Shown: one piece after another, positions 1-64,000 of the stretch
How the letters are laid out: each line of letters starts with the position of its first letter
How positions within the stretch are numbered: position 1 is the stretch's first letter
Origin: Psychroserpens mesophilus
GTDB lineage: Bacteria; Bacteroidota; Bacteroidia; Flavobacteriales; Flavobacteriaceae
Assembly (NCBI RefSeq): GCF_000826645.1
Contig: NZ_JXJP01000001.1
Span: forward strand, 434,001 to 498,000
Direction of reading: 5' to 3'
DNA: 64,000 nt
The notes under the pieces: model-generated
The model's database searches: none
Told to the model about the DNA's origin: nothing
The model's input: the letters and a program-made list of their open reading frames with translations, nothing else
Made by a program: the position numbers and the translations under genes

Positions 1-13
1 ATAGACCGAACAA

Positions 14-1459
14 ATGCTATTTAACTCAATTGACTTTGCAATTTTCTTACCGATAGTTTTTGTGCTCTATTGGTTTGTAGTTAATAAGAATTTAAAACTG
101 CAAAACTTATTAATTGTCATAGCAAGTTATGTGTTTTACGGTTGGTGGGATTGGAGATTTTTGTCATTAATACTATTTAGTACTATAATTGATTATTTGG
201 TTGGAAGGAGACTTAAAACTGAAAACAATAAAAAAAATAGATTAATATTATTATGGGTTAGTATCCTAGTAAATCTAGGATTTCTTGGCTTCTTTAAATA
301 TTACAACTTCTTTCTCGACAACTTTGTTTCCGCTTTTTCTTTCTTTGGAACTGAAATCAATGCAAATTCATTAAATATTATTTTACCTGTTGGAATTAGT
401 TTTTATACGTTTCAAACCTTGAGTTATACTATTGATGTTTATAAAAGAAGATTAGAGCCAACTAAGGACTTTGTAGCCTTTTCTGCGTTTGTCAGTTTCT
501 TTCCACAATTGGTAGCTGGTCCCATAGAAAGAGCAACACATTTATTACCTCAGTTTTATAAAAAACGACAGTTTGATTATTATAAAGCTGTTGATGGTAT
601 GCGTCAGATACTTTGGGGATTATTTAAAAAAGTTGTTATTGCCGATAACTGTGCCGAGTTTGCTAACCAAATTTTTAATAATTCAGCAGATTATTCCGGA
701 AGCACTTTAGTTTTAGGAGCCTTATTTTTTACGTTTCAAATTTATGGTGATTTCTCTGGTTATTCTGATATTGCAATTGGTACATCTCGACTTTTTGGAT
801 TTGACCTCATGCAGAATTTTAACTTTCCGTACTTTTCTAGAGATATAGCAGAGTTTTGGAGACGTTGGCATATTTCATTATCTACTTGGTTTAGAGATTA
901 CTTATACATACCATTAGGAGGTAGTCGTGGAGGAACTTTAATGAAAGTAAGAAATACATTTATAATTTTTATAGTCAGTGGGTTTTGGCATGGTGCAAAT
1001 TGGACGTTTGTTGTTTGGGGAACCTTAAATGCAATATATTTTTTACCACTTTTGCTCACTAAGAGTAATAGAAGTAACTTAAATGTCGTTGCACAGGGCA
1101 AAATTTTACCTACTCTTAAGGAGTTTGCTTTAATGGGAATAACTTTTGTTTTAACTGTTTTCGCATGGATATTCTTTAGAGCTGAAAATATCAATCATGC
1201 ATTTCAATATATAGCAGGCATTTTTACACATCCAGAATCATTTTTAGCAATAAGTGTTTATTGGAAATATAAGACAATTCTTGTGCTATTGTCAATTTTT
1301 ATGTTAATAGAATGGGTTGGACGAGAAGGTCAATTCGCAATAGCTCATTTGGGTGAAAAATGGAAGCCAGCATTTAGATACGCAGCTTATTATCTTATAA
1401 TCATTGCTATATTCTGGTTTGGTGGAAAGGAACAACAGTTTATTTATTTTCAATTTTAG
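14..1459 (+). CDS. MBOAT family O-acyltransferase (AlgI/DltB-like)
   Basis: Polytopic inner-membrane protein of 481 residues that should transfer acyl (probably acetyl) groups across the membrane onto an extracytoplasmic polysaccharide, as AlgI does for alginate. The family signature WRRWHISLSTWFRDYLYIPL is present near residue 290, and the family's essential histidine lies in SGFWHGANW (His326). About ten hydrophobic segments are visible, and the length is normal for AlgI. The start ATG at 14 is close to the window edge, so the upstream promoter is not visible. Six bases separate it from a gene for an SGNH-like protein, and a polysaccharide export set follows, which suggests it decorates that polymer. 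Family assignment is firm; the substrate is inferred. Confidence 0.9.
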   Translation: MLFNSIDFAIFLPIVFVLYWFVVNKNLKLQNLLIVIASYVFYGWWDWRFLSLILFSTIIDYLVGRRLKTENNKKNRLILLWVSILVNLGFLGFFKYYNFFLDNFVSAFSFFGTEINANSLNIILPVGISFYTFQTLSYTIDVYKRRLEPTKDFVAFSAFVSFFPQLVAGPIERATHLLPQFYKKRQFDYYKAVDGMRQILWGLFKKVVIADNCAEFANQIFNNSADYSGSTLVLGALFFTFQIYGDFSGYSDIAIGTSRLFGFDLMQNFNFPYFSRDIAEFWRRWHISLSTWFRDYLYIPLGGSRGGTLMKVRNTFIIFIVSGFWHGANWTFVVWGTLNAIYFLPLLLTKSNRSNLNVVAQGKILPTLKEFALMGITFVLTVFAWIFFRAENINHAFQYIAGIFTHPESFLAISVYWKYKTILVLLSIFMLIEWVGREGQFAIAHLGEKWKPAFRYAAYYLIIIAIFWFGGKEQQFIYFQF

Positions 1460-1465
1460 GTATTT

Positions 1466-2323
1466 ATGAAACGGTTTATAAAAAAAACATTGTTTTTTCC
1501 ATTTGGTTTGATCATATTATATGGAATAATATACTTTTGTTATAATACCTATTTGAATAATAAATTTAGTAATCAAAATGCAGTTTTTATTTGGGGAGAT
1601 TCTCAAGCTTATTACGGTATTGATGTAAAAGAATTATCAAATAAATTAGAAAAAAAGGTATATACTTCAGCAATTCCTGGAGCTGGTATTTACGATTTTT
1701 TATTATTTACTGAGCAGGTTCCAGAAAATTCTGAAGTTATTGTTTCAGTTTCAAAACTTGTTCAAATCCGGAGAAAAGAAAATGATTTTAATCGTACTGG
1801 ATTATCTTTCTGGGCATTAAAAAAAATGTATAATGAAGATTATTCAATTAATGAAATTTATTCAATTATTAAGCTAAACATAAAACCTAAACGAAATATT
1901 TCTGAAACGTCTGAGTTATTTGCTTATTCAGATTCTATGGAAATTGGCTTACCAATATCTCACTTTGAAGATTATTATCGAGAAGTCCCAACTTTTTTAG
2001 AACAAAAGCAAGACCTTTATCTTATTGGGATTAAAAATCTGATTAGGAAAAACTGTAAAGTTTCATTTTTAGAATTACCATACCATTCTAAATTAGTAAA
2101 TATCGAGAGTAAATCACTTATTAAGAAAGAAACCGATGTGTTTAAATATAAAATAGGCAAATTGTTTAATAATTTTAAAATGGATACGATAAGTTTAAAC
2201 AATAACAAAAATGTATTTAAAGATTTATCACATTTGAATAGCGTTGGAGCTAAAGATTTGTCAAATAAATTAGGGACCAAGATGTTAGTTGATGAAGGTA
2301 CGATTTTATACACAGCACAATAA
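1466..2323 (+). CDS. SGNH-like membrane-anchored protein, partner of the MBOAT acyltransferase
   Basis: A 285-residue protein with one N-terminal membrane anchor (about residues 8-27) and a periplasmic domain. It has the two marks of the SGNH/GDSL hydrolase fold: a GDSQAYYG block with Ser46 near the start of the domain, and a C-terminal DLSHLN block in which Asp253 and His256 form the DxxH pair. In alginate-type and similar systems an MBOAT protein works with an SGNH protein (AlgJ/AlgX, PatB) that completes O-acetyl transfer, and the 6 bp spacing to the MBOAT gene fits such a pair. Overall similarity to named families is not obvious to me; the role is inferred from motifs and context. Base composition is even more AT-rich than its neighbours. 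Confidence 0.7.
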   Translation: MKRFIKKTLFFPFGLIILYGIIYFCYNTYLNNKFSNQNAVFIWGDSQAYYGIDVKELSNKLEKKVYTSAIPGAGIYDFLLFTEQVPENSEVIVSVSKLVQIRRKENDFNRTGLSFWALKKMYNEDYSINEIYSIIKLNIKPKRNISETSELFAYSDSMEIGLPISHFEDYYREVPTFLEQKQDLYLIGIKNLIRKNCKVSFLELPYHSKLVNIESKSLIKKETDVFKYKIGKLFNNFKMDTISLNNNKNVFKDLSHLNSVGAKDLSNKLGTKMLVDEGTILYTAQ

Positions 2324-2433
2324 GGCTAATCGGATGTAAACTAAGAACGGACATAGAAAATTATACTTCAATTGGAGAAGTGATGAAAAATAATTGTATT
2401 ATAGAACTAACATTTAAAAGAAAACAATAAGCA

Positions 2434-3528
2434 ATGCATAATATTACGATAATAGCTGGAGCAAGACCAAATTTCATGAAAATTGCGCCAATTATTCATG
2501 CCATACAAAACGCTAAAAACGAAGGATTCAATATAGATTACAGGTTAGTTCATACTGGTCAGCACTATGACACAAACATGTCTGGTAGTTTTTTTGAACA
2601 ACTTGAAATTCCTGAACCTCACGTTAATTTAGAGTGTAGTGGAGGTTCACAAGCAGAGCAGACGGCAAATATTATGATGAGTTTCGAAAAAGAATTAATT
2701 GCCAATCCTGCAGATTTAGTGTTAGTTGTAGGTGATGTAACGTCAACAATGGCTTGTGCTTTAGTCGCTCAAAAATTGCATACTAAAGTCGCACATGTTG
2801 AAGGCGGAATTCGTTCAGACGACTGGACCATGCCTGAAGAAATTAACAGGTTGGTTACAGATAGTATCACGAATTACTTTTTTACAACGTCTGAAACGGC
2901 TAATGTAAATTTGAAAAAAAGTGGTGTTGCCGAAGATCAGATTTTTTTCGTTGGAAACACGATGATTGATACTTTATTAAAACAGCAACCAAACTTTAAA
3001 AAGCCTCAGGTTTGGAATGATTTAAACCTTTCTGATGGTCATTATATTGTGATGACGCTTCACAGACCAGCAAACGTGGATGAAGAGTCACAGCTCAAAG
3101 ATATGATAGATGAAATCATAGCGCATACACAAGATTTACCTCTGGTTTTTCCTGTGCATCCCAGAACAGCTAAAATATTAGAACGACTTCATATTAACCA
3201 TCCTCGATTGCATACCGTTGAACCTTTAAGTTATTTGGAATTCAATTATTTGGTAGAAAGAGCCAAAGCTGTTATTACAGATTCTGGAGGAATTACTGAA
3301 GAAGCTTCAATACTTCGAGTACCTTGTTTAACGCTTAGAGATAATACCGAACGACCAGAAACAATTACTTTGGGTACTAATGAGTTGGTAGGTACAAATC
3401 CAAAACACTTAAAGCCATATTTGGATAAATTGTTTTCTGGAAATTGGAAAAAAGGAAATGATATTCCATTATGGGATGGCCAAACAGCTATAAGGATTAT
3501 TAAGGTACTAAAAGAAATGTTACCTTAG
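2434..3528 (+). CDS. wecB: UDP-N-acetylglucosamine 2-epimerase (non-hydrolysing)
   Basis: Cytoplasmic enzyme of 364 residues that interconverts UDP-GlcNAc and UDP-ManNAc, supplying ManNAc-type sugars for surface polysaccharide. Family motifs are present in order: GARPNFMKIAPI at the N-terminus, HTGQHYD, HVEGGIRSDDWTMPEEINR, TLHRPANVD, VFPVHPRT and DSGGITEEA. The length matches WecB/MnaA. It starts at ATG 2434, 110 bases after the SGNH-like gene, and precedes the WecA-like priming transferase, as expected of a capsule or exopolysaccharide locus. The GT-B fold places UDP binding in the C-terminal half. Confidence in the reaction is high; the name wecB is by family. Confidence 0.93.
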   Translation: MHNITIIAGARPNFMKIAPIIHAIQNAKNEGFNIDYRLVHTGQHYDTNMSGSFFEQLEIPEPHVNLECSGGSQAEQTANIMMSFEKELIANPADLVLVVGDVTSTMACALVAQKLHTKVAHVEGGIRSDDWTMPEEINRLVTDSITNYFFTTSETANVNLKKSGVAEDQIFFVGNTMIDTLLKQQPNFKKPQVWNDLNLSDGHYIVMTLHRPANVDEESQLKDMIDEIIAHTQDLPLVFPVHPRTAKILERLHINHPRLHTVEPLSYLEFNYLVERAKAVITDSGGITEEASILRVPCLTLRDNTERPETITLGTNELVGTNPKHLKPYLDKLFSGNWKKGNDIPLWDGQTAIRIIKVLKEMLP

Positions 3529-3659
3529 TATTAGGTGAATAAAAAGTCTTTGTTATTATCTTCCAAAAGATGAAAGATTATATTTGTTAGTTTTTAAATT
3601 TGTATCTTGCGAGTGCTATTAATTAAAAATATGATGTATCAATATATCGTATTCTACGT

Positions 3660-4772
3660 ATGATTAAAACATTACTTGAAAATTTTAATCCGGAAAACAG
3701 TCCATTTATATGGCTTTTGTGTGCGTTTGTGTTAGCATTTGCTATTGCATATCAAACCTTTCCAACGATTTTATATGTGGCTAAAGAAAAACATCTCATG
3801 GATGAGCCTGATAGTAGAAGTATGCACTCTAATATCACGCCCACTTTAGGTGGCATTGGAATCTTTTTCAGTTTAGTAGTGGTGATGACTATTGTTGGAG
3901 CAATGCTTAACACTAAAGTGTTGCTATTAGTTATGGGAGGTTTAACCATCCTTTTTTTTCTGGGACTTAAAGATGACTTGACTGTGCTCTCAGCACGTAA
4001 AAAGTTTATTGGGCAATTGTTTGCAGCTTTATTATTAATTGTTTTTACGGATACTAGAATCATAGGTTTCTCAAAAATTTTTGACGTAGATATACTCCCA
4101 TACTGGGTGTCTATAGGTTTTACATTGTTTGTTTATATACTGGTTATTAATGCATACAATCTTATTGATGGTGTTGATGGACTGGCTGGATGTATTGCAT
4201 TGTTAATCAGCGTAATTTTTTCTATACTTTTTTATAATTCTGGAGCCTTAAGTCTTGCTACCATATCAGTAGCACTTATAGGAGCATTACTGGCATTTTT
4301 ACGGCTAAATTTTTCCTCTAAGAATAAAATTTTCATGGGAGACACAGGTTCAATGATTGTGGGGTTTTTAATCGCCTTTTTTACAATTAGTTTTATCTCT
4401 CAATCGCAAACAAATATTGATTCAGAATATTATAGAGCATCACCTGCTTTGGCATTTGCGATGTTGTTTTTTCCCCTTATCGATACCTTGAGAATTTTTA
4501 TTATTCGAATAATTATTCTGAAAAAAAGTCCGTTCGAAGCTGATAAAAATCACATTCATCATCGTTTTATTCAGGCTGGATTTTCACATGTTCAAACCAC
4601 ATTTACCATAGTTTTTGTGAATCTGTTAATTGTGATTATTGCCTTTCAAATGCTTCACTTAAATTTAAACACGCAAATAGGCTTGCTTTTAATTTATGGT
4701 TCGACATTGTATTGCTTACCTTTCATAATCATTAGAGTTATGAATAAGAATAAAAAAAGTATAAAAGTGTGA
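3660..4772 (+). CDS. Undecaprenyl-phosphate GlcNAc-1-phosphate transferase family (WecA/MraY superfamily)
   Basis: Polytopic membrane enzyme of 370 residues expected to load a sugar-1-phosphate (probably GlcNAc-1-P) onto undecaprenyl phosphate, the first step of repeat-unit assembly. Conserved cytoplasmic blocks are visible: MDEPDSRSMH and TPTLGGIGI near residues 40-70, NAYNLIDGVDGLAG, FMGDTGSMIVG with the metal-binding Asp, and DKNHIHHRF, the His-rich signature that separates WecA-type enzymes from MraY. About eleven transmembrane helices. Two TAnnTTTG boxes lie upstream (3579-3586 and 3595-3602), so it may have its own promoter. It sits between wecB and the Wza-like gene, consistent with polysaccharide priming. 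Confidence 0.88.
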   Translation: MIKTLLENFNPENSPFIWLLCAFVLAFAIAYQTFPTILYVAKEKHLMDEPDSRSMHSNITPTLGGIGIFFSLVVVMTIVGAMLNTKVLLLVMGGLTILFFLGLKDDLTVLSARKKFIGQLFAALLLIVFTDTRIIGFSKIFDVDILPYWVSIGFTLFVYILVINAYNLIDGVDGLAGCIALLISVIFSILFYNSGALSLATISVALIGALLAFLRLNFSSKNKIFMGDTGSMIVGFLIAFFTISFISQSQTNIDSEYYRASPALAFAMLFFPLIDTLRIFIIRIIILKKSPFEADKNHIHHRFIQAGFSHVQTTFTIVFVNLLIVIIAFQMLHLNLNTQIGLLLIYGSTLYCLPFIIIRVMNKNKKSIKV

Positions 4773-4792
4773 CATCTCATGATGTAGATTAC

Positions 4793-4822
4793 TTTGTGGT
4801 TTGTTTAAATAGGTTATATTTG
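4793..4822 (+). promoter_or_regulatory. Bacteroidota-type promoter for the wza/wzc-like pair
   Basis: A TTTG at 4793-4796 (-33 element) is followed after 18 bases by TATATTTG at 4815-4822, a perfect match to the Bacteroidota -7 consensus TAnnTTTG. Transcription would start near 4828, about 20 bases before the lipoprotein start codon. Confidence 0.65.
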
Positions 4823-4846
4823 CGTTCTTAACATATTTATTGAATT

Positions 4847-5602
4847 ATGAAGTTAAATTTTGTCGTATTTTTATGTGTCTTAATGTTGTCTTCTTGTGCA
4901 TCAAAAAAGGACATATGGTATATACAAGATGCAGGAGAAAATAATACTGCTCAAATTAATTTTCAACAAACAACGATACAGCCTAATGACATTTTAAAAA
5001 TAGATGTAGAGACCTTAGTGCCAGAGGCAGCACAGCCATATAATAAAGTAACGAATGCTAATCAATTTAGTCTTCTAGCTTTTCAACTGGATGGGTACTT
5101 GGTCTCTGAAGAAGGTAATATAATTTTTCCGGTTTTAGGAGAAATAGCGCTCGCCAATCTTACAATGAATGAAGCAGAAGTAAAAATCAAGGATTTATTG
5201 GTAGAGGGAGGCCATTTAAAGAATCCTACAGTAAGAGTTCGTGTGGTCAATGCAAAAGTAACAGTTTTGGGAGAAGTAAATCAGCCAGGCACCTATAATT
5301 TTTCAGAACAGAACATTACTCTTCTGCAAGCTCTTGGCTATGCAGGAGATTTAACAATAAATGGTAAACGAGATGATGTAATTATTACCAGAGATGTTGA
5401 TGGTGTGCGTACGATTACCCATATTAATTTGACAAATACAGACTTTATGAATTCAGAGTACTTCTACATCAAACCTAACGATACAATTATTGTCAACCAA
5501 AACAAACCAAGGGTAACGAATTCAGGCTATGTTACTGGTCTAACTACTTTGTTGGCAGTTGCTACTGTGGCTTTAAGTTCCATCATTATATTGTCACGAT
5601 AG
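4847..5602 (+). CDS. Polysaccharide export lipoprotein (Wza/BexD-like, SLBB domains)
   Basis: Outer-membrane export lipoprotein of 251 residues for capsule or exopolysaccharide. The signal peptide ends in a lipobox, LMLSSC (Cys17). The poly_export domain follows (QPNDILKIDV near residue 45, then GYLVSEEGNIIFPVLGEI), then an SLBB-type domain beginning NAKVTVLGEVNQPGTYNF. A hydrophobic C-terminal helix (about 225-250, ending IIILSR) would be the membrane-spanning segment that in Wza forms the outer-membrane barrel; it is a single predicted helix here. It is shorter than E. coli Wza (about 380), as is usual in Bacteroidota. The next gene starts 2 bases after its stop, so the Wza-Wzc pair is translationally linked. 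Confidence 0.9.
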   Translation: MKLNFVVFLCVLMLSSCASKKDIWYIQDAGENNTAQINFQQTTIQPNDILKIDVETLVPEAAQPYNKVTNANQFSLLAFQLDGYLVSEEGNIIFPVLGEIALANLTMNEAEVKIKDLLVEGGHLKNPTVRVRVVNAKVTVLGEVNQPGTYNFSEQNITLLQALGYAGDLTINGKRDDVIITRDVDGVRTITHINLTNTDFMNSEYFYIKPNDTIIVNQNKPRVTNSGYVTGLTTLLAVATVALSSIIILSR

Positions 5603-5604
5603 TT

Positions 5605-7941
5605 ATGAATACTCCACAAAATACTGGCTTTACCAATTTAGAAGATGATAAGTCGAACTTAAAACAAGAGTTTAGAAAATACCTCAGGTATTGGCCTTGG
5701 TTTCTATTGACATTAATTATTACCCTCATAAGTGCTTACATTTATATAAGGTATGCCCCTAGAATATATCAAACTTCGGCTAAAATAAAAGTTTTAGACG
5801 AGTCTGACGGATTAGCACTTCCTACAGCAGCGTTTATCTTTAAGCGTTCTAACATTAACTTAGCAAACGAAATAGAGGTTCTTAATTCCTATATTATTTT
5901 AGAAGAAGTCGCAAAAGAATTAAAACTGAATACCTCATTTTATGAAGAAGGTACTATACAGACAGCTCAAATAGCAGAATTGCCTTTTTATTTCGAGCAG
6001 AGTATGGCAGCTGATAGTATTGTCGGTGTAAGATCTTACATTATTGATGTTAAGAAAAGCAGTTTTGAAATTACACATACAAGAACAGAACAGGTGGTTG
6101 TCATACCTAATCATGACAGCTTTGAAGTTGTAAACGATTTACCATTCCAAATAAGATTTGATGATGAAGCGTCTAAAGCAGATGTTATAGGTAAACGTTA
6201 TATTGTAAACTTTAATCCGTTAAAGGATGCCACATTAAGGTTAAAATCAAGTCTTGAAATAGGACTTGTAGGTGAAGAAAGTGATCTGTTAAACTTGTCA
6301 ATGAAGGGAGAAAGTAAATTGCTTTCAGAGCGTATTTTAAATACGCTTATAGACGTTTTTAATAAGGATGGTATCAAAGACAGGCAATTGGTGTCTCAAC
6401 GTACCTTAGATTTTATTGATGACCGTTTTTTTTATCTGGCGAGTGAACTGGATTCAATTGAAGTTGGTCGGAAAGAATTTAAAGAACGGAATAATATAGT
6501 AGATCTAACTTTAGATTCGTCGTTAGGTCTTGAAGAGCGATCTCAATCAGACGATGAAGTATTTAAAGTGGAGCGTCAGATTGTAATTGCTGAGATGCTT
6601 CAAGAGACCATTAATGGTAAGAACGGAGATGGTTTACTGCCAGCTAATATTGGTCTTGAAAGTGGTGATATAAATTCTATAATTAATGAATACAATTCGG
6701 CAATTCTAGAACGTGATAAACTCATTAGAAGTGGAGGAGAGAACAATCCAACTGTGAAATTTACTCAAACACAAATTAACGATGCAAAATCTAATATATC
6801 AGAGTCTTTAAGTGCTTATTTACAACAATTAAATGTAATACAAGGCCAATTAAGAAACAGAAATCGAAAGTTTGCAGGCAGAGTATCACAAATACCTGAA
6901 AAGGAAAAATTACTGAGAGCTATTGAGCGTCAGCAAATGATTAAAGAAAGTTTATATCTTTATTTACTACAAAAACGAGAAGAAGCGGCTATAAACTTAG
7001 CTATTGTAGAGCCTTCTATAAAAGTAGTTGATTATGCTTTATCATCTAGAAGTCCTATAACTCCAAAACCTAATGTAGCTTATGCAGCAGCAATTTTAGG
7101 AGGATTGCTTGTGCCTTTTACAATATTGTACTTGTTTTTTATGTTGGATACTAAAATTCACGGTAAAGAAGACATTTTAAAATTCAATAATAAAATTCCA
7201 ATCATTGCTGAAATCCCTGATATTAATAAAAAGGAAAAAGCTGTTTTTGCTGACCCTAATGATAGAACGGTTTTAGCTGAATCCTTTAGGATTTTAAGTT
7301 CTAATGTCAATTACTTGCTTCCTGTTAGTGAAGACGAAAAAGGCAAAGTGATTTATTGTACTTCGACGATCAAAGGAGAAGGAAAAACATTTATTAGTAT
7401 CAATTTGTCTCTAGCTTTGTCTAGTATGAATAAAAAGGTACTGCTTATAGGAGCCGATTTACGAAATCCTCAAATTCATACACATACAAATTTTGATAAA
7501 AACACTGTTGGACTATCAGATTATTTACATGATAAAGATGTAGCTTGGAAGGATACCCTTATCAAAGGATTTGAAAAGCATGAATTTCACGACATCTTAC
7601 TCTCTGGTAATATTCCTCCAAACCCGACCAGTTTACTTACTAATGGAAGGTTTAAAACTCTTATTGAAGAAGCGAAAGAAATTTATGACTATATTATTGT
7701 CGATACAGCTCCAACTGTTTTGGTTACAGATACGATGTTAATTTCTCAATTAGCTGATGTCACAGTGTATATCTCCAGAGCCAATTACACAGAGAAAAAG
7801 ATTCTTTCATTCTCTGAAGAGTTATTTGAATTAGGTAAGATTAAAAATATGGCTTATGTAATCAACGGCGTTGGTGCTAGCAGATCTTATGGTTATGGAT
7901 ACAATTACGGCTATGGTTATGGTTATGGAAGTAAAGTTTAA
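5605..7941 (+). CDS. Wzc-like polysaccharide co-polymerase / BY-type tyrosine autokinase
   Basis: Inner-membrane protein of 778 residues that controls polymer length and export with the Wza-like lipoprotein. The N-terminal chain-length domain (Wzz) is bounded by two membrane helices (about 31-50 and 495-515) with a long coiled-coil periplasmic part between. The C-terminal cytoplasmic kinase has Walker A GEGKT (Lys594), Walker A' VLLIGADLRNP and Walker B YIIVDTAP. It ends in a Tyr/Gly cluster, YGYGYNYGYGYGYG, which is the expected site of autophosphorylation. Its stop codon shares the palindrome TTAA with the stop of rpe on the other strand (4 bp overlap), so there is no terminator between them. 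Confidence 0.92.
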   Translation: MNTPQNTGFTNLEDDKSNLKQEFRKYLRYWPWFLLTLIITLISAYIYIRYAPRIYQTSAKIKVLDESDGLALPTAAFIFKRSNINLANEIEVLNSYIILEEVAKELKLNTSFYEEGTIQTAQIAELPFYFEQSMAADSIVGVRSYIIDVKKSSFEITHTRTEQVVVIPNHDSFEVVNDLPFQIRFDDEASKADVIGKRYIVNFNPLKDATLRLKSSLEIGLVGEESDLLNLSMKGESKLLSERILNTLIDVFNKDGIKDRQLVSQRTLDFIDDRFFYLASELDSIEVGRKEFKERNNIVDLTLDSSLGLEERSQSDDEVFKVERQIVIAEMLQETINGKNGDGLLPANIGLESGDINSIINEYNSAILERDKLIRSGGENNPTVKFTQTQINDAKSNISESLSAYLQQLNVIQGQLRNRNRKFAGRVSQIPEKEKLLRAIERQQMIKESLYLYLLQKREEAAINLAIVEPSIKVVDYALSSRSPITPKPNVAYAAAILGGLLVPFTILYLFFMLDTKIHGKEDILKFNNKIPIIAEIPDINKKEKAVFADPNDRTVLAESFRILSSNVNYLLPVSEDEKGKVIYCTSTIKGEGKTFISINLSLALSSMNKKVLLIGADLRNPQIHTHTNFDKNTVGLSDYLHDKDVAWKDTLIKGFEKHEFHDILLSGNIPPNPTSLLTNGRFKTLIEEAKEIYDYIIVDTAPTVLVTDTMLISQLADVTVYISRANYTEKKILSFSEELFELGKIKNMAYVINGVGASRSYGYGYNYGYGYGYGSKV

Positions 7942-8600
7942 CTATTAGCTAAAGTTTTTAAGGCTTTTATAGTTTCTTTGTGATTCTCACTTTTAAATAC
8001 ATAGCTTCCAGCAACTAATACGTCTGCACCAGCTTCAATAAGTTGCTTTGCATTTTTATTGGTGACACCACCATCAATCTCAATTTTTGTAGATGCACCT
8101 TTTTTGGTAATCAATGCTTTTAGTTCAGTAACTTTTGAATACGTATTTTCAATAAAGCTCTGACCTCCAAATCCAGGGTTAACACTCATTAAGCATACCA
8201 AATCAATATCATTGATGATATCTCCTAGTAGAGACACAGGAGTGTGCGGATTTAAAGCGACTCCAGCTTGCATACCTTCAGCTTTGATTGCCTGAAGTGT
8301 TCTATGAAGATGTGTACAAGCTTCATAATGCACTGTTAGATTATTGGCTCCAAGTTTAGCAAACGTTGAAATGTATCGATCTGGATCAACAATCATTAAA
8401 TGTACATCCACAAGCTTTTTTGCATGAGTCGTAATTGCCTGCAAAACTGGCATTCCAAAAGATATATTTGGAACAAATACACCATCCATGATATCAATAT
8501 GAAACCAATCAGCTTCACTTGAATTTACCATTTCTATATCACGTTGAAGGTTAGCGAAATCGGCTGCTAAAATTGATGGAGCAATAAGTTTTGAAGACAT
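7938..8600 (-). CDS. rpe: Ribulose-phosphate 3-epimerase
   Basis: Cytoplasmic TIM-barrel enzyme of 220 residues interconverting ribulose-5-P and xylulose-5-P in the pentose phosphate pathway. Motifs: APSILAADFANL at the start, DWFHIDIMDGVFVPN (metal ligands His and Asp), VDVHLMI, VNPGFGGQ and the phosphate-binding IDGGVTNKNA and VAGSYVF. I chose ATG 8600 (MSSKLIAPS) because it gives the family length; a longer reading frame to 8669 runs back through the rpoD terminator hairpin and cannot be coding. It is downstream of rpoD on the same strand but separated by that terminator. It converges on the wzc-like gene with a 4 bp stop overlap. Confidence 0.95.
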   Translation of the reverse strand: MSSKLIAPSILAADFANLQRDIEMVNSSEADWFHIDIMDGVFVPNISFGMPVLQAITTHAKKLVDVHLMIVDPDRYISTFAKLGANNLTVHYEACTHLHRTLQAIKAEGMQAGVALNPHTPVSLLGDIINDIDLVCLMSVNPGFGGQSFIENTYSKVTELKALITKKGASTKIEIDGGVTNKNAKQLIEAGADVLVAGSYVFKSENHKETIKALKTLANS

Positions 8601-8621
8601 ATGTTGTTTTTTGCAAAAATA

Positions 8622-8659
8622 GGATAAAAAAACAAACCCACGGTAATCAGCCGTGGGTT
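8622..8659 (-). terminator. Rho-independent terminator downstream of rpoD
   Basis: Inverted repeat with a 9 bp stem (8635-8643 with 8651-8659) and a 7-base loop. On the minus strand it is followed by a T-rich run (8634-8622). It lies 75 bases past the rpoD stop and just upstream of the rpe start, so rpe probably has its own start signal or depends on readthrough. Confidence 0.8.
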
Positions 8660-8734
8660 CTTTCATCAATCAAAAAACGAACAGTTATTTTTAACTGTTT
8701 GTTGCTTTTATTAGGTCGTAAAAAGTGTCAATTA

Positions 8735-9598
8735 CTAACCTAAATATGTTTTTAAAATTTTACTTCTAGACGTATGTTTTAGTCGTCTGATAGCTTTTTC
8801 TTTAATCTGACGTACACGTTCGCGAGTCAAATCGAATGTTTCTCCGATTTCTTCTAAGGTCATTGGATGTTGATTACCAAGACCAAAATACAAACGAATA
8901 ACATCAGCTTCACGAGGTGTTAAGGTTTCTAAAGCACGTTCAATTTCAGTGCGTAACGATTCATGTAATAAATCTTTATCAGGATTTGGAGACTCACCAC
9001 TTCGCAATACATCGTAAAGGTTTGAATCTTCACCTTCAACTAGAGGCGCATCCATAGATACGTGACGACCAGAGTTTTTCATAGACTCCTTTACATCATT
9101 AATGGTCATATCTAACTCTTTTGCAATTTCCTCTGCACTTGGTGGACGCTCATGACTTTGCTCTAAAAAGGCAAATGTCTTATTAATTTTATTGATAGAT
9201 CCAATTTTGTTTAAAGGTAAACGCACAATACGAGATTGTTCAGCCAAGGCCTGAAGTATGGATTGACGTATCCACCAAACGGCATAAGAAATAAATTTGA
9301 ATCCACGAGTTTCATCAAATCGCTGTGCTGCTTTAATTAGACCTAAATTACCTTCATTAATTAAATCAGGTAATGTTAATCCCTGATTCTGATATTGTTT
9401 AGCTACAGAAACCACGAAACGAAGATTTGCTTTAGTTAATTTTTCTAAAGCTACTTGATCACCCGCTTTGATTCGTTGTGCTAATTCTACTTCTTCATCG
9501 GCAGTAATTAAATCAACTTTTCCAATTTCTTGTAAATACTTGTCTAACGACGCAGTTTCTCTATTAGTAACCTGCTTCGTAATTTTTAGTTGTCTCAT
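8735..9598 (-). CDS. rpoD: Primary RNA polymerase sigma factor RpoD (short Bacteroidota type)
   Basis: Housekeeping sigma factor of 287 residues. Region 1.2 ([19 protein letters not shown]), region 2 ([20 protein letters not shown] and [16 protein letters not shown], the -10 recognition helix), region 3 and region 4 ([20 protein letters not shown], the -35 helix-turn-helix) are all present. It lacks the long region 1.1 and non-conserved insert of proteobacterial sigma-70, as is standard in Bacteroidota, where this sigma reads TTTG/TAnnTTTG promoters. Such promoters are found throughout the window. The start is fixed by an unusually strong Shine-Dalgarno site (AAAGGAG) upstream. Confidence 0.95.
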
Positions 9599-9606
9599 CT
9601 ATATAT

Positions 9607-9613
9607 CTCCTTT
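9607..9613 (-). promoter_or_regulatory. Strong Shine-Dalgarno site of rpoD
   Basis: On the minus strand AAAGGAG lies 8 bases before the rpoD ATG. Most genes of this window have no recognisable Shine-Dalgarno sequence, so this one stands out and decides the start. Confidence 0.7.
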
Positions 9614-9690
9614 AAATTTGGGTAAATGTATTGTACTATATAGTTATACGTAGTAAGTACAAAAAATGTTACAAGAAAATTAAAATTAAT

Positions 9691-10065
9691 TTAAATTTTG
9701 ATTAAGCTTTTATTGTTCATATTAATATCATCGAGCATTTCGTTGGTAAATTTATAATGACCTTTTGTGGTGATTAATTTGAAATGATGTGATTTTAATG
9801 CTGTTAAAGTGTTTAGAAATAACCATTTAGATTTTAATAATTTAGGTTTTTCACTTTTAAGACTGATATCGAAATAATGCTTTCTTCCATTTTTCATCGC
9901 TACGATGTCGGGCGTAATACTTATATCACTTCCCTTTTTTGTAAATGATTTTGGTGTTTCGTAACCTTCAGTGTCAGCTTTAATGTCTTCGAAACCATGC
10001 TGTTCCAAATAATCTACTGAGTTTTCTAAAATGTCTTTGTATTTTTCTTTGTCTTCGTGTATCAT
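9691..10065 (-). CDS. Conserved hypothetical protein, possible nuclease-like fold
   Basis: Soluble protein of 124 residues without signal peptide or membrane segment. It begins with a charged helix (about residues 4-24), followed by a compact alternating segment. The stretch ITPDIVAMKNGRKHYFDISL followed by KSEK has the look of a PD...(D/E)-x-K restriction-endonuclease-like core, but the spacing of the last motif is not canonical. I do not recognise a named family. It lies on the same strand as rpoD, about 90 bases upstream of its start, and downstream of the GT2 gene with a gap of 102 bases. It could be the leading gene of an rpoD transcript or independent. Confidence 0.6.
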   Translation of the reverse strand: MIHEDKEKYKDILENSVDYLEQHGFEDIKADTEGYETPKSFTKKGSDISITPDIVAMKNGRKHYFDISLKSEKPKLLKSKWLFLNTLTALKSHHFKLITTKGHYKFTNEMLDDINMNNKSLIKI

Positions 10066-10167
10066 AGCTAATAATATACGAAAAATAATGAGAAAAACAA
10101 ATTTTTAACCTGTTCAACCTTTGATGACTACAAAGATGAATTCATCGGAAGATTTAAATCAAATGAA

Positions 10168-11607
10168 TTAAGTTAATGCTTTTGGCGTCAAATCACGAGT
10201 AAGCCAACCTCTTTTTCCTGCTGTTGCAATGGCATAAGGTGTAATCCAAAACAATCCGAAGGTGTATAGGATACTATATGTATAAGCCCAAATTGACTCC
10301 GAAATTTTATAGTGATATGAATAAAACACTACTGAAAATGAGGATAGGATTAATATACTAGCTAAAGTAGATCCTAAAAACAATAACGGATGAGTGGCAA
10401 TAAATAATGCCATGACTATTAAAAATGGATAGCTCATTATCATCTCTAAAAACTGACTCATAAATAGCAATCGTATTCCAGATTTATCACCTTTTCTGAA
10501 ATTTTTAAAAATGTATTTTGTCATTTCAAGATTCTCTCTAACATTGCTTCTTCCCCATCTAATAAACATTTTATATAAACCAGTGTATTCTTCAGGGACA
10601 TTTGTATAAGCAACAGCATTTCTTTGAAATAATACATGTTTTCCTTGCTTTAAAATCATATTTGTCATCGCTCGATCTTCACCAATATCTGATGGTTTTC
10701 CCATAAAGGTTTGGTTAATCCATTCAGGTAAACAATTGTAAACAGCTGTTTTTCGGTATGCGGCTAATGCGCCAGGCGTACACAATACTGAATTCAAATT
10801 ACTTTCAGCAGACCGTACAAATTCAAAACTCAGCACAAAACTTACATCCAGCATTTTTGGAAAAATCTCTTTTTTATTATTTAAAACTCTAATGTTTCCT
10901 GCCACAGCACCACAATCTTCATTTTTCACAAAGGGGCTTACGAGATTTCTGAGTGTGTTTGAAGTTACAATTGAATCACTGTCAACAGTTACAAATATGT
11001 CTCCGGTACCTAAGTTGAACCCTCTGTAAAGCGCATGTCGTTTGCCTTGGTTTTCTGGTTGTTGAAGAATAACCAATCGGTCTCCAAGTTGCTCTTTTGC
11101 TTTTAGCATCCATTCCCATGTATCATCTTTGCTTCCATCATCTATAGCTAGTAATTCCAGTTTGTGTTTTGGGTAATCGCTGTCTACTAAACTCATTAAG
11201 GTATCCCAAACTTGTTTACCTTCATTATATGCTGGAACAATGATAGTACATGTAGGAAGTTCTTCGTTAGTCACTGAGGCTACAGGCTTATATTTGACAT
11301 ATTGATACAGCATAAATAAGAACAGTAATACTTTAAAAACTGTAATACACGTCGCTATGGTAATAAAGGACATTACCCAAACCGATTTTTGATTAGTATT
11401 AATGGTGTTCAAATCATTGTGAAAGACACTGAAAAAATAGATGCCAATACTAATCATTAGAAAGGTACTAGCTAAGACTAATATGTTTCTGCGATTTGAA
11501 GATTCCTGTAATCTACTGTTTAAGGTATTTATAAGGGATTTAAATTGTGTTTTATGTAATTCTAAATTTGAGTAAATTTTTTGTTGTAGCGTTTGTTTGT
11601 TGTCCAT
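10168..11607 (-). CDS. Family 2 glycosyltransferase, processive polysaccharide synthase-like (NodC/HAS type)
   Basis: Membrane glycosyltransferase of 479 residues, probably making a beta-linked polysaccharide and pushing it through the membrane. Two N-terminal helices (about 42-62 and 77-102) precede a GT2 domain with the expected motifs: IIVPAYNEG, the first Asp in AIDDGSKDDT, DSDS for UDP and metal binding, GEDRAMTN for the acceptor site, and MFIRWGRS, a variant of the processive QxxRW motif (the Gln is not conserved here). Several C-terminal helices follow. It stands alone, with no exporter gene next to it, which fits a synthase that carries its own channel. The product cannot be told from sequence. 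Length is typical of NodC/hyaluronan synthases. Confidence 0.85.
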   Translation of the reverse strand: MDNKQTLQQKIYSNLELHKTQFKSLINTLNSRLQESSNRRNILVLASTFLMISIGIYFFSVFHNDLNTINTNQKSVWVMSFITIATCITVFKVLLFLFMLYQYVKYKPVASVTNEELPTCTIIVPAYNEGKQVWDTLMSLVDSDYPKHKLELLAIDDGSKDDTWEWMLKAKEQLGDRLVILQQPENQGKRHALYRGFNLGTGDIFVTVDSDSIVTSNTLRNLVSPFVKNEDCGAVAGNIRVLNNKKEIFPKMLDVSFVLSFEFVRSAESNLNSVLCTPGALAAYRKTAVYNCLPEWINQTFMGKPSDIGEDRAMTNMILKQGKHVLFQRNAVAYTNVPEEYTGLYKMFIRWGRSNVRENLEMTKYIFKNFRKGDKSGIRLLFMSQFLEMIMSYPFLIVMALFIATHPLLFLGSTLASILILSSFSVVFYSYHYKISESIWAYTYSILYTFGLFWITPYAIATAGKRGWLTRDLTPKALT

Positions 11608-11740
11608 CTTATATATTAGCTATTATAGAATTGTTAATACTTGAAGTACGTTAGTAATTTAGCTTTGGACTTTTTTTAATATTTATTTAAGATTTTCAGT
11701 TAGATTTTTCTTATTGTAAAGTAATTTTTCTAGCTACGTG

Positions 11741-12979
11741 TTAAAATTTATATTCAATTCCAGAACTAATTGAAATTAAATAAGGGTTATAGTCTGCGGA
11801 AGCAGTGTATGGTGAAAGCTGATATTTCAAAACAGGCTCTATATTTAAATAAAAATTGTTGTAGATCTTAGTGTTAAAATTTACACCTAAATTAAAAGAC
11901 ATAGTCGAAGAATTAAACTCATCCTTATTCTTTGAGTGTATAAGGTTATTGTTTTCATTTAATGATTTTTGATGAGCATCAGTAATTAAAAAGTAACTAA
12001 AGCCGCCGATTACAGAAGTTTGAATTTTCTTTTTTGACAAAGTGTAGTTGAATTCTAATGGAATTTCAATATAACTCACTTCTTGTGTTATTGAAACCTT
12101 ATCAACTTCATAAGTGTGTTGTAAATCTAATTTAGATACTCCAAACCTCAGACTTCCTTTTTCTGAAATATGGTATTTTAAAAGAACACCATAATTTACA
12201 CTAATATTATCCTTAAAAGTCTCATTAAAACCGTTGTAAGAGATTAATGATATGTTAGGATAAATACTCCATTTGTTCGTTGTTTGAGAATTTGAAACCG
12301 AATCTTTTTCAGTTTCATGTTTATTTTCCGCTTTTTGTATAGCTTCTTCAGCTGACTCATTTGTTTTTGATAATTCGGATGTTTTATTGGAAGTGACCTG
12401 AGAATCTACTTCAACTATATTAAGTTTAGAATAAGATTGCGACAAGTTCTTAATAGATGTATTTATGTGATTTACTGAGTTAATAGTTTTAGAAGAAGAA
12501 TTGTTTCCCTGTTTGCTATTTTGATATGTAGATGCTGATTTTTCCTCTTTTCTTAATGAATAAGAATAACTCTTAATGTTTTTTTTCTGGCGCTTTTCTG
12601 AGGCATATATTGTATTTTGTTGTGTAATGTCATCATTACTGTATTGATTTTTTTTATCTGTTTTTAGTGTTACAGTAATTGGTGTTTCAGTTATTGATGT
12701 TCCAGTTACAGGTGATTCTGTTATTGGTGTTTTTTGATGTTCTTCTTTAATTATGTAATTTGATTTAATTTGAGTAGGTGAGTTATTACGGTTTAGAATC
12801 AAAATGACTAGAATTGCACCAATGCTGGCATATCTCAGCCAAATAGGAATTATATATCTATGTTTTTTTTCTTTCTTTAGTTCTTCTTCAATGTTTTTCC
12901 AAACAAGGTCATCGGGAGATTCATTTAAGTTCGTTAAATGTTCCTCAAAGGCTCTGCCAATATCTTTTTTAATTTCCAT
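11741..12979 (-). CDS. Putative anti-sigma protein fused to a C-terminal beta-barrel domain
   Basis: Protein of 412 residues whose start overlaps the ECF sigma gene by 11 bases, so the two are translationally coupled. Residues 1-45 are a charged cytoplasmic-like helical region typical of anti-sigma factors. One membrane helix follows (about 46-61), then a long disordered linker rich in Ser, Thr, Asn and Lys (about 62-230) with ITETPIT-like repeats. The C-terminal part from NKWSIYPNISLISYN to the end (YKF) reads as the alternating strands of an outer-membrane barrel of the PorT-like family. An anti-sigma factor joined to a barrel occurs in Bacteroidota next to ECF sigma genes. Inference: it senses envelope state and holds the sigma factor. 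Confidence 0.75.
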   Translation of the reverse strand: MEIKKDIGRAFEEHLTNLNESPDDLVWKNIEEELKKEKKHRYIIPIWLRYASIGAILVILILNRNNSPTQIKSNYIIKEEHQKTPITESPVTGTSITETPITVTLKTDKKNQYSNDDITQQNTIYASEKRQKKNIKSYSYSLRKEEKSASTYQNSKQGNNSSSKTINSVNHINTSIKNLSQSYSKLNIVEVDSQVTSNKTSELSKTNESAEEAIQKAENKHETEKDSVSNSQTTNKWSIYPNISLISYNGFNETFKDNISVNYGVLLKYHISEKGSLRFGVSKLDLQHTYEVDKVSITQEVSYIEIPLEFNYTLSKKKIQTSVIGGFSYFLITDAHQKSLNENNNLIHSKNKDEFNSSTMSFNLGVNFNTKIYNNFYLNIEPVLKYQLSPYTASADYNPYLISISSGIEYKF

Positions 12980-13529
12980 TACTAGTTTTTATTTTATTGT
13001 TTGGAGAAGCTTCAAGTGTTCTAATTTTATCTTTCAGAATTAGTTTAGCTCTATGCAAATTTGATTTTGAAGTGCCTTCTGATATTGAAAGCATTTTTGA
13101 GATTTCTTTATGCGAAAAATGATCTAACTCATAAAGGTTAAATACAAGTCTATATCTACTTGGTAGTTCCTGAATTAGAATTAATATTTTGTCAAGAGGT
13201 ATTTCAAATTCTCGAATAGATGTGTCGTTTTCTTGTAGGTTTTCTTCATTTACTATAACATTTATAAAGCTTTCACTTTTATATTTATCAATTGCTTTAT
13301 TAATTGTTATACGCTTCATCCAACCTTCAAAAGAGCCGATACCTTTGAATTTTTTCATACTCTTAAAAATTGTTATAAATGATTCTTGTAGTGTATCTTG
13401 TGCGTCTTCTTTGTTTTTCGAATATTTTAAGCATAATGAATAGAGTGAATTCTTATATAATTTATATAATTCACTTTGTGCATTTATATTGTTTTTCTTA
13501 CAGAGCTTTATTAATTCGTTTAGGTTCAA
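12969..13529 (-). CDS. ECF-type RNA polymerase sigma factor
   Basis: Sigma-70 family factor of 186 residues with only regions 2 and 4. Region 2 covers about residues 20-90: SLCLKYSKNKEDAQDTLQES is the DAxD-type core-binding helix, and FKGIGSFEGWMKRITINKA is region 2.4. Region 4 covers about 115-170: PSRYRLVFNLYELDHFSHKE and the helix-turn-helix ISKMLSISEGTSKSNLHRAK. A family of promoters controlled by it cannot be recognised here. Its stop overlaps the start of the anti-sigma/barrel gene, the standard order for an ECF regulatory pair. No clear housekeeping promoter is visible upstream, which would fit autoregulation. Confidence 0.93.
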   Translation of the reverse strand: MNLNELIKLCKKNNINAQSELYKLYKNSLYSLCLKYSKNKEDAQDTLQESFITIFKSMKKFKGIGSFEGWMKRITINKAIDKYKSESFINVIVNEENLQENDTSIREFEIPLDKILILIQELPSRYRLVFNLYELDHFSHKEISKMLSISEGTSKSNLHRAKLILKDKIRTLEASPNNKIKTSNGN

Positions 13530-13841
13530 ATGCTATAATTTACAAATGGTTTGTATTAAAAAAGTCTTGATTTCTTTAACATTATTTAGATTTTTCTTAG
13601 CCTGCATTGTTATAATTTGAAAATCTAGATCTTCTACAAAAAATCGGACTTACATATTTATCGTTGAATTCCAATAAATCAATCACAATATTCTTCTAAA
13701 ACTAAGTCAACACAAATTCTTGTTTGGTACGTGTATGATTAGTTAAGTTGACTAGACCTAAATTATTAAAAGAAAGTGAATTTAAATTACTTCACTGCAT
13801 TATTTGAATAGGCGAAAATTAACAATTCGTTACACACGTTT
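13530..13841. other. 312-base intergenic stretch with no gene seen
   Basis: AT-rich DNA between the start of the ECF sigma gene and the stop of a small lipoprotein gene, both on the minus strand. I see no tRNA, no convincing reading frame and no strong hairpin. It must hold the promoter of the sigma operon. Confidence 0.5.
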
Positions 13842-14276
13842 TTATATCTGTTCCAATTCTACGAAAAGTTCAGTAAACGCTTCAGAATTACCAGAACTTG
13901 CATGAACTTGAATAATTCCATTCCCCGAAAAATCGAAATTAAATTTAACTGTAACTATTGATTTCGCCATAAATCCATCATGTGAGTTTTCAATATTTAT
14001 AATTTCCATATTGCCAGATTCTATAGTCCAAAAAAATTCTGAATCAGCAGGACTGTCGTTTTTGGAATAGAAAGTTGAAGCAAAAGTTATAATCTCATTT
14101 CGCAAGGCAAAATCTGTTCCATTTGCGCATATCGACACCAAAGTGTCTGGTTCAATAGTTAATTCGCAATTAGTTACACTTTTCGGATTTACAGGAATTA
14201 CTTCTGTATTTTCATCGTTTGTACACGATACTAATAATAGTGACAAACAAATTAAAATTTTAAATGTTAATTTCAT
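13842..14276 (-). CDS. Small putative lipoprotein of unknown function
   Basis: Exported lipoprotein of about 144 residues. The signal peptide MKLTFKILICLSLLLVSC ends in a lipobox (LLVSC) followed by a short Asp/Asn/Glu-rich tether (TNDENTE), which in Bacteroidota often directs lipoproteins to the cell surface. The mature part contains phrases such as EFFWTIESGNMEI and VTVKFNFDFSGNGIIQVHAS, resembling an Ig/PKD-like beta sandwich, but I do not recognise the family. An alternative ATG at 14294 would add six residues before the signal peptide; the later start gives a more usual signal sequence. The pnp terminator lies upstream, so this gene should have its own promoter. Confidence 0.65.
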   Translation of the reverse strand: MKLTFKILICLSLLLVSCTNDENTEVIPVNPKSVTNCELTIEPDTLVSICANGTDFALRNEIITFASTFYSKNDSPADSEFFWTIESGNMEIINIENSHDGFMAKSIVTVKFNFDFSGNGIIQVHASSGNSEAFTELFVELEQI

Positions 14277-14363
14277 AAGATAAAGATTTTTCATTAACGA
14301 CGTTATTGTCGATCATTTAATTAGTAGTCTACGAAACAATAAAAAGGTTGCGTTTAAAAATAA

Positions 14364-14397
14364 AAAAAAGCCTCACATTATTATGTGAGGCTTTTTT
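14364..14397 (-). terminator. Terminator of pnp
   Basis: Perfect 15 bp inverted repeat (14364-14378 with 14383-14397) with a 4-base TATT loop. A-runs on one side and T-runs on the other make it symmetrical. It begins 15 bases past the pnp stop and ends pnp transcription before the small lipoprotein gene. Confidence 0.9.
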
Positions 14398-14412
14398 ATA
14401 TAGTTCGATTAA

Positions 14413-16668
14413 TTAATCGTCTTTCTTATCTTCTCTTGGTTTGCGATCATCACGTCTGTTATCACGTCCACGATTATCACGTCCTCTGTTGTTATCTCGT
14501 CCACCAGAACGTTTGTCATCTCTTGGTGGTCTTTCTTTAAAACCTTCAGGTTTTGGTAAAATTGCTTTACGAGATACTTTCTCTTTACGAGTTCTAGAAT
14601 CGATTCCAAAATACTTTACATCAAAAACATCGCCCATGTTTACAACATCAGAGACATTTTCGGTACGTTCCCAAGCCAATTCACTTACGTGTAATAAGAC
14701 TTCATTTCCTGGCGCTTCAGTATATTCTACAACTGCGCCAAAATCTAACATTTTAATGACTTTCACTTCGTAAATGCTTCCAACTTCAGGTTTGAATAAT
14801 AAAGAATCAATCTTCGCTTGTACAGCATCAATACCTTCATTTCCTACACCTAAAATTTCAACAATACCTTCTTCTGTAACAGGGTCTTCATTAATCACAA
14901 TAGTGGTATTGGTTTCTTTTTGTAATTCTTGAATGACTTTTCCTCCAGGACCAATTAAAGCACCAATAAATTCATTAGGAATTCGTCTAGTAACCATTTT
15001 AGGAGCATGACCTTTAACGTCTGCATTTGGAGCAGCAATAGTATCAGTCAATTTCTCTAAGATATGTAAACGTCCATCACGAGCTTGTTTTAAAGCATTT
15101 ACTAAAATCTCATAGCTTAAACCTTTTACTTTGATATCCATTTGGCAAGCCGTAATACCATCTGCAGTTCCAGTGACTTTAAAATCCATATCACCTAAAT
15201 GATCTTCATCACCTAAAATATCAGATAATACAGCATATTTGCCAGAATCTCCATCTGAAATTAATCCCATCGCAATACCAGAAACAGGTTTCTTTAGTTG
15301 AACACCAGCATCCATAAGTGCCATTGTACCAGAACAAACAGTTGCCATTGAAGACGAACCATTAGATTCTAAAACTTCAGAAACGACACGTACTGTATAA
15401 GGACAATCTTCAGGGACCATTCCTTTTAAAGCGCGTTGCGCTAAGTTTCCGTGACCAACTTCTCTACGAGATGTTCCACGAATAGGTCTTGCTTCACCAG
15501 TTGAAAAAGGAGGGAAGTTATAGTGTAAATAGAAACGCTCTTCACCTTCAAAAGATGGCATGTCTATTTGGTTTGCTTCTCTAGATGTACCTAATGTTAC
15601 TGTGGCTAAAGCTTGCGTTTCTCCACGCGTAAATATAGCAGAACCATGAGTTGACGGTAAGTAATCTACTTCACACCAAATTGGTCTTATGTCTGTTGTC
15701 TTACGTCCATCTAAACGTAAACCTTCATTTAGTGTTAAGTCTCTAATGGCATTCTTTTCAGCTTTGTAGTAATATTTAGAGATTAATTCACTTAAATCTT
15801 CTTGCTCTTCCTCAGAAAAAGATGCTAAAATTTCTTCTTTAATTTCAGAAAATGCAGCACTTCTTTCGTGTTTAGATGATCCAGCTTTTGCGACAGCGTA
15901 CACTTTATCATAAGCCATATCGTGAATTTTCTTTGCCAAATCTTCATCGGATCTTTCTGGTTCGTATTCACGAACTTCTTTTTTACCAAAAGCTTCAGCT
16001 AATTTAACCTGAGCAGCACATTGTACTTTTATGGCTTCGTGAGCAAATTTAATAGCTTCAGTCATTTCTTCTTCAGAAATTTCATCCATCTCACCTTCAA
16101 CCATCATTACAGAATCTGCTGAAGCACCAATCATCATATCGATGTCAGACTCTAATAGTTGTGAACGTGTTGGATTGATAACAAACTCGCCATTTACGCG
16201 ACCAACTCTAGCTTCAGAAATTGGACATTCAAATGGAAAATCAGATAATTGAATGGCAGCAGAAGCTGCTAATCCTGCCATGGCATCTGGCATAACATCA
16301 TCATCATGCGACATTAATTGGATCATCACCTGTGTTTCAGAATGATAATCTTTTGGGAATAACGGACGTAATACACGGTCTACCAGACGCATTGTTAATA
16401 CTTCGCCATCACTTGGTCTTGCTTCTCTTTTGAAAAAACCTCCAGGATAACGTCCTGCCGCAGCAAATTTTTCTCTGTAATCTACCGTTAATGGTAAAAA
16501 ATCTACTGGACTTTGTTTGTAATTGGAAACTACTGTACATAACAACATGCATTTTCCAGATTGCACAACAACACTACCATGAGCTTGTTTTGCTAATTTT
16601 CCGGTTTCGATAGAAATTTCTCTACCATCACCTAGGTCAATGACCTCTCTAAAAACTTTTGGAATCAT
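14413..16668 (-). CDS. pnp: Polyribonucleotide nucleotidyltransferase (PNPase)
   Basis: Phosphorolytic 3'-5' exoribonuclease of 751 residues that degrades mRNA. Two RNase PH domains (about 1-210 and 310-550) are joined by an alpha-helical domain. Motifs include [30 protein letters not shown], and the catalytic region [18 protein letters not shown] ([12 protein letters not shown]) and S1 ([20 protein letters not shown]) domains follow. The C-terminus is a low-complexity tail of about 40 residues built of GRDN/RGRDN units, longer than in E. coli PNPase. ATG 16668 (MIPKVFREV) is chosen because upstream residues in a longer frame to 16725 do not resemble the family. It follows rpsO, the classical order, but a terminator lies between the two. 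Confidence 0.96.
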
Positions 16669-16856
16669 AAATTTTTTAATTCTAATTCTAGCACTATTAG
16701 TTTGTGCCAGAACAATGTTAAACAATGGTCGTTGTGTTGTTGTAGTTGTTGTTTGGCTTGATAGCCTTGACCAATGAAAAACTTTTTGTCCTAAACTTTC
16801 TTTAGGATCTAGCTTCTTATTTACGATTGTTAGACTCTATCGTATGAGTTGTTGTA

Positions 16857-16883
16857 TAAAAAAAAGAGGCACGAAGCCTCTTT
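16857..16883 (-). terminator. Terminator of rpsO
   Basis: An 8 bp stem (16863-16870 with 16876-16883), 5-base loop, and a T-run on the minus strand. It starts about 5 bases past the rpsO stop. It separates rpsO from pnp, though partial readthrough is common at this junction in other bacteria. Confidence 0.85.
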
Positions 16884-16887
16884 AATA

Positions 16888-17157
16888 TTATTTTCTTAAT
16901 CCTAATTCTTTAACTATGGCACGATATCTTAGGACATCTTTCTTAGTTAAATAATCAAGTAATGCACGACGCTTACCTACTAACTTTACTAATGAACGCT
17001 CAGTATTATAATCTTTACGATTGTTTTTTAAGTGCTCAGTTAAGTGGTTAATTCTGTGAGTAAATAATGCAATTTGACCTTCTGCAGTTCCAGTGTCTTT
17101 GGCATTTTTGCCATGTTTTTTAAAGATGGCTTCTTTTTCTTTTTGACTTAAATACAT
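16888..17157 (-). CDS. rpsO: 30S ribosomal protein S15
   Basis: Protein of 89 residues that binds the central domain of 16S rRNA early in small-subunit assembly. Landmarks: MYLSQKEKEAIFKKHGKNAKDTGTAEGQIA, with the RNA-contacting TGTAEGQIALFTHRI segment, and LVGKRRALLDYL near the end. The length equals the family's usual 88-89. ATG 17157 is the correct start: a longer frame to 17241 would begin upstream of the promoter described below. It precedes pnp, as in many bacteria. Confidence 0.97.
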   Translation of the reverse strand: MYLSQKEKEAIFKKHGKNAKDTGTAEGQIALFTHRINHLTEHLKNNRKDYNTERSLVKLVGKRRALLDYLTKKDVLRYRAIVKELGLRK

Positions 17158-17189
17158 GCTAATATTGTTGTAAATGATTTTTATGTACG

Positions 17190-17220
17190 TTGAAAGTTTC
17201 TCTTTCAAGCGGCAAATATA
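17190..17220 (-). promoter_or_regulatory. rpsO promoter -7 box and 5' leader hairpin
   Basis: On the minus strand TATATTTG (17220-17213) matches the -7 consensus perfectly. Just after it, at the expected 5' end of the mRNA, lies a 7 bp stem (17208-17202 with 17196-17190) with a 5-base AGAAA loop. The remaining leader to the ATG is about 32 bases. The hairpin could stabilise the 5' end or be a site for S15 autocontrol. Confidence 0.6.
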
Positions 17221-17268
17221 GTAATTTTTAATGATTAACAAATATTAGCGTCTTAATAGTTTTCTATT

Positions 17269-20200
17269 TTATTGAATGACAACCTGATGACTTTCAACTT
17301 CTCCATTATATATAATGAGTAGCGTATAAACTCCTGTAGCTAATCCGTTTACGTTTATTGTTGTTAGAGTAGCTGTAGCACTTGCTTCATATACCATCCA
17401 TCCTGAACTGTTAAAAAGTTTTAGAACTAAGCTTTCAGAACTTTGTAATAGACCAGCTGGCTGATTTGTTAACTTTACATTTAAATTGGAATCTGCAGGA
17501 ACTGGAAAGATTACAAAATTATCACTAGTAATATTACCAGAGTTACTGTCATTACAAATATTTGTACAATGTTTAATATCATATTTAATAGTCTTCCATT
17601 TAGACCAACCACAATAATTTCTCATTCGTACTTTAAAACGAATTTCTCCATTACATTGAGGTGTTATAATGGCAAATTCATTATTGCTTGTCGTCCACTG
17701 AAAATTAGTGGATATTTGTTGCCACTCAACTTCTAGTATTTCATCATTAGAAGGTAACATATTTAGTCGTATTCCTAGGTCGTCACAGCTACTAAATGCT
17801 GCAATAGGATCTGTAAGACCTGTTTTTATTTTATCAACTTTTTCAATGGATGCAATCTCAGGTTGACCGATAAAAATGTTTTTGCTGAAGCTTCTTCCGT
17901 CCTCTATGACAGCAGAAATATTAGCACTTCCAGTCCCAATCGCTTTTACTTTTATACTGTAGTTTGAATTGTTTATTTCCAAAATTTCTAGGCTATTGGA
18001 AACATACCATGTTGGATCTGAAGGCAATTTACACGAACCAAAATAAAATGTTCTCACCTCATTTTCGCAAAAGGCATTGTCGCCTTGTAAGTCATCATTA
18101 AATAATGGGTAATATGGTAGCTGTTCATTTCCGGCTAATTCTTCAAATAACCAATTAGCGCTTTTATTGGTGAAACTGGTATGTTGTGTATTTTCATCGT
18201 GTCCAAAATAGCTGTCAAAATAGGTGTCGTCTCCACATACTAAGTTGTAATCTAATGGATTTAACCAACTTTGATCAGGGTTTTTGTGAGCAATGGCAGA
18301 GAATGAAGGAATAAATGAATGATTTGGTCTGAAATCACGTAACTCAAATCGACTGTCTCCTAAAGCACCCGATAGCCAGTAAGTTAAATTACCCAAAGGA
18401 TTTTCCCAGAAACTTCCATTAGAACTATTAATGGGATATGTGCTTAATATAGATTTTGCAATATCATTTTGTCCTCCAAACCAACCACCTGGCACAATGT
18501 CCATATTGTCCCTAGAGTTAATGTTAGGTGATTTATGAATAATTTCTGTGGAAGGAGCTTTTTTAAATCGTGCTATTTTTTTATACCCAGAACCAAAAGA
18601 CGGCATGAAATAGCTTTCTAAACTAGCAATATGTACATCAAATGTTATTGATCCAAATAGGAGATCGATATCTACCCTTTGAAATCCTCTGATATTCAAA
18701 ACATTTTCACTATTGTAGCCAATGGTTTTTCCGGTTAAAGAACCGTTTACTAATGCAATTTTTCTTAGATTTTGTGGATAGCCATGTGAGTTAGGGAGAC
18801 CGTTATTTTCTTGATTATTATAGTAATTTCTATAATAAAATGAACCATCATCTGAAGGAAATCCTTGAGAAGCAACTTTACCATTCAAGTTGTTTTCATT
18901 TATAGTATGTAAATTGGGAACATCTCGATGAAATTCAATTAATTGTTGACGTGCTGCCACACTTCCCAATTGGTTAACATAGAAATTGTTAGCAGCATCA
19001 TTGCTTCCTAACGTACTAATTAAATGAATTAAAGCCTGATCGCCAAGAGGAATATTTGCGCCCAGATGTGGACTATCAACACTGACCCATAAACCTGTGT
19101 TGTGATCCCAGTCTAGGTCATTAGTTTCTGCATATTTTTTTTCCATGTATGCCAAAGCATATCTAGAAATTTGTCCACCCATACTTGGGCCAACAATAGC
19201 GATTTCTTCAGTACTATTGACTTCTGCTAACTTTAGTTTTATTTTTTTGATGAGTGCTACCAATGCAAGCGCATTACTTTCAATGTAATAGGCACCTCCA
19301 TCAATGGTTACCAGCTGATTGTTATCTAAGTTGGTTGTTGTATAGGTTGGCTGATTGACCATGATGACGTCGTATCCTTGCAGCCTTAATTTCTCTAAAA
19401 TATTTTCTGTTTGAATTCCATTTTGATAATGCATAAGATCTGTCATTGAGCGATGCTTGTCAGGATCAAAAACACCATTTGACAAACTTGCTGCCGCACA
19501 TTCTGGGTCATCTTCACAATCGCAATCTTGAATTTTGCGTTTATCACCAGGATCAAATCCGTCGATAATAATGACTGGTTTGTACACATTTAAATCAGAA
19601 TGAAACGATTCATCAGCATAAAAAATTCGATAGTCTATTCTAGGGAATATTCTGGGATCATTGATTTCATAACCTTTGAAGGATTCATCAGCTATTACAA
19701 ATTCATCTTTGGCTCTTGGGTCACTAGCTGTGCATAGTCCGTTAACATTATTAACAGATGGATTAGCAGGTGTATAATGGAAATAAAAATTACCTTTTGT
19801 GGTTAATGTCGAATTGTCGTTGAAAGTTATTTGACATGTAAATTCTTTAGTGCCACTAGAATAATATGGCACAGTTATGTTTTGAGGAATTAAATTTTCA
19901 TCACTAATAATAGTATTGGTAGTTGTACCAAAATTAATAGTCAATGTCTTAATTCCATTTCCACCATTGGTCAAGTATAAATCTGCATTAAATTTAAATG
20001 TGACATTCGTGCCTTTTATAATGGATCTTGTTGGAGCCACTATGGTCGTTTGCATGGAATAAAAAGCGGGCTTATTAGGAATTTGCCCAAACAGTTCTGT
20101 GGTTTGATTCAGAACTAAGCCTCCTTCACCTTGGTTTTCATAATTGTAATTAAGAATCTGAAAGGGAGAATTTAGAATAGCAATATTCACCTCATTATCT

Positions 20201-20493
20201 TGAATTGTATTAGCAATTCTGTTTTCTAATTCCTGAAGGCTTATAAGCCTTGTGTGATTGCTTGCGTTGTGTAATTCATTTAATGCTTGTCTGAAGTATT
20301 TATAGTCTGAAGAATTTGAATAGTTTGCTTTGTTAAAGTTATACAGGTTTGCAAACTGTGTAACACGTTCATAAATAATACCAGAAGTTACTGAGGATTG
20401 GTTTACATTGACCAGCATGGAGTCTAGCTTGGTTTGTGCGTTCATGCCATAATTTAATAGCATAATTACTGTCAATACATAAAAAAATTTCAT
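17269..20493 (-). CDS. Very large secreted alpha/beta-hydrolase-like protein, T9SS cargo (paralogue A)
   Basis: Exported protein of 1074 residues: signal peptide MKFFYVLTVIMLLNYGMNAQ, N-terminal beta-rich region, central hydrolase domain, another beta-rich region and a T9SS type-A sorting domain (NFVIFPVPADSNLNVKL ... ATGVYTLLIIYNGEVESHQVV). The hydrolase core has KPVIIIDGFDPGDKR, then IVGPSMGGQISRYALAYM, with Ser437 in the nucleophile elbow, then WVSVDSPHLGANIPLG. His771 in QHTSFTNKSANW is a candidate catalytic His. The same blocks occur in the gene at 36606-38969. It may be an esterase, lipase or amidase; the substrate is unknown. Paralogue A has an extra Cys/Asp-rich loop (IQDCDCEDDPECAAA) after the GFDP motif. 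No clear terminator separates it from rpsO downstream. Confidence 0.8.
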   Translation of the reverse strand: MKFFYVLTVIMLLNYGMNAQTKLDSMLVNVNQSSVTSGIIYERVTQFANLYNFNKANYSNSSDYKYFRQALNELHNASNHTRLISLQELENRIANTIQDNEVNIAILNSPFQILNYNYENQGEGGLVLNQTTELFGQIPNKPAFYSMQTTIVAPTRSIIKGTNVTFKFNADLYLTNGGNGIKTLTINFGTTTNTIISDENLIPQNITVPYYSSGTKEFTCQITFNDNSTLTTKGNFYFHYTPANPSVNNVNGLCTASDPRAKDEFVIADESFKGYEINDPRIFPRIDYRIFYADESFHSDLNVYKPVIIIDGFDPGDKRKIQDCDCEDDPECAAASLSNGVFDPDKHRSMTDLMHYQNGIQTENILEKLRLQGYDVIMVNQPTYTTTNLDNNQLVTIDGGAYYIESNALALVALIKKIKLKLAEVNSTEEIAIVGPSMGGQISRYALAYMEKKYAETNDLDWDHNTGLWVSVDSPHLGANIPLGDQALIHLISTLGSNDAANNFYVNQLGSVAARQQLIEFHRDVPNLHTINENNLNGKVASQGFPSDDGSFYYRNYYNNQENNGLPNSHGYPQNLRKIALVNGSLTGKTIGYNSENVLNIRGFQRVDIDLLFGSITFDVHIASLESYFMPSFGSGYKKIARFKKAPSTEIIHKSPNINSRDNMDIVPGGWFGGQNDIAKSILSTYPINSSNGSFWENPLGNLTYWLSGALGDSRFELRDFRPNHSFIPSFSAIAHKNPDQSWLNPLDYNLVCGDDTYFDSYFGHDENTQHTSFTNKSANWLFEELAGNEQLPYYPLFNDDLQGDNAFCENEVRTFYFGSCKLPSDPTWYVSNSLEILEINNSNYSIKVKAIGTGSANISAVIEDGRSFSKNIFIGQPEIASIEKVDKIKTGLTDPIAAFSSCDDLGIRLNMLPSNDEILEVEWQQISTNFQWTTSNNEFAIITPQCNGEIRFKVRMRNYCGWSKWKTIKYDIKHCTNICNDSNSGNITSDNFVIFPVPADSNLNVKLTNQPAGLLQSSESLVLKLFNSSGWMVYEASATATLTTINVNGLATGVYTLLIIYNGEVESHQVVIQ

Positions 20494-20541
20494 AATTTTG
20501 AGAGATTTTAGTTAATAAAATGATGTTGATTAAAATTATTT

Positions 20542-20569
20542 AAAGAGGCAAATGGCAGTTTGCCTCTTT
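20542..20569 (-). terminator. Hairpin between the lipoprotein triplet and the secreted hydrolase gene
   Basis: A perfect 11 bp stem (20542-20552 with 20559-20569) and 6-base loop, located 7 bases after the stop of the last lipoprotein gene. The longer T-run is on the plus strand; on the minus strand the T-run is short, so termination may be partial and could let some transcription into the hydrolase gene. Confidence 0.65.
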
Positions 20570-20575
20570 TTTAGT

Positions 20576-21181
20576 TTATTGAAAATTTGCATCTGGAAGG
20601 GTAAAACCATTTATGTCAAATCTTCCTTGAGTTATTTGAATGGTGTCATGTGGTTCTTGGTAGTTTCTAACACTACCACTAAAAGTGCCTGATATTATGC
20701 CACTATTTAAATTAAAACTTGTAATTGTTATATTTCCGGAATTTTCATAGGAAAGATAGTTTTGATAGTTCCCAACATCTTTTCGCCAAACCCGACAATG
20801 CATGTACGTATGGTTTAAACCGTCTATGCCGTTTTGACCATTTGATTCATTAACTATGTAGCTTGCGATTCCATTATCATGTAGTCCCTGTATATGCATT
20901 AAAAGACTTGCTGTTTTTTCGCTATTATAATCGTGAACATCTATTTCATTATAATCATTATCAATTCCTCCTCCCCAAAATATCATTGCATTGTCATTAG
21001 TACTAAACGTTCCGTCTCCATCTCTGGGAATAAAAAGGAGTTGATCTATATAGCAACCAAATGTATTGGCTCCGTTTTGAGTAATAGGAGGTAAGGTTCT
21101 TTCACTGTTCAAAATGGTGTCGTCGTTACCACAGCTGAGGCACACTGTTGTAATTACTAAGAATAAGATTGAATGTTTCAT
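20576..21181 (-). CDS. Tandem lipoprotein copy 1 (promoter-distal)
   Basis: Exported lipoprotein of 201 residues: signal peptide MKHSILFLVITTVCLSC with a lipobox (Cys17), tether GNDDTILNSE, then TLPPITQNGANTFGCYID. The C-terminal half has the invariant blocks HTYMHCRVWRKDVGNYQNYL and FSGSVRNYQEPHDTIQIT. Residues about 65-115 differ strongly from its two neighbours. Small Bacteroidota lipoproteins starting with similar text are sometimes filed under DUF6252; I cannot confirm that. Its N-terminus resembles copy 3 and its extreme C-terminus (FDINGFTLPDANFQ) differs from copies 2 and 3. It is the last gene of a four-gene operon. Confidence 0.8.
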   Translation of the reverse strand: MKHSILFLVITTVCLSCGNDDTILNSERTLPPITQNGANTFGCYIDQLLFIPRDGDGTFSTNDNAMIFWGGGIDNDYNEIDVHDYNSEKTASLLMHIQGLHDNGIASYIVNESNGQNGIDGLNHTYMHCRVWRKDVGNYQNYLSYENSGNITITSFNLNSGIISGTFSGSVRNYQEPHDTIQITQGRFDINGFTLPDANFQ

Positions 21182-21203
21182 GAGTTTTATTTTAGAGTTG
21201 TTT

Positions 21204-21812
21204 TTAATTGAAGTCTGTTTCGTCTAGTGTATCCCACTTAAAGTCAAATCGACCATTAGTTATTTGAATGGTGTCGTGAGGTTCTTGGTAATTACGAACA
21301 CTTCCTGAAAACGTTCCTGAGGCTACACGGCTAGAAAGGCTATAGTTTGTAATGGTAATAGTGCCAGAGTTCTCATAAGACAAATAGTTTTGATAGTTCC
21401 CGACATTTTCTCGCCAAACACGACAATGCATATACGTATGGTCTAGTCCGTCAACACTCGTGAATCCATTTGATTCATTTATGATATAATTGTCTGTTCC
21501 GTATTGGTGAATACCTTGAAGGTGTAAAAAAACACTAGCAGTATGTTCACTTTTATAGTCGTGTAAATCATATTCTTGGTACTGAAGATTTCCACTTGGA
21601 TCTCCCCAGACCAAGGCAGCTGGATCACTATTATTAAAAGTTCCATCACCATTTCGAGGTATGAATAAAGTATTATCAATATAACAACCAAATGTATTGG
21701 CTCCGTTTTGGGTAATAGGAGGCAAGGTTCTTTCATTGTTCAAAATGGTGTCATCGTTACCACAGTTAAAACAGATTGTAGTTAGTACCAATAGTAAGAT
21801 CGAATTTTTCAT
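21204..21812 (-). CDS. Tandem lipoprotein copy 2 (middle)
   Basis: Lipoprotein of 202 residues in the same family: MKNSILLLVLTTICFNC, lipobox Cys17, tether GNDDTILNNE. The block NTLFIPRNGDGTFNNSD and the whole C-terminal third (ENVGNYQNYLSYENSG, then FKWDTLDETDFN) are essentially identical to copy 3, while the signal peptide has diverged from copies 1 and 3. The middle part (PAALVWGDPSGNLQYQEYDL...) is unique to this copy. Intergenic spacing of 24 bases on its upstream side and 22 on its downstream side implies one transcript. Function unknown; surface display is likely from the Asn/Asp-rich tether. Confidence 0.8.
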   Translation of the reverse strand: MKNSILLLVLTTICFNCGNDDTILNNERTLPPITQNGANTFGCYIDNTLFIPRNGDGTFNNSDPAALVWGDPSGNLQYQEYDLHDYKSEHTASVFLHLQGIHQYGTDNYIINESNGFTSVDGLDHTYMHCRVWRENVGNYQNYLSYENSGTITITNYSLSSRVASGTFSGSVRNYQEPHDTIQITNGRFDFKWDTLDETDFN

Positions 21813-21836
21813 GTGCGTGACATATTAGAGTTATTT

Positions 21837-22445
21837 TTAATTGAAGTCTGTTTCATCTAGTGTATCCCATTTAAAGTCAAATCGACCATTAGTTATTTGA
21901 ATGGTGTCGTGAGGTTCTTGGTAATTACGAACACTTCCTGAAAACGTTCCTGAGACTAAACGGCTAGAAAGGCTATAGTTTGTAATGGTAATAGTGCCAG
22001 AGTTCTCATAAGACAAATAGTTTTGATAGTTCCCGACATTTTCTCGCCAAACACGACAATGCATATACGTATGGTTCATGCCATCGATTCCTCTTAATCC
22101 GTTAGATTCATCTGTAATATAATCACCAATTCCGTTAGCATCAAGCGCTTGGATATGCATTAACAAACTTGCTGTTTTTTCGCTTTTATAATCATGCACA
22201 TCGAATTCGTAGTATGAAGTTAATTCTGGATATCCTGAAATAAAATAAACGGCTTGATCACTATTATTAAAAGTTCCATCACCATTTCGAGGTATGAATA
22301 AAGTATTATCAATATAACAACCAAATGTATTGGCTCCATTTTGGGTAATAGGAGGTAAGGTTCTTTCACTGTTCAAAATGGTGTCATCGTTACCACAGCT
22401 GAGGCACACTGCAGTAATTACTAAGAATAAGATTGAATGTTTCAT
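21837..22445 (-). CDS. Tandem lipoprotein copy 3 (promoter-proximal)
   Basis: Lipoprotein of 202 residues. The signal region MKHSILFLVITAVCLSC and the segment SEKTASLLMHIQ match copy 1, but the block from ENVGNYQNYL to the C-terminus matches copy 2 almost exactly. This makes it a mosaic of its neighbours. The middle part (QAVYFISGYPELTSYYEFDV...) is its own. It starts 5 bases after the stop of an outer-membrane protein gene, so all four genes probably form one operon. Function unknown. Confidence 0.8.
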   Translation of the reverse strand: MKHSILFLVITAVCLSCGNDDTILNSERTLPPITQNGANTFGCYIDNTLFIPRNGDGTFNNSDQAVYFISGYPELTSYYEFDVHDYKSEKTASLLMHIQALDANGIGDYITDESNGLRGIDGMNHTYMHCRVWRENVGNYQNYLSYENSGTITITNYSLSSRLVSGTFSGSVRNYQEPHDTIQITNGRFDFKWDTLDETDFN

Positions 22446-22450
22446 GAGTT

Positions 22451-22987
22451 TTATTTATTAGATGTGTGTTTAAAATTATATCTGAGTATTGTAGAATACA
22501 TAAAGGTGTTATTGTTGTGATTGAATTCTGCTTGGAATTGAAACCCAAAAGACAATCTATGTTTTGATAAGAACATTAATCGTGTACCCAAGGGGATATT
22601 GAAGTAAGTACTATTAATTGTACCTGATGGAAATTTAGTATAAGAAACACGATGGAGGCCAAAACCACTGTAAACTTCAGTTTGCATCCAGTTAACAAGT
22701 TTTGGATGTACTTCAAACAACAGATTTAAGGATGAGAAACGATCGTGATTACTACCTAAAATATTCAAATCTTCTCCTGCGTTAAATTGTAATCGAAAAT
22801 TTTGTTTATAAATCACAAAACCTAAAGCAAGACCAACATGGATACCACCATTATTGAAGTTGTCTTGCTTTTTATTTGAATTAAAAACACCTAATGGAAT
22901 CAGTTGAACATCCTTAATTTTAAAATTTTGGCTATTTACAATGAAGGCTGAGATGCAAAAAAGAAATAGAAGTAGAATCTTTTTCAT
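22451..22987 (-). CDS. Outer-membrane beta-barrel-like protein of unknown function
   Basis: Exported protein of 178 residues with signal peptide MKKILLLFLFCISAFIVNSQ. The mature part alternates hydrophobic and polar residues in strands (NFRLQFNAGEDLNIL, LNLLFEVHPKLVNWMQTEVY, LSFGFQFQAEFNHNN) and ends with a typical barrel terminus, TILRYNFKHTSNK. It is short for a barrel (about eight strands). ATG 22987 is chosen because it gives a clean signal peptide; a longer frame to 23029 adds residues that do not look like one. It leads the operon with the three lipoproteins, 5 bases upstream of copy 3, so it may be their outer-membrane partner. Confidence 0.7.
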   Translation of the reverse strand: MKKILLLFLFCISAFIVNSQNFKIKDVQLIPLGVFNSNKKQDNFNNGGIHVGLALGFVIYKQNFRLQFNAGEDLNILGSNHDRFSSLNLLFEVHPKLVNWMQTEVYSGFGLHRVSYTKFPSGTINSTYFNIPLGTRLMFLSKHRLSFGFQFQAEFNHNNNTFMYSTILRYNFKHTSNK

Positions 22988-23124
22988 TATTGGAAGGATT
23001 AGTTTGTTGTTGTTCAGACTAATATACAATAAAATATAGAAAATATACTATGTATATGTTATTTTTTAATAATAAAGAAACATTCTAAACAATAAAATCA
23101 TGACTAAGCCAACTATTAAGCATA

Positions 23125-23154
23125 AAAAAAGCGAGCCAATTGGCTCGCTTTTTT
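23125..23154 (-). terminator. Palindromic terminator
   Basis: A perfect 30-base palindrome (15 bp half-sites), with an A-run on the left and T-run on the right so that it works in both directions. It lies 22 bases past the stop of the T9SS cargo gene on the minus strand. Confidence 0.9.
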
Positions 23155-23176
23155 ACTCGTAAGACTTTAAAGTTTC

Positions 23177-24211
23177 TTACTTCTTGATAAATCTTTTAGT
23201 TATGAATCCTTTAGAGGTTTCAATATTTAAAATGTATAATCCAGATTGTAAATCAGATACATTAATAGTTTCAAAGTTATCAGTTATGGTTGAAATAGCT
23301 CTTCCGTTCATATCGAAAATTTGAGCAGATGTCACTGCACTATCATCAGATAACTTGATATTTAAAATTGAAGAAACAGGATTAGGAAACAATTTCATTT
23401 CATTTGGTGACAATGTGTTACTAGCAATACTTAGAGTGCTTCTATCAAGAACTTCATACAGTCTAATGGTTTCATTGATAACGGTTCCAAAAGCGTCTAT
23501 ATCAATAACATTTGTAGAAGTTCTGAATACTAAGTTGCCATCAGTATCATCATAATAGAAGTAAGATGTTTGTGTAACTGTACCGATATTTATGATGCCA
23601 AAAGCTAGCAATGTCACATCTAATTCTGTTTTTAATCTCGTAACACTTCCGTTATAAGCTCCCAGACCAAAATCGTTTAGGTTTAAAGTGCCATAGGCAT
23701 CCACAGTGGTATCAAAGCTTCCAGAAATTGTGCCAGATACTGTTGTTCCATTTGCATCACCTTCAAATGAGCCACCAACGGTGTCTCCTCCATTTGAAAA
23801 ATTATACGTTAAAGGGAACTGTCCTAAGGTTGCATTATTCGTAAAATTTAAAGTAAAAAGATCTTGAACAACACCAGTTATTGATATTAAATCAGATTGG
23901 TTACTAATAAATAATTTACTTTCTGTAGGTGGCATACTATTAGTTGTAACCACCAAAACTTCTGTAGTTCCAGGATAAGCCGTTTGCTCTGCTGATGTAG
24001 GGGCAACGTTTGTGTCTGTATTGATTCCTACTGGAGATAAAGAGGTGAAATTCCAAGTTGCATTTGTGCCTGACGCACTTTCATCAAGTGGGTTAGTTGA
24101 GTCTATAATGGCATATGCTTTTTGTGAACTATTTACAAAGCTAGAAATGGGTGCCTGTGCAAAAGTAAAGTAAGAGGTCAATAAAAATGTAAAGAGTAGT
24201 TTTTGTTTCAT
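23177..24211 (-). CDS. Secreted T9SS cargo protein of unknown function
   Basis: Exported protein of 344 residues: signal peptide MKQKLLFTFLLTSYFTFAQ, a beta-rich mature region with many Thr, Asn, Gly and Asp residues and almost no Cys, and a C-terminal type-A sorting domain (NEMKLFPNPVSSILNIKLSD ... LQSGLYILNIETSKGFITKRF). That domain is the export signal recognised by T9SS, after which the protein is released or attached to the surface. The central part (SNGGDTVGGSFEGDANGTTV) does not resemble a known enzyme. It is flanked by terminators on both sides, so it is monocistronic. Confidence 0.8.
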   Translation of the reverse strand: MKQKLLFTFLLTSYFTFAQAPISSFVNSSQKAYAIIDSTNPLDESASGTNATWNFTSLSPVGINTDTNVAPTSAEQTAYPGTTEVLVVTTNSMPPTESKLFISNQSDLISITGVVQDLFTLNFTNNATLGQFPLTYNFSNGGDTVGGSFEGDANGTTVSGTISGSFDTTVDAYGTLNLNDFGLGAYNGSVTRLKTELDVTLLAFGIINIGTVTQTSYFYYDDTDGNLVFRTSTNVIDIDAFGTVINETIRLYEVLDRSTLSIASNTLSPNEMKLFPNPVSSILNIKLSDDSAVTSAQIFDMNGRAISTITDNFETINVSDLQSGLYILNIETSKGFITKRFIKK

Positions 24212-24273
24212 GTCTTAATGGTTTGAGTTATTGTTGGTTACGAATTTATGAAATAATTACATAAGGTTAAAAG

Positions 24274-24297
24274 AAAAGACCTCAATTGAGGTCTTTT
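24274..24297 (-). terminator. Terminator of accD
   Basis: A perfect 24-base palindrome (12 bp half-sites), beginning 1 base after the accD stop codon. T-rich sequence follows on the minus strand. Confidence 0.88.
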
Positions 24298-24298
24298 T

Positions 24299-25156
24299 TT
24301 AAGCGCGTAAGGGCTGATTTTTTATCAAATCAATGTATAAATTGACTTTTTGCTTCAAATCTTTTCGATGGGTTATAAAGTCTAAGAATCCGTGTTCTAA
24401 CAAGAACTCAGAAGTTTGAAAGCCTTCAGGTAAATCTTGACCAGTAGTGTCTCTTACAACTCTCGGTCCAGCAAAGCCAATCAGAGCACCTGGTTCACCA
24501 ATGTTGATGTCACCAAGCATTGCAAATGATGCCGTAGTGCCTCCTGTGGTTGGATCTGTACATAATGAAATGTAAGGAATACCAGCATCTGCGAGTTGGG
24601 CTAACTTAACTGATGTTTTAGCCAATTGCATCAACGATAATGCAGCTTCCATCATACGAGCACCTCCAGATTTGGAAATAATCATAAATGGTAATTTCTT
24701 CTTAAGTGCATAATCTGCTGCTCTTGCAATTTTTTCACCAACAACACTTCCCATAGATCCTCCAATGAATGAAAAATCCATACAGGCAATAACTAAGTCC
24801 TCTCCATTAGATTTTCCAACAGCTGTTCGGACGGCATCTTTGAGATTTGTTTTTTCTTGAGCTGCTTTTAAACGGTCTGGGTATTTTTTAGTGTCTTCAA
24901 ATTTTAGAGGATCTTTAGAGGATAAATCGGCATCTAATTCTTTGAATTTATTGTCGTCAAATAGAATTTCGAAGTATTCTTTACTTCCAATTCTTACGTG
25001 ATATCCATCTTCTGGACTCACGTAAAAGTTTTTTTCCAATTCTTTGGTATCAACAATTTTACCCGTGGGAGATTTATACCACAACCCTTTAGGTGTGTCT
25101 TTTTTCTGTTCGGTAGTGGTTTGTATCCCTTTATCTTTTCTTTTAAACCAAGCCAT
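24299..25156 (-). CDS. accD: Acetyl-CoA carboxylase carboxyltransferase subunit beta, zinc-ligand cysteines absent
   Basis: Subunit of 285 residues that with AccA transfers the carboxyl group from biotin to acetyl-CoA to make malonyl-CoA for fatty acid synthesis. The carboxyltransferase core is complete: [62 protein letters not shown] and [21 protein letters not shown]. The N-terminal zinc ribbon of E. coli AccD (Cys27, 30, 46, 49) is recognisable by context ([12 protein letters not shown] and [13 protein letters not shown]), but all four cysteines are replaced (Ser29, Thr31/Gly32, Ser47, Asp50). I believe other flavobacterial AccD proteins share this. accA and biotin carboxylase are not in the window. 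Start ATG 25156 (MAWFKRK) is the family's usual start. Confidence 0.95.
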
Positions 25157-25224
25157 AATGCTTTGTGAGTTTTAGATTTATGATTTATGAATAACGATTA
25201 TTATTTAGCATATCATTCAGTATG

Positions 25225-25296
25225 AACGCTAAATAGCGTTAAGGATTGAAGCGGCATCCTTTTTTTTGAAAAAAAAGATACAGCGTAAAGCCTGAC
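25225..25296 (+). repeat. Structured intergenic element, possibly a dispersed flavobacterial repeat or RNA
   Basis: Between fbaA and accD lies a compact set of inverted repeats: AACGCT/AGCGTT (25225-25230 with 25235-25240), AAGGAT/ATCCTT (25241-25246 with 25256-25261) and an 8-T/8-A hairpin (25260-25267 with 25269-25276). The second and third compete for the same bases. The text GGATTGAAGCGGCATCC ... AGCGTAAAGCCTGAC looks to me like an element recurrent in flavobacterial intergenic regions, but I could not search. Strand is assigned by that resemblance. Confidence 0.5.
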
Positions 25297-25344
25297 TACA
25301 AAATTAAACCTTTTTTTAGTTTTGTGGTAACGCCCAAAAAAAAC

Positions 25345-26412
25345 TTATAAGGTATTTACATTGTTAAGATCTTCAAATGCTTTTTTAAGACGTTCAACAA
25401 ATGCATCTTCTCCTTTTCGTAACCAAACTCTCGGGTCGTAATACTTTTTATTAGGGACATCATCACCATCAGGATTGCCAATTTGAGATTTTAAATAGGC
25501 TTCTTTTTCACTCATATAATCACGAACACCACTCATAAATGCATATTGCATGTCGGTGTCAATATTCATTTTAATCACACCATAACCGATAGCTTCTCTT
25601 ATTTCTTCAACAGTTGATCCTGAACCTCCATGAAATACAAAATCGATATGATTGTGAGGTAAGTTGTGCTTTGTTGATAAAAATTCCTGAGAATTCTTTA
25701 AGATTTTAGGTGTCAGTTTTACGTTTCCAGGTTTATAAACACCGTGAACATTTCCAAATGCAGCTGCAATGGTAAACTGATCACTGACTTTGCTTAATTC
25801 TTCATAAGCGTATGCAACTTCTTCAGGTTGCGTATATAATTTTGAATCGTCAACATCAGTATTATCAACACCATCTTCTTCACCACCTGTAATTCCAAGT
25901 TCAATTTCTAAGGTCATTCCCATTTTGCTCATTCGCTCAAGGTATGATTTACAAATTTCAATGTTTTCTTCAATAGGTTCTTCAGATAAATCGATCATAT
26001 GAGAACTGTAAAGCGACTTTCCAGTCTCTTTAAAATGTTGTTCGCTGGCATCCAATAACCCATCAATCCATGGCAATAATTTTTTAGCGCAATGGTCTGT
26101 ATGTAAAATTACAGGAACGTCGTAAGCTTCCGCCATTAAATGGATATGTTTTGCACCAGCAATAGAACCAGCAATAGCTGCTTTTTGATTTTCATTACTT
26201 AATCCTTTTCCGGCATTAAATTGTGCTCCACCATTTGAGAATTGAATAATTACGGGAGCATTTAATGCTTTTGCTGTTTCTAGAACACCATTAATTGTGT
26301 TAGAACCTATAACGTTAACTGCTGGTAAGGCAAACCCTTTTTCTTTCGCTAATTTGAAAATCTCTTGAACTTCTCTTCCAGTAGCAACTCCACCTTTAAT
26401 ATTGTGACTCAT
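25345..26412 (-). CDS. fbaA: Class II fructose-bisphosphate aldolase
   Basis: Zinc-dependent aldolase of 355 residues that splits fructose-1,6-bisphosphate into glyceraldehyde-3-P and DHAP in glycolysis and gluconeogenesis. Motifs: VIQFSNGGAQF, zinc ligands in VPVILHTDHCAKK (His-Thr-Asp-His), TLEIELGITGGEEDG, AAFGNVHGVYKPGNVKL, and FVFHGGSGSTVEEI with a further zinc His and phosphate-binding Gly-Ser. NMDTD is replaced by NIDTDMQY, still with the catalytic loop Asp. The length matches E. coli FbaA (359), placing it in the A subfamily. It has a good -7 box upstream and is transcribed alone towards the structured element. Confidence 0.96.
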   Translation of the reverse strand: MSHNIKGGVATGREVQEIFKLAKEKGFALPAVNVIGSNTINGVLETAKALNAPVIIQFSNGGAQFNAGKGLSNENQKAAIAGSIAGAKHIHLMAEAYDVPVILHTDHCAKKLLPWIDGLLDASEQHFKETGKSLYSSHMIDLSEEPIEENIEICKSYLERMSKMGMTLEIELGITGGEEDGVDNTDVDDSKLYTQPEEVAYAYEELSKVSDQFTIAAAFGNVHGVYKPGNVKLTPKILKNSQEFLSTKHNLPHNHIDFVFHGGSGSTVEEIREAIGYGVIKMNIDTDMQYAFMSGVRDYMSEKEAYLKSQIGNPDGDDVPNKKYYDPRVWLRKGEDAFVERLKKAFEDLNNVNTL

Positions 26413-26445
26413 TGTTGTGATTTTTTAAGTTGAAAATTAAGTAAT

Positions 26446-26453
26446 CAAAAATA
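26446..26453 (-). promoter_or_regulatory. Probable -7 box of fbaA
   Basis: On the minus strand TATTTTTG (26453-26446) matches TAnnTTTG exactly, about 34 bases before the ATG. No clear -33 TTTG is present. Confidence 0.45.
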
Positions 26454-26532
26454 CATAATTTTTACATAATATAACTGCTATTTGGTACAATAGATACCTA
26501 ATATGTCTACGCAAACGTTATTGTTGAAATGT

Positions 26533-29067
26533 TTAAAAAGGATAGTTGATTCCTATGTTATAGACGGCATTGCCGAAGTTATAATCTTTAAACCAGCGTG
26601 CGCCATCAGGTCTCGAAGGATCATATGTTTTAAATCCAATGTCAAGGCGTAATACAAAGAAACTAAAGTCGTACCGTAAACCAAACCCTGAACCTATAGC
26701 AACATTTTTTAAGGAGCTAAAACCTTCAAATGTTGCGTCTTCATCTTCGACATCGTCTAAAACATTCCAAATGTTTCCGGCATCAACAAAAATAGCGCCA
26801 TTAAAGCGTCCAACAAGATTAAAACGCTGTTCTGCACTTAAGGTTATTTTCATATTGGCTTCATTAAATTCATTGGTAGATAATGAACTTCCTGGTCCGA
26901 GATTATAAGCAGACCAAGCTCTGATATCGTTTGGGCCACCTGCGAAAAAACTTTCAGCAAAAGGAATGTTATCAGAATTGCCATAAGGGATTGCAATTCC
27001 GAAATAGCTACGAATTGCAAAAACATTTTTCTTACCTAAATCCCAGTGTTTAACGTAATCGAATTCTGTTTTGATAAACTGAGAAAACGGAACGCCGAAT
27101 ATTTCATATTTACCGTTGCTATTTTTATTGAGATTAAGTGTTTTTGACAGGCTAGTAAATAAGTTTCCAGCTGTTTCAACTCTAAATCTAAAGATAGAAA
27201 AGTCATTATCAAATAGATTTTCTCGTTGATCTTTAATGTAGTTAAAGCTGGATGAAAAAATGAGGTTGTCTTCTGTAAGACGATCTTTACGTTGAGCTAT
27301 ATTGTTAACATCTTGATAGCTATCGTTATCAGAATTTAATGAGGTATTGTTGTTTAATACATCATTTATGAAAGCATTTGCGCCATCTGGTATAGATAAA
27401 TCGGTATCGCTATTAATGTAGTTGATGTTCTTTGCAATTTGATTTAATCGGTCATATGAATTTTGATAAACGCCAAAGTAGTTATTTATGTTTAAGTTTT
27501 TAACAAATTGCACGTTAAACAAATCGATATTATTTGTAACTTTTTTTGAAGGATACCAGTTGTAATTAAATGCGCCAGTTAATGTTTGTTTATCCAAACC
27601 AATATTTCGCTGGCTTGTTGCTCCTATACTAATTCTGGTGCTTGGAGACATGTATTTTGGTATGATTTTATCTGTATTGAAAGGCACAAAAAACCTTGGA
27701 ATACTTAATCTTAAATTTCCACCATATTCGTTAATATCAAAAAATTGATCTTTACTATCTGATGCATCTCTTGAAGCACCAATAGCACCCAATGCTGAAA
27801 TTTCTAGAGTTTCAGCACCTCTAAAGACGTTTCTGATAATGAGTCCAGTACTTATTGAAAAACCTACCGTTTGAATGTTACTTTGAGTCACATCAAAATC
27901 AAATCCCAGGTCGTATTTCTTTTTTGGTGATAAATAAATGTTTGCTGTTAACGTCGTGTCTTGTTCATTTTCTAGATATTCAATATTTGGATAGTTAAAT
28001 GCTTTTAGTTCACTTAAATAACGATAAGTTCGGGTTCTGTCTAAATCTCTAAATATTTCACCTTTGGTAATGAAAACTGCATCAGTTAAGGCTTTTGGTC
28101 TGTACTTTAATTTTTCATAACTATAAAGATTGTAATTATTGTATTGAATTGAATCTGTAATGGTTTTGTCTTTATTTTCATATCTATAGTCACTGTAGAT
28201 GTTAACATCTTTTATTTTATAGATTTTAAATGGGACACGTGATATCGAATCTTCAGAGCGAATTGCTCTGTTTTCAATTATTAATTCAGTATTTAAAACG
28301 TCGCCAGGTAAAATGGTGTCAATATTAAATCTGATATAATCTTGACCAAAATAGAATAAGCCAGAATTTCTCAACTCGGTAGTAAGTCTGCTACGTTCTT
28401 TTGTGTAATTCAATTCGTCAAATTGCTGACCTTGTTTGATGAGTGTATTTTGTTTAAACGTTGTTCGATACAAAGAATCTATAATTGGAGAAGCAATATT
28501 GGTAGTTATTGAATCAAGAAAATATGGATTCCCTCTATTTACAGTATACGTTACAGTTGCTCTTTGAGTACTGTCTTTTTCAACATCAAAAGATGTTTCT
28601 ACATTGAACCAACCTTTGCTATAAAAATATTTTTTTAGTCCTGCAGCTGTTTTTTCTGCTTTGGTTTCATTGAATATAACAGGAGGTTCGCCAGTTTTTT
28701 TTAACCAAGTATTAAATCCTTTTTTCGAATTGATTAATGCTTCGTACTGCTTTAGTGAAAGTAATTTTTTTTGAAATGTTCTTGGATGTTCCGGATTGCG
28801 ATATTTGTCATTTAAAATAGAATCTATATTCGGTCGAGCAAGATTATATATATGAAGTCGAAGTGGAATTCCTAACAAACTACCATTAGGTTTTTGGTAG
28901 ATAAGATTGCTAACCGTTTCAGTTTTGTCTTTTTTATCATCAACTAAAACCGTGTTTTCAACTAATAAATGTTCATTTTTCCCTACACGTTTCATGACAT
29001 TACACGAGGTTACAAATGACAAGAGCATTAACAAAAACGATATGTAAGAGAGGCTTTTTTTCAACAA
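26533..29067 (-). CDS. tamL: TamL-type outer-membrane assembly lipoprotein (BamA/TamA/Omp85 superfamily)
   Basis: Omp85-family protein of 844 residues that should act with TamB in assembling or transporting outer-membrane material. The signal peptide ends in a lipobox, LSFVTSC (about Cys22), which makes it a lipoprotein: this is the mark of Bacteroidota TamL compared with TamA. The N-terminal text NVMKRVGKNEHLLVEN is typical, followed by POTRA domains (about 100-400), and a C-terminal 16-strand barrel with the superfamily's last blocks SFFAGGPNDIRAWSAYNLGPG and SGFGLRYDFSFFVLRLDIGFKTYDP, ending in NYPF. tamB is not in the window. It is divergent from a SpoU methyltransferase gene, a neighbour arrangement I recall in related genomes. 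Confidence 0.88.
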   Translation of the reverse strand: MLKKSLSYISFLLMLLSFVTSCNVMKRVGKNEHLLVENTVLVDDKKDKTETVSNLIYQKPNGSLLGIPLRLHIYNLARPNIDSILNDKYRNPEHPRTFQKKLLSLKQYEALINSKKGFNTWLKKTGEPPVIFNETKAEKTAAGLKKYFYSKGWFNVETSFDVEKDSTQRATVTYTVNRGNPYFLDSITTNIASPIIDSLYRTTFKQNTLIKQGQQFDELNYTKERSRLTTELRNSGLFYFGQDYIRFNIDTILPGDVLNTELIIENRAIRSEDSISRVPFKIYKIKDVNIYSDYRYENKDKTITDSIQYNNYNLYSYEKLKYRPKALTDAVFITKGEIFRDLDRTRTYRYLSELKAFNYPNIEYLENEQDTTLTANIYLSPKKKYDLGFDFDVTQSNIQTVGFSISTGLIIRNVFRGAETLEISALGAIGASRDASDSKDQFFDINEYGGNLRLSIPRFFVPFNTDKIIPKYMSPSTRISIGATSQRNIGLDKQTLTGAFNYNWYPSKKVTNNIDLFNVQFVKNLNINNYFGVYQNSYDRLNQIAKNINYINSDTDLSIPDGANAFINDVLNNNTSLNSDNDSYQDVNNIAQRKDRLTEDNLIFSSSFNYIKDQRENLFDNDFSIFRFRVETAGNLFTSLSKTLNLNKNSNGKYEIFGVPFSQFIKTEFDYVKHWDLGKKNVFAIRSYFGIAIPYGNSDNIPFAESFFAGGPNDIRAWSAYNLGPGSSLSTNEFNEANMKITLSAEQRFNLVGRFNGAIFVDAGNIWNVLDDVEDEDATFEGFSSLKNVAIGSGFGLRYDFSFFVLRLDIGFKTYDPSRPDGARWFKDYNFGNAVYNIGINYPF

Positions 29068-29093
29068 AAATTAATTATAGCAAGGATGTCATT

Positions 29094-29101
29094 CAAATGT
29101 A
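29094..29101 (-). promoter_or_regulatory. Probable -7 box of tamL
   Basis: On the minus strand TACATTTG matches TAnnTTTG. It is 27 bases before the tamL ATG. It overlaps any upstream start that might be assigned to the divergent gene. Confidence 0.5.
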
Positions 29102-29147
29102 CAGTTTTAATGTGCTTTAGCATAACAAAAAATAGACCAAAAAAGTA

Positions 29148-29155
29148 TTACTTTG
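29148..29155 (+). promoter_or_regulatory. Probable -7 box of the SpoU methyltransferase gene
   Basis: TTACTTTG fits 7 of 8 positions of the extended box TAnnTTTG. The start of transcription would be near 29161, downstream of the in-frame ATG codons at 29086 and 29110, which supports translation from TTG 29191. Confidence 0.4.
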
Positions 29156-29190
29156 TAAAATCTAAAACAAGACACAAAAGTAAATACATT

Positions 29191-29907
29191 TTGAGTATAA
29201 CAAAAAATGAGATTAAGTTAATTAAATCTTTGGGTCAGAAAAAAGTTAGACAACAAGAGCGGCTTTTTTTAGTTGAAGGCGTAAAAGGTATTCGTGAATT
29301 CTTAGATTCTAAATTTGAGTTATATCAATTGTTTGCTACAGATTCCATTTTTGATGTAGAAACAAAACTTATTTCTCCTAAAGATCTCCAAAGAATTAGT
29401 GCATTAAAAACTCCAAATACTGCACTGGCTATTTTTAAAATGCCTCAAGAAAAATCCATAATTGATTCGTCATTGATTTTAGCTCTTGATGATGTGAGAG
29501 ATCCTGGAAATTTAGGAACGATTATTAGATTATGTGATTGGTTTGGTATCGAACAACTTGTTTGTAGTTTAGAAACCGTAGATTGCTTTAATTCAAAAGT
29601 AGTGCAAGCTACAATGGGTTCGTTAACTAGAGTTCAGATTGCTTATGTAGATCTTGAAAATTATTTAAAACAATCTAAGCTTGAAGTATATGGTACTTTT
29701 ATGGATGGCGTAAGTATTTATTCCCAAACATTTCCTGAAAAAGGCATTATTGTCATGGGAAATGAAGCCAACGGAATTTCTTCAAAAATTGAACACTTGG
29801 TCAACAGGAAAATAGGAATTCCTCGTTTTGGAAATTTAAAAGCTACGGAAAGTTTAAATGTAGCAACAGCAACGGCAATTGTATTGAGTGCTTTCAAAGG
29901 TCACTGA
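29191..29907 (+). CDS. SpoU/TrmH-family RNA 2'-O-methyltransferase
   Basis: SPOUT-class methyltransferase of about 238 residues that methylates a ribose in rRNA or tRNA using SAM in a trefoil knot. An N-terminal substrate-binding domain (KNEIKLIKSLGQKKVRQQERLFLVEGVKGI) precedes the catalytic domain with motif 1 LDDVRDPGNLGTIIRLCDWFG, motif 2 IIVMGNEANGIS and motif 3 IPRFGNLKATESLNVATATAIV. Homologues begin close to KNEIKLIKSL, and the best start is TTG at 29191 (MSITKNEIK...): upstream ATGs lie before or inside the probable promoters. The target nucleotide cannot be told. tamL is divergent; a T9SS gene follows with an 88-base gap. Confidence 0.88.
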   Translation: MSITKNEIKLIKSLGQKKVRQQERLFLVEGVKGIREFLDSKFELYQLFATDSIFDVETKLISPKDLQRISALKTPNTALAIFKMPQEKSIIDSSLILALDDVRDPGNLGTIIRLCDWFGIEQLVCSLETVDCFNSKVVQATMGSLTRVQIAYVDLENYLKQSKLEVYGTFMDGVSIYSQTFPEKGIIVMGNEANGISSKIEHLVNRKIGIPRFGNLKATESLNVATATAIVLSAFKGH

Positions 29908-29995
29908 TTTCATATCCAATAAACATTAAATTACCGTTAAGACTCTATAAAAAGGCATGAATTTTGTTTATCTTTCACTCGTAAAACTATCTTAA

Positions 29996-31246
29996 ATGAA
30001 ATTTAATACGCTTTTTTTATTCACTATTTGCTTTCCATTGTTTTTGATTGCTCAAGTAGAAGAAATGAATCCTCCAGATTATATTAAAACCATTACTTTT
30101 AAAAGTAGAAACACACCTCAAGGGGAGTTGCCAATTTTAAGATTGAATGAGCCTTTTTATCTTGAATTTGATGCATTAGTAGCTACTGAGCCAGATTTCT
30201 ATTATACGATAGAACATTACAATTACGATTGGACAAAATCTAACCTTGTAAAAATGGAGTACATGGTCGGTTTTGATGATTATAGAATCGTTGATTATAG
30301 AAACTCCTACAATGCATATCAACTCTATTCTCATTATCGTTTACAAATTCCTAATGCACAAACGAGAGCATTAACTAAAACAGGGAATTATATGATTTCA
30401 ATTTTTAATGACGATAGAGAATTAGTGTTTACTCGAAAATTCATGATATATGAACAAAAAGTTGGTGTTGGTGTTTCTGTTAAAAGATCTAGAGATGTTC
30501 GGTATATTGCAGGTAAGCAAAGCGTAGATATCTCCATAAATTCGAATAGTTTAAATCTCAATAATCCACTTCAAACCGTAAATACCTTAATCATACAAAA
30601 CAACAACTTACGAACAGCAATTAAAGATGTGAAACCACAATATACTCTAGGAAAAGAACTGGTTTACAGATATACAGATGAGACTGCATTTTGGGCAGGA
30701 AATGAATTTCGATTTTTTGAAAATAAAGATGTTAGAGCAGCTAATATTGGTGTTCAGTATATTGATTTGAAAGATATTTATCATAATTATTTGTTTGTAA
30801 ATTCTGAAAGAGCGTCCCAACCTTATACCTTTAATCCTGATATTAATGGTAATTTTTTGGTAACTGCAATCGATGTGGAGGATGTTGATATTGAAGCCGA
30901 TTATACCATGACACATTTTGCGTTGGCTTATCCAGAACTTAAAGATGGTAGCAAAATTTATATCTATGGTAATTTCAATAATTATGCACTTGAAGAAATC
31001 AACAGAATGGTTTTTAATGAGGAAGAGAATTTTTATGAAGCCGTATTTAGACTCAAACAAGGATTTTACAATTATAAATATGTCATTGTTGATTCCAAAG
31101 GAAATTTAGACGAAGGTCGTATTAGTGGAAATTTCTGGCAAACTGAAAATAATTATAAAGTACTCGTATATTACAGAGATCTTGGAGCCAGATATGATGA
31201 ATTGATTGGCTTTGGAGAAGCAAGTTCTGTAGATATTTCTAATTAA
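29996..31246 (+). CDS. Type IX secretion system plug protein (DUF5103 family)
   Basis: Exported periplasmic protein of 416 residues. The signal peptide is MKFNTLFLFTICFPLFLIAQ. The next region, PDYIKTITFKSRNTPQGELPILRLNEPFYLEFDAL, and TIEHYNYDWTKSNL belong to the family formerly called DUF5103. In F. johnsoniae a member of this family plugs the periplasmic side of the SprA translocon when PorV is not bound. A second beta domain has GSKIYIYGNFNNYALEEINRM, like a carbohydrate-binding module fold. Length is normal. Its stop shares TTAA with the stop of the cysteine dioxygenase gene on the other strand. The assignment is from memory of the family. Confidence 0.82.
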   Translation: MKFNTLFLFTICFPLFLIAQVEEMNPPDYIKTITFKSRNTPQGELPILRLNEPFYLEFDALVATEPDFYYTIEHYNYDWTKSNLVKMEYMVGFDDYRIVDYRNSYNAYQLYSHYRLQIPNAQTRALTKTGNYMISIFNDDRELVFTRKFMIYEQKVGVGVSVKRSRDVRYIAGKQSVDISINSNSLNLNNPLQTVNTLIIQNNNLRTAIKDVKPQYTLGKELVYRYTDETAFWAGNEFRFFENKDVRAANIGVQYIDLKDIYHNYLFVNSERASQPYTFNPDINGNFLVTAIDVEDVDIEADYTMTHFALAYPELKDGSKIYIYGNFNNYALEEINRMVFNEEENFYEAVFRLKQGFYNYKYVIVDSKGNLDEGRISGNFWQTENNYKVLVYYRDLGARYDELIGFGEASSVDISN

Positions 31247-31785
31247 AAGGTTTCTTTAGAAGTTGAAATGAGTTCTTTAAATGTGTCATATCTAAGTTGT
31301 TTTTCAATAAATTGTTCTGAAGTTTCACAATAGAAATCACACTGCTCAATAGGCTTCGCGTACACATGTAAACTCAAAGATTGTCCTTCAAAACTATTTC
31401 TCAGCTTATGAAACCCTAAGTTGTCATTCATAAATGATAATTGATGAGGCACTATTGTTTGTGAAAACTCTTCCTTAAGGCAATTAGAATTATCTAACGA
31501 ATAGAACACTTCTTCCATTTCGCCTTTAAGCAAATATACCCAACAATCTTCACTACTGTGATTGTGTATTTTAGTTTCTTGTCCTTTATTCCAGCATAAT
31601 AAAATCAGTTCAAACTGATGGTCTTTAAAAATACAATTCCTAGTATATTTTTCTGAAGACCAACTTTCAAAGTCTTTGAAATCTATTGTATCAAAATTGA
31701 AACTATTAAGTATCGTATTGTAATGTGTTTTTGAAGATTCCGACAACAGTTGTATGAGTTCTTGAATATTTTCTGAAGATTTCAA
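31243..31785 (-). CDS. Cysteine dioxygenase
   Basis: Cupin-fold iron enzyme of 180 residues oxidising L-cysteine to cysteine sulfinate with O2. All key residues of the mammalian enzyme can be placed: iron ligands His74 and His76 (KIHNHSSED) and His126 (GFHKLRN), the Ser-His-Tyr triad in SLSLHVYAKP (Ser138, His140, Tyr142), and Cys81 (EDCWVYLLKGEMEE), at the position that forms the Cys-Tyr cross-link in the mammalian enzyme. The presence of Cys81 differs from many bacterial CDOs, which have Gly there. The gene is divergent from a PLP decarboxylase (95 bases apart), suggesting a joint cysteine-to-hypotaurine route. Confidence 0.9.
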   Translation of the reverse strand: MKSSENIQELIQLLSESSKTHYNTILNSFNFDTIDFKDFESWSSEKYTRNCIFKDHQFELILLCWNKGQETKIHNHSSEDCWVYLLKGEMEEVFYSLDNSNCLKEEFSQTIVPHQLSFMNDNLGFHKLRNSFEGQSLSLHVYAKPIEQCDFYCETSEQFIEKQLRYDTFKELISTSKETF

Positions 31786-31880
31786 TATGCGATCAATAAA
31801 TTTGAATGGGATTATTATAATATTCCGAAAAAATAAGGATAAATTTACACAAAGCCAAAATTATAGAATCATTAGCACCT

Positions 31881-33242
31881 ATGCAGGACGACTTAAAATT
31901 GTTTACAGAACTCGTTGAGTTTTTAATTTCTGAAGAAGCTAATCAACCTGTTGCAATACCTATAGATACCAATAAGCTTTATGACTCTATTGATCTCGAA
32001 CTTCGAGATGAACCAACCGTTGATGACGCATTTGTTGGTACACTTAAAGACATAATAAAAAGTACGCCTAAAACAGCTTCAAAAGCATTTTTTAACCAAC
32101 TTTTTGGCGGAAGAATTTCGAGATCAACATTAGGTGATTTACTGGCAGTTATGCTCAATAATAGTATGTACACTTACAAAGTGGCAGGAGTGCATGTTGG
32201 AATTGAGAAAACAATTTTACAAAACATTTGTGATCGAATTGGATACGGAAGCCATAGCGATGGCACCATAGCACCTGGTGGTTCGATGTGTAATTATATG
32301 GCGATGTTAATGGCTAGAGATGCTTTTGATGCTTCTATTAGAAATGAAGGTGTTTCGGGTAAATTAATTGCTTATACGTCTGATACTTCTCATTATTCCG
32401 TAACAAAAAACGCATCATTTGTTGGTATAGGTCGTCATCAAGTTCGATCGGTGAAAACAAATGCAAAAGGGGAAATGCTTGCTGAAGCTTTAGAACTTCA
32501 AATCCAAGAAGATATTGCAAAGGGATACCATCCGTTTTTTGTAAACGCTACAGCAGGAACAACGGTTCTGGGCGCTTTTGACGATGTAGAACAACTTAGT
32601 AAAGTTTGTAAAATTCATAATTTATGGCTGCATTTGGATGGCGCCTATTGTGGTTCTGTAATTTTTAGTAATCGTTATAAGCATTTAGTTAACGGGATTG
32701 AATTCACAAACTCTTTTAGTTTAAATGCTCATAAAATGTTGGGAACACCCTTGGGATGTTCAATCATTGTTACCCAAGATAAAAAACATTTATATCAATC
32801 ATTTTCTAATGATGCAGAGTATCTATATCAAACCGATGATGATGCATTTAATTTAGGTAAAACGTCACTGCAATGTGGAAGACGTAACGATGCTTTGAAA
32901 CTATGGACGCTTTGGAAGTCTGTCGGAACTAAGGGACTCGAACATATCGTAGATCATCAATTTTATGTGGCTGAGGTCGCAAGAACTTACATCAAATCTA
33001 ATTCAGATTATACCTTATATAGTTTTGATGATTCTATATCAGTGTGTTTTAATTATAAAGGAATTTCTGCTAAAACCCTATGCACCAAACTCTATGAGCA
33101 TTCCAAGTTAATGGTTGGCTACGGAACATTTAGAGGCAATACTTTTGTGAGATTGGTCACTATTAATACTCAAGTTGAAGAAAAAGATATCATTTTGTTC
33201 TTTAAAGTATTAGAAGACTTTGTTGATTCTAAAGATTTATAG
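31881..33242 (+). CDS. Group II PLP-dependent decarboxylase, candidate cysteine sulfinate decarboxylase
   Basis: Cytoplasmic PLP enzyme of 453 residues of the glutamate/aromatic amino acid/cysteine sulfinate decarboxylase family. It contains DGTIAPGGSMCNYMAMLMAR (phosphate-binding Gly-Gly-Ser), FVNATAGTTVLGAFDDV, LHLDGAYCGSVIF with the Asp that binds the pyridine nitrogen, and FSLNAHKMLGTPLGCSI with PLP-lysine Lys285. The C-terminus contains the Tyr/Gly-rich loop MVGYGTFRGNTFVRLVTIN. Substrate cannot be read directly; the divergent neighbour, cysteine dioxygenase, makes cysteine sulfinate the best guess, with hypotaurine as product. Glutamate or aspartate decarboxylation is possible. Confidence 0.85.
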   Translation: MQDDLKLFTELVEFLISEEANQPVAIPIDTNKLYDSIDLELRDEPTVDDAFVGTLKDIIKSTPKTASKAFFNQLFGGRISRSTLGDLLAVMLNNSMYTYKVAGVHVGIEKTILQNICDRIGYGSHSDGTIAPGGSMCNYMAMLMARDAFDASIRNEGVSGKLIAYTSDTSHYSVTKNASFVGIGRHQVRSVKTNAKGEMLAEALELQIQEDIAKGYHPFFVNATAGTTVLGAFDDVEQLSKVCKIHNLWLHLDGAYCGSVIFSNRYKHLVNGIEFTNSFSLNAHKMLGTPLGCSIIVTQDKKHLYQSFSNDAEYLYQTDDDAFNLGKTSLQCGRRNDALKLWTLWKSVGTKGLEHIVDHQFYVAEVARTYIKSNSDYTLYSFDDSISVCFNYKGISAKTLCTKLYEHSKLMVGYGTFRGNTFVRLVTINTQVEEKDIILFFKVLEDFVDSKDL

Positions 33243-33353
33243 GTTAAACTATATTTCTATGCGATTTCATGTTAAAATTTTGCATAATTTTAAAAAAACG
33301 CTGATATTAACTCAAAATTTAGCTATTTTTACAGCCTTAATTTAAATTCTTAG

Positions 33354-33740
33354 ATGGTTCAACAAGTTACAAGTGGTATAAAAATTTCTGTCGAAACGAC
33401 ATTTGAAGGTACGTTTTATAAAAATTATAAAGTGCACTTCGCTTTTGGATACAAAGTAACTATTGAAAATCAAAGTAAAGATTCTGTACAACTAAATTCC
33501 AGATACTGGAAAGTACTAGATGCCCTCAATAATGTTGAAATTATTGAAGGTGAAGGCGTTATCGGCAAAAAACCTGTTTTAAAGCCTGGTGAATCACATA
33601 CCTATAATTCGGGATGTTTACTGACGTCTCCTTTTGGAGCGATGCAAGGTCATTATAACATGGTAAACTTTACAAATACCAATAAATTTAAGGTGATTAT
33701 TCCTTCATTCAAATTAAGTGCTCCCTTTGCGCTTAACTAA
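33354..33740 (+). CDS. apaG: ApaG domain protein
   Basis: Small soluble protein of 128 residues with an immunoglobulin-like fold. Characteristic text: QQVTSGIKISVETTFEG at the N-terminus, VHFAFGYKVTIENQSKDSVQLNSRYW, IIEGEGVIGKKPVLKPGESHTY, and SPFGAMQGHYNM. Mutations in the E. coli and Salmonella apaG gene affect Co2+ resistance and Mg2+ efflux, but its direct action is not established; a related domain occurs in some F-box proteins. It is 111 bases downstream of the decarboxylase gene. Its stop overlaps the stop of the convergent LRAT-like gene by 8 bp. Confidence 0.93.
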   Translation: MVQQVTSGIKISVETTFEGTFYKNYKVHFAFGYKVTIENQSKDSVQLNSRYWKVLDALNNVEIIEGEGVIGKKPVLKPGESHTYNSGCLLTSPFGAMQGHYNMVNFTNTNKFKVIIPSFKLSAPFALN

Positions 33741-34737
33741 TTCTAAAGTTTTCCTGAAATTCAAATCTGTAGGTTTTATCATTCTGCTTAATGTGGAAAA
33801 AGCGGCAGTTAGAATAATGTATAAATTGGTAGTCAGCTGAAATATCAAAGCATTCAGAATTTACCCTGTAAATGCCGTCACAATCAATATGACCGTAAGG
33901 TGAAATTCTTCGAAATCTAAATTCTGTTTGTTTATTAAGACCATGAATCTCAAACCAAGCACCAGCTGCTATGCCACTAAGCCATTGCGCATGGTCGCTT
34001 TTGGTATCATTATGTTTTGGTTCGAGAGTACCAATGAGACTAGGATTATAATTTTTTAAGCCATCCAAGAATAAAAGTCTATTTTCTTTGCTGACACTAG
34101 ACTTGAATTCTCTAATGTCACCTGTTTCAGAAACCACGTAAACGTCATTTTCAGTATCTGCAATTACGACATTTCCGATAGTGCTAGGTGTAAATTTTTT
34201 TGATTTTATAAGTGCTGATTTAATTGTGGTATCTGTTAGGCTCGCAATGAGACTATCGGTAACGAATCGAGCGCAATTACAAGCTTCCTTTATAAAAGCT
34301 GCATATCTTATAAAACCAATGTTCTGTTGAGCAGTTATATATTGCCTCGCTTTTTTATAATTAATGGCATTACATACAGAAGCATATAATTTTCCGTCAC
34401 CATGGGTTAATTTAGGATGCGTAGCTAAAAATTTTAGAATGTCTTCAATATTCTTAATTTTATCATGGGCTAGGTCTGCAGTGATAGGAAAATGAAGTTC
34501 AAAATCTGTTTCACGACCTCTGACTCTTCCGTTAGGTGATGAGGTGATGTATCTGCCGAAATCATGATATTCTAAAATACCAGTAGATTTGTCAATAAGT
34601 ACTAAAGCGGCATGTCCAGCTCTGACATGCTTTTTGTTTCCCACAAACAAATATTTCAGGAACGGAGAATACCATTCTTCAGCATGAGATACTATGGTTT
34701 CTGGATAGGCGAGTGTGAGAATAATTCCGTCGTTCAT
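33733..34737 (-). CDS. LRAT/permuted NlpC-P60-like putative cysteine hydrolase (possibly DUF6695)
   Basis: Protein of 334 residues without signal peptide. In the N-terminal half the order His42 (RAGHAALVLID), His58 (LEYHDFGRY) and Cys155 (CNCARFVTD) resembles the catalytic arrangement His-His-Cys of LRAT-type, circularly permuted NlpC/P60 enzymes: HAALVL is on a strand, and NCxxFV opens the nucleophile helix. The C-terminal part (about 215-334) is beta-rich with FDISADYQFIHYSNCRFFHI. I recall flavobacterial proteins of this shape being filed as DUF6695 but could not check. The substrate could be an amide, lipid or peptide. It is monocistronic and converges on apaG. Confidence 0.65.
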   Translation of the reverse strand: MNDGIILTLAYPETIVSHAEEWYSPFLKYLFVGNKKHVRAGHAALVLIDKSTGILEYHDFGRYITSSPNGRVRGRETDFELHFPITADLAHDKIKNIEDILKFLATHPKLTHGDGKLYASVCNAINYKKARQYITAQQNIGFIRYAAFIKEACNCARFVTDSLIASLTDTTIKSALIKSKKFTPSTIGNVVIADTENDVYVVSETGDIREFKSSVSKENRLLFLDGLKNYNPSLIGTLEPKHNDTKSDHAQWLSGIAAGAWFEIHGLNKQTEFRFRRISPYGHIDCDGIYRVNSECFDISADYQFIHYSNCRFFHIKQNDKTYRFEFQENFRIS

Positions 34738-34828
34738 ATAACAATTAAAGCAAGCAACTTACAAAAAATAATGCAGTTTTTTAACTTCCATTTAATACCT
34801 GTTAAATCTGATTGTTAGCAAAAAATTG

Positions 34829-34836
34829 TACCTTTG
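34829..34836 (+). promoter_or_regulatory. -7 box of pruA
   Basis: TACCTTTG matches TAnnTTTG exactly and is followed by C, as in strong Bacteroidota promoters. The start codon is 42 bases downstream. No clear -33 element is visible at the standard distance. Confidence 0.6.
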
Positions 34837-34877
34837 CAACTTCAAAACAATAACCAATTTTTAAATCAATATTTAAG

Positions 34878-36506
34878 ATGGGAAAAGGATTTTTCAACGT
34901 ACCAGTAGCTATAAATGAACCTGTAAAATCGTACGCTCCAGGTTCTCCAGAACGTGATGCAGTATTAGAAGCTTACAGCACAATGTGGAATTCACACATT
35001 GATGTGCCTTTATACATTAATGGAAAACATATAACGACAGGAGACACTAAAACCATGTCGGCACCGCACGACCATCAGCATGTTGTTGGAACATATCATT
35101 TAGCTGAGAAAACTCACGTTGAATCGGCTATTTCTACTGCTTTGGAGGCAAGACATGAATGGGCTAATTTGCCTTGGGAGCAACGTGCAGGCATATTTTT
35201 AAAGGCTGCCGAATTAATCGCAGGTCCATACCGAGCGAAAATTAATGCCGCAACAATGATTGCGCAATCAAAAACAGTTCATCAGGCGGAAATTGATGCA
35301 GCATGTGAATTGATAGATTTCTTGCGATTTAATGTGCAATTCATGACTGATATTTATCATGAGCAACCAGAAAGCACAAGTGATGCATGGAACCGATTAG
35401 AATATCGTCCTTTGGAAGGATTTGTTTATGCAGTTACACCATTCAATTTTACGGCAATTGCTGGAAACCTTCCGGCTTGTATGGCATTGATGGGTAATGT
35501 TGTGGTTTGGAAACCTAGTGATAGTCAGATATATTCAGCAAAGGTCATCATGGATGTCTTTGAAGAGGCAGGCGTTCCTCCAGGAGTTATTAACGTCGTT
35601 TTTGGGGATCCTGTAATGATAACTGATACTATAATGGATAGTCCTGATTTTTCCGGATTGCATTTTACAGGTTCTACTTTTATTTTTAAAGAATTATGGA
35701 AAAAAATCGGAAACAATATTCATAACTATAAAACATATCCAAGAATTGTTGGAGAAACAGGTGGGAAAGATTTTATCATAGCTCATAAAACTGCAAATGC
35801 TAAACAGGTTGCAACTGCAATTTCAAGAGGCGCATTTGAATTTCAAGGACAAAAATGTAGTGCAGCTTCACGTGCTTACGTGCCTTCTAACCTATGGGAT
35901 GAGGTTAAAAATTATGTCATTGAAGATGTGAAGTCTTTTAAAATGGGTTCTCCTGCAGATTTAGAGAACTTTATCACTGCTGTAATACATGAAGGGTCTT
36001 TTGATAAATTAGCCAAATATATCGATCAGGCTAAAACCGATAGTGATGCTGAAATTATTGTTGGTGGAAATTACGATAAAAGCAAAGGTTACTTTATTGA
36101 ACCAACGGTAATTGTTACAACCAACCCGAAATACTCAACCATGTGTACAGAGTTATTTGGTCCTGTAATTACCATATATGTTTATGATGAAAACGCATAT
36201 TCTGAAACACTAAAATTAGTAGATGAAACAAGTGAATATGCCTTAACTGGAGCTGTTTTAGCAACTGATAGATACGCAATACAAGAAGCGACAAAGGCCT
36301 TACAAAATTGTGCTGGAAACTTTTACATTAACGACAAACCCACAGGAGCAGTTGTTGGTCAGCAGCCATTTGGTGGTGCAAGAGCTTCAGGAACTAATGA
36401 TAAAGCTGGAAGTGCACTTAATTTATTGCGTTGGGTATCTCCACGAATGATTAAGGAAACTTTTGTTACTCCTACAGATTACAGATATCCGTTTTTGGGA
36501 GAATAA
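34878..36506 (+). CDS. pruA: L-glutamate gamma-semialdehyde (1-pyrroline-5-carboxylate) dehydrogenase
   Basis: NAD+-dependent aldehyde dehydrogenase of 542 residues catalysing the second step of proline catabolism, giving glutamate. Motifs: FVYAVTPFNFTAIAGNLPA and NVVVWKPSDSQIYSA (cofactor site), GLHFTGSTFIFKELW, catalytic Glu in IVGETGGKDFIIAHK, and the catalytic Cys in FEFQGQKCSAASRAYVP. The final part INDKPTGAVVGQQPFGGARASGT is the P5CDH signature. It is the single-function form without proline dehydrogenase; a putA-like partner is not in the window. Length is as usual for this class (540-550). It is followed by a good terminator. Confidence 0.95.
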   Translation: MGKGFFNVPVAINEPVKSYAPGSPERDAVLEAYSTMWNSHIDVPLYINGKHITTGDTKTMSAPHDHQHVVGTYHLAEKTHVESAISTALEARHEWANLPWEQRAGIFLKAAELIAGPYRAKINAATMIAQSKTVHQAEIDAACELIDFLRFNVQFMTDIYHEQPESTSDAWNRLEYRPLEGFVYAVTPFNFTAIAGNLPACMALMGNVVVWKPSDSQIYSAKVIMDVFEEAGVPPGVINVVFGDPVMITDTIMDSPDFSGLHFTGSTFIFKELWKKIGNNIHNYKTYPRIVGETGGKDFIIAHKTANAKQVATAISRGAFEFQGQKCSAASRAYVPSNLWDEVKNYVIEDVKSFKMGSPADLENFITAVIHEGSFDKLAKYIDQAKTDSDAEIIVGGNYDKSKGYFIEPTVIVTTNPKYSTMCTELFGPVITIYVYDENAYSETLKLVDETSEYALTGAVLATDRYAIQEATKALQNCAGNFYINDKPTGAVVGQQPFGGARASGTNDKAGSALNLLRWVSPRMIKETFVTPTDYRYPFLGE

Positions 36507-36531
36507 AATATTACCAAACATCTTAAGTATC

Positions 36532-36561
36532 AAACCCAAAGCTAATTGTTTTGGGTTTTTT
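36532..36561 (+). terminator. Terminator of pruA
   Basis: A 9 bp stem (36532-36540 with 36550-36558), 9-base loop and T-run. It lies 25 bases after the pruA stop. An in-frame TTG at 36546 for the next gene lies inside this hairpin and is therefore unlikely to be its start. Confidence 0.8.
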
Positions 36562-36605
36562 CGTTGAATGATTTTCGTATATTTATGAAAACTAATCAGC
36601 CAAAG

Positions 36606-38969
36606 ATGAAAAAATTTTACTTCGCACTTGTATTACTTGTGTCACTTTCCGTTGTTGCTCAAGATAAAAAAGATCCGCTTTTAAACTTTGACACTTCTAA
36701 AATGGAAACTACCGTTTTGGTTCATAAATCTCCTGTTGTAAATCTTCAGAATTACAATGAAAAAGCAATAAATGTATTTGCATTTTATCAAGCCTATAAA
36801 GCCATGTCGCAAGGAGATTTAGATAAGCGATTATTGCCATTAGAACATTTAAAAATGTTAAGTAAGCAAAGTTATATCACAAAGGCTATTCCTCTAGCTA
36901 TTTTACATTCGGAATATGAAATGATTACAGATGAAGCCATGCAGAATAATTCGGTTTATAAAGATGCTCAAGGCTATTTAATTAATGATGGTTCTTCTAT
37001 TTTTGAAAGAAAGTATCTTACAGTTGCCTCGCCTCTACGTGCAAAACATAAAGGACTACAAACGACTTTCAATTTGTCGTCTTCAAACATTTTTAATACT
37101 TCTGAAGCTTCTATATTGTCTGTAGAAGTCGATTTCAATGATGGTAATGACTTTAGAACTTTGAGTTTAAATGAAAACATCACAATAACTTATTCTGATG
37201 CAGGTCAGAAGTTAATTGGTTTTAAAATCACATTGGATACTGGAGAGGTGCTATATAGAAATTCGACTATTGACATCACCTATTCTAATGAAGATCTATA
37301 TTCACGATCCAGTCAAGTAGTAACAACAATTACATCAAGCATTACTCCAGATTTATCGCCTTATGGTGTAACAACTTCTTATCCTGGGACTGGTGAGTAC
37401 GAGCTGTTTTTGAGTGCTGATAATGTTCTCGATAAACCTATATTTTTAGTCGATGGCTTTGATCCTGATGATGGTCGTTCAATTACAGGTATCTATGATT
37501 TGTTAAACTTTAATGATGGAAGTGGAACGTCTAATTTAGGAGATCTTGTAAGAGAAGAAGGGTTTGATGTTATTATTTTAAATTTCCCAATATATGTCAG
37601 AGCTCAGGACAATGCTGTTGTTGATGGTGGTGCAGATTTTATAGAACGCAACGCGATGTTGCTGGTCGATTTGATAAACTTGATTAATACTGACAAAATT
37701 GGAAACGAACAAAACGTTGTTATTGGACCGAGTATGGGAGGCCTCATTTCACGTTATGCACTTAATTATATGGAAAACCAAAACATGAATCACGATACCA
37801 GACTTTGGATATCATTTGATGCGCCTCATCATGGCGCAAATGTGCCTATTGGTTTTCAACATCAGTTTAATTTTTTAGCTTTTGGTTTAGATGATTTCTG
37901 GATTTTAGGAGATCAAAATGTTGAAGAATTGCAACCTATAATAGATGGCATGTTAAAATCTCCTGCGGCCAGGCAAATGCTAACCGATCAATTTGAATCT
38001 CATATTACAAATAGTGATGGTGTGACCTTTAACAGTGCTTTAGCCTTGCCACAGCCGTATTATTTCAAAGATGTATTTGATTATAGATTGAATAATCTAA
38101 CTGCAACAGGCTATCCTGAACTCATTCGAAACGTATCTATTATAAACGGAAGCGGAATCAATAATCGTTATCAAAATAATGCTAGTCCGTCGAATGCCTT
38201 ATTACCTGGAAGTCAAATTTTAGATGCCAATATAAATGTCATGACAGGAGCAGATTTAAAAGTTGAAACCTATTTTACGCCTAATGCAGGAACACAAATA
38301 GAAATGAGTAAAGTACATCTGGATTTTGCATGGTGGTTTCCTTTAGCTAATGACAGAATTAACAATGCCAGTGCTGCATCGTATAGTTATTCTGATGGAA
38401 TTGATGCTGCTTCTGGAGGGCTTTTTGATATTCTTGGTTTAACCACAGATTTAGATACTGGAGGTCTTGTTGGAGAGTTTTTAGGTGCTTTGAGTACTGA
38501 TTATTTTAATTTTATTCCAAGTGTGAGTGCTATGGCTTTGAATACGACCAACAATGAAATTAACTGGTTTGATACACTGGCAGGAGTCACAACAAATGAC
38601 ACGCCTTTTGTTAATTGGTATATGCCAGATGATAATGAACCACATGTTACGCTTACGAATGCTAATGTAGCTTTTGCATTAACTGAAATTATCCAAGAAA
38701 CTTTATCTAATTCACCACTTAGAAGTGATGATTTTATCAAAATTGAAAAAAATCCAATTGAAAACGAACTCGTTATTATAAATAGCTACACAATTAATGA
38801 AGCGTCAATTACTATCGTTGATATTACAGGAAAAGTAGTATTCAATAAAACCATTGATTCACTTTCAGGAAGAACTGTTATACCGTTAGATTTAGATTCA
38901 GGATTATATGTACTTGATGTGATTACACAAGATCATTTGAAGTACAGAACGAAACTAGTGTCAAAATAA
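36606..38969 (+). CDS. Secreted alpha/beta-hydrolase-like protein, T9SS cargo (paralogue B)
   Basis: Exported protein of 787 residues, shorter paralogue of the protein at 17269-20493. Start ATG 36606 gives a clean signal peptide (MKKFYFALVLLVSLSVVAQ); an ATG at 36585 is possible. A beta-rich N-terminal part precedes the hydrolase domain: KPIFLVDGFDPDDGRS, then VVIGPSMGGLISRYALNYM with Ser376 as the probable nucleophile, then WISFDAPHHGANVPIG. His680 in PHVTLTNANVAFALTEI aligns with His771 of paralogue A and could complete a triad. The C-terminus is a T9SS sorting domain (IKIEKNPIENELVIIN ... LDSGLYVLDVITQDHLKYRTKLV). Substrate unknown. Confidence 0.8.
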   Translation: MKKFYFALVLLVSLSVVAQDKKDPLLNFDTSKMETTVLVHKSPVVNLQNYNEKAINVFAFYQAYKAMSQGDLDKRLLPLEHLKMLSKQSYITKAIPLAILHSEYEMITDEAMQNNSVYKDAQGYLINDGSSIFERKYLTVASPLRAKHKGLQTTFNLSSSNIFNTSEASILSVEVDFNDGNDFRTLSLNENITITYSDAGQKLIGFKITLDTGEVLYRNSTIDITYSNEDLYSRSSQVVTTITSSITPDLSPYGVTTSYPGTGEYELFLSADNVLDKPIFLVDGFDPDDGRSITGIYDLLNFNDGSGTSNLGDLVREEGFDVIILNFPIYVRAQDNAVVDGGADFIERNAMLLVDLINLINTDKIGNEQNVVIGPSMGGLISRYALNYMENQNMNHDTRLWISFDAPHHGANVPIGFQHQFNFLAFGLDDFWILGDQNVEELQPIIDGMLKSPAARQMLTDQFESHITNSDGVTFNSALALPQPYYFKDVFDYRLNNLTATGYPELIRNVSIINGSGINNRYQNNASPSNALLPGSQILDANINVMTGADLKVETYFTPNAGTQIEMSKVHLDFAWWFPLANDRINNASAASYSYSDGIDAASGGLFDILGLTTDLDTGGLVGEFLGALSTDYFNFIPSVSAMALNTTNNEINWFDTLAGVTTNDTPFVNWYMPDDNEPHVTLTNANVAFALTEIIQETLSNSPLRSDDFIKIEKNPIENELVIINSYTINEASITIVDITGKVVFNKTIDSLSGRTVIPLDLDSGLYVLDVITQDHLKYRTKLVSK

Positions 38970-39061
38970 GTCTTGCACAAACTTAAGGCTTTGTTTGAGT
39001 TTTGAGATTCTTCGCTTTGCTTTGGATAATAGTTTGCTTTTCAACTAAATATTGAAATTAA

Positions 39062-39095
39062 AAAAACCTGAACAATACCATTATTGTTCAGGTTT
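39062..39095 (-). terminator. Terminator for the Omp28-like gene, possibly bidirectional
   Basis: A 14 bp perfect stem (39064-39077 with 39082-39095) with a 4-base loop. The T-run follows on the minus strand, so it mainly serves the leftward Omp28-like gene; the rightward hydrolase gene ends 92 bases away on the other side. Confidence 0.8.
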
Positions 39096-39150
39096 GATAT
39101 GTGCTTAGTTATTAGTTAATCTAATGTTTAAGATTAGATTTTAAAACATA

Positions 39151-40443
39151 TTAGTCGAAATCTTTATTCTCTCCTAAATCTGCTTTTTGAACATTTAATA
39201 CTTTGTTGTCTGGTCCTACAGTAAACGCAACAAGTTCTAAATTAGCTGTGTTTTGAACACTTGCAGGAACAGTTAACGTGTAGTTAGCAGTGTACGTATT
39301 TCCTGTAGTTGCCTCTGAATTTGGAATTGTATCGCCAAAAACATCTGTAAAGGTTGTTCTAGCTGTATGGTTATGTACATAATCCATTATTGGATTTCCT
39401 TGTTGGAAAAACGGACTTGAAGGGTCTCCGTTGTAAAAATTAACTTGAGGGTACACTAAACCATTTTCTAGTAAATAAACGACAAGTCTGTTAGGAGAAC
39501 TAGGCTTCAAATCATAATGTACTTTTACTTCAGCAGAAATAGTATTACCTGAAATCGATGAGTTTATTGCTAATCCCATGTTTTGTCTGTTGGCTAAAAG
39601 ACTAACAGGTTGATTTGTTGATTCGTTCCAGTTAATGGTTCTGTTTACTCTTCCTGAAGGGAATCCTGTTATTCCAAATGTTGTAAGTAATACGTCAACA
39701 TTTGGGTAAGGCATATCGTTATCATCATGTATTGCAACTGGAATAATATTGTTGTTAGCTGCAACAGCTTGATCTAAAGCGTATGCTAATCTAGGACAAT
39801 ATTGACACCATGTACCAGTATAATCTTCAACCATTACTTTAGTTGTATGTGTTGATTCTACTGCCTTTATTTCAACGGTATTAGACGTTATTGTACTGTT
39901 GTCTTGTAATGTAAAAGTTGCAGTAACGTTATAAGTACCTGCACTTGTAAACGTAGCTGGATTATTTAATGTGCCTGACTCGGCGTTGTATTCAACAAGA
40001 CCTGTTACATTATTACCAAAATTATCGATCACTGTAAATTGTGCACTTCCGCTATCGTACCAAAATTCATTTGCATTTGAAGTGAGTGTTAAAGCTGTTG
40101 GTTCTGGCGCTTCGACTACTGTGATGATAATTGAGTTAGATAAACCTGCACTAGTGGCAGTAACTGTAAAATCACCTAAAGCATTAAAGGTGTATGGATT
40201 TGTGATTATGGTTTCTTCGATTTTAAGTTGAGAATTTGATGTTACATTATTTCCTAAGTTGTTTGTAACAGTAAAAGTCACAGGTTCTCCGATAAAAACA
40301 GATGAAGAATTTGTAGCAGTGGTAATCGTTATGGAAGTTGGAGCAGAAGAACCATCTCCGTCATCTGAACTACTACTACAGGCAAATGCAAAAATCACGA
40401 GTGATAATGCCAATAATTGTTTTGCGATACTTTTAATTTTCAT
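39151..40443 (-). CDS. Omp28-related lipoprotein with thioredoxin-like domain and Ig-like repeats
   Basis: Lipoprotein of 430 residues: signal peptide MKIKSIAKQLLALSLVIFAF with lipobox FAC and an SSSSDDGDGSS tether suggesting surface display. Two Ig-like domains follow (about residues 35-110 and 115-195; SVFIGEPVTFTVTNNLGNNV and FTVIDNFGNNVTGLVEYNAE are similar). The Omp28-type domain begins VMVEDYTGTWCQYCPRLAYA, with a CxxC pair (Cys213, Cys216) as in thioredoxins, and continues with IPVAIHDDNDMPYPN and GFPSGRVNRTIN. The role of Omp28 proteins is unclear. The CxxC suggests redox or disulfide chemistry outside the cell. A TlpA-like thioredoxin gene is divergent 140 bases away. Confidence 0.82.
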   Translation of the reverse strand: MKIKSIAKQLLALSLVIFAFACSSSSDDGDGSSAPTSITITTATNSSSVFIGEPVTFTVTNNLGNNVTSNSQLKIEETIITNPYTFNALGDFTVTATSAGLSNSIIITVVEAPEPTALTLTSNANEFWYDSGSAQFTVIDNFGNNVTGLVEYNAESGTLNNPATFTSAGTYNVTATFTLQDNSTITSNTVEIKAVESTHTTKVMVEDYTGTWCQYCPRLAYALDQAVAANNNIIPVAIHDDNDMPYPNVDVLLTTFGITGFPSGRVNRTINWNESTNQPVSLLANRQNMGLAINSSISGNTISAEVKVHYDLKPSSPNRLVVYLLENGLVYPQVNFYNGDPSSPFFQQGNPIMDYVHNHTARTTFTDVFGDTIPNSEATTGNTYTANYTLTVPASVQNTANLELVAFTVGPDNKVLNVQKADLGENKDFD

Positions 40444-40583
40444 TTTGGTATGTGTTTTGTTAATAGTTAATAAAAAACTGAATATCTAGGATATTAAATT
40501 TAGAAGTCAGCAATTTATAACATATTTGTTAAAATTTTCTAAAATAAAACACTAATTTTATCAAGTATTATAATAATTAACAA

Positions 40584-41063
40584 ATGAAACACCTTTTTTT
40601 TGCACTAATCTGTGCGGTTAGCTTCAGCCTTGTAGCTCAAGAAAATTTACCTGATGCCGAAATAAAAACCTTAGATGGAAATACAACGACACTAAAAAAA
40701 ATAAGTGAAGAGAATGAGCTTATTGTAGTTTCCTTGTGGGCAACATGGTGTGTGCCATGTAAGAATGAATTAGACGCCATAAATGAAGTTTATGTTGATT
40801 GGCAAGATGAAACTGATGTTAAAGTTTTTGCGATTTCTGTAGACGACTCCAGAACTGTGAACCGAGTAAAACCTTTAGTTAATGGAAAGGCTTGGGATTT
40901 TACAATACTACTCGATACTAATAATGATTTAAAAAGAGAATTAGGAGCTGCTACCATACCACTGACTTTAATTATAAAGAACGGTGAAATTGTTCATAGA
41001 CATTCAGGATATACTCCAGGTTCTGAAGAAGAACTTTTTGAAGAAATCAAAAAACACTCTTAA
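40584..41063 (+). CDS. TlpA/ResA-like periplasmic thioredoxin
   Basis: Exported redoxin of 159 residues with signal peptide MKHLFFALICAVSFSLVAQ. The thioredoxin fold has the active site WATWCVPCKNE (Cys56, Cys59) and the cis-Pro loop in GAATIPLTLIIKNGEIVHRHSGY. It would reduce disulfides or deliver electrons in the periplasm. It begins an operon with the following outer-membrane protein gene (30-base gap), and the divergent gene encodes an Omp28-like protein that also has CxxC. The three together look like an envelope redox module. Confidence 0.9.
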   Translation: MKHLFFALICAVSFSLVAQENLPDAEIKTLDGNTTTLKKISEENELIVVSLWATWCVPCKNELDAINEVYVDWQDETDVKVFAISVDDSRTVNRVKPLVNGKAWDFTILLDTNNDLKRELGAATIPLTLIIKNGEIVHRHSGYTPGSEEELFEEIKKHS

Positions 41064-41093
41064 ATCTAAAAACCAACCCATCAACATTTTTAC

Positions 41094-42902
41094 ATGAAAA
41101 GAACTACGGTTTTATTTTTGCTGATATTCCCTATATTAGGTTTTGCACAAGATACAGAAACAGAGACAGAGACTGAAACAGTCGAAGAGAACGAGACAAT
41201 AGTCAAACAATTTTTAAACAACTTAACTGGTAGCCTTGAATCTAATGCGCAATGGTATGTTAATGATAAAGGTTTGGGAGATTTCGATGATCCTATTCCT
41301 GATTTTGCACTTAAAAATAAACATTTAAGAGCTAATAGTTATTTAAGATTAGACTATGGATTTTTAGATAATTTTACGGTTGGTTTGCAGGCAGAAAGCT
41401 ATGAACCATTACCATTGTTAAGTTATTTTCCTGAGTACAGAGGTACAGATATAACCAATTACTACATCAACTTTAAAAATAAAAAACTGGATATTACAGC
41501 AGGTCATTTTTATGAGCAATTTGGTAGTGGATTATTATTAAGAGCTTTTGAAGAACGACAATTAGGTCTTAACAATGCCATAAGAGGTGGACGCATAAAA
41601 TATATGCCAACCGATTATTTAAATTTAACGGCTTTGTATGGTAATAATAGAATTGGTTTTGAACATTCTGAAGGTGACGTATTTGGTCTAGATGTAAGTA
41701 TTGATTTAAAAGAAGTATTTAATATTGAAAGTTTGTCCAGATTTAACTTTGGAGCAAGCTACGTTGGTAAAAATGAAGATTTTCTTGCTCCTGTTGATGA
41801 ATTTGATCCCACGAACGTTTTCGACGATAAAGACTTTCCAGAATTAGTAAACTCTTATGCATTTAGATTTGATGTTGACTTCGGAAAGTTTTTTATTAAT
41901 TCAGAATATTCGATAAAAGGTGAAGATGTTGTGTTTTCTTCAGCGTCTTTAGGTCAACCAAAGATTATTGAAGGGAAATACTTTGATGGAAGTGCCATTT
42001 TATTAACCACAGGTTATACTGTTAAAGGTTTTGGTTTATCTGGTACTTTCAGACGTTTGGAAAACATGTCTTTTTTCTCTGAACGTGATTTACTTAAACC
42101 AGGTAATAACCCTTTTGGAATGAGTAGTGTTAATTTTATTCCAGCCTTAACAAAACAACAAGATTATTTATTGTCTAACATTTATCTGTATCAAGCGCAA
42201 TCTGCTCTTTTTATTCAAAATTATGGTGGACAAGCAGGAGAAATAGGAGGTCAGTTTGATATGTATTATACGTTCAAAAGAGGTTCAGCTCTTGGAGGTA
42301 AATATGGTACGAAATTAACAGCAAATATGTCTTACTGGTCACTTCTGGATGCTACTTTTGATCAGGCAAATTCATCCTATACAAGTGAGTTTTTAAAATT
42401 TGGAGAAAAATTGTATAAAGATATTAATATCGAAATTAAGAAGAAGTGGTCTAAAGACTGGAGTAGTGTATTTTTCTACCAAAATACAGCAATCAATAAA
42501 AACTTAGCCATTGAAGGTTCCTATATACCAGATGATGAACAAATAAATTCCAATATTTTCGTGGTAGAAACGACCAGGAAATTTAGCAAAGGACGCTCAA
42601 TACGACTTGAAGCACAGCATTTATCCGCTAAAGAAGGTTTTAAAAATTGGGCTGGTGGTACTTTGGAGTATGTTGTAAATAATCATCTTGCTTTTTATGC
42701 GTCAGACATCTATAATTATGGAAATGATATTGAAGAAGAACAAATACATTATTATAATTTCGGTGGAAGCTATACAAAAGGAGCGACCAGAGTAGCACTT
42801 AATTATGGAAGACAACGTGGTGGATTATTTTGTGTTGGTGGTGTATGTAGAATTGTACCAGAAAACACAGGTTTATCTTTAAACCTTTCAACGTCTTTCT
42901 AA
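41094..42902 (+). CDS. Outer-membrane beta-barrel protein (possibly DUF6029)
   Basis: Exported protein of 602 residues: signal peptide MKRTTVLFLLIFPILGFAQ, then a short Thr/Glu repeat (DTETETETETVEENE). The rest is one large barrel with alternating strands (LRANSYLRLDYGFLDNFTVGLQAES, YYINFKNKKLDITAGHFYEQFG) and a terminal Phe (LSLNLSTSF). The block GSGLLLRAFEERQLGLNNAIRGG is very distinctive. I associate such proteins with DUF6029 but cannot confirm. Two cysteines near the end (LFCVGGVCRIVP) could form a disulfide, of interest next to a TlpA-like gene. Co-transcription with the TlpA gene is likely. Confidence 0.75.
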   Translation: MKRTTVLFLLIFPILGFAQDTETETETETVEENETIVKQFLNNLTGSLESNAQWYVNDKGLGDFDDPIPDFALKNKHLRANSYLRLDYGFLDNFTVGLQAESYEPLPLLSYFPEYRGTDITNYYINFKNKKLDITAGHFYEQFGSGLLLRAFEERQLGLNNAIRGGRIKYMPTDYLNLTALYGNNRIGFEHSEGDVFGLDVSIDLKEVFNIESLSRFNFGASYVGKNEDFLAPVDEFDPTNVFDDKDFPELVNSYAFRFDVDFGKFFINSEYSIKGEDVVFSSASLGQPKIIEGKYFDGSAILLTTGYTVKGFGLSGTFRRLENMSFFSERDLLKPGNNPFGMSSVNFIPALTKQQDYLLSNIYLYQAQSALFIQNYGGQAGEIGGQFDMYYTFKRGSALGGKYGTKLTANMSYWSLLDATFDQANSSYTSEFLKFGEKLYKDINIEIKKKWSKDWSSVFFYQNTAINKNLAIEGSYIPDDEQINSNIFVVETTRKFSKGRSIRLEAQHLSAKEGFKNWAGGTLEYVVNNHLAFYASDIYNYGNDIEEEQIHYYNFGGSYTKGATRVALNYGRQRGGLFCVGGVCRIVPENTGLSLNLSTSF

Positions 42903-42926
42903 GAGATAAGTTTTTAAAAAAAAAGT

Positions 42927-42957
42927 AAAGCTCTGTTGATCAACAGAGCTTTTTTTA
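42927..42957. terminator. Bidirectional terminator between the barrel gene and rsmG
   Basis: A perfect 26-base palindrome (42927-42952) with A-rich DNA on the left and a T-run to 42956. It lies 24 bases past the stop of the barrel gene and touches the rsmG stop codon (42955-42957), so it serves both convergent genes. Confidence 0.9.
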
Positions 42958-43584
42958 TCCCTTATACTTTAAAGGTAAGTGAACCACTTTTTTCGTTTCA
43001 AAAAAATCTTCTTCAAAATAATCACTTAAATTATAAATTGTAGCAGTTTTGTAAGTTGCTAACTCTTCAGTTAAGTCGCCTCCTTTTAAATATAGTATGC
43101 CATTTTTAAGGTGATGTTTTTGCTCTTTAGCTATTTTTCCTTTCACCCAATGTACAAACGTTGGCATGACAGCAACAGCTCTGCTTACAATAAAATCAAA
43201 TTGCTCATCAATATTTTCAACGCGATCATGCGACGTTTTTACGTTTGTTAAACCTAAACCTTCAACAACTTCATTGACAACTTTTAGTTTTTTTGCAATG
43301 CTATCTACTAAATGGAATTGAGTTTCAGGAAATAAAATCGCCAGAGGAATACCTGGAAAACCTCCACCAGTACCAACATCTAATACATTTGTGTTTGGTA
43401 GAAATGAAATTATTTTGGCAATTCCAAGTGAATGTAAGACGTGGCGTAAATATAATTCGTCAATATCTTTTCGAGATACTACATTTATCTTTAAGTTCCA
43501 GTCTTTGTATAAATTTTCTAACAGCTCAAACTGATGTAATTGCGAGTCTGTTAAATCAGGAAAATATTGTTTTATGAGTTGCAT
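42955..43584 (-). CDS. rsmG: 16S rRNA (guanine527-N7)-methyltransferase
   Basis: SAM-dependent methyltransferase of 209 residues that modifies G527 in the 530 loop of 16S rRNA. The N-terminus LTDSQLHQFELLENLYKDWNLKINVVSRKD and LYLRHVLHSLGI are typical, as is the SAM-binding block NVLDVGTGGGFPGIPLAILFPE. FDFIVSRAVAVMPTFVHWVK matches motif IV with the RNA-binding Arg. Length is normal. It stands alone, divergent from the desaturase gene. In most bacteria it sits with gidA/parA; that is not so here. Confidence 0.94.
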   Translation of the reverse strand: MQLIKQYFPDLTDSQLHQFELLENLYKDWNLKINVVSRKDIDELYLRHVLHSLGIAKIISFLPNTNVLDVGTGGGFPGIPLAILFPETQFHLVDSIAKKLKVVNEVVEGLGLTNVKTSHDRVENIDEQFDFIVSRAVAVMPTFVHWVKGKIAKEQKHHLKNGILYLKGGDLTEELATYKTATIYNLSDYFEEDFFETKKVVHLPLKYKG

Positions 43585-43666
43585 CGTTTGGAATTTTCAA
43601 CAAAAGTATGCATTTTTATGTGTATATTTTTACCATTTTATTAGCATTACGGCAGATTTTATTATT

Positions 43667-43674
43667 TATATTTG
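43667..43674 (+). promoter_or_regulatory. -7 box of the fatty acid desaturase gene
   Basis: TATATTTG followed by C matches the Bacteroidota -7 consensus exactly. The start codon is 55 bases downstream, giving a leader of nearly 50 bases. Confidence 0.6.
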
Positions 43675-43728
43675 CTACTTCATACGAAGGCTACTTAATT
43701 TTCGTTAGTACTAAAAAAGACCATAACT

Positions 43729-44823
43729 ATGACAAAGCAAACGCTATCTTTTTCAAGAACAGATTCTGCTAAATTTTTCAGAACACTAAACAAGCGCGTA
43801 AATAACTATTTCAAAGAAAATAATATTAAAAAGACAGGAAACTGGAAGCTTTATACAAAGGCCATTATCATGTTTACATTATTACTCGGGCCACTTGTAC
43901 TCTTATTAACAATCGATTTGCCTGTTTGGTTGCAAATTATTAGTATGATGGTTATTGGTATTGGGATGGCAGGAGTAGGAATGAATGTGATGCACGATGC
44001 AAATCATGGTTCTTTTTCGAGTAAAAAATGGGTTAATAAATTGATGGGAAGTAGTATTCACATTTTAGCTGGTAACGATTACAACTGGAAGGTGCAACAT
44101 AATGTTTTACATCATACATACACAAATATTCAAGGTCATGATGAAGATATTGATGCAGGAAGAATAATTCGTTTTTCTAAGCACTCTAAATGGTTGAAAA
44201 TTCATCAATATCAAAAGTACTATGCCTTTTTCCTATATGGATTGTTAACCGTTAACTGGGCAATTACAACAGATTTTAAACAAACTTACATTTACTTAAA
44301 ACGTAAGTTGTCTTATGGCGATTTTCCTAATCCTGCGACACAATGGACAAAGCTGATCATTGGCAAAATATTGTATTACTCTATTTGGGTAGTTTTGCCA
44401 ATTGCTTTAGGATATGCTTGGTGGCAAGTGTTAATCGGATTTCTAATTATGCATTATACTGCTGGAATTATTTTAAGTGTGATTTTTCAACTAGCCCACG
44501 TTATGCCAAATACTGAAATGCCTTTGCCAGATGAGAATGGTAATATGAAAAACACATGGGCGATTCACCAATTGTTTACGACGTCAAATTTTTCTCCTAA
44601 AAGCTGGATTGTTGAGTTTTATACAGGAGGATTAAATAGACAAGTAGAACATCATTTGTTTTCAAATATAAGTCACGTACATTACAAAAATATAGCTAAA
44701 ATTGTAAGAGAAACGGCTCATGAGTTTAGCTTACCTTACAATGAATACAATTCTATTTGGACAGCCATTTCAGAGCATTATCAGCAATTAAAAGAATTAG
44801 GTAGAAAACCTAGTATGGCTTAA
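43729..44823 (+). CDS. Membrane fatty acid desaturase (DesA/front-end-like)
   Basis: Integral-membrane di-iron desaturase of 364 residues that introduces a double bond into acyl chains, usually to keep membranes fluid in the cold. The three histidine boxes are present: HDANHGSF (His89, His93), HNVLHHTYTN (His124, His128, His129) and QVEHHLF (Gln305, His308, His309). The QxEHH form is typical of acyl-lipid or linoleoyl-CoA/front-end desaturases. There is no fused cytochrome b5 domain. Four main membrane segments lie in two pairs (from about 47-89 and 215-260). An aminotransferase gene follows after 33 bases on the same strand, but a functional connection is not obvious. Confidence 0.92.
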   Translation: MTKQTLSFSRTDSAKFFRTLNKRVNNYFKENNIKKTGNWKLYTKAIIMFTLLLGPLVLLLTIDLPVWLQIISMMVIGIGMAGVGMNVMHDANHGSFSSKKWVNKLMGSSIHILAGNDYNWKVQHNVLHHTYTNIQGHDEDIDAGRIIRFSKHSKWLKIHQYQKYYAFFLYGLLTVNWAITTDFKQTYIYLKRKLSYGDFPNPATQWTKLIIGKILYYSIWVVLPIALGYAWWQVLIGFLIMHYTAGIILSVIFQLAHVMPNTEMPLPDENGNMKNTWAIHQLFTTSNFSPKSWIVEFYTGGLNRQVEHHLFSNISHVHYKNIAKIVRETAHEFSLPYNEYNSIWTAISEHYQQLKELGRKPSMA

Positions 44824-44856
44824 TGTAACTTACCGTTTAAAACTAACATATCACAC

Positions 44857-46041
44857 ATGAGCCTACTTTCAGAAAGAGTCTTAAATATGTCAACTTCTGC
44901 AACCCTTGCTATGGCAGCAAAAGCAAGAGAGTTGAAAGAGCAAGGAAAAGATATTATTGGCTTAAGTCTTGGAGAACCAGATTTTAATACACCTGATTTT
45001 ATCAAAGAAGCTGCAAAACAAGCTATTGATGACAATTACAATACATATACTCCTGTTGATGGTTATGTGGAATTAAAGCAAGCTATAATTACAAAATTTA
45101 AAAGGGATAATCAACTGGATTATACCTTACCGCAAATTGTGGTTTCAACTGGAGCAAAACAAGCGCTGGCTAATATTGCTGCAGTTATTTTAAATAAAGG
45201 AGATGAGGTTATTTTACCTTGTCCGTATTGGGTAAGTTATAGTGATATTGTAAAATTAAACGAAGGTGTTCCTGTTGAGGTTACAACTTCAATTGAAAAC
45301 GATTTTAAACTTACACCTGAACAGTTAGAAGCTGCAATTACACCAAAGACTAAAATGATCTGGTATAGTTCGCCATGTAATCCTAGTGGATCTGTTTACA
45401 GTAAAAAAGAACTTAGAGCATTAGCAGACGTCTTGCAAAAGTATCCAAACATTATTGTTGTGTCTGATGAAATATATGAGCATATCAATTTTGTAGGTGA
45501 ACATGCAAGCATGGCTCAATTTGATGATATGTACGACAGAACAGTTACAGTAAATGGTGTTTCTAAAGCATTTGCAATGACTGGTTGGCGAATTGGATAC
45601 ATTGGTGCACCAACCGAAATAGCTCGTGCATGTAATAAGATGCAAGGTCAAATTACAAGTGGAGCCAATTGTATAGCACAGCGTGCTGTTATTACGGCTT
45701 TGAACGAACCACCTTCTCGAGTACAATATATGATTGATGAATTTAAAGTAAGACGAGAGCTTATTTTAGGATTGCTTAATGATATTGAGGGTTTTAAAAC
45801 TAATGAACCTGAAGGTGCTTTTTATGTATTTCCAGATGTGACTTATTACTTCGGAAAGACCATTAAAGGAATAACAATCAACAATGCAACAGACTTGTCT
45901 TTGTTTTTATTAGAACATGCTAATGTTGCAACGGTTACAGGTGAAGCTTTTGGAAATCCTAATTGTATTAGAATTTCTTACGCTGCGTCTCAAGAGCAGA
46001 TTATTGAAGCTATCAAACGCATTAAGGAAGTTTTGAGTTAA
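44857..46041 (+). CDS. Aspartate/aromatic-type PLP-dependent aminotransferase (class I)
   Basis: Fold-type I aminotransferase of 394 residues, probably aspartate transaminase linking aspartate/oxaloacetate with glutamate/2-oxoglutarate. Motifs: IGLSLGEPDFNTPDF, the pattern STGAKQALANIAAVIL, CPYWVSYSDIVKL, YSSPCNPSGSVYSKKEL, VVSDEIYEHI, and the PLP lysine Lys237 in GVSKAFAMTGWRIGYIG. The C-terminal Arg that binds the alpha-carboxylate is in NCIRISYAAS. Related enzymes can act on prephenate or aromatic acids. The stop shares TTAA with that of the convergent NAD(P)-binding protein gene. Confidence 0.92.
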   Translation: MSLLSERVLNMSTSATLAMAAKARELKEQGKDIIGLSLGEPDFNTPDFIKEAAKQAIDDNYNTYTPVDGYVELKQAIITKFKRDNQLDYTLPQIVVSTGAKQALANIAAVILNKGDEVILPCPYWVSYSDIVKLNEGVPVEVTTSIENDFKLTPEQLEAAITPKTKMIWYSSPCNPSGSVYSKKELRALADVLQKYPNIIVVSDEIYEHINFVGEHASMAQFDDMYDRTVTVNGVSKAFAMTGWRIGYIGAPTEIARACNKMQGQITSGANCIAQRAVITALNEPPSRVQYMIDEFKVRRELILGLLNDIEGFKTNEPEGAFYVFPDVTYYFGKTIKGITINNATDLSLFLLEHANVATVTGEAFGNPNCIRISYAASQEQIIEAIKRIKEVLS

Positions 46042-46778
46042 TCTTCTTTACTGTATATTACAGGCATTTGTCCTTTCCATTTTGACCATTCTTTATCTGA
46101 ATTGATTAAGTTAACCATAAAGTGAGCTACATTTATTCTACTTACTTTACCTGCGTTAAATATGGCGCTTCTTATTGGTGATGGATAAATTTCATAGTCA
46201 CTAACCTCTTCTTTGTTTATTAAACCATCAGGTCTTACAGCAATCCATTCTATGTTTTTATGATGTTGTCCAACTTTAATTCTCAGAAAATCGGCAGCTT
46301 TTTCATTGTCAACATGAGGAGGTAAAAGGCATCTCAACAAAAAGATAACAGCTCGTTGTGCAAATGAAATAGGCTCATTTAAATCACGATTTCTGTTTCC
46401 ACTCGTATTCATCAAAATAAATTTCACCTTTTTATCAGAATCATTTTTAATGGCACACTGGGTAAGCCTAGAAACGGTCTCTGTAACTAACTTCCTAGGA
46501 TGTCCGTAAATCCCTTTAAAAGTTAAAGTATGACCTAAGCATGATACAATACCATCACAATTTTTAACCAAGTCTTGTAGTTGGGTATTAGTTAAATTTA
46601 AAATACTAGCTTCAGTAATGGTGATGTTTTTATTAGTTTTCCAATACTCGGGTATTCTGTTTTTAGATCTTATCACAATTTTGATAGTGTGATTATGATT
46701 CAGAAGTTCTTCAACAACATGTTTACCCGTAGCTCCACTTGCACCAACAACAAGAATTGTTTTGACATCGTATGACAT
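46038..46778 (-). CDS. NAD(P)-binding Rossmann-fold protein (atypical SDR)
   Basis: Soluble protein of 246 residues. It begins TILVVGASGATGKHVVEELL, the dinucleotide-binding loop (GASGATG) of atypical short-chain dehydrogenases related to NmrA and SDR-a5. The stretch CDGIVSCLGHTLTF follows, and no YxxxK catalytic pair is evident, so it may be a redox sensor or an isomerase-like protein rather than a dehydrogenase. IEWIAVRPDGLINKEE is a typical late block of this group. It is 8 bases downstream of a gene for a tiny membrane protein, likely in one transcript. Confidence 0.82.
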   Translation of the reverse strand: MSYDVKTILVVGASGATGKHVVEELLNHNHTIKIVIRSKNRIPEYWKTNKNITITEASILNLTNTQLQDLVKNCDGIVSCLGHTLTFKGIYGHPRKLVTETVSRLTQCAIKNDSDKKVKFILMNTSGNRNRDLNEPISFAQRAVIFLLRCLLPPHVDNEKAADFLRIKVGQHHKNIEWIAVRPDGLINKEEVSDYEIYPSPIRSAIFNAGKVSRINVAHFMVNLINSDKEWSKWKGQMPVIYSKED

Positions 46779-46786
46779 TTGTTTTA

Positions 46787-47056
46787 TTATTTCAATTGAT
46801 AAATCCAGTACAACAACACTAACAGTACTATAGTAGTAATGAGTAATTTTTTTATTAGTAGTTTTCGGTTTTCCCTTTTAACTTTTCTTCTTACTCTTCT
46901 AAGTACATGAGGTTGTAATTTAGGTAATACATAAGGTTTGTAACCTTTAGTGTTACTTGATCCTCCATTCATTTTAGTGAATGGTACACGTTTACCATTT
47001 TTTAATAGTTTTCTGTTATTATTTATGGTAGCATTCATTGATGAGATTGAGCCCAT
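46787..47056 (-). CDS. Small tail-anchored hypothetical membrane protein
   Basis: Protein of 89 residues starting MGSISSMNATINNNRKLLK. It is very basic (KRVPF, VLRRVRRKVKRENRK), with a single C-terminal hydrophobic helix (KLLITTIVLLVLLYWIYQL) ending 1 residue from the stop. Small flavobacterial proteins beginning MGSxxSM...NNRxLxK look familiar to me, but I know no function. ATG 47056 is preferred to a TTG at 47092, as the shorter form matches that remembered pattern. It lies just upstream of the NAD(P)-binding protein gene. The basic cytoplasmic part might bind nucleic acid or acidic lipids. Confidence 0.6.
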   Translation of the reverse strand: MGSISSMNATINNNRKLLKNGKRVPFTKMNGGSSNTKGYKPYVLPKLQPHVLRRVRRKVKRENRKLLIKKLLITTIVLLVLLYWIYQLK

Positions 47057-47228
47057 GATATCTTTTTTGCTCTGAAATACTTCAGAAGTCAAACGTTCTA
47101 ACTAAAGTAAATAATGTGCTTCGATATACGTGAATCACGAATCGAAAAGTCATTAATTCCGAATGTAAAAGATAGTTTTGAGTAAGTGCTCAATCGTATC
47201 AGTTAAAAGAGCTGATTTTGAGGCAGTA

Positions 47229-47480
47229 TTAGAAAATTACTGCTAAGACGATTACAAAAACAGACACTTTTAAAAGAGTTTCAATACTTGAAGTAAATTG
47301 ATATTGTCTGCTTTTTATACGTTGCTTAATACCAAAGATTGAATTTGAATTGTGGTTGTTTAAATTGCATTTAACAACTTTTTTATAGTTTGAATTTAAT
47401 ATACCTTCTGGTGTTTCAAATTCTGTTTTTAAGCTACGTATGGGTAACGGTTCTAATTCTTGTGTGATTACTAATTCCAT
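47229..47480 (-). CDS. Small tail-anchored hypothetical membrane protein
   Basis: Protein of 83 residues with a polar N-terminal part (MELVITQELEPLPIRSLKTE; SNYKKVVKCNLNNHNSN) and a single C-terminal helix (about 64-83, ETLLKVSVFVIVLAVIF) that ends exactly at the stop. It has the same architecture as the next gene downstream but no clear sequence similarity to it. Codon usage looks normal, and an ATG with a plausible leader exists, so it is probably real. Family not recognised. Confidence 0.5.
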   Translation of the reverse strand: MELVITQELEPLPIRSLKTEFETPEGILNSNYKKVVKCNLNNHNSNSIFGIKQRIKSRQYQFTSSIETLLKVSVFVIVLAVIF

Positions 47481-47642
47481 GATGGTTGATTTTTATGATT
47501 ATACAAATAAGACGTACAATTGAAATAAATGTTACAACGAGATATCTTCTAAATCATTAAAAATCAAGGGTAAAATTTCCGAACTACCTATATTTACTAG
47601 TAAATTTTAAAAGTGTTAAAAATTGAAAAAAATAGTTCTAAT

Positions 47643-49136
47643 TTATCTGTTTCTCCAGAAAAAAGGTGTCAATAATATTAAAACAGTGAAGAGTTCTAAA
47701 CGACCAATAAGCATTAAAAAAGCCGACCACCATTTTCCAAGAGCTGGTAATGCAGCATAGTTATTTACTGGTCCGAAATTACCAAGAGCAGGTCCAACAT
47801 TTCCTAAACTCGAAGCTGAAAGACCGATAGAAGATTCAAAATCAATCTGAAACATAGAAAACACCAAGGCACCAACTATGAATGAAATCATGTAAAGGAT
47901 GAAAAACCCTAAAATGTTAAATACAATATTCCCCGTAACACTTTTTTTATTGTAACGAACAGGTAATACGGCATTTGGATGTAAAGCTCTTTTGAATTCA
48001 AGGAACCCGTTTTTTATCATAATCATATGTCTCACAACTTTAACACCACCTGAGGTACTTCCTGCAGAACCACCTAAAAACATTAAGCCGAAGAAGAATA
48101 CCACCAGAAAAGGTGTCCATAATGTGTAATCGGCAGTTACAAAACCTGTTGTTGTAATAATGGCTATCACTTGAAACAACGCATGACGGATAGAAGCCTC
48201 AGCTTTCCCATAGATCATTGGATGATCAATTGATGAAATCGAAAAATCAGCTCTAAAATAAATGATAAGCGCTGCAATTATTGTAAATAATGCGATAAAC
48301 TTAAAATAAAGTTTAAACTCTTCATCTCGAATAGCCTTTTGAACTTTGCCTTTAAACGCAAAATAGCTCAAAATAAAATTGGTTCCAGCCAAAAACATAA
48401 ATACAATAATGATGTATTGAATAACTGGTTGTCCGTTCCAAAAGGCAACACTCGCATTTTTAGTAGAAAAACCACCAGTAGATAAGGTGCAAAGCGAGTG
48501 GTTTATGGCATCAAAAAAAGACATGCCTGCGACTTGAAGTAAAATTGTTTCAGCAGCAGTATAACCAAAATAGATAAGCCACAAACGCTTCGCAGTATCT
48601 GTAATTCTAGGGTGTAATTTATCGGCATTAGGACCAGGAGCTTCAGCAGCAAAAAGTTGCATACCACCAATACCTAGTAACGGTAAAATAGCAATAGCTA
48701 AAACAATTATTCCCATTCCACCAATCCAGTGTGTCAGACTTCTCCAGAATAAAACACCTTCAGGGAGAGCTTCGATATCATTTAATATGGATGCTCCTGT
48801 GGTGGTGTAACCAGACATGGTTTCAAAAAAAGCATTTGTAAAACTGGGAATAGATTCAGTCAATAAATAGGGTAGTGTACCAGTTAATGCCATGACTATC
48901 CATCCAAATGACACTACCAGATAACCTTCACGTTTATTTAATTCTTTTTTGTGATTTTTTGTAGCGACCATCAAAATGCCTCCAGCAATAACAACTAAAA
49001 TCCCAGATAATAAAATTTTAGCTGTTGCGCCATCTTTGTATATGAAACTCATGAGAGCAGCCAAAAGCATAAAGCCTCCATTGAACAATAATAACAGTCC
49101 GAAAAAATGGAAAATGATTTTGAAATTAAGTTTCAT
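47643..49136 (-). CDS. trkH: Potassium uptake protein TrkH
   Basis: Potassium channel-like subunit of 497 residues in the inner membrane, forming the K+ pathway of the Trk/Ktr system. Four membrane-pore-membrane repeats are marked by their filter-like segments: MSGYTTTGASILND, LCTLSTGGFSTKN, AIITTTGFVTADY and LGNVGPALGNFGPV. FLGGSAGSTSGGVKVVRH lies before the last repeat. Length is normal. It is encoded 29 bases downstream of trkA in the same direction, so the two are made together. Confidence 0.95.
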   Translation of the reverse strand: MKLNFKIIFHFFGLLLLFNGGFMLLAALMSFIYKDGATAKILLSGILVVIAGGILMVATKNHKKELNKREGYLVVSFGWIVMALTGTLPYLLTESIPSFTNAFFETMSGYTTTGASILNDIEALPEGVLFWRSLTHWIGGMGIIVLAIAILPLLGIGGMQLFAAEAPGPNADKLHPRITDTAKRLWLIYFGYTAAETILLQVAGMSFFDAINHSLCTLSTGGFSTKNASVAFWNGQPVIQYIIIVFMFLAGTNFILSYFAFKGKVQKAIRDEEFKLYFKFIALFTIIAALIIYFRADFSISSIDHPMIYGKAEASIRHALFQVIAIITTTGFVTADYTLWTPFLVVFFFGLMFLGGSAGSTSGGVKVVRHMIMIKNGFLEFKRALHPNAVLPVRYNKKSVTGNIVFNILGFFILYMISFIVGALVFSMFQIDFESSIGLSASSLGNVGPALGNFGPVNNYAALPALGKWWSAFLMLIGRLELFTVLILLTPFFWRNR

Positions 49137-49165
49137 TAGTCTGTTTCTAGGAGCTTAGTATTAGT

Positions 49166-50518
49166 CTAAAAGAAAAAAGATTCAACTTTTGATATGGATC
49201 TTGGTAAGCAACATACAACAACTTTATCGCCTTCCTGAATTTGAAAGCTTCCAAGAGGGATGATTCCTGTTTCGTTTCTTATAATGCCTCCAATAATTGC
49301 AGATCTGGGAAAATCTAAATCTTTAATAGATTTTTTTGTGATTTTAGAATTTGGAGAATTGACTTCAAACTCTAATAATTCCGCATTCATATTGCTAAGT
49401 TTTGTCATGGCCAAAACTTCACCTTTTCTAATATATCTAAAAATATTGTTAGCGGCTAAAAGTTTTTTGTTAATAAGCGTATCGATGCCAATGGATTGCG
49501 AAAGCTGGTAGTAATCCATATTTTCTACAAGTGCAATGGTTTTTCTAACACCTTTAGATTTAGCCACCAAACAAGACATAATATTCGTTTCGGAATTACC
49601 AGTAACAGAAATAAAAGCATCCATATCACCAATGTTTTCCTCTTCTAAAAGTTCAACGTTTCTACCGTCACCATTAATGACCAATGCATTAGGTAAATCA
49701 TCAGCAAGTTCAAAAGCAATATCCTTATCTTTTTCAATGATTTTTACATTAAACTTGCTTTCACAAAGATCTTTAGTAGTTTTAAATCCAATCTTGCTTC
49801 CACCCAGAATCATTACATTTTTCACTTCAGATTTCACGCGTCCTGAAAGTTCAAAAAGTTCGTCGTCACCACCTTTTGAAGTCATAAAAACAACTTTATC
49901 TCCCTCTTTAAACTGAGTGTCGCCTCTAGGGATAATTGTGTATTGGGTTCCAAAACGTTGAATTGCAATTGGAATAAAATGAAGTTCAGGAAAAACCTGA
50001 GCAGCTTCCTTAACCGTTTTACCAACAAATGATGCTGTTCTTGAGAGGCGTAAACTTAACATCGTTAATGCGCCTTCTTCAAATTCATAAGTGTCATTAA
50101 ATCCGTATTGATTTAGAAGTAATTCTATCTCGCTGGCTGCAAGAGCTTCTGGTGAGATAAGCTCATCGATTCCAAATTTTGTAAACCCAACATCATCTTT
50201 ATTATCAATAAACTCCGAGTTCGATATTCTGGCAATAGTTCGCTTAGCACCCAGTTGTTTGGCTAACACACATGCTGTAATATTGGTTGTTTCAGACGAG
50301 GTTACAGCTATGAAAAGTTCAGAAGTATTGATTCTGGCTTCTTTTAAGATTGCTATAGATGTCACATCACCTTTGATTGTACGGATATCCAAATGGTCAT
50401 TTGCATAAGACAAATTTTCTTTGTCAATATCAATTAGTGTAATCTCTTGAGATTCGTAAGACAATAGTTTTGCCAAGTGAAATCCGACTTCTCCTGCTCC
50501 AGCAATTATTATTTTCAT
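49166..50518 (-). CDS. trkA: Trk system potassium uptake regulator TrkA
   Basis: Cytosolic regulatory subunit of 450 residues that gates TrkH in response to NAD(H) or ATP. It is a duplicated protein: two RCK-N nucleotide-binding domains (MKIIIAGAGEVGFHLAKLL and MILGGSKIGFKTTKDL), each followed by an RCK-C domain (TASFVGKTVKEAAQVFPELH and NSKITKKSIKDLDFPRSAIIG). ATG 50518 starts at the canonical MKIIIAGAGEVG; a longer frame to 50569 adds residues not found in the family. It precedes trkH with a 29-base gap. Confidence 0.95.
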   Translation of the reverse strand: MKIIIAGAGEVGFHLAKLLSYESQEITLIDIDKENLSYANDHLDIRTIKGDVTSIAILKEARINTSELFIAVTSSETTNITACVLAKQLGAKRTIARISNSEFIDNKDDVGFTKFGIDELISPEALAASEIELLLNQYGFNDTYEFEEGALTMLSLRLSRTASFVGKTVKEAAQVFPELHFIPIAIQRFGTQYTIIPRGDTQFKEGDKVVFMTSKGGDDELFELSGRVKSEVKNVMILGGSKIGFKTTKDLCESKFNVKIIEKDKDIAFELADDLPNALVINGDGRNVELLEEENIGDMDAFISVTGNSETNIMSCLVAKSKGVRKTIALVENMDYYQLSQSIGIDTLINKKLLAANNIFRYIRKGEVLAMTKLSNMNAELLEFEVNSPNSKITKKSIKDLDFPRSAIIGGIIRNETGIIPLGSFQIQEGDKVVVCCLPRSISKVESFFF

Positions 50519-50634
50519 TAAATAAATTGTATTGAAAAAACATACAAATATACTACAATAATATCTCAATTAATGTAAATGAGGCTTGATAATAATTCAT
50601 AGCGTAAATTCTTAATTACTACAAGATAGTTATC

Positions 50635-50642
50635 TATATTTG
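50635..50642 (+). promoter_or_regulatory. -7 box of ubiE, implying a very short leader
   Basis: TATATTTG followed by C matches the consensus exactly. Transcription should start close to 50648, only about 3-9 bases before the candidate start codons TTG 50651 and GTG 50657. Confidence 0.6.
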
Positions 50643-50656
50643 CAAAAAAATTGAAG

Positions 50657-51385
50657 GTGTCAAAAGTAAAACCGTATAAAGATAGTGAGCTAAATAAAAA
50701 GCAACAGGTCACTCAAATGTTTGACAATATTTCAAAGGAATATGACGGATTAAACCGTGTTATTTCTTTTGGTATAGACATTAAATGGAGAAATAAAGTT
50801 GTTGATATTGTTGCTAAAACGAATCCGGAAAATATTTTAGATATTGCAACTGGAACAGGGGATTTGGCAATAAGTTTAGCTAAAACAACTGCAAAAGAAA
50901 TTGTTGGATTGGATATAAGCGACGGCATGCTTGAAGTTGGACGAAAGAAAATCAATACTAAAAATTTAGATGATAAAATTAGTATGGTAATTGGTGATTC
51001 TGAAAATTTACCTTTTGAAGATGATTCCTTTGATGCCATAACAGTAGCCTTTGGAGTTAGAAATTTTGAAACACTTGAAAAAGGATTGGCCGAAATTTAT
51101 CGCGTGTTAAAACCTGAAGGCATTTTTGTAATTCTGGAAACTTCAATGCCAACAAAAACACCATATAAACAAGGTTATAACTTTTATACTAAATATATTT
51201 TGCCTACTATTGGAAAAGTCTTTTCAAAAGATCAATCGGCTTATTCGTATTTATGTGAATCGGCTTCGGTTTTTCCTTTTGGAGAGGCCTTAAACAATAT
51301 TTTACGTAAAACTGGGTTTATTAACGTTGTAGATCAACCACAGACCTTTGGTGTTGCAACTATTTACAGTGCATCCAAAGCATAA
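50657..51385 (+). CDS. ubiE: Demethylmenaquinone methyltransferase (UbiE/MenG)
   Basis: SAM-dependent C-methyltransferase of about 242 residues, last step of menaquinone synthesis. It contains [20 protein letters not shown] and [12 protein letters not shown], typical of MenG, the SAM motif [46 protein letters not shown] and the late block [17 protein letters not shown]. There is no ATG start: GTG 50657 (MSKVKPYKD) and TTG 50651 are the candidates, and GTG fits homologues best. It supplies the quinone used by the Na+-NQR encoded just downstream. A PorT gene follows 9 bases later, an arrangement I recall in other flavobacteria. Confidence 0.93.
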
Positions 51386-51394
51386 TGTAAATTT

Positions 51395-52108
51395 ATGAAG
51401 AGAGTTTTTATAATCTTAGCCTTGTTTATTGTATCGCAAACTGCGTCTGCACAATTATTCAGTAGGGAAAAAATTAAAAATAACGAGAACTTTGATAAAG
51501 CACGTTTGTCATGGGGATTTTTTCTTGGGTTAAATAGTTATGACTATCAGTTCAACTATGAGGAAGATTTAAAAGATATTCTTGTTGAAACTAATGTAGG
51601 CTTCAGTGTTGGGTTAGTTTCTAATTTGCGTATTACAGAATACTTAGATCTGAGATTTGAACCTGGACTTTTTATTACACAACGAAATTTGATGTATGAT
51701 CCAAGTTATTTTAATGGTATTGAGTTTAATAATTCGGATTTACTGAGAGAGGTTAAATCTACTTACGTGCATTTTCCGTTGTTATTGAAAGTTTCTACCA
51801 AACGACTTAACAACTTTAAGCCATTTATTCTTGCTGGTATTTCAACGTCTTTAAACTTGTCGAGTAATGAGGAAAATCCAGATGATAATAGTGCTGGTCA
51901 GTTTAGAACCAAAAAAAATGTTCTGTTTTATGAGCTTGGTTTCGGTATTGATTTTTATAACCAATGGTTTAAATTCTCGCCTTCAATACGTGGTGTGTTT
52001 GCTTTAAATGATGAACTTGTGAGAGATGTAGATCCTGACAGTCCGTGGACGAGTAATATAACGACCATGAAAACGCGAGGGATATTCTTGAATTTTACGT
52101 TTCAATAG
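51395..52108 (+). CDS. porT: PorT-like outer-membrane protein of type IX secretion/gliding
   Basis: Exported protein of 237 residues with signal peptide MKRVFIILALFIVSQTASAQ. The mature part is an eight-stranded-barrel-like sequence: LFSREKIKNNENFDKARLSWGFFLGLNSYDY, DLRFEPGLFITQRNLM, YVHFPLLLKVSTKRLNNFKPFILAG, and the last strand RGIFLNFTFQ. This is close to the SprT/PorT proteins of flavobacteria as I remember them; PorT is required for T9SS. The location directly after ubiE (9-base gap) supports it. Together with the plug gene at 29996 it ties this chromosome to T9SS. Length agrees with PorT. Confidence 0.8.
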   Translation: MKRVFIILALFIVSQTASAQLFSREKIKNNENFDKARLSWGFFLGLNSYDYQFNYEEDLKDILVETNVGFSVGLVSNLRITEYLDLRFEPGLFITQRNLMYDPSYFNGIEFNNSDLLREVKSTYVHFPLLLKVSTKRLNNFKPFILAGISTSLNLSSNEENPDDNSAGQFRTKKNVLFYELGFGIDFYNQWFKFSPSIRGVFALNDELVRDVDPDSPWTSNITTMKTRGIFLNFTFQ

Positions 52109-52232
52109 ACGACTTTATTTTTGAAGTCTACCTTACGCTTTCACCTTCTTTTTATTAGAAATAGTAATTTATTTAGAACGAATAAAAATAACAAACTTCG
52201 TTAATATGCTATTTTTTTACTCAATTAATTCG

Positions 52233-52240
52233 TACTTTTG
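52233..52240 (+). promoter_or_regulatory. -7 box of the nqr operon
   Basis: TACTTTTG followed by C matches TAnnTTTG exactly and lies 38 bases before nqrA. The intergenic region before it (52109-52232) has no gene; a T-rich run about 20 bases upstream may serve as the -33 region. Confidence 0.6.
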
Positions 52241-52277
52241 CACCGATTTTTAGACAACTAATTTCAATAAAAAGCGT

Positions 52278-53627
52278 ATGTCAAAAGACATTAAGATTAA
52301 AAAAGGTCTAGATATAAAACTTGTAGGCGAAGCTGAAAAATCAGTAGAACAAGCCATTATAAGTAATTTCTGCACGATAAGACCTGAGGACTTTCACGGC
52401 GTCATTCCAAAACTTGTAGCAAAAGAAGGTGCAAGCTTAAAAGCTGGCGAAGTTATCTTTTATGATAAATCGAATGAAGCCGTACAATTTGTATCTCCAG
52501 TTTCAGGAACTGTGATTGAAGTATTAAGAGGTCCTAAGCGACGTATTGATGCTGTTAAAATTCAAGCAGATAAAGAACAGTCTTATAAGGATTATGGTAA
52601 GTTCAATATGAACTCAGATGCCGAAACAACCAAAGCTCATTTATTGGCTTCAGGGTGTTGGCCTTTTATCAAGCAAAGACCTTATGATGTTATTGCTAAC
52701 CCAGAGAAATCACCAAAAGCGATTTTTATTTCTGGCTATGCCACAGCACCTCTAGCTGCCGATTTAGATTTTGTATTACAAGGTAAAGAAGCTCAGTTAC
52801 AAGCCGCTATTTCTGCTTTGGCAAAATTAACTGAAGGTCAGGTTCATGTTTCTGTTGGGTCTAATAATTCGCCACTGGCAAATATGAGTGATGCGACTAT
52901 TCATAAAGTATCTGGTCCGCATCCTGCAGGAAATGTTGGAACGCACATCAATAAAATTGATCCGGTAAATAAAGGAGAAGTTGTTTGGACTGTTAGCGCA
53001 CAAGACCTTGTGATCATCGGAGAATTATTGCTTACAGGAAAATTTAATGCTGAGCGTATTGTTGCTTTAGCAGGATCATCTGTTAAGAAACCAAGATATT
53101 TCAAAACGAAAATAGGAAGTGAAGTTGCTACCATGGTTTATGATAATGGTGTTGATAAAGATGGTAACGATCGTATCATCTCTGGAAACGTATTGTCAGG
53201 TAAGCAATTAAAACCAGATGGGAGTTTAGGATATTACGACAATTTGATTTCTGTAATTCCTGAAGGTGATGATTATGAATTTTTTGGTTGGAATAAACCA
53301 GTTTTTAATAAGATTTCTACGTCAAGAGCCTTAACGTTTTCTTGGTTAAATCCTAAGAAAAAATACGATTTAAATACCAATACTAACGGAGAGCATCGTG
53401 CGTTTGTAACTACGGGAACTTATGAGCAGGTATTTCCTTTAGATATTTACCCAATGCAAATTTTAAAAGCTTGTATGTATGAAGATTTAGATGAAATGGA
53501 AGCTTTAGGAATGTACGAAGTTGCTCCTGAAGATTTTGCTTTGACTGAATTTGTTTGTGTGTCTAAACAACCACATCAGGATATTATTAGAAAAGGTTTA
53601 GACTTAATGCTTAAAGAAATAGGATAA
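52278..53627 (+). CDS. nqrA: Na+-translocating NADH:quinone reductase subunit A
   Basis: Cytoplasm-facing subunit of 449 residues of the sodium-pumping complex I substitute. It starts MSKDIKIKKGLDIKLVGEAE and has the RPEDFHGVIPKLVAKEGASLKAG segment, VSPVSGTVIEVLRGPKRRI, and KISTSRALTFSWLNPKKKYDLNTN in the C-terminal half. The position of GPHPAGNVGTHINKIDPV is also typical. Length matches V. cholerae NqrA (446). The first gene of nqrABCDEF: the stop and nqrB start overlap in ATGG at 53627 (1 bp between frames). Confidence 0.96.
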   Translation: MSKDIKIKKGLDIKLVGEAEKSVEQAIISNFCTIRPEDFHGVIPKLVAKEGASLKAGEVIFYDKSNEAVQFVSPVSGTVIEVLRGPKRRIDAVKIQADKEQSYKDYGKFNMNSDAETTKAHLLASGCWPFIKQRPYDVIANPEKSPKAIFISGYATAPLAADLDFVLQGKEAQLQAAISALAKLTEGQVHVSVGSNNSPLANMSDATIHKVSGPHPAGNVGTHINKIDPVNKGEVVWTVSAQDLVIIGELLLTGKFNAERIVALAGSSVKKPRYFKTKIGSEVATMVYDNGVDKDGNDRIISGNVLSGKQLKPDGSLGYYDNLISVIPEGDDYEFFGWNKPVFNKISTSRALTFSWLNPKKKYDLNTNTNGEHRAFVTTGTYEQVFPLDIYPMQILKACMYEDLDEMEALGMYEVAPEDFALTEFVCVSKQPHQDIIRKGLDLMLKEIG

Positions 53628-54850
53628 TGGGTTTAAAAAGTAATTTACATAATTTAAAAGAAAAGTATAAAGGAAAGAAAATGGCGCCTGCATTTAATGC
53701 ACTCCATACCTTTTTATACTTACCAAATGAGACTACTCACAACGGAACTCATATTAAGGTAGCTGATGATTTAAAGCGTACGATGAATACAGTCATCATG
53801 GCTTTAGTTCCTTGCTTGATCTTCGGTATGTTTAATGCTGGTTATCAACATTACTTGGCTCTTGGAGAGATTGAAGCTTCTAGCGGGTTTTTAGGATCTA
53901 CGTTCTGGACATGGGATAACCTTGTTGTTGGATTGTGGCAGGTATTACCACTGGTGATTGTATCGTATGGTGTTGGACTTGCTGTAGAGTTTTTATTTGC
54001 AGTAATCAAAGGGCATGAGGTAGAAGAAGGTTACCTTGTAACTGGTATGTTAGTACCATTAATTGTGCCTGTTGATATTCCTTTATGGATGTTAGCTGTT
54101 GCAGTTGTGTTTGGTGTTGTGATTGGTAAAGAAGTATTTGGTGGTACAGGAATGAATATTCTAAATCCAGCATTAACGATTAGAGCTTTCTTATTCTTCG
54201 CTTATCCAACATGGATGTCAGGTGATAAAGTTTGGGTTCATGGTGCAGTTGAACGTGATCAAATGATTGCAGCTGGTGAAAACCTCGATGCTATTTCTGG
54301 AGAAACAATTTTAGGAGCTTATGCGCAGAATAATTCTGTAGCCTATGACTACTGGGATATGTTCTGGGGAATCATTCCTGGTTCAGTTGGTGAGACTTCG
54401 AAATTTTTAATCATAATTGGTGCTCTTTTCCTAATTTTTACTAAAATCGGAAGCTGGAGAATTATCGTATCAACATTAATAGGTGCTTTAGTTATGGGAC
54501 TTATATTCAATGGTGTTGTAGATATGGGATGGATTGGAGATTCAAGTAAGTTCTATGGTTTAATGAGTGTGCCGTTCTGGCAACATTTAATTATCGGTAG
54601 TATTCTGTTTGGAGCTGTTTACATGGCTACAGATCCTGTAACTGCTTCACAAACAAATAAAGGAAAATGGATTTATGGTTTCTTGATCGGTTTCATTTCC
54701 ATTATGATTCGTGTATTTAACCCAGCTTACCCAGAAGGTGTATTCTTGGCGATATTATTAATGAACGTTTTTGCACCAACTATAGATCATTATGTTGTAC
54801 AAGGAAATGTAAAACGTCGTATGAAACGTCTAAAAGTTAAAACAGCCTAA
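53627..54850 (+). CDS. nqrB: Na+-translocating NADH:quinone reductase subunit B
   Basis: Membrane subunit of 407 residues that carries covalent FMN and riboflavin and takes part in Na+ transport. About ten helices; KVADDLKRTMNTVIMALVPC, EEGYLVTGMLVPLIVPVDIP and GKEVFGGTGMNILNPALTIRAFLFFAYP are typical. The covalent flavin Thr (Thr236 in V. cholerae) corresponds to Thr227 in LDAISGETILGAY; the motif reads SGET, where SGAT is expected. FGAVYMATDPVTAS and NPAYPEGVFLAILLMNVFAP complete the family pattern. The gene starts at the last base of the nqrA stop region. Confidence 0.96.
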   Translation: MGLKSNLHNLKEKYKGKKMAPAFNALHTFLYLPNETTHNGTHIKVADDLKRTMNTVIMALVPCLIFGMFNAGYQHYLALGEIEASSGFLGSTFWTWDNLVVGLWQVLPLVIVSYGVGLAVEFLFAVIKGHEVEEGYLVTGMLVPLIVPVDIPLWMLAVAVVFGVVIGKEVFGGTGMNILNPALTIRAFLFFAYPTWMSGDKVWVHGAVERDQMIAAGENLDAISGETILGAYAQNNSVAYDYWDMFWGIIPGSVGETSKFLIIIGALFLIFTKIGSWRIIVSTLIGALVMGLIFNGVVDMGWIGDSSKFYGLMSVPFWQHLIIGSILFGAVYMATDPVTASQTNKGKWIYGFLIGFISIMIRVFNPAYPEGVFLAILLMNVFAPTIDHYVVQGNVKRRMKRLKVKTA

Positions 54851-54852
54851 CG

Positions 54853-55653
54853 ATGGAAAAGAGAACAGATAAAAATTCGTACACTGTAATATTTGCCATA
54901 ATAATGGTATTAGTTGTAGGTTCATTATTAGCTTACTTAGCTGCTTCATTAAAGCCTACGATTACAGAAAACCAACGTTTAGAGAAACAACAAAACATTC
55001 TCTATGCAATGGGTGTAAATAATAATGATGAGAGTAGTGCTGTTTTTGTATCTACTGAAGAAGCACCAAAATTGTTTTCAGATAAAGTGTCTGAGCAAAT
55101 AGTTCTTGAGGTTAAAGATGGTAAGATGATAAGTCAGATGACCAGGCAAGAATATATGGATGCTAATAATGGTCAAGAACCTTATTTAATTGATGTCAAA
55201 AAACAGAAATCAAACGCGAAAGATGGCAAAGCAAGAAAATTGCCTTTGTTTGTAGGAAAAAATAAAGAAGGAAAAACGGTTTATGTAGCTCCGATTTATG
55301 GCAAAGGACTTTGGGATGCTATTTGGGGATATGTTGCTATAGATGAGAACATGGTTGTACAAGGCGCTTATTTTGATCATAAGGGCGAAACACCTGGCTT
55401 GGGAGCAAATATTAAGCAACGCTATTTTATGGACGATTTCTATGGTGAGCATTTGTTAACTGAATCTGGTGCATTTAAAGGTATCACAGTTGCCAAAGGA
55501 AATGCTGATCCTAAAAATGAAGATAAAATGGATAACGAGGTTGATGCTATTGCAGGTGCTACGATTACAGGTGATGGTGTTTCAGCTATGATAAAAAGTG
55601 ACTTGAAATTATACAAGCCTTATTTTGATAACTTAAAAAAACAAGCTAACTAA
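54853..55653 (+). CDS. nqrC: Na+-translocating NADH:quinone reductase subunit C
   Basis: Membrane-anchored periplasmic subunit of 266 residues with one N-terminal helix (about 8-30). It carries covalent FMN on Thr237, in VDAIAGATITGDGVSAMI, the ApbE target motif. The block AIDENMVVQGAYFDHKGETPGLGANI is the FMN-binding domain. Compared with V. cholerae NqrC (257) the length is normal. It starts 2 bases after nqrB and ends 1 base before nqrD. The matching ApbE is encoded at 61066. Confidence 0.95.
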   Translation: MEKRTDKNSYTVIFAIIMVLVVGSLLAYLAASLKPTITENQRLEKQQNILYAMGVNNNDESSAVFVSTEEAPKLFSDKVSEQIVLEVKDGKMISQMTRQEYMDANNGQEPYLIDVKKQKSNAKDGKARKLPLFVGKNKEGKTVYVAPIYGKGLWDAIWGYVAIDENMVVQGAYFDHKGETPGLGANIKQRYFMDDFYGEHLLTESGAFKGITVAKGNADPKNEDKMDNEVDAIAGATITGDGVSAMIKSDLKLYKPYFDNLKKQAN

Positions 55654-55654
55654 T

Positions 55655-56299
55655 ATGGGACTACTTTCAAAAAAAGACGCAGCTTTAATAAAAGATCCTT
55701 TAGCAGATAATAATCCAATTACAATTCAGGTATTAGGTATTTGTTCTGCTTTAGCAATTACTGCCGAATTAGAAGCATCAATTGTTATGTCAATATCTGT
55801 ATTATTTGTATTAGGTGTTGGTAACGTGGTGATCTCATTAATGCGAAATATCATTCCATCAAAAATCAGAATTATCGTGCAACTTATTGTTGTAGCAACG
55901 TTAGTTATTATTGTTGATTTAGTACTGAAAGCCTTTGCTTATGAATTGAGTAAAACACTTTCTGTATTCGTCGGATTGATCATTACAAACTGTATCATTA
56001 TGGGACGTTTTGAAGCTTTTGCTTTAGGTAACGGACCATGGCGATCATTTTTAGATGGTATTGGTAATGCATTAGGATATGCTGTGATATTGATTATTGT
56101 AGGTTTCTTTAGAGAACTTTTAGGTTCTGGAACTTTACTTGGTATTCCTGTTTTAGGAGATCCTATTGAAAAGACAGGATTATATGCTTTTGGTTATGAG
56201 AATAACGGATTTATGTTATTATCACCAATGGCGTTAATCGTGGTTGGAATCATTATTTGGGTACAACGTACAAGAAATAAAGCATTAGTAGAAGATTAA
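55655..56299 (+). CDS. nqrD: Na+-translocating NADH:quinone reductase subunit D
   Basis: Six-helix membrane subunit of 214 residues. Together with NqrE it forms an inverted-topology pair holding a 2Fe-2S cluster in the membrane. Motifs: DPLADNNPITIQVLGICSALAI with the conserved Cys, VFVGLIITNCIIMGR with the second Cys, FALGNGPWRSFLDGIGNALGY and FFRELLGSGTLLG. Length is normal. A dispersed palindromic repeat follows directly in the 50-base gap to nqrE, the only sizeable gap in the operon. Confidence 0.95.
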   Translation: MGLLSKKDAALIKDPLADNNPITIQVLGICSALAITAELEASIVMSISVLFVLGVGNVVISLMRNIIPSKIRIIVQLIVVATLVIIVDLVLKAFAYELSKTLSVFVGLIITNCIIMGRFEAFALGNGPWRSFLDGIGNALGYAVILIIVGFFRELLGSGTLLGIPVLGDPIEKTGLYAFGYENNGFMLLSPMALIVVGIIIWVQRTRNKALVED

Positions 56300-56307
56300 A
56301 CAGATAA

Positions 56308-56337
56308 GTCATCCTGAACATGTTTCAGGATCACATC
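56308..56337 (+). repeat. Dispersed palindromic repeat inside the nqr operon (copy 1)
   Basis: A 30-base unit, beginning GTCATCCTGAA and ending TTTCAGGATCACATC, with an inverted repeat ATCCTGAACA/TGTTTCAGGAT. A second copy (58396-58425) follows nqrF. It resembles intergenic repeats I have seen in flavobacterial genomes. It sits in the only spacer of the operon. Confidence 0.7.
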
Positions 56338-56349
56338 AAAATAAAAAAT

Positions 56350-57063
56350 ATGGAACACATAGAATTATTTTTTAAATCGATATTTATAGACAACATGGTA
56401 TTTGCTACATTCTTAGGAATGTGTTCTTATCTGGCTGTATCTAAAAAGGTATCAACAGCAGTTGGTCTTGGAGCTGCAGTAATTTTCGTATTGGCAATAA
56501 CAGTGCCTTTAAACTGGTTATTGGATCAGTACGTACTTCAGCCTGGAGCTTTATCTTGGTTAGGAGCAGAATATGCAGATTATGATTTAAGTTTCTTATC
56601 ATTTATCATGTTCATTGCAACTATTGCAACCATGGTGCAACTGGTAGAAATTGTAGTTGAAAAATTTTCTCCATCACTATATAATTCTCTTGGTATTTTC
56701 TTACCATTAATTGCAGTAAACTGTGCCATTTTAGGTGGCTCTTTATTTATGCAATCTAGAGAAATAGCAACCTTAGGATTGGCTACTACGTATGGTATTG
56801 GATCTGGTATTGGATGGTTCTTGGCAATATTAGCTATTGCAGCTATTCGCGAGAAAATTAGATATTCTAATGTGCCACCTGCTTTAAGAGGATTAGGTAT
56901 AACATTTATCATTACAGGACTTATGGCTATTGGTTTTATGAGTTTTGGAGGAATGTTAACTGGTGGAGACGAAGAAGCAAAAGAAGAAACAACAGTTGCA
57001 GCACAAGTTGTACCAACTGAAATGAATACAGAATTAGCTAACAACACTAAAATAGAAGAGTAG
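56350..57063 (+). CDS. nqrE: Na+-translocating NADH:quinone reductase subunit E
   Basis: Six-helix membrane subunit of 237 residues, partner of NqrD. Motifs: [31 protein letters not shown] with a conserved Cys, and [16 protein letters not shown] with the second Cys of the in-membrane Fe-S site. It ends in an acidic, Thr-rich tail (about 33 residues: [17 protein letters not shown]...) not found in V. cholerae NqrE (198 residues). ATG 56350 is the true start: a longer frame to 56320 would translate the upstream repeat. nqrF begins 1 base after its stop. Confidence 0.95.
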
Positions 57064-57064
57064 T

Positions 57065-58375
57065 ATGATTTTAGCAGCAGGAACCTTAGGAACCGTTTTA
57101 GCAACAGTAGCAGCATTTTTACTAGTAACATTAATTCTAGTATCTCTGTTATTATTTGTAAAACAAAAATTATCACCATCTGGTCCAGTAAAAATATTGA
57201 TCAATGGAGAACGAGAAATTGAAGTCGCTTCTGGAAATACGTTATTAACAACTCTTGGAGCTGAAAAAATATTCCTACCATCGGCATGTGGTGGTGGTGG
57301 AACTTGTATCCAATGTGAATGTCATGTGCTTTCTGGTGGTGGTGAAGCTTTACCGACAGAAACACCTCATTTCAGCAGAAAAGAATTACAAGAAGGTGCG
57401 CGTTTATCTTGTCAGGTTAAGGTGAAACAGGATATGGAAATTACAATTCCTGAAGAAGTCTTCGGAATTAAAAAATGGGAAGCTACCGTTGTACGTAATT
57501 ATAACGTAGCATCATTCATTAAAGAATTTGTTGTTGAGATTCCTGAAGATATGGGCTATAAAGCTGGTGGGTATATTCAAATTGAAATTCCACCTTGTGA
57601 AGTTAAGTTCTCAGATATGGATATCACGGCGCATCCTGAAGAGCACGAAACTCCTGATAAGTTTCAGGCTGAATGGGATAAGTTTGGTCTTTGGCCATTA
57701 GTCATGAAAAATGACGAAACTGTTGAAAGAGCTTACTCAATGGCTTCTTATCCAGCAGAAGGTCGTGAGATCATGTTAAATGTTCGTATTGCAACTCCGC
57801 CTTGGGATCGTGCTAAAAATGCATGGATGGATGTTAATCCAGGTATTGCATCATCATACATTTTCAACCAAAAGCCAGGTGATAAAGTTGTAATTTCTGG
57901 TCCTTATGGAGAATTCTTTATTAATGAGTCAGATAGCGAAATGTTATACGTTGGTGGTGGAGCAGGTATGGCACCAATGCGTTCACATTTATATCAATTG
58001 TTTAGAACCATCAAAACGGGTCGAAAAGTAACCTATTGGTATGGTGGACGTTCGAAAAGAGAATTATTTTATATTGAACACTTTAGAAAATTAGAAAGAG
58101 ATTTTCCAAACTTCAAATTTTACATGGCACTTTCTGAACCTATGGAAGAAGATAATTGGAAAGTTAAAAAAGATATTCACGATGAAGAAGGAGATGGTTT
58201 TGTTGGGTTCATACATAACTGTGTAATTGATAATTACTTAAACCACCATGAAGCTCCTGAAGATATTGAATTGTATTTCTGTGGACCTCCATTAATGAAC
58301 CAAGCCGTTCAGAAAATGGGTGAAGATTTTGGTATTCCAGATGAGCATATCAGATTTGATGATTTCGGAGGATAA
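57065..58375 (+). CDS. nqrF: Na+-translocating NADH:quinone reductase subunit F
   Basis: Electron-input subunit of 436 residues. One N-terminal helix, a 2Fe-2S ferredoxin domain (LPSACGGGGTCIQCECHV, then SCQVKV), an FAD domain with RAYSMASYP and an NADH domain with YVGGGAGMAPMRSHL and ELYFCGPPLMNQAV near the C-terminus. It takes electrons from NADH and passes them to the quinone-reducing part of the complex. Length is slightly over V. cholerae NqrF (408). A repeat and a perfect palindromic terminator follow. Confidence 0.96.
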   Translation: MILAAGTLGTVLATVAAFLLVTLILVSLLLFVKQKLSPSGPVKILINGEREIEVASGNTLLTTLGAEKIFLPSACGGGGTCIQCECHVLSGGGEALPTETPHFSRKELQEGARLSCQVKVKQDMEITIPEEVFGIKKWEATVVRNYNVASFIKEFVVEIPEDMGYKAGGYIQIEIPPCEVKFSDMDITAHPEEHETPDKFQAEWDKFGLWPLVMKNDETVERAYSMASYPAEGREIMLNVRIATPPWDRAKNAWMDVNPGIASSYIFNQKPGDKVVISGPYGEFFINESDSEMLYVGGGAGMAPMRSHLYQLFRTIKTGRKVTYWYGGRSKRELFYIEHFRKLERDFPNFKFYMALSEPMEEDNWKVKKDIHDEEGDGFVGFIHNCVIDNYLNHHEAPEDIELYFCGPPLMNQAVQKMGEDFGIPDEHIRFDDFGG

Positions 58376-58395
58376 TATTCAAAATTCAATATAAT

Positions 58396-58425
58396 GTCAT
58401 TCTGAATTTATTTCAGAATCTCATC
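58396..58425 (+). repeat. Dispersed palindromic repeat after nqrF (copy 2)
   Basis: Same 30-base layout as the copy at 56308: starts GTCATTCTGAA, ends TTTCAGAATCTCATC, with inverted repeat ATTCTGAATT/ATTTCAGAAT. Differences between the copies occur in matched positions of the stem (CC to TT with GG to AA), which keeps the pairing. Confidence 0.7.
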
Positions 58426-58431
58426 TAAAAC

Positions 58432-58462
58432 AAAAAACCAACTCCATGGAGTTGGTTTTTTT
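58432..58462. terminator. Bidirectional terminator after nqrF
   Basis: A perfect 30-base palindrome (58432-58461) centred on CCATGG. A-run left and T-run right. It ends the nqr operon and the convergent gene for a small membrane protein (stop at 58471). Confidence 0.92.
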
Positions 58463-58470
58463 ATTTGAAT

Positions 58471-58848
58471 TTAATCATCAAAGGGTTTACTGATTTGGGT
58501 AGATTGTTGTTTGGGAAGTTCTGTTTTCTGCTGTTTTTTCATTTTGGCTTCCTGCCGATTTTGATACCTAATTTGATAATAAGCTATAAAACCTAAAATA
58601 GATAGCGCTAAAATTAAATTAAGTCTGAAAATAACTTTTCTATTCGTTTTATTTGCTATCAAAAGCGACAGTATAAGTCCGATAACCGAACCGACAACAG
58701 CATAACCCAGAACAATTGCACCACCAGCCAGACCTTGATTTTTTCCAGCACCAACAATGTCTGCTATGGAGATGCCTATAAAGAAGAAGGTAATTATTGC
58801 AAGTATATAAAGTAAAAAGCTATATAGTTTTAATAATTTATGAGCCAT
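58471..58848 (-). CDS. Small membrane protein of unknown function
   Basis: Integral-membrane protein of 125 residues with three predicted helices (about 10-30, 42-65, 73-92), followed by a polar C-terminal tail rich in Lys and Gln (KMKKQQKTELPKQQSTQ). The glycine-rich second helix (GLAGGAIVLGYAVVGSVIG) is notable. No family is recognised. It converges on the nqr operon but is separated from it by a terminator, so a link to NQR is not implied. Confidence 0.7.
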   Translation of the reverse strand: MAHKLLKLYSFLLYILAIITFFFIGISIADIVGAGKNQGLAGGAIVLGYAVVGSVIGLILSLLIANKTNRKVIFRLNLILALSILGFIAYYQIRYQNRQEAKMKKQQKTELPKQQSTQISKPFDD

Positions 58849-59054
58849 AATTAAAAGCTTATCATTTTAGTAATAGCTTCATGTTGTTAGGTTTAATATT
58901 CAATTTAAAGATACTAAAAAAATTAAGTTTTATTGATGTAAATGGTTTTAAAAGAGAGGTTTGTGGTTTTGTGAGTATTCAGATATGATTAATTTAAAAC
59001 AATACTTTTTTGTGTTTCAAATACGAAAACTCAAAAATCTGACGTTCTAAAACT

Positions 59055-59924
59055 ATGAGTAAGGTTTTTTCAACAGTAATTATTATATGCATTCTGGCTG
59101 CTTATACAGTTCAGTCTAGATCTCTTGAAAAGATTACTGATACTGTTGTAACGAAATTAGATGCTACACCAAATCTGATTAATAAGGATAGCCTAACCAT
59201 CTTTACCAGAGTAAATGTGCCAGAAGGTTACCAACGTGTTCCTTATCCAAAAGAAAGCTTTCAGGAATATTTGAGAAACTATAGCTTAAAACCTTTTGGA
59301 AGTAAGATTATAAACTATGACGAATCCCATTATTTCTGGCAAGGTGGACATATTGGTATTTTAGAAATTCCAGTGCCTGAAAATGGCTTACAGCAATGTG
59401 CTGATGCACTTATTAGAATACGAAGTGAATACCTTTGGGATCACAATAGAAAAGCCGAGATTGGTTTTAATTTTACTTCAGGGCATTATTGTTTATGGAC
59501 TAACTATGCTGAAGGTTACAGACCTAAGATTAATGGAAATAAAGTTAATTTCTATAAAACTGCCAAAACCAATCATTCTAAAGAGAATTTTTATAATTAT
59601 CTCAATTTAATTTATATGTATTCTGGCACCTTATCTCTTTTTAATGAACTTGAATCTGTTGAGGAATCAGACTTGCAAATAGGAGATATGCTCATTAAAG
59701 GAGGTTCTCCAGGTCATATTGTTATGATTTGCGATGAGATTATCAATGATAAAGGCGACAAGCTGTATCTTTTGTTTCAAGGGAATACACCAGCGCAAAG
59801 TGTACATTTGGTTAAAAACCTGGAAGATTCAAATATATCGCCTTGGTATCAACTTAAAGAAAATCAAATTATTCAGGTTTCTAATTATACCTTTGGAAAT
59901 TCAAAATTCGTAAGATTCAAATAG
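59055..59924 (+). CDS. DUF4846 domain protein
   Basis: Probably exported protein of 289 residues with an N-terminal hydrophobic segment (MSKVFSTVIIICILAAYTVQ). The remainder reads as the DUF4846 family: FTRVNVPEGYQRVPYPKESF, SHYFWQGGHIGILEIPVPENGLQQCADALIRIRSEYL, HYCLWTNYAEGYRP and QIGDMLIKGGSPGHIVMICD. That last stretch with conserved Gly-His-Ile-Val-Met resembles the histidine strand of papain-like/NlpC-P60 folds, but no clear nucleophile is known to me. Function unknown. It has a 206-base upstream gap without gene. Confidence 0.8.
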   Translation: MSKVFSTVIIICILAAYTVQSRSLEKITDTVVTKLDATPNLINKDSLTIFTRVNVPEGYQRVPYPKESFQEYLRNYSLKPFGSKIINYDESHYFWQGGHIGILEIPVPENGLQQCADALIRIRSEYLWDHNRKAEIGFNFTSGHYCLWTNYAEGYRPKINGNKVNFYKTAKTNHSKENFYNYLNLIYMYSGTLSLFNELESVEESDLQIGDMLIKGGSPGHIVMICDEIINDKGDKLYLLFQGNTPAQSVHLVKNLEDSNISPWYQLKENQIIQVSNYTFGNSKFVRFK

Positions 59925-59931
59925 CTACGTT

Positions 59932-60570
59932 TTACTGTACTAAATGTTCTGCAAGTTCGTCTGAATCTCTAAAAATTCGTCCAGTATTATTTGCGATAAA
60001 GATTCCGTCTTGTCCGAAATTATTTAGCATAAACAATGCATTTTGAATGTTAGCTATCCCATCTTCAGTAATGTTCCCAGAAAAAGCGTATAGAATTCGA
60101 GCTTCGTTGCCGTTTCCATTGACTTCAGTAACTTTGAAAAATACAGTAAATGAATTGCCACTACCAGTTATATACGAGTTTTCAAGGAAGTTTTCTACTG
60201 ATTGTGTGTTGTGCACATCGCCACTTTGATTTAGCTCTTCTCCAACAAAGTTAACGGTTAGCGAATTGTTGTTTTGTTCACCAAACATTAAGTTTATTCG
60301 AAAAAATGTTGTGCCAATTGGGAAATCATTTGACACATTAGTAGCTTCTAAAACTCTCGGACTAATTTGATATGAACCTTCTATATTTGGTGGATTAATT
60401 CCTTCGTGAATAATGAATCCTTGATTTTCAATAGCCTCAATAATTTCGGGGTTTGCCCAGTTTTTAAGATCTGCTAATGTTCCTTCTTGAATGACAGTAG
60501 TACTGTCATCATCTGAAGAACAATTAAATAAAGCAAATGTTAATACGAGTAAAATGAAATACTTTTTCAT
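59932..60570 (-). CDS. Putative surface lipoprotein of unknown function
   Basis: Lipoprotein of 212 residues: MKKYFILLVLTFALFNC with lipobox FNC, followed by an SSDDDSTT tether that in Bacteroidota often signals export to the cell surface. The mature part is mixed alpha/beta (LADLKNWANPEIIEAIENQG; GTTFFRINLMFGEQNNN; NVSNDFPIG). No known family is recognised. It converges on the DUF4846 gene with a 7-base gap and no terminator. Confidence 0.75.
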   Translation of the reverse strand: MKKYFILLVLTFALFNCSSDDDSTTVIQEGTLADLKNWANPEIIEAIENQGFIIHEGINPPNIEGSYQISPRVLEATNVSNDFPIGTTFFRINLMFGEQNNNSLTVNFVGEELNQSGDVHNTQSVENFLENSYITGSGNSFTVFFKVTEVNGNGNEARILYAFSGNITEDGIANIQNALFMLNNFGQDGIFIANNTGRIFRDSDELAEHLVQ

Positions 60571-60675
60571 ATGTTTTAGATTTTATGGTTAATTAATTGT
60601 ACATCGTTATGACCTTAAAATGTCATCGTTGAGTATTCGACAAATAATTCTTATGATGGTTATAGGGCAAGTTCG

Positions 60676-60683
60676 TATCTTTG
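60676..60683 (+). promoter_or_regulatory. -7 box directly before a start codon
   Basis: TATCTTTG followed by C matches TAnnTTTG exactly. It ends 4 bases before ATG 60688, so the transcript should begin at or next to the start codon. Confidence 0.6.
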
Positions 60684-60687
60684 CCAT

Positions 60688-61065
60688 ATGAGTAAAGCAC
60701 TAACAAAACAAGAACTCCATAATCTTGCCATGAACCATGTTGGAAAAGATTTAGAACAGCGTGGTTTTGAATTTGTCGCCATTAATAGCAAGCTGAAAAA
60801 GCATCCACAATTTGTATGTATTGATAAAAATAGTCAGTACTTTTTCGTCATTGTGAAAGCAGTGATCCTTCCTGAAAACCCTAATAATTATGATGTGGTT
60901 TGGATGGAAACGTTTAAAAAACATGCCTTCGATAAAGATGCTAAAGTTTTGTATGCTGGTGTTGGTCTAGGAAACCCTAAAGGCCAAGATTTGCCTGTTT
61001 ATCTAAATGAAGAATACCTAATAGAATATAATGGTATTCAGGTTATTGAACCAAATCTAAATTAA
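60688..61065 (+). CDS. Small soluble protein coupled to apbE
   Basis: Soluble protein of 125 residues: MSKALTKQELHNLAMNHVGKDLEQRGFEFVAINSK, then HPQFVCIDKNSQYFFVIVKAVILP. Close relatives are, as far as I recall, often labelled as subunit F of the Na+-translocating NADH:quinone reductase, but it has neither a ferredoxin nor an FAD domain, so that label would be wrong; the real nqrF is at 57065. The fold (helix, then alternating strands, with VVWMETFKKHAFDKDAKVLYAGVGLGNP) resembles small nuclease-like or adaptor proteins. The stop is directly followed by the apbE start (TAAATG), so the two are coupled, suggesting a role in flavinylation or NQR assembly. Confidence 0.75.
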   Translation: MSKALTKQELHNLAMNHVGKDLEQRGFEFVAINSKLKKHPQFVCIDKNSQYFFVIVKAVILPENPNNYDVVWMETFKKHAFDKDAKVLYAGVGLGNPKGQDLPVYLNEEYLIEYNGIQVIEPNLN

Positions 61066-62061
61066 ATGAAGCCAATTAAATTTTTAATTTTACTATTGCT
61101 GATGTTCTCTTGTAAAGAGGAGTCCAAACAAGTTCAATTATCCTTAGAAAACACCAAAATTTCTGGACCCGTTTTTGGGACTTCATTTTCTGTGATATAT
61201 AATTCTGAAAAAGATTACTCGAAGCAGTTTGACAGTTTGTTCGCAGTCGTTAATCAATCTTTGTCGACTTACATTCCAGATTCAGATATTTCAAAGTTGA
61301 ATCGCAATGAGCCTGTTAATATAGATAAGCATTTTGAATCCGTATTTTCGGCCTCGAAAAAAATTTATAAAACTACTGAAGGTGCTTTTGATCCAACCAT
61401 TGGTGATGTAGTAAATGCATGGAGTTTTGGAGCTGATAAAAATAAATTTCTAACCGATAGTACCACCATCGACAGCCTCATGCGTTTTGTAGGTTTTGAT
61501 AAGGTGAAGATGATAGATCATAAAATAAAAAAACACCCACAAACTTATCTCGAGTTCAATGCCATTGCAAAAGGCTATGGTGTTGATGTGATTGCAGATT
61601 TTCTTGAAGATAAAAATATCAGTAATTATCTTGTTGAAATAGGAGGAGAGATTCGTGCTAACGGAATCAATATCGAAAAAGAATCGCCTTGGCGAGTCGG
61701 ATTGGATGAACCTCGTTTTGATGGCGAGCAATCGGTTTTAAAAGCTATTACGCTTTCAAATGTAGGAATGGCAACTTCAGGAACCTATAGAAAATTTAAA
61801 ACAGACGAACAGGGCAATCGCTATGCTCACATAATAGACACGAAAACAGGTTATCCAAGTAAAACGAATATTTTAAGTGTGTCTGTTATTGCTGAAGATT
61901 GTATGACTGCTGATGCTTATGCTACAGCGTTTCAAGCGATGGGAATCGAAAAAGTCACTGAGTTTTTAAAATCACATCCAGAATTAAAAGTATTCATGGT
62001 TTTTGAGAACGAAAACCAAGAGTTTGAAACAATTAACTTAAATCATTTTCCAAAAGAATAG
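61066..62061 (+). CDS. apbE: FAD:protein FMN transferase (ApbE)
   Basis: Periplasmic flavin transferase of 331 residues that splits FAD and attaches FMN to Thr in S/D-G-A-T-type motifs, including in NqrC and NqrB. Signal peptide MKPIKFLILLLLMFSC with a lipobox (Cys16/17) makes it a lipoprotein, as usual in Bacteroidota. Motifs: GTSFSVIYN, FDPTIGDVVNAWSFG, YLEFNAIAKGYGVDVIADFL, NYLVEIGGEIRANG, MATSGTYRKFKTDEQGNRYAH with the Mg/FAD site, and MTADAYATAFQAMG. Its genetic distance from nqr is only about 3 kb, and the substrates are present in the window. Confidence 0.94.
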   Translation: MKPIKFLILLLLMFSCKEESKQVQLSLENTKISGPVFGTSFSVIYNSEKDYSKQFDSLFAVVNQSLSTYIPDSDISKLNRNEPVNIDKHFESVFSASKKIYKTTEGAFDPTIGDVVNAWSFGADKNKFLTDSTTIDSLMRFVGFDKVKMIDHKIKKHPQTYLEFNAIAKGYGVDVIADFLEDKNISNYLVEIGGEIRANGINIEKESPWRVGLDEPRFDGEQSVLKAITLSNVGMATSGTYRKFKTDEQGNRYAHIIDTKTGYPSKTNILSVSVIAEDCMTADAYATAFQAMGIEKVTEFLKSHPELKVFMVFENENQEFETINLNHFPKE

Positions 62062-62099
62062 TATTCATAATTTTGTATATTTAGCATAAATGTCTAAAT

Positions 62100-63614
62100 A
62101 TGAATAAATTACTACCATTGTTATTCGCTTTCCCATTTCTGTGTTTTAGCCAATGTCCACCTACTGGAGGCACGTTTACATCACAAGCCCAAATAGATGC
62201 TTTAGCTATAGATTATCCTAACTGTACAGAAGTTGGTTACTTTTTTATTTCTGGTGATGATATAACAGATTTAAGTGGGCTGAGCCAGATAGAATCATGT
62301 ACGTATTTTTCAATTAGTGGTAATCTTGTTTTACAAAATACTATTGGTTTAAACCCTAATTTATTCATACGTTATGTTGAAGGTACTGGGACTTCATTTG
62401 ATATTAATAACAATGCGTCATTATTGACTATTGATGGTTTAGAAAATTTTGTTTGTGGATCTGGTTTTGAAAGTTCTTTTAGTATTAGTGATAATCCTAT
62501 GTTAACTAGTGTTGAAGGTGCTCCAAACTCCTTTAGTCCTTTAACATGGTTTTATATTGATAACAATGATTCGCTAATTAATTTGAATGGTTTAGAAAAT
62601 TATGGTGCAGGAGAATTTACATCGATTTCAGATAATGATAGTCTTATTGATTTAACTGGTCTTCACGAAATTAATGGAGAAATTATAAGTATATCAGATA
62701 ATGATAACCTTCAAACTCTAAATGGTACTATGTTCAGTGGTTTTGAAGATTATCTATATATAGAGAATAATCTTAGCCTAACTGATATCAGTGGTATATG
62801 GGCTGGAGATTGGTTGGTTTATGATCTAGTAATTAGAAATAATCCAAATTTATCAATGTGTAGTTCAGAAAATGTCTGCAATTTTTTTACGAGTAATATT
62901 GAAGAATATGAAATGTTACGTGGAACTTTTGAAAACAACGCTCCAGGATGTAATAGTGTTTTTGAAGCAGAATATGGTTGTGGTGTTAATTCAAATGATA
63001 ATTGTGGATATACACCTTATTTATTGACTATAGGAGAAACCATAACAGCTAATAATGAATTTGCGACGACATCTTCGCAAACACCTAGTTGCAATGACAT
63101 TGCGAATCGCAAGGATGTTTGGTTTGTATTTGACTCAGAAGATAATACGATTATTGATGTTTTTGTTCAAGCAGGCTTTTATTTACAACTTTGGGAAGGA
63201 GACTATTGTGGCGATATAACGCAAGTAGACAATGCTTGTGGTACGCAACTTATTGATATTTCAGTTACTATGGAAACACGATATTACATCCAAGTCTGGA
63301 ATGATGATACTGTAGATAGAGGAGGTTCAAGCTGGTTTGATCTTACAGTTCAAGATGCAAGCTTATCAACTCAAGAGTTTCAACTGGCAGAGGTTAAATT
63401 ATTTCCTAATCCAGTAAACGATGTTTTACATATGCAATCAAATTCAATAATGGAAAATGTTGAAATTTTTAATCTTTTAGGACAGAGAATTAAAGCGTTT
63501 ACTTTTGAACCAAATAACAATACAATCGATATGTCTGCCTTAACTGATGGCATTTATCTGGTACAATTAAGCGTGAATGGGAACGAACTGACCTATAAAG
63601 TGATTAAAGATTAG
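62100..63614 (+). CDS. Secreted T9SS cargo with receptor-L/leucine-rich-like repeats
   Basis: Exported protein of 504 residues: MNKLLPLLFAFPFLCFSQ signal peptide, a repeated region (about 30-250) with units such as ITDLSGLSQIES, LTSVEGAPNSF, LINLNGLENYGAG, LIDLTGLHEIN and LTDISGI, which resemble leucine-rich or receptor-L solenoids. A beta-sandwich domain follows (about 290-420; DVWFVFDSEDNTIIDVFV), and the protein ends with a T9SS type-A sorting domain (EVKLFPNPVNDVLHMQS ... ALTDGIYLVQLSVNGNELTYKV). Probably a surface-exposed or released binding protein. It ends 3 bases before the stop of the convergent methyltransferase gene. Confidence 0.8.
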   Translation: MNKLLPLLFAFPFLCFSQCPPTGGTFTSQAQIDALAIDYPNCTEVGYFFISGDDITDLSGLSQIESCTYFSISGNLVLQNTIGLNPNLFIRYVEGTGTSFDINNNASLLTIDGLENFVCGSGFESSFSISDNPMLTSVEGAPNSFSPLTWFYIDNNDSLINLNGLENYGAGEFTSISDNDSLIDLTGLHEINGEIISISDNDNLQTLNGTMFSGFEDYLYIENNLSLTDISGIWAGDWLVYDLVIRNNPNLSMCSSENVCNFFTSNIEEYEMLRGTFENNAPGCNSVFEAEYGCGVNSNDNCGYTPYLLTIGETITANNEFATTSSQTPSCNDIANRKDVWFVFDSEDNTIIDVFVQAGFYLQLWEGDYCGDITQVDNACGTQLIDISVTMETRYYIQVWNDDTVDRGGSSWFDLTVQDASLSTQEFQLAEVKLFPNPVNDVLHMQSNSIMENVEIFNLLGQRIKAFTFEPNNNTIDMSALTDGIYLVQLSVNGNELTYKVIKD

Positions 63615-63617
63615 CTT

Positions 63618-64000
63618 TTATTTGTAAACCACAGGAATAATTTCACCTTTAGCTAAGCAATACTTAATAACATTTTCTTCGGAAAGTTGAGTTGTATAAT
63701 CAACTTCCTCAACTTGAAATCCGATGCTTCGGAGTTTATCAAAATAATCACGACCATAGACACGAACATGATCGTATTGACCAAAGATTTTTGCGCGCTC
63801 ATCTTTATTTGTTATAGAATCATCTTCAAAGGTTTTTTCTCTAGATAAATCTTGCGGAATTTGAAAAATACCATAACCTCCAGGCTTCATCACACGATGC
63901 AATTCTTGCATAGCTTTCGTGTCATCTGGAATGTGTTCTAACACATGATTACATAAAATTACATCGTAGCTTTCATCATCAAACGGAAGGTTACAAATGT
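63618..64000 (-). CDS. SAM-dependent methyltransferase, class I (5' end beyond the window)
   Basis: The gene is truncated by the window edge. The reading frame is open to 64000 and encodes (from the edge) ICNLPFDDESYDVILCNHVL followed by EHIPDDTKAMQELHRVMKPG, which is motifs II-III of class I methyltransferases. The C-terminal part KPGGYGIFQIPQDLSREKT and GQYDHVRVYGRDYFDKL follow, resembling sugar or quinone methyltransferases of the Methyltransf_11/23 type. The SAM-binding motif I must lie beyond the window. The substrate is unknown. At least 127 residues are seen, ending in IIPVVYK. Confidence 0.85.
   Translation of the reverse strand, partial: ICNLPFDDESYDVILCNHVLEHIPDDTKAMQELHRVMKPGGYGIFQIPQDLSREKTFEDDSITNKDERAKIFGQYDHVRVYGRDYFDKLRSIGFQVEEVDYTTQLSEENVIKYCLAKGEIIPVVYK

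What the first reader, a model, noticed from the sequence alone, without database searches (positions are those of the whole stretch)
20576..22445. Triplicated lipoprotein genes that are mosaics, with a variable core between conserved ends
Copy 3 shares its N-terminal part (and SEKTASLLMHIQ) with copy 1 but its C-terminal third with copy 2 almost without change, while residues about 65-115 differ in all three. This is the signature of gene conversion or unequal recombination with a diversifying centre. Surface lipoproteins with conserved frames and variable cores can be binding or recognition proteins.
Basis: partly seen in the sequence, partly recalled or inferred. Interest (0 to 1): 0.6.

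Follow-up and report, generated by a model that had tools for sequence, protein, structure and literature searches.

The report
Lipoprotein array guarding a secreted lipase
Three look-alike surface-lipoprotein genes with swapped ends and different middles sit directly upstream of a secreted lipase gene, in an arrangement found throughout the Bacteroidota that looks like stockpiled antidotes to a family of lipase weapons, although no experiment has shown that yet.

Summary
c1 and c3 match over codons 1-45; c2 and c3 match over codons 46-62 and 121-202; codons 63-120 differ in all three. The cores are not fresh diversification. The c2 core groups with lipoproteins at the same locus in three related species (92/97 support), and a clade of the three window copies is rejected (p=8e-5), while the c2/c3 C-terminus groups within the genome at 100/99.7. 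So old core classes are kept while the ends are homogenised. Core dN/dS within classes is 0.08-0.31.

The genes are NCBIfam NF052634, and 82 nt downstream lies a 1074-aa T9SS-tagged lipase. Of 62 evaluable NF052634 loci across Bacteroidota, 51 have such a lipase next door. 44 arrays hold 110 intact lipoproteins but 26 intact lipases; lipase N-terminal stubs lie between copies. This mirrors T6SS orphan-immunity arrays. Best reading: an effector-immunity (possibly also activator) module with accumulated orphan lipoproteins. Function is untested; the one published phenotype (Riean_0653 needed for haemolysis) favours an activator or chaperone role, alone or in addition.

The parts
21837..22445 (-). 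c3: first lipoprotein gene of the array, NF052634 family; N-terminus as c1, C-terminus as c2, core nearest to the first copy in G006
21204..21812 (-). c2: second lipoprotein gene; its core belongs to the class found beside orthologous lipases in G006, G014 and G011
20576..21181 (-). c1: third lipoprotein gene, adjacent to the lipase; core and last 20 residues resemble Psychroserpens burtonensis copies 1-2 (weak support)
20542..20569 (-). 11-bp hairpin with 6-nt loop between the last lipoprotein stop and the lipase start; attenuator- or terminator-like, found at the same place in 24 of 31 related gaps
17269..20493 (-). 1074-aa secreted lipase/esterase: signal peptide, DUF676/PGAP1-like alpha/beta hydrolase with GPSMGG (Ser437), beta domains, Por_Secre_tail T9SS signal

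Best explanation
The array and the downstream gene form an effector-immunity module. The T9SS-tagged lipase is the effector, released at the cell surface to attack membrane lipids. The lipoproteins are surface-anchored cognate antidotes whose variable core sets which lipase variant they neutralise. New lipoprotein-lipase modules, or duplicated ones, displace the old lipase but leave its lipoprotein, so orphan antidotes pile up upstream of a single current lipase. Recombination between the similar copies homogenises the ends and leaves the specificity cores distinct. A hairpin between array and lipase probably keeps lipoprotein transcripts in excess. As with Tli/Tle, the cognate lipoprotein may also be needed to make the lipase active. 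Shown here: the pairing, the stubs, the one-lipase/many-lipoprotein ratio, the mosaic, the trans-species core classes and the hairpin. Inferred: antibacterial activity, neutralisation by binding, surface location, specificity in the core, attenuation by the hairpin.
For: Lipase beside 51 of 62 evaluable lipoprotein loci found with a lipoprotein-only query, and an NF052634 gene beside 7 of 9 long-class lipases in a 149-genome family sample. Pairing persists when lipases are only about 17-30% identical. 44 arrays: 110 intact lipoproteins, 26 intact lipases, 17 arrays with two or more intact lipoproteins and no intact lipase in the stretch read, only one array with two lipases. Lipase N-terminal stubs between lipoproteins in L037, L087, L088, L089/L114, L135, L139, L141, L145, L151 and L219. 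Cores cluster across species rather than within the genome, the criterion used for T6SS orphan-immunity arrays (PMC5361080). Conserved hairpin in the lipoprotein-lipase gap, 24 of 31 at p<=0.05.
Against: No toxicity or protection has been shown. Riean_0653, the family namesake, is required for haemolysis and complementation restores it (PMC7881567), which fits an activator or chaperone. Two long-class lipases (G126, G135) have no family lipoprotein beside them, and the shorter paralogues whose surroundings were read, including one in this window, have none either. Lipase-adjacent copies track lipase phylogeny no better than distal copies (8 of 19, p=0.24), so cognacy by position is not shown. 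In the window the presumed cognate core class (c2) is not the lipase-adjacent copy. The orthologous lipases show no hypervariable region.
Confidence: 0.5

Rival explanations
1. The lipoprotein is a lipase-specific chaperone, foldase or activator (like Lif foldases) needed to make or display active lipase, without protective function. Extra copies are decaying or spare duplicates.
For: Riean_0653 insertion mutants lose haemolysis, the gene complements, and the purified protein is not haemolytic (PMC7881567). Tight adjacency and Mantel rho 0.66 between lipase and lipoprotein similarity.
Against: 17 arrays keep two or more intact lipoproteins without an intact lipase in the stretch read, and many keep up to five for one lipase. 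Lipases are reduced to stubs while neighbouring lipoproteins stay intact. A chaperone for one client needs no several maintained core classes.
Confidence: 0.22
2. The lipoproteins are surface substrate-capture or tethering subunits of a nutritional lipid-degrading system, with cores adapted to different lipids.
For: The model is an all-beta lipoprotein with weak similarity to barrel-type surface lipoproteins such as LpqH and the TbpB C-lobe. The lipase carries beta domains and a T9SS tail.
Against: Lipase-less arrays and lipase stubs; no SusC/SusD-type partners seen in the gene tables read; no confident structural match (none at E<=0.001).
Confidence: 0.15
3. The array is an antigenic or phage-receptor variation system in which the core is reshuffled to escape recognition.
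For: Conserved ends with a variable core; recombination between tandem copies.
Against: Core classes persist across species under dN/dS well below 1. Strong pairing with a lipase is unexplained. All three copies are intact, with no silent cassettes or recombinase among the flanking ORFs.
Confidence: 0.06

Closest known systems
T6SS orphan-immunity gene arrays of Vibrio cholerae (Kirchberger et al. 2017, PMC5361080)
   Same: Arrays of divergent immunity genes next to a single current effector; remnants of displaced effectors; alleles cluster across strains rather than within a genome; mosaic structure from homologous recombination.
   Different: Here the effector carries a T9SS signal and not a T6SS link, the antidote candidate lies upstream, so 5' effector stubs remain instead of 3' remnants, and no function has been tested.
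Tle/Tli phospholipase effector-immunity pairs (Enterobacter cloacae Tle/Tli, PMC10294624; Tle3/Tli3, PMC9860674)
   Same: Lipase paired with a lipoprotein; in E. cloacae the lipoprotein both neutralises and activates the lipase, which would reconcile immunity with the Riean_0653 haemolysis phenotype.
   Different: E. cloacae Tli is an ankyrin-repeat protein; NF052634 is predicted all-beta. Delivery is T6SS there, and a T9SS tail is present here.
NCBIfam NF052634, Riean_0653 family (DUF6252-like lipoproteins)
   Same: All three copies hit the model at about 1e-41, well above the cut-off.
   Different: The model carries no function; the pairing with a T9SS lipase and the stub-bearing arrays were not found in the papers searched.
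TANFOR polymorphic toxins of Bacteroidetes (PMC7073777)
   Same: Proposed T9SS-linked antibacterial toxins with adjacent immunity genes in the same phylum.
   Different: No TANFOR domain reported by Pfam or NCBIfam in the lipase, the enzyme is a lipase rather than a nuclease, and the partner is a lipoprotein upstream rather than a protein encoded downstream.

Membership tests
NF052634 (Riean_0653 family) | Score above curated cut-off (57 bits) over the full profile | tested here: met
   143, 141 and 141 bits, profile 1-176
T9SS type A cargo (for the lipase) | Signal peptide plus C-terminal Por_Secre_tail domain | tested here: met
   PF18962 2e-07 and TIGR04183 2.7e-06, residues 995-1074; a signal-peptide-like N-terminus is read from the sequence only
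DUF676/PGAP1-type serine esterase | Alpha/beta hydrolase domain with conserved nucleophile motif | tested here: met
   PF05057 above cut-off; GxSMGG with Gly435/Gly439 invariant and Ser437 nearly invariant in 42 relatives, candidate Asp665 and His771 nearly invariant; enzymatic activity not tested
Effector-immunity orphan array | Immunity candidates genetically linked to a single effector, with displaced-effector remnants | tested here: met
   in the window itself no lipase stub was found between copies
Effector-immunity orphan array | Copies in one genome do not form one clade but match alleles elsewhere | tested here: met
   core segment: AU p=8e-5 against the window clade; {c2,G006_2,G014,G011} 92/97
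Effector-immunity pair | Effector is toxic and the partner neutralises it by binding | not testable with these tools
   needs bench work; no published test found
Tle/Tli family | T6SS linkage and Tli-type sequence or fold | tested here: inconclusive
   no Tle or Tli family among the Pfam/NCBIfam hits; the lipase carries a T9SS tail, but T6SS genes were not searched for
Bacteroidota surface-exposed lipoprotein | Lipobox cysteine followed by acidic export signal | tested here: inconclusive
   Cys17 followed by GNDD in the window, KDDD or NDDD in relatives; that acidic motifs direct surface export is from general knowledge, localisation not tested

The most novel reading that the evidence does not exclude
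A Bacteroidota-wide interbacterial weapon system in which T9SS-secreted lipases are countered by surface lipoproteins, with immunity arrays that grow upstream of the effector and leave 5' effector stubs, and in which within-genome gene conversion homogenises the frame while balancing selection holds old specificity cores across species.
Probability: 0.4. Interest if true: 0.8.

Novelty: new variant of a known kind. Interest (0 to 1): 0.6.

Why it matters
It gives an uncharacterised lipoprotein family a specific enzyme partner and a testable role, would link T9SS lipases to interbacterial competition, and offers an explanation for the Riean_0653 haemolysis phenotype. It also shows how tandem copies can share ends yet keep old, distinct middles.

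Tried and rejected
Positive selection in the core: rejected, dN/dS 0.08-0.31 within classes; between classes synonymous sites are saturated, so no between-class estimate was made. A hypervariable lipase region matching the core: not seen, orthologue identity 0.56-0.95 along the length without a hypervariable block. Cognacy of the lipase-adjacent copy: no support. Lipase stubs in the window array: none, gaps are 22-24 nt. Anti-phage defence: no PADLOC hits. Fold identification of the lipoprotein: Foldseek gave nothing at E<=0.001; VIA-align's best was LpqH, Z 8.8 over 103 residues, within the range common for models without a clear match. Fold search with the whole lipase model returned mainly Ig-domain proteins and did not test the hydrolase domain. 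PDB sequence searches: no lipoprotein relative with E below 0.05; lipase matches fall at the C-terminal end. A 40-row alignment was too diverse for a collection scan. Naming the genus g298 (2.0-2.4 Mb genomes) as Riemerella was considered but could not be verified.

Full report
OBSERVATION. Codon-aligned comparison confirms the mosaic. Over codons 1-45 c1 and c3 are 91-98% identical in DNA; from codon 46 to 60 c2 and c3 are identical; codons 63-120 differ in all three; from codon 136 to 202 c2 and c3 are 95-100% identical while c1 is 48-80%. Informative sites switch from the 1=3 pattern to the 2=3 pattern near codon 43. All three carry a lipobox cysteine (Cys17) and a conserved LPPITQNGANTFGC block.

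FAMILY. All three hit NCBIfam NF052634, the Riean_0653 family, at about 1e-41; Pfam gives only a sub-threshold DUF5025 match. The namesake was found in Riemerella anatipestifer: transposon mutants lost haemolysis, complementation restored it, and the recombinant protein was not haemolytic (PMC7881567). No paper mentioning DUF6252 was found.

THE NEIGHBOUR. Eighty-two nucleotides downstream of c1 is a 1074-aa protein with a DUF676/PGAP1-like hydrolase domain, a GPSMGG motif and a T9SS C-terminal tail. The same kind of gene follows the lipoproteins in related genomes G002, G003, G006, G011 and G014, even where the lipases are only 22-30% identical. A scan of genome contigs with a lipoprotein-only query returned 65 loci; 64 had a recognisable lipoprotein ORF, two of these without a lipase stopped at a contig end, and 51 of the remaining 62 had a lipase within 900 nt downstream, including loci named Flavobacterium, Chryseobacterium, Kaistella, Polaribacter, Pedobacter and Flaviaesturariibacter. 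In a 149-genome family sample, 7 of 9 long-class lipases had an NF052634 gene beside them; the two exceptions, G126 and G135, have a gene that does not match the lipoprotein profile upstream.

ARRAYS AND STUBS. In 44 arrays there are 110 intact lipoproteins, 20 broken lipoprotein pieces, 26 intact lipases and 27 broken lipase pieces or stubs; 17 arrays have two or more intact lipoproteins and no intact lipase, 19 have exactly one lipase, one has two. Some lipases in this count are cut by locus or contig ends (for example L126, L147), so the lipase-less number is an upper estimate. Lipase N-terminal fragments, mostly of about 60-110 residues and with the signal peptide, lie between lipoprotein genes in L037, L087, L088, L089/L114, L135, L139, L141, L145, L151 and L219. 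In L135 and L219 two stubs share the same junction, so the lipoprotein-stub unit was duplicated after the lipase was lost. The window array has no stub; its gaps are 22 and 24 nt.

MOSAIC AND CORE CLASSES. Segment trees on the copies of G000, G002, G006, G011, G014 and F. buctense: in the core, c2 joins the lipase-adjacent copies of G006, G014 and G011 (92/97), c3 joins the first copy of G006 (83/80), and a clade of the three window copies is rejected (AU p=8e-5). In the C-terminal segment c2 and c3 are sisters (100/99.7) and the trans-species class is rejected (p=0.001). The N segment is poorly resolved. The groups were named after looking at the alignment, so the AU values are indicative. 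Core dN/dS within classes is 0.08-0.31 against at most 0.12 in the C segment, with dS near or above 1 in most comparisons, so the ratios are rough. The general pattern holds elsewhere: in 37 arrays mean protein identity is 68% N, 33% core, 55% C, and the core is lowest in 99 of 105 pairs.

HAIRPIN. The lipoprotein-lipase gap is commonly 76-94 nt and carries a hairpin just after the lipoprotein stop; 24 of 31 gaps fold below 95% of shuffles, 21 below 99.5%, against 8 of 32 lipoprotein-lipoprotein gaps at the stricter level. The shuffles kept base composition only. The stem sequences differ between loci. I read it as an attenuator or terminator that favours lipoprotein over lipase; this is inference.

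STRUCTURE. The lipoprotein model is confident (mean pLDDT 89) and all-beta after a disordered linker; no confident fold match was found. The lipase model (pLDDT 84) has an alpha/beta centre flanked by beta domains by its secondary structure; Ser437 with Asp665 and His771 is a plausible triad from conservation alone.

MECHANISM. Loss of lipases with retention of several lipoproteins is what orphan-immunity arrays look like, and the cross-species grouping of cores meets the criterion applied to V. cholerae arrays (PMC5361080). E. cloacae Tli, a lipoprotein that both neutralises and activates its lipase (PMC10294624), offers a way to reconcile immunity with the Riean_0653 phenotype. Against this: no function was tested, proximity does not predict cognacy, and some related lipases have no lipoprotein neighbour. 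I put the immunity (with or without activation) reading at 0.5.

NOVELTY. The logic is known from T6SS, Rhs and CDI systems. The T9SS lipase, the lipoprotein family, the upstream placement and the 5' stubs make it a new variant; I found no description in the papers searched, and most subscription papers and preprints were not searchable.

Noticed in passing
window 36546-38969 +: A second, shorter lipase paralogue (807 aa) with no NF052634 gene in its immediate neighbourhood; like two similar ones in other genomes (G079, G128) it follows a ~542-aa gene with a conserved NVPxAxNEPVKSYAP start.
   Followed up: partly
L052, L103, L104, L105, L106 (G000:C71 and relatives): A weaker DUF6252-like lipoprotein is repeatedly next to a conserved ~620-aa secreted protein (beta-propeller, PQQ_2-like, in L052), a possible second lipoprotein plus secreted-protein pair.
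   Followed up: no
window 22451-23029 -: A 192-aa gene upstream of the array with relatives in only two of the other loci read (L041, L127), so probably not a core part of the module.
   Followed up: partly
L209 and L210 (G594, G684, genus g298): Two same-genus genomes of a sister family: one has three lipoproteins plus a lipase 4 nt downstream, the other four lipoproteins and no lipase in the stretch read.
   Followed up: partly
L224:2605-3357 +: One ORF of 250 aa hits both the lipoprotein and the lipase profile, possibly a fusion across a stub junction.
   Followed up: no
L051 (G000:C13:178000-192000): Weaker family members sit beside a T9SS-tailed leucine-rich-repeat protein and a 563-aa protein without a Pfam hit.
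   Followed up: no
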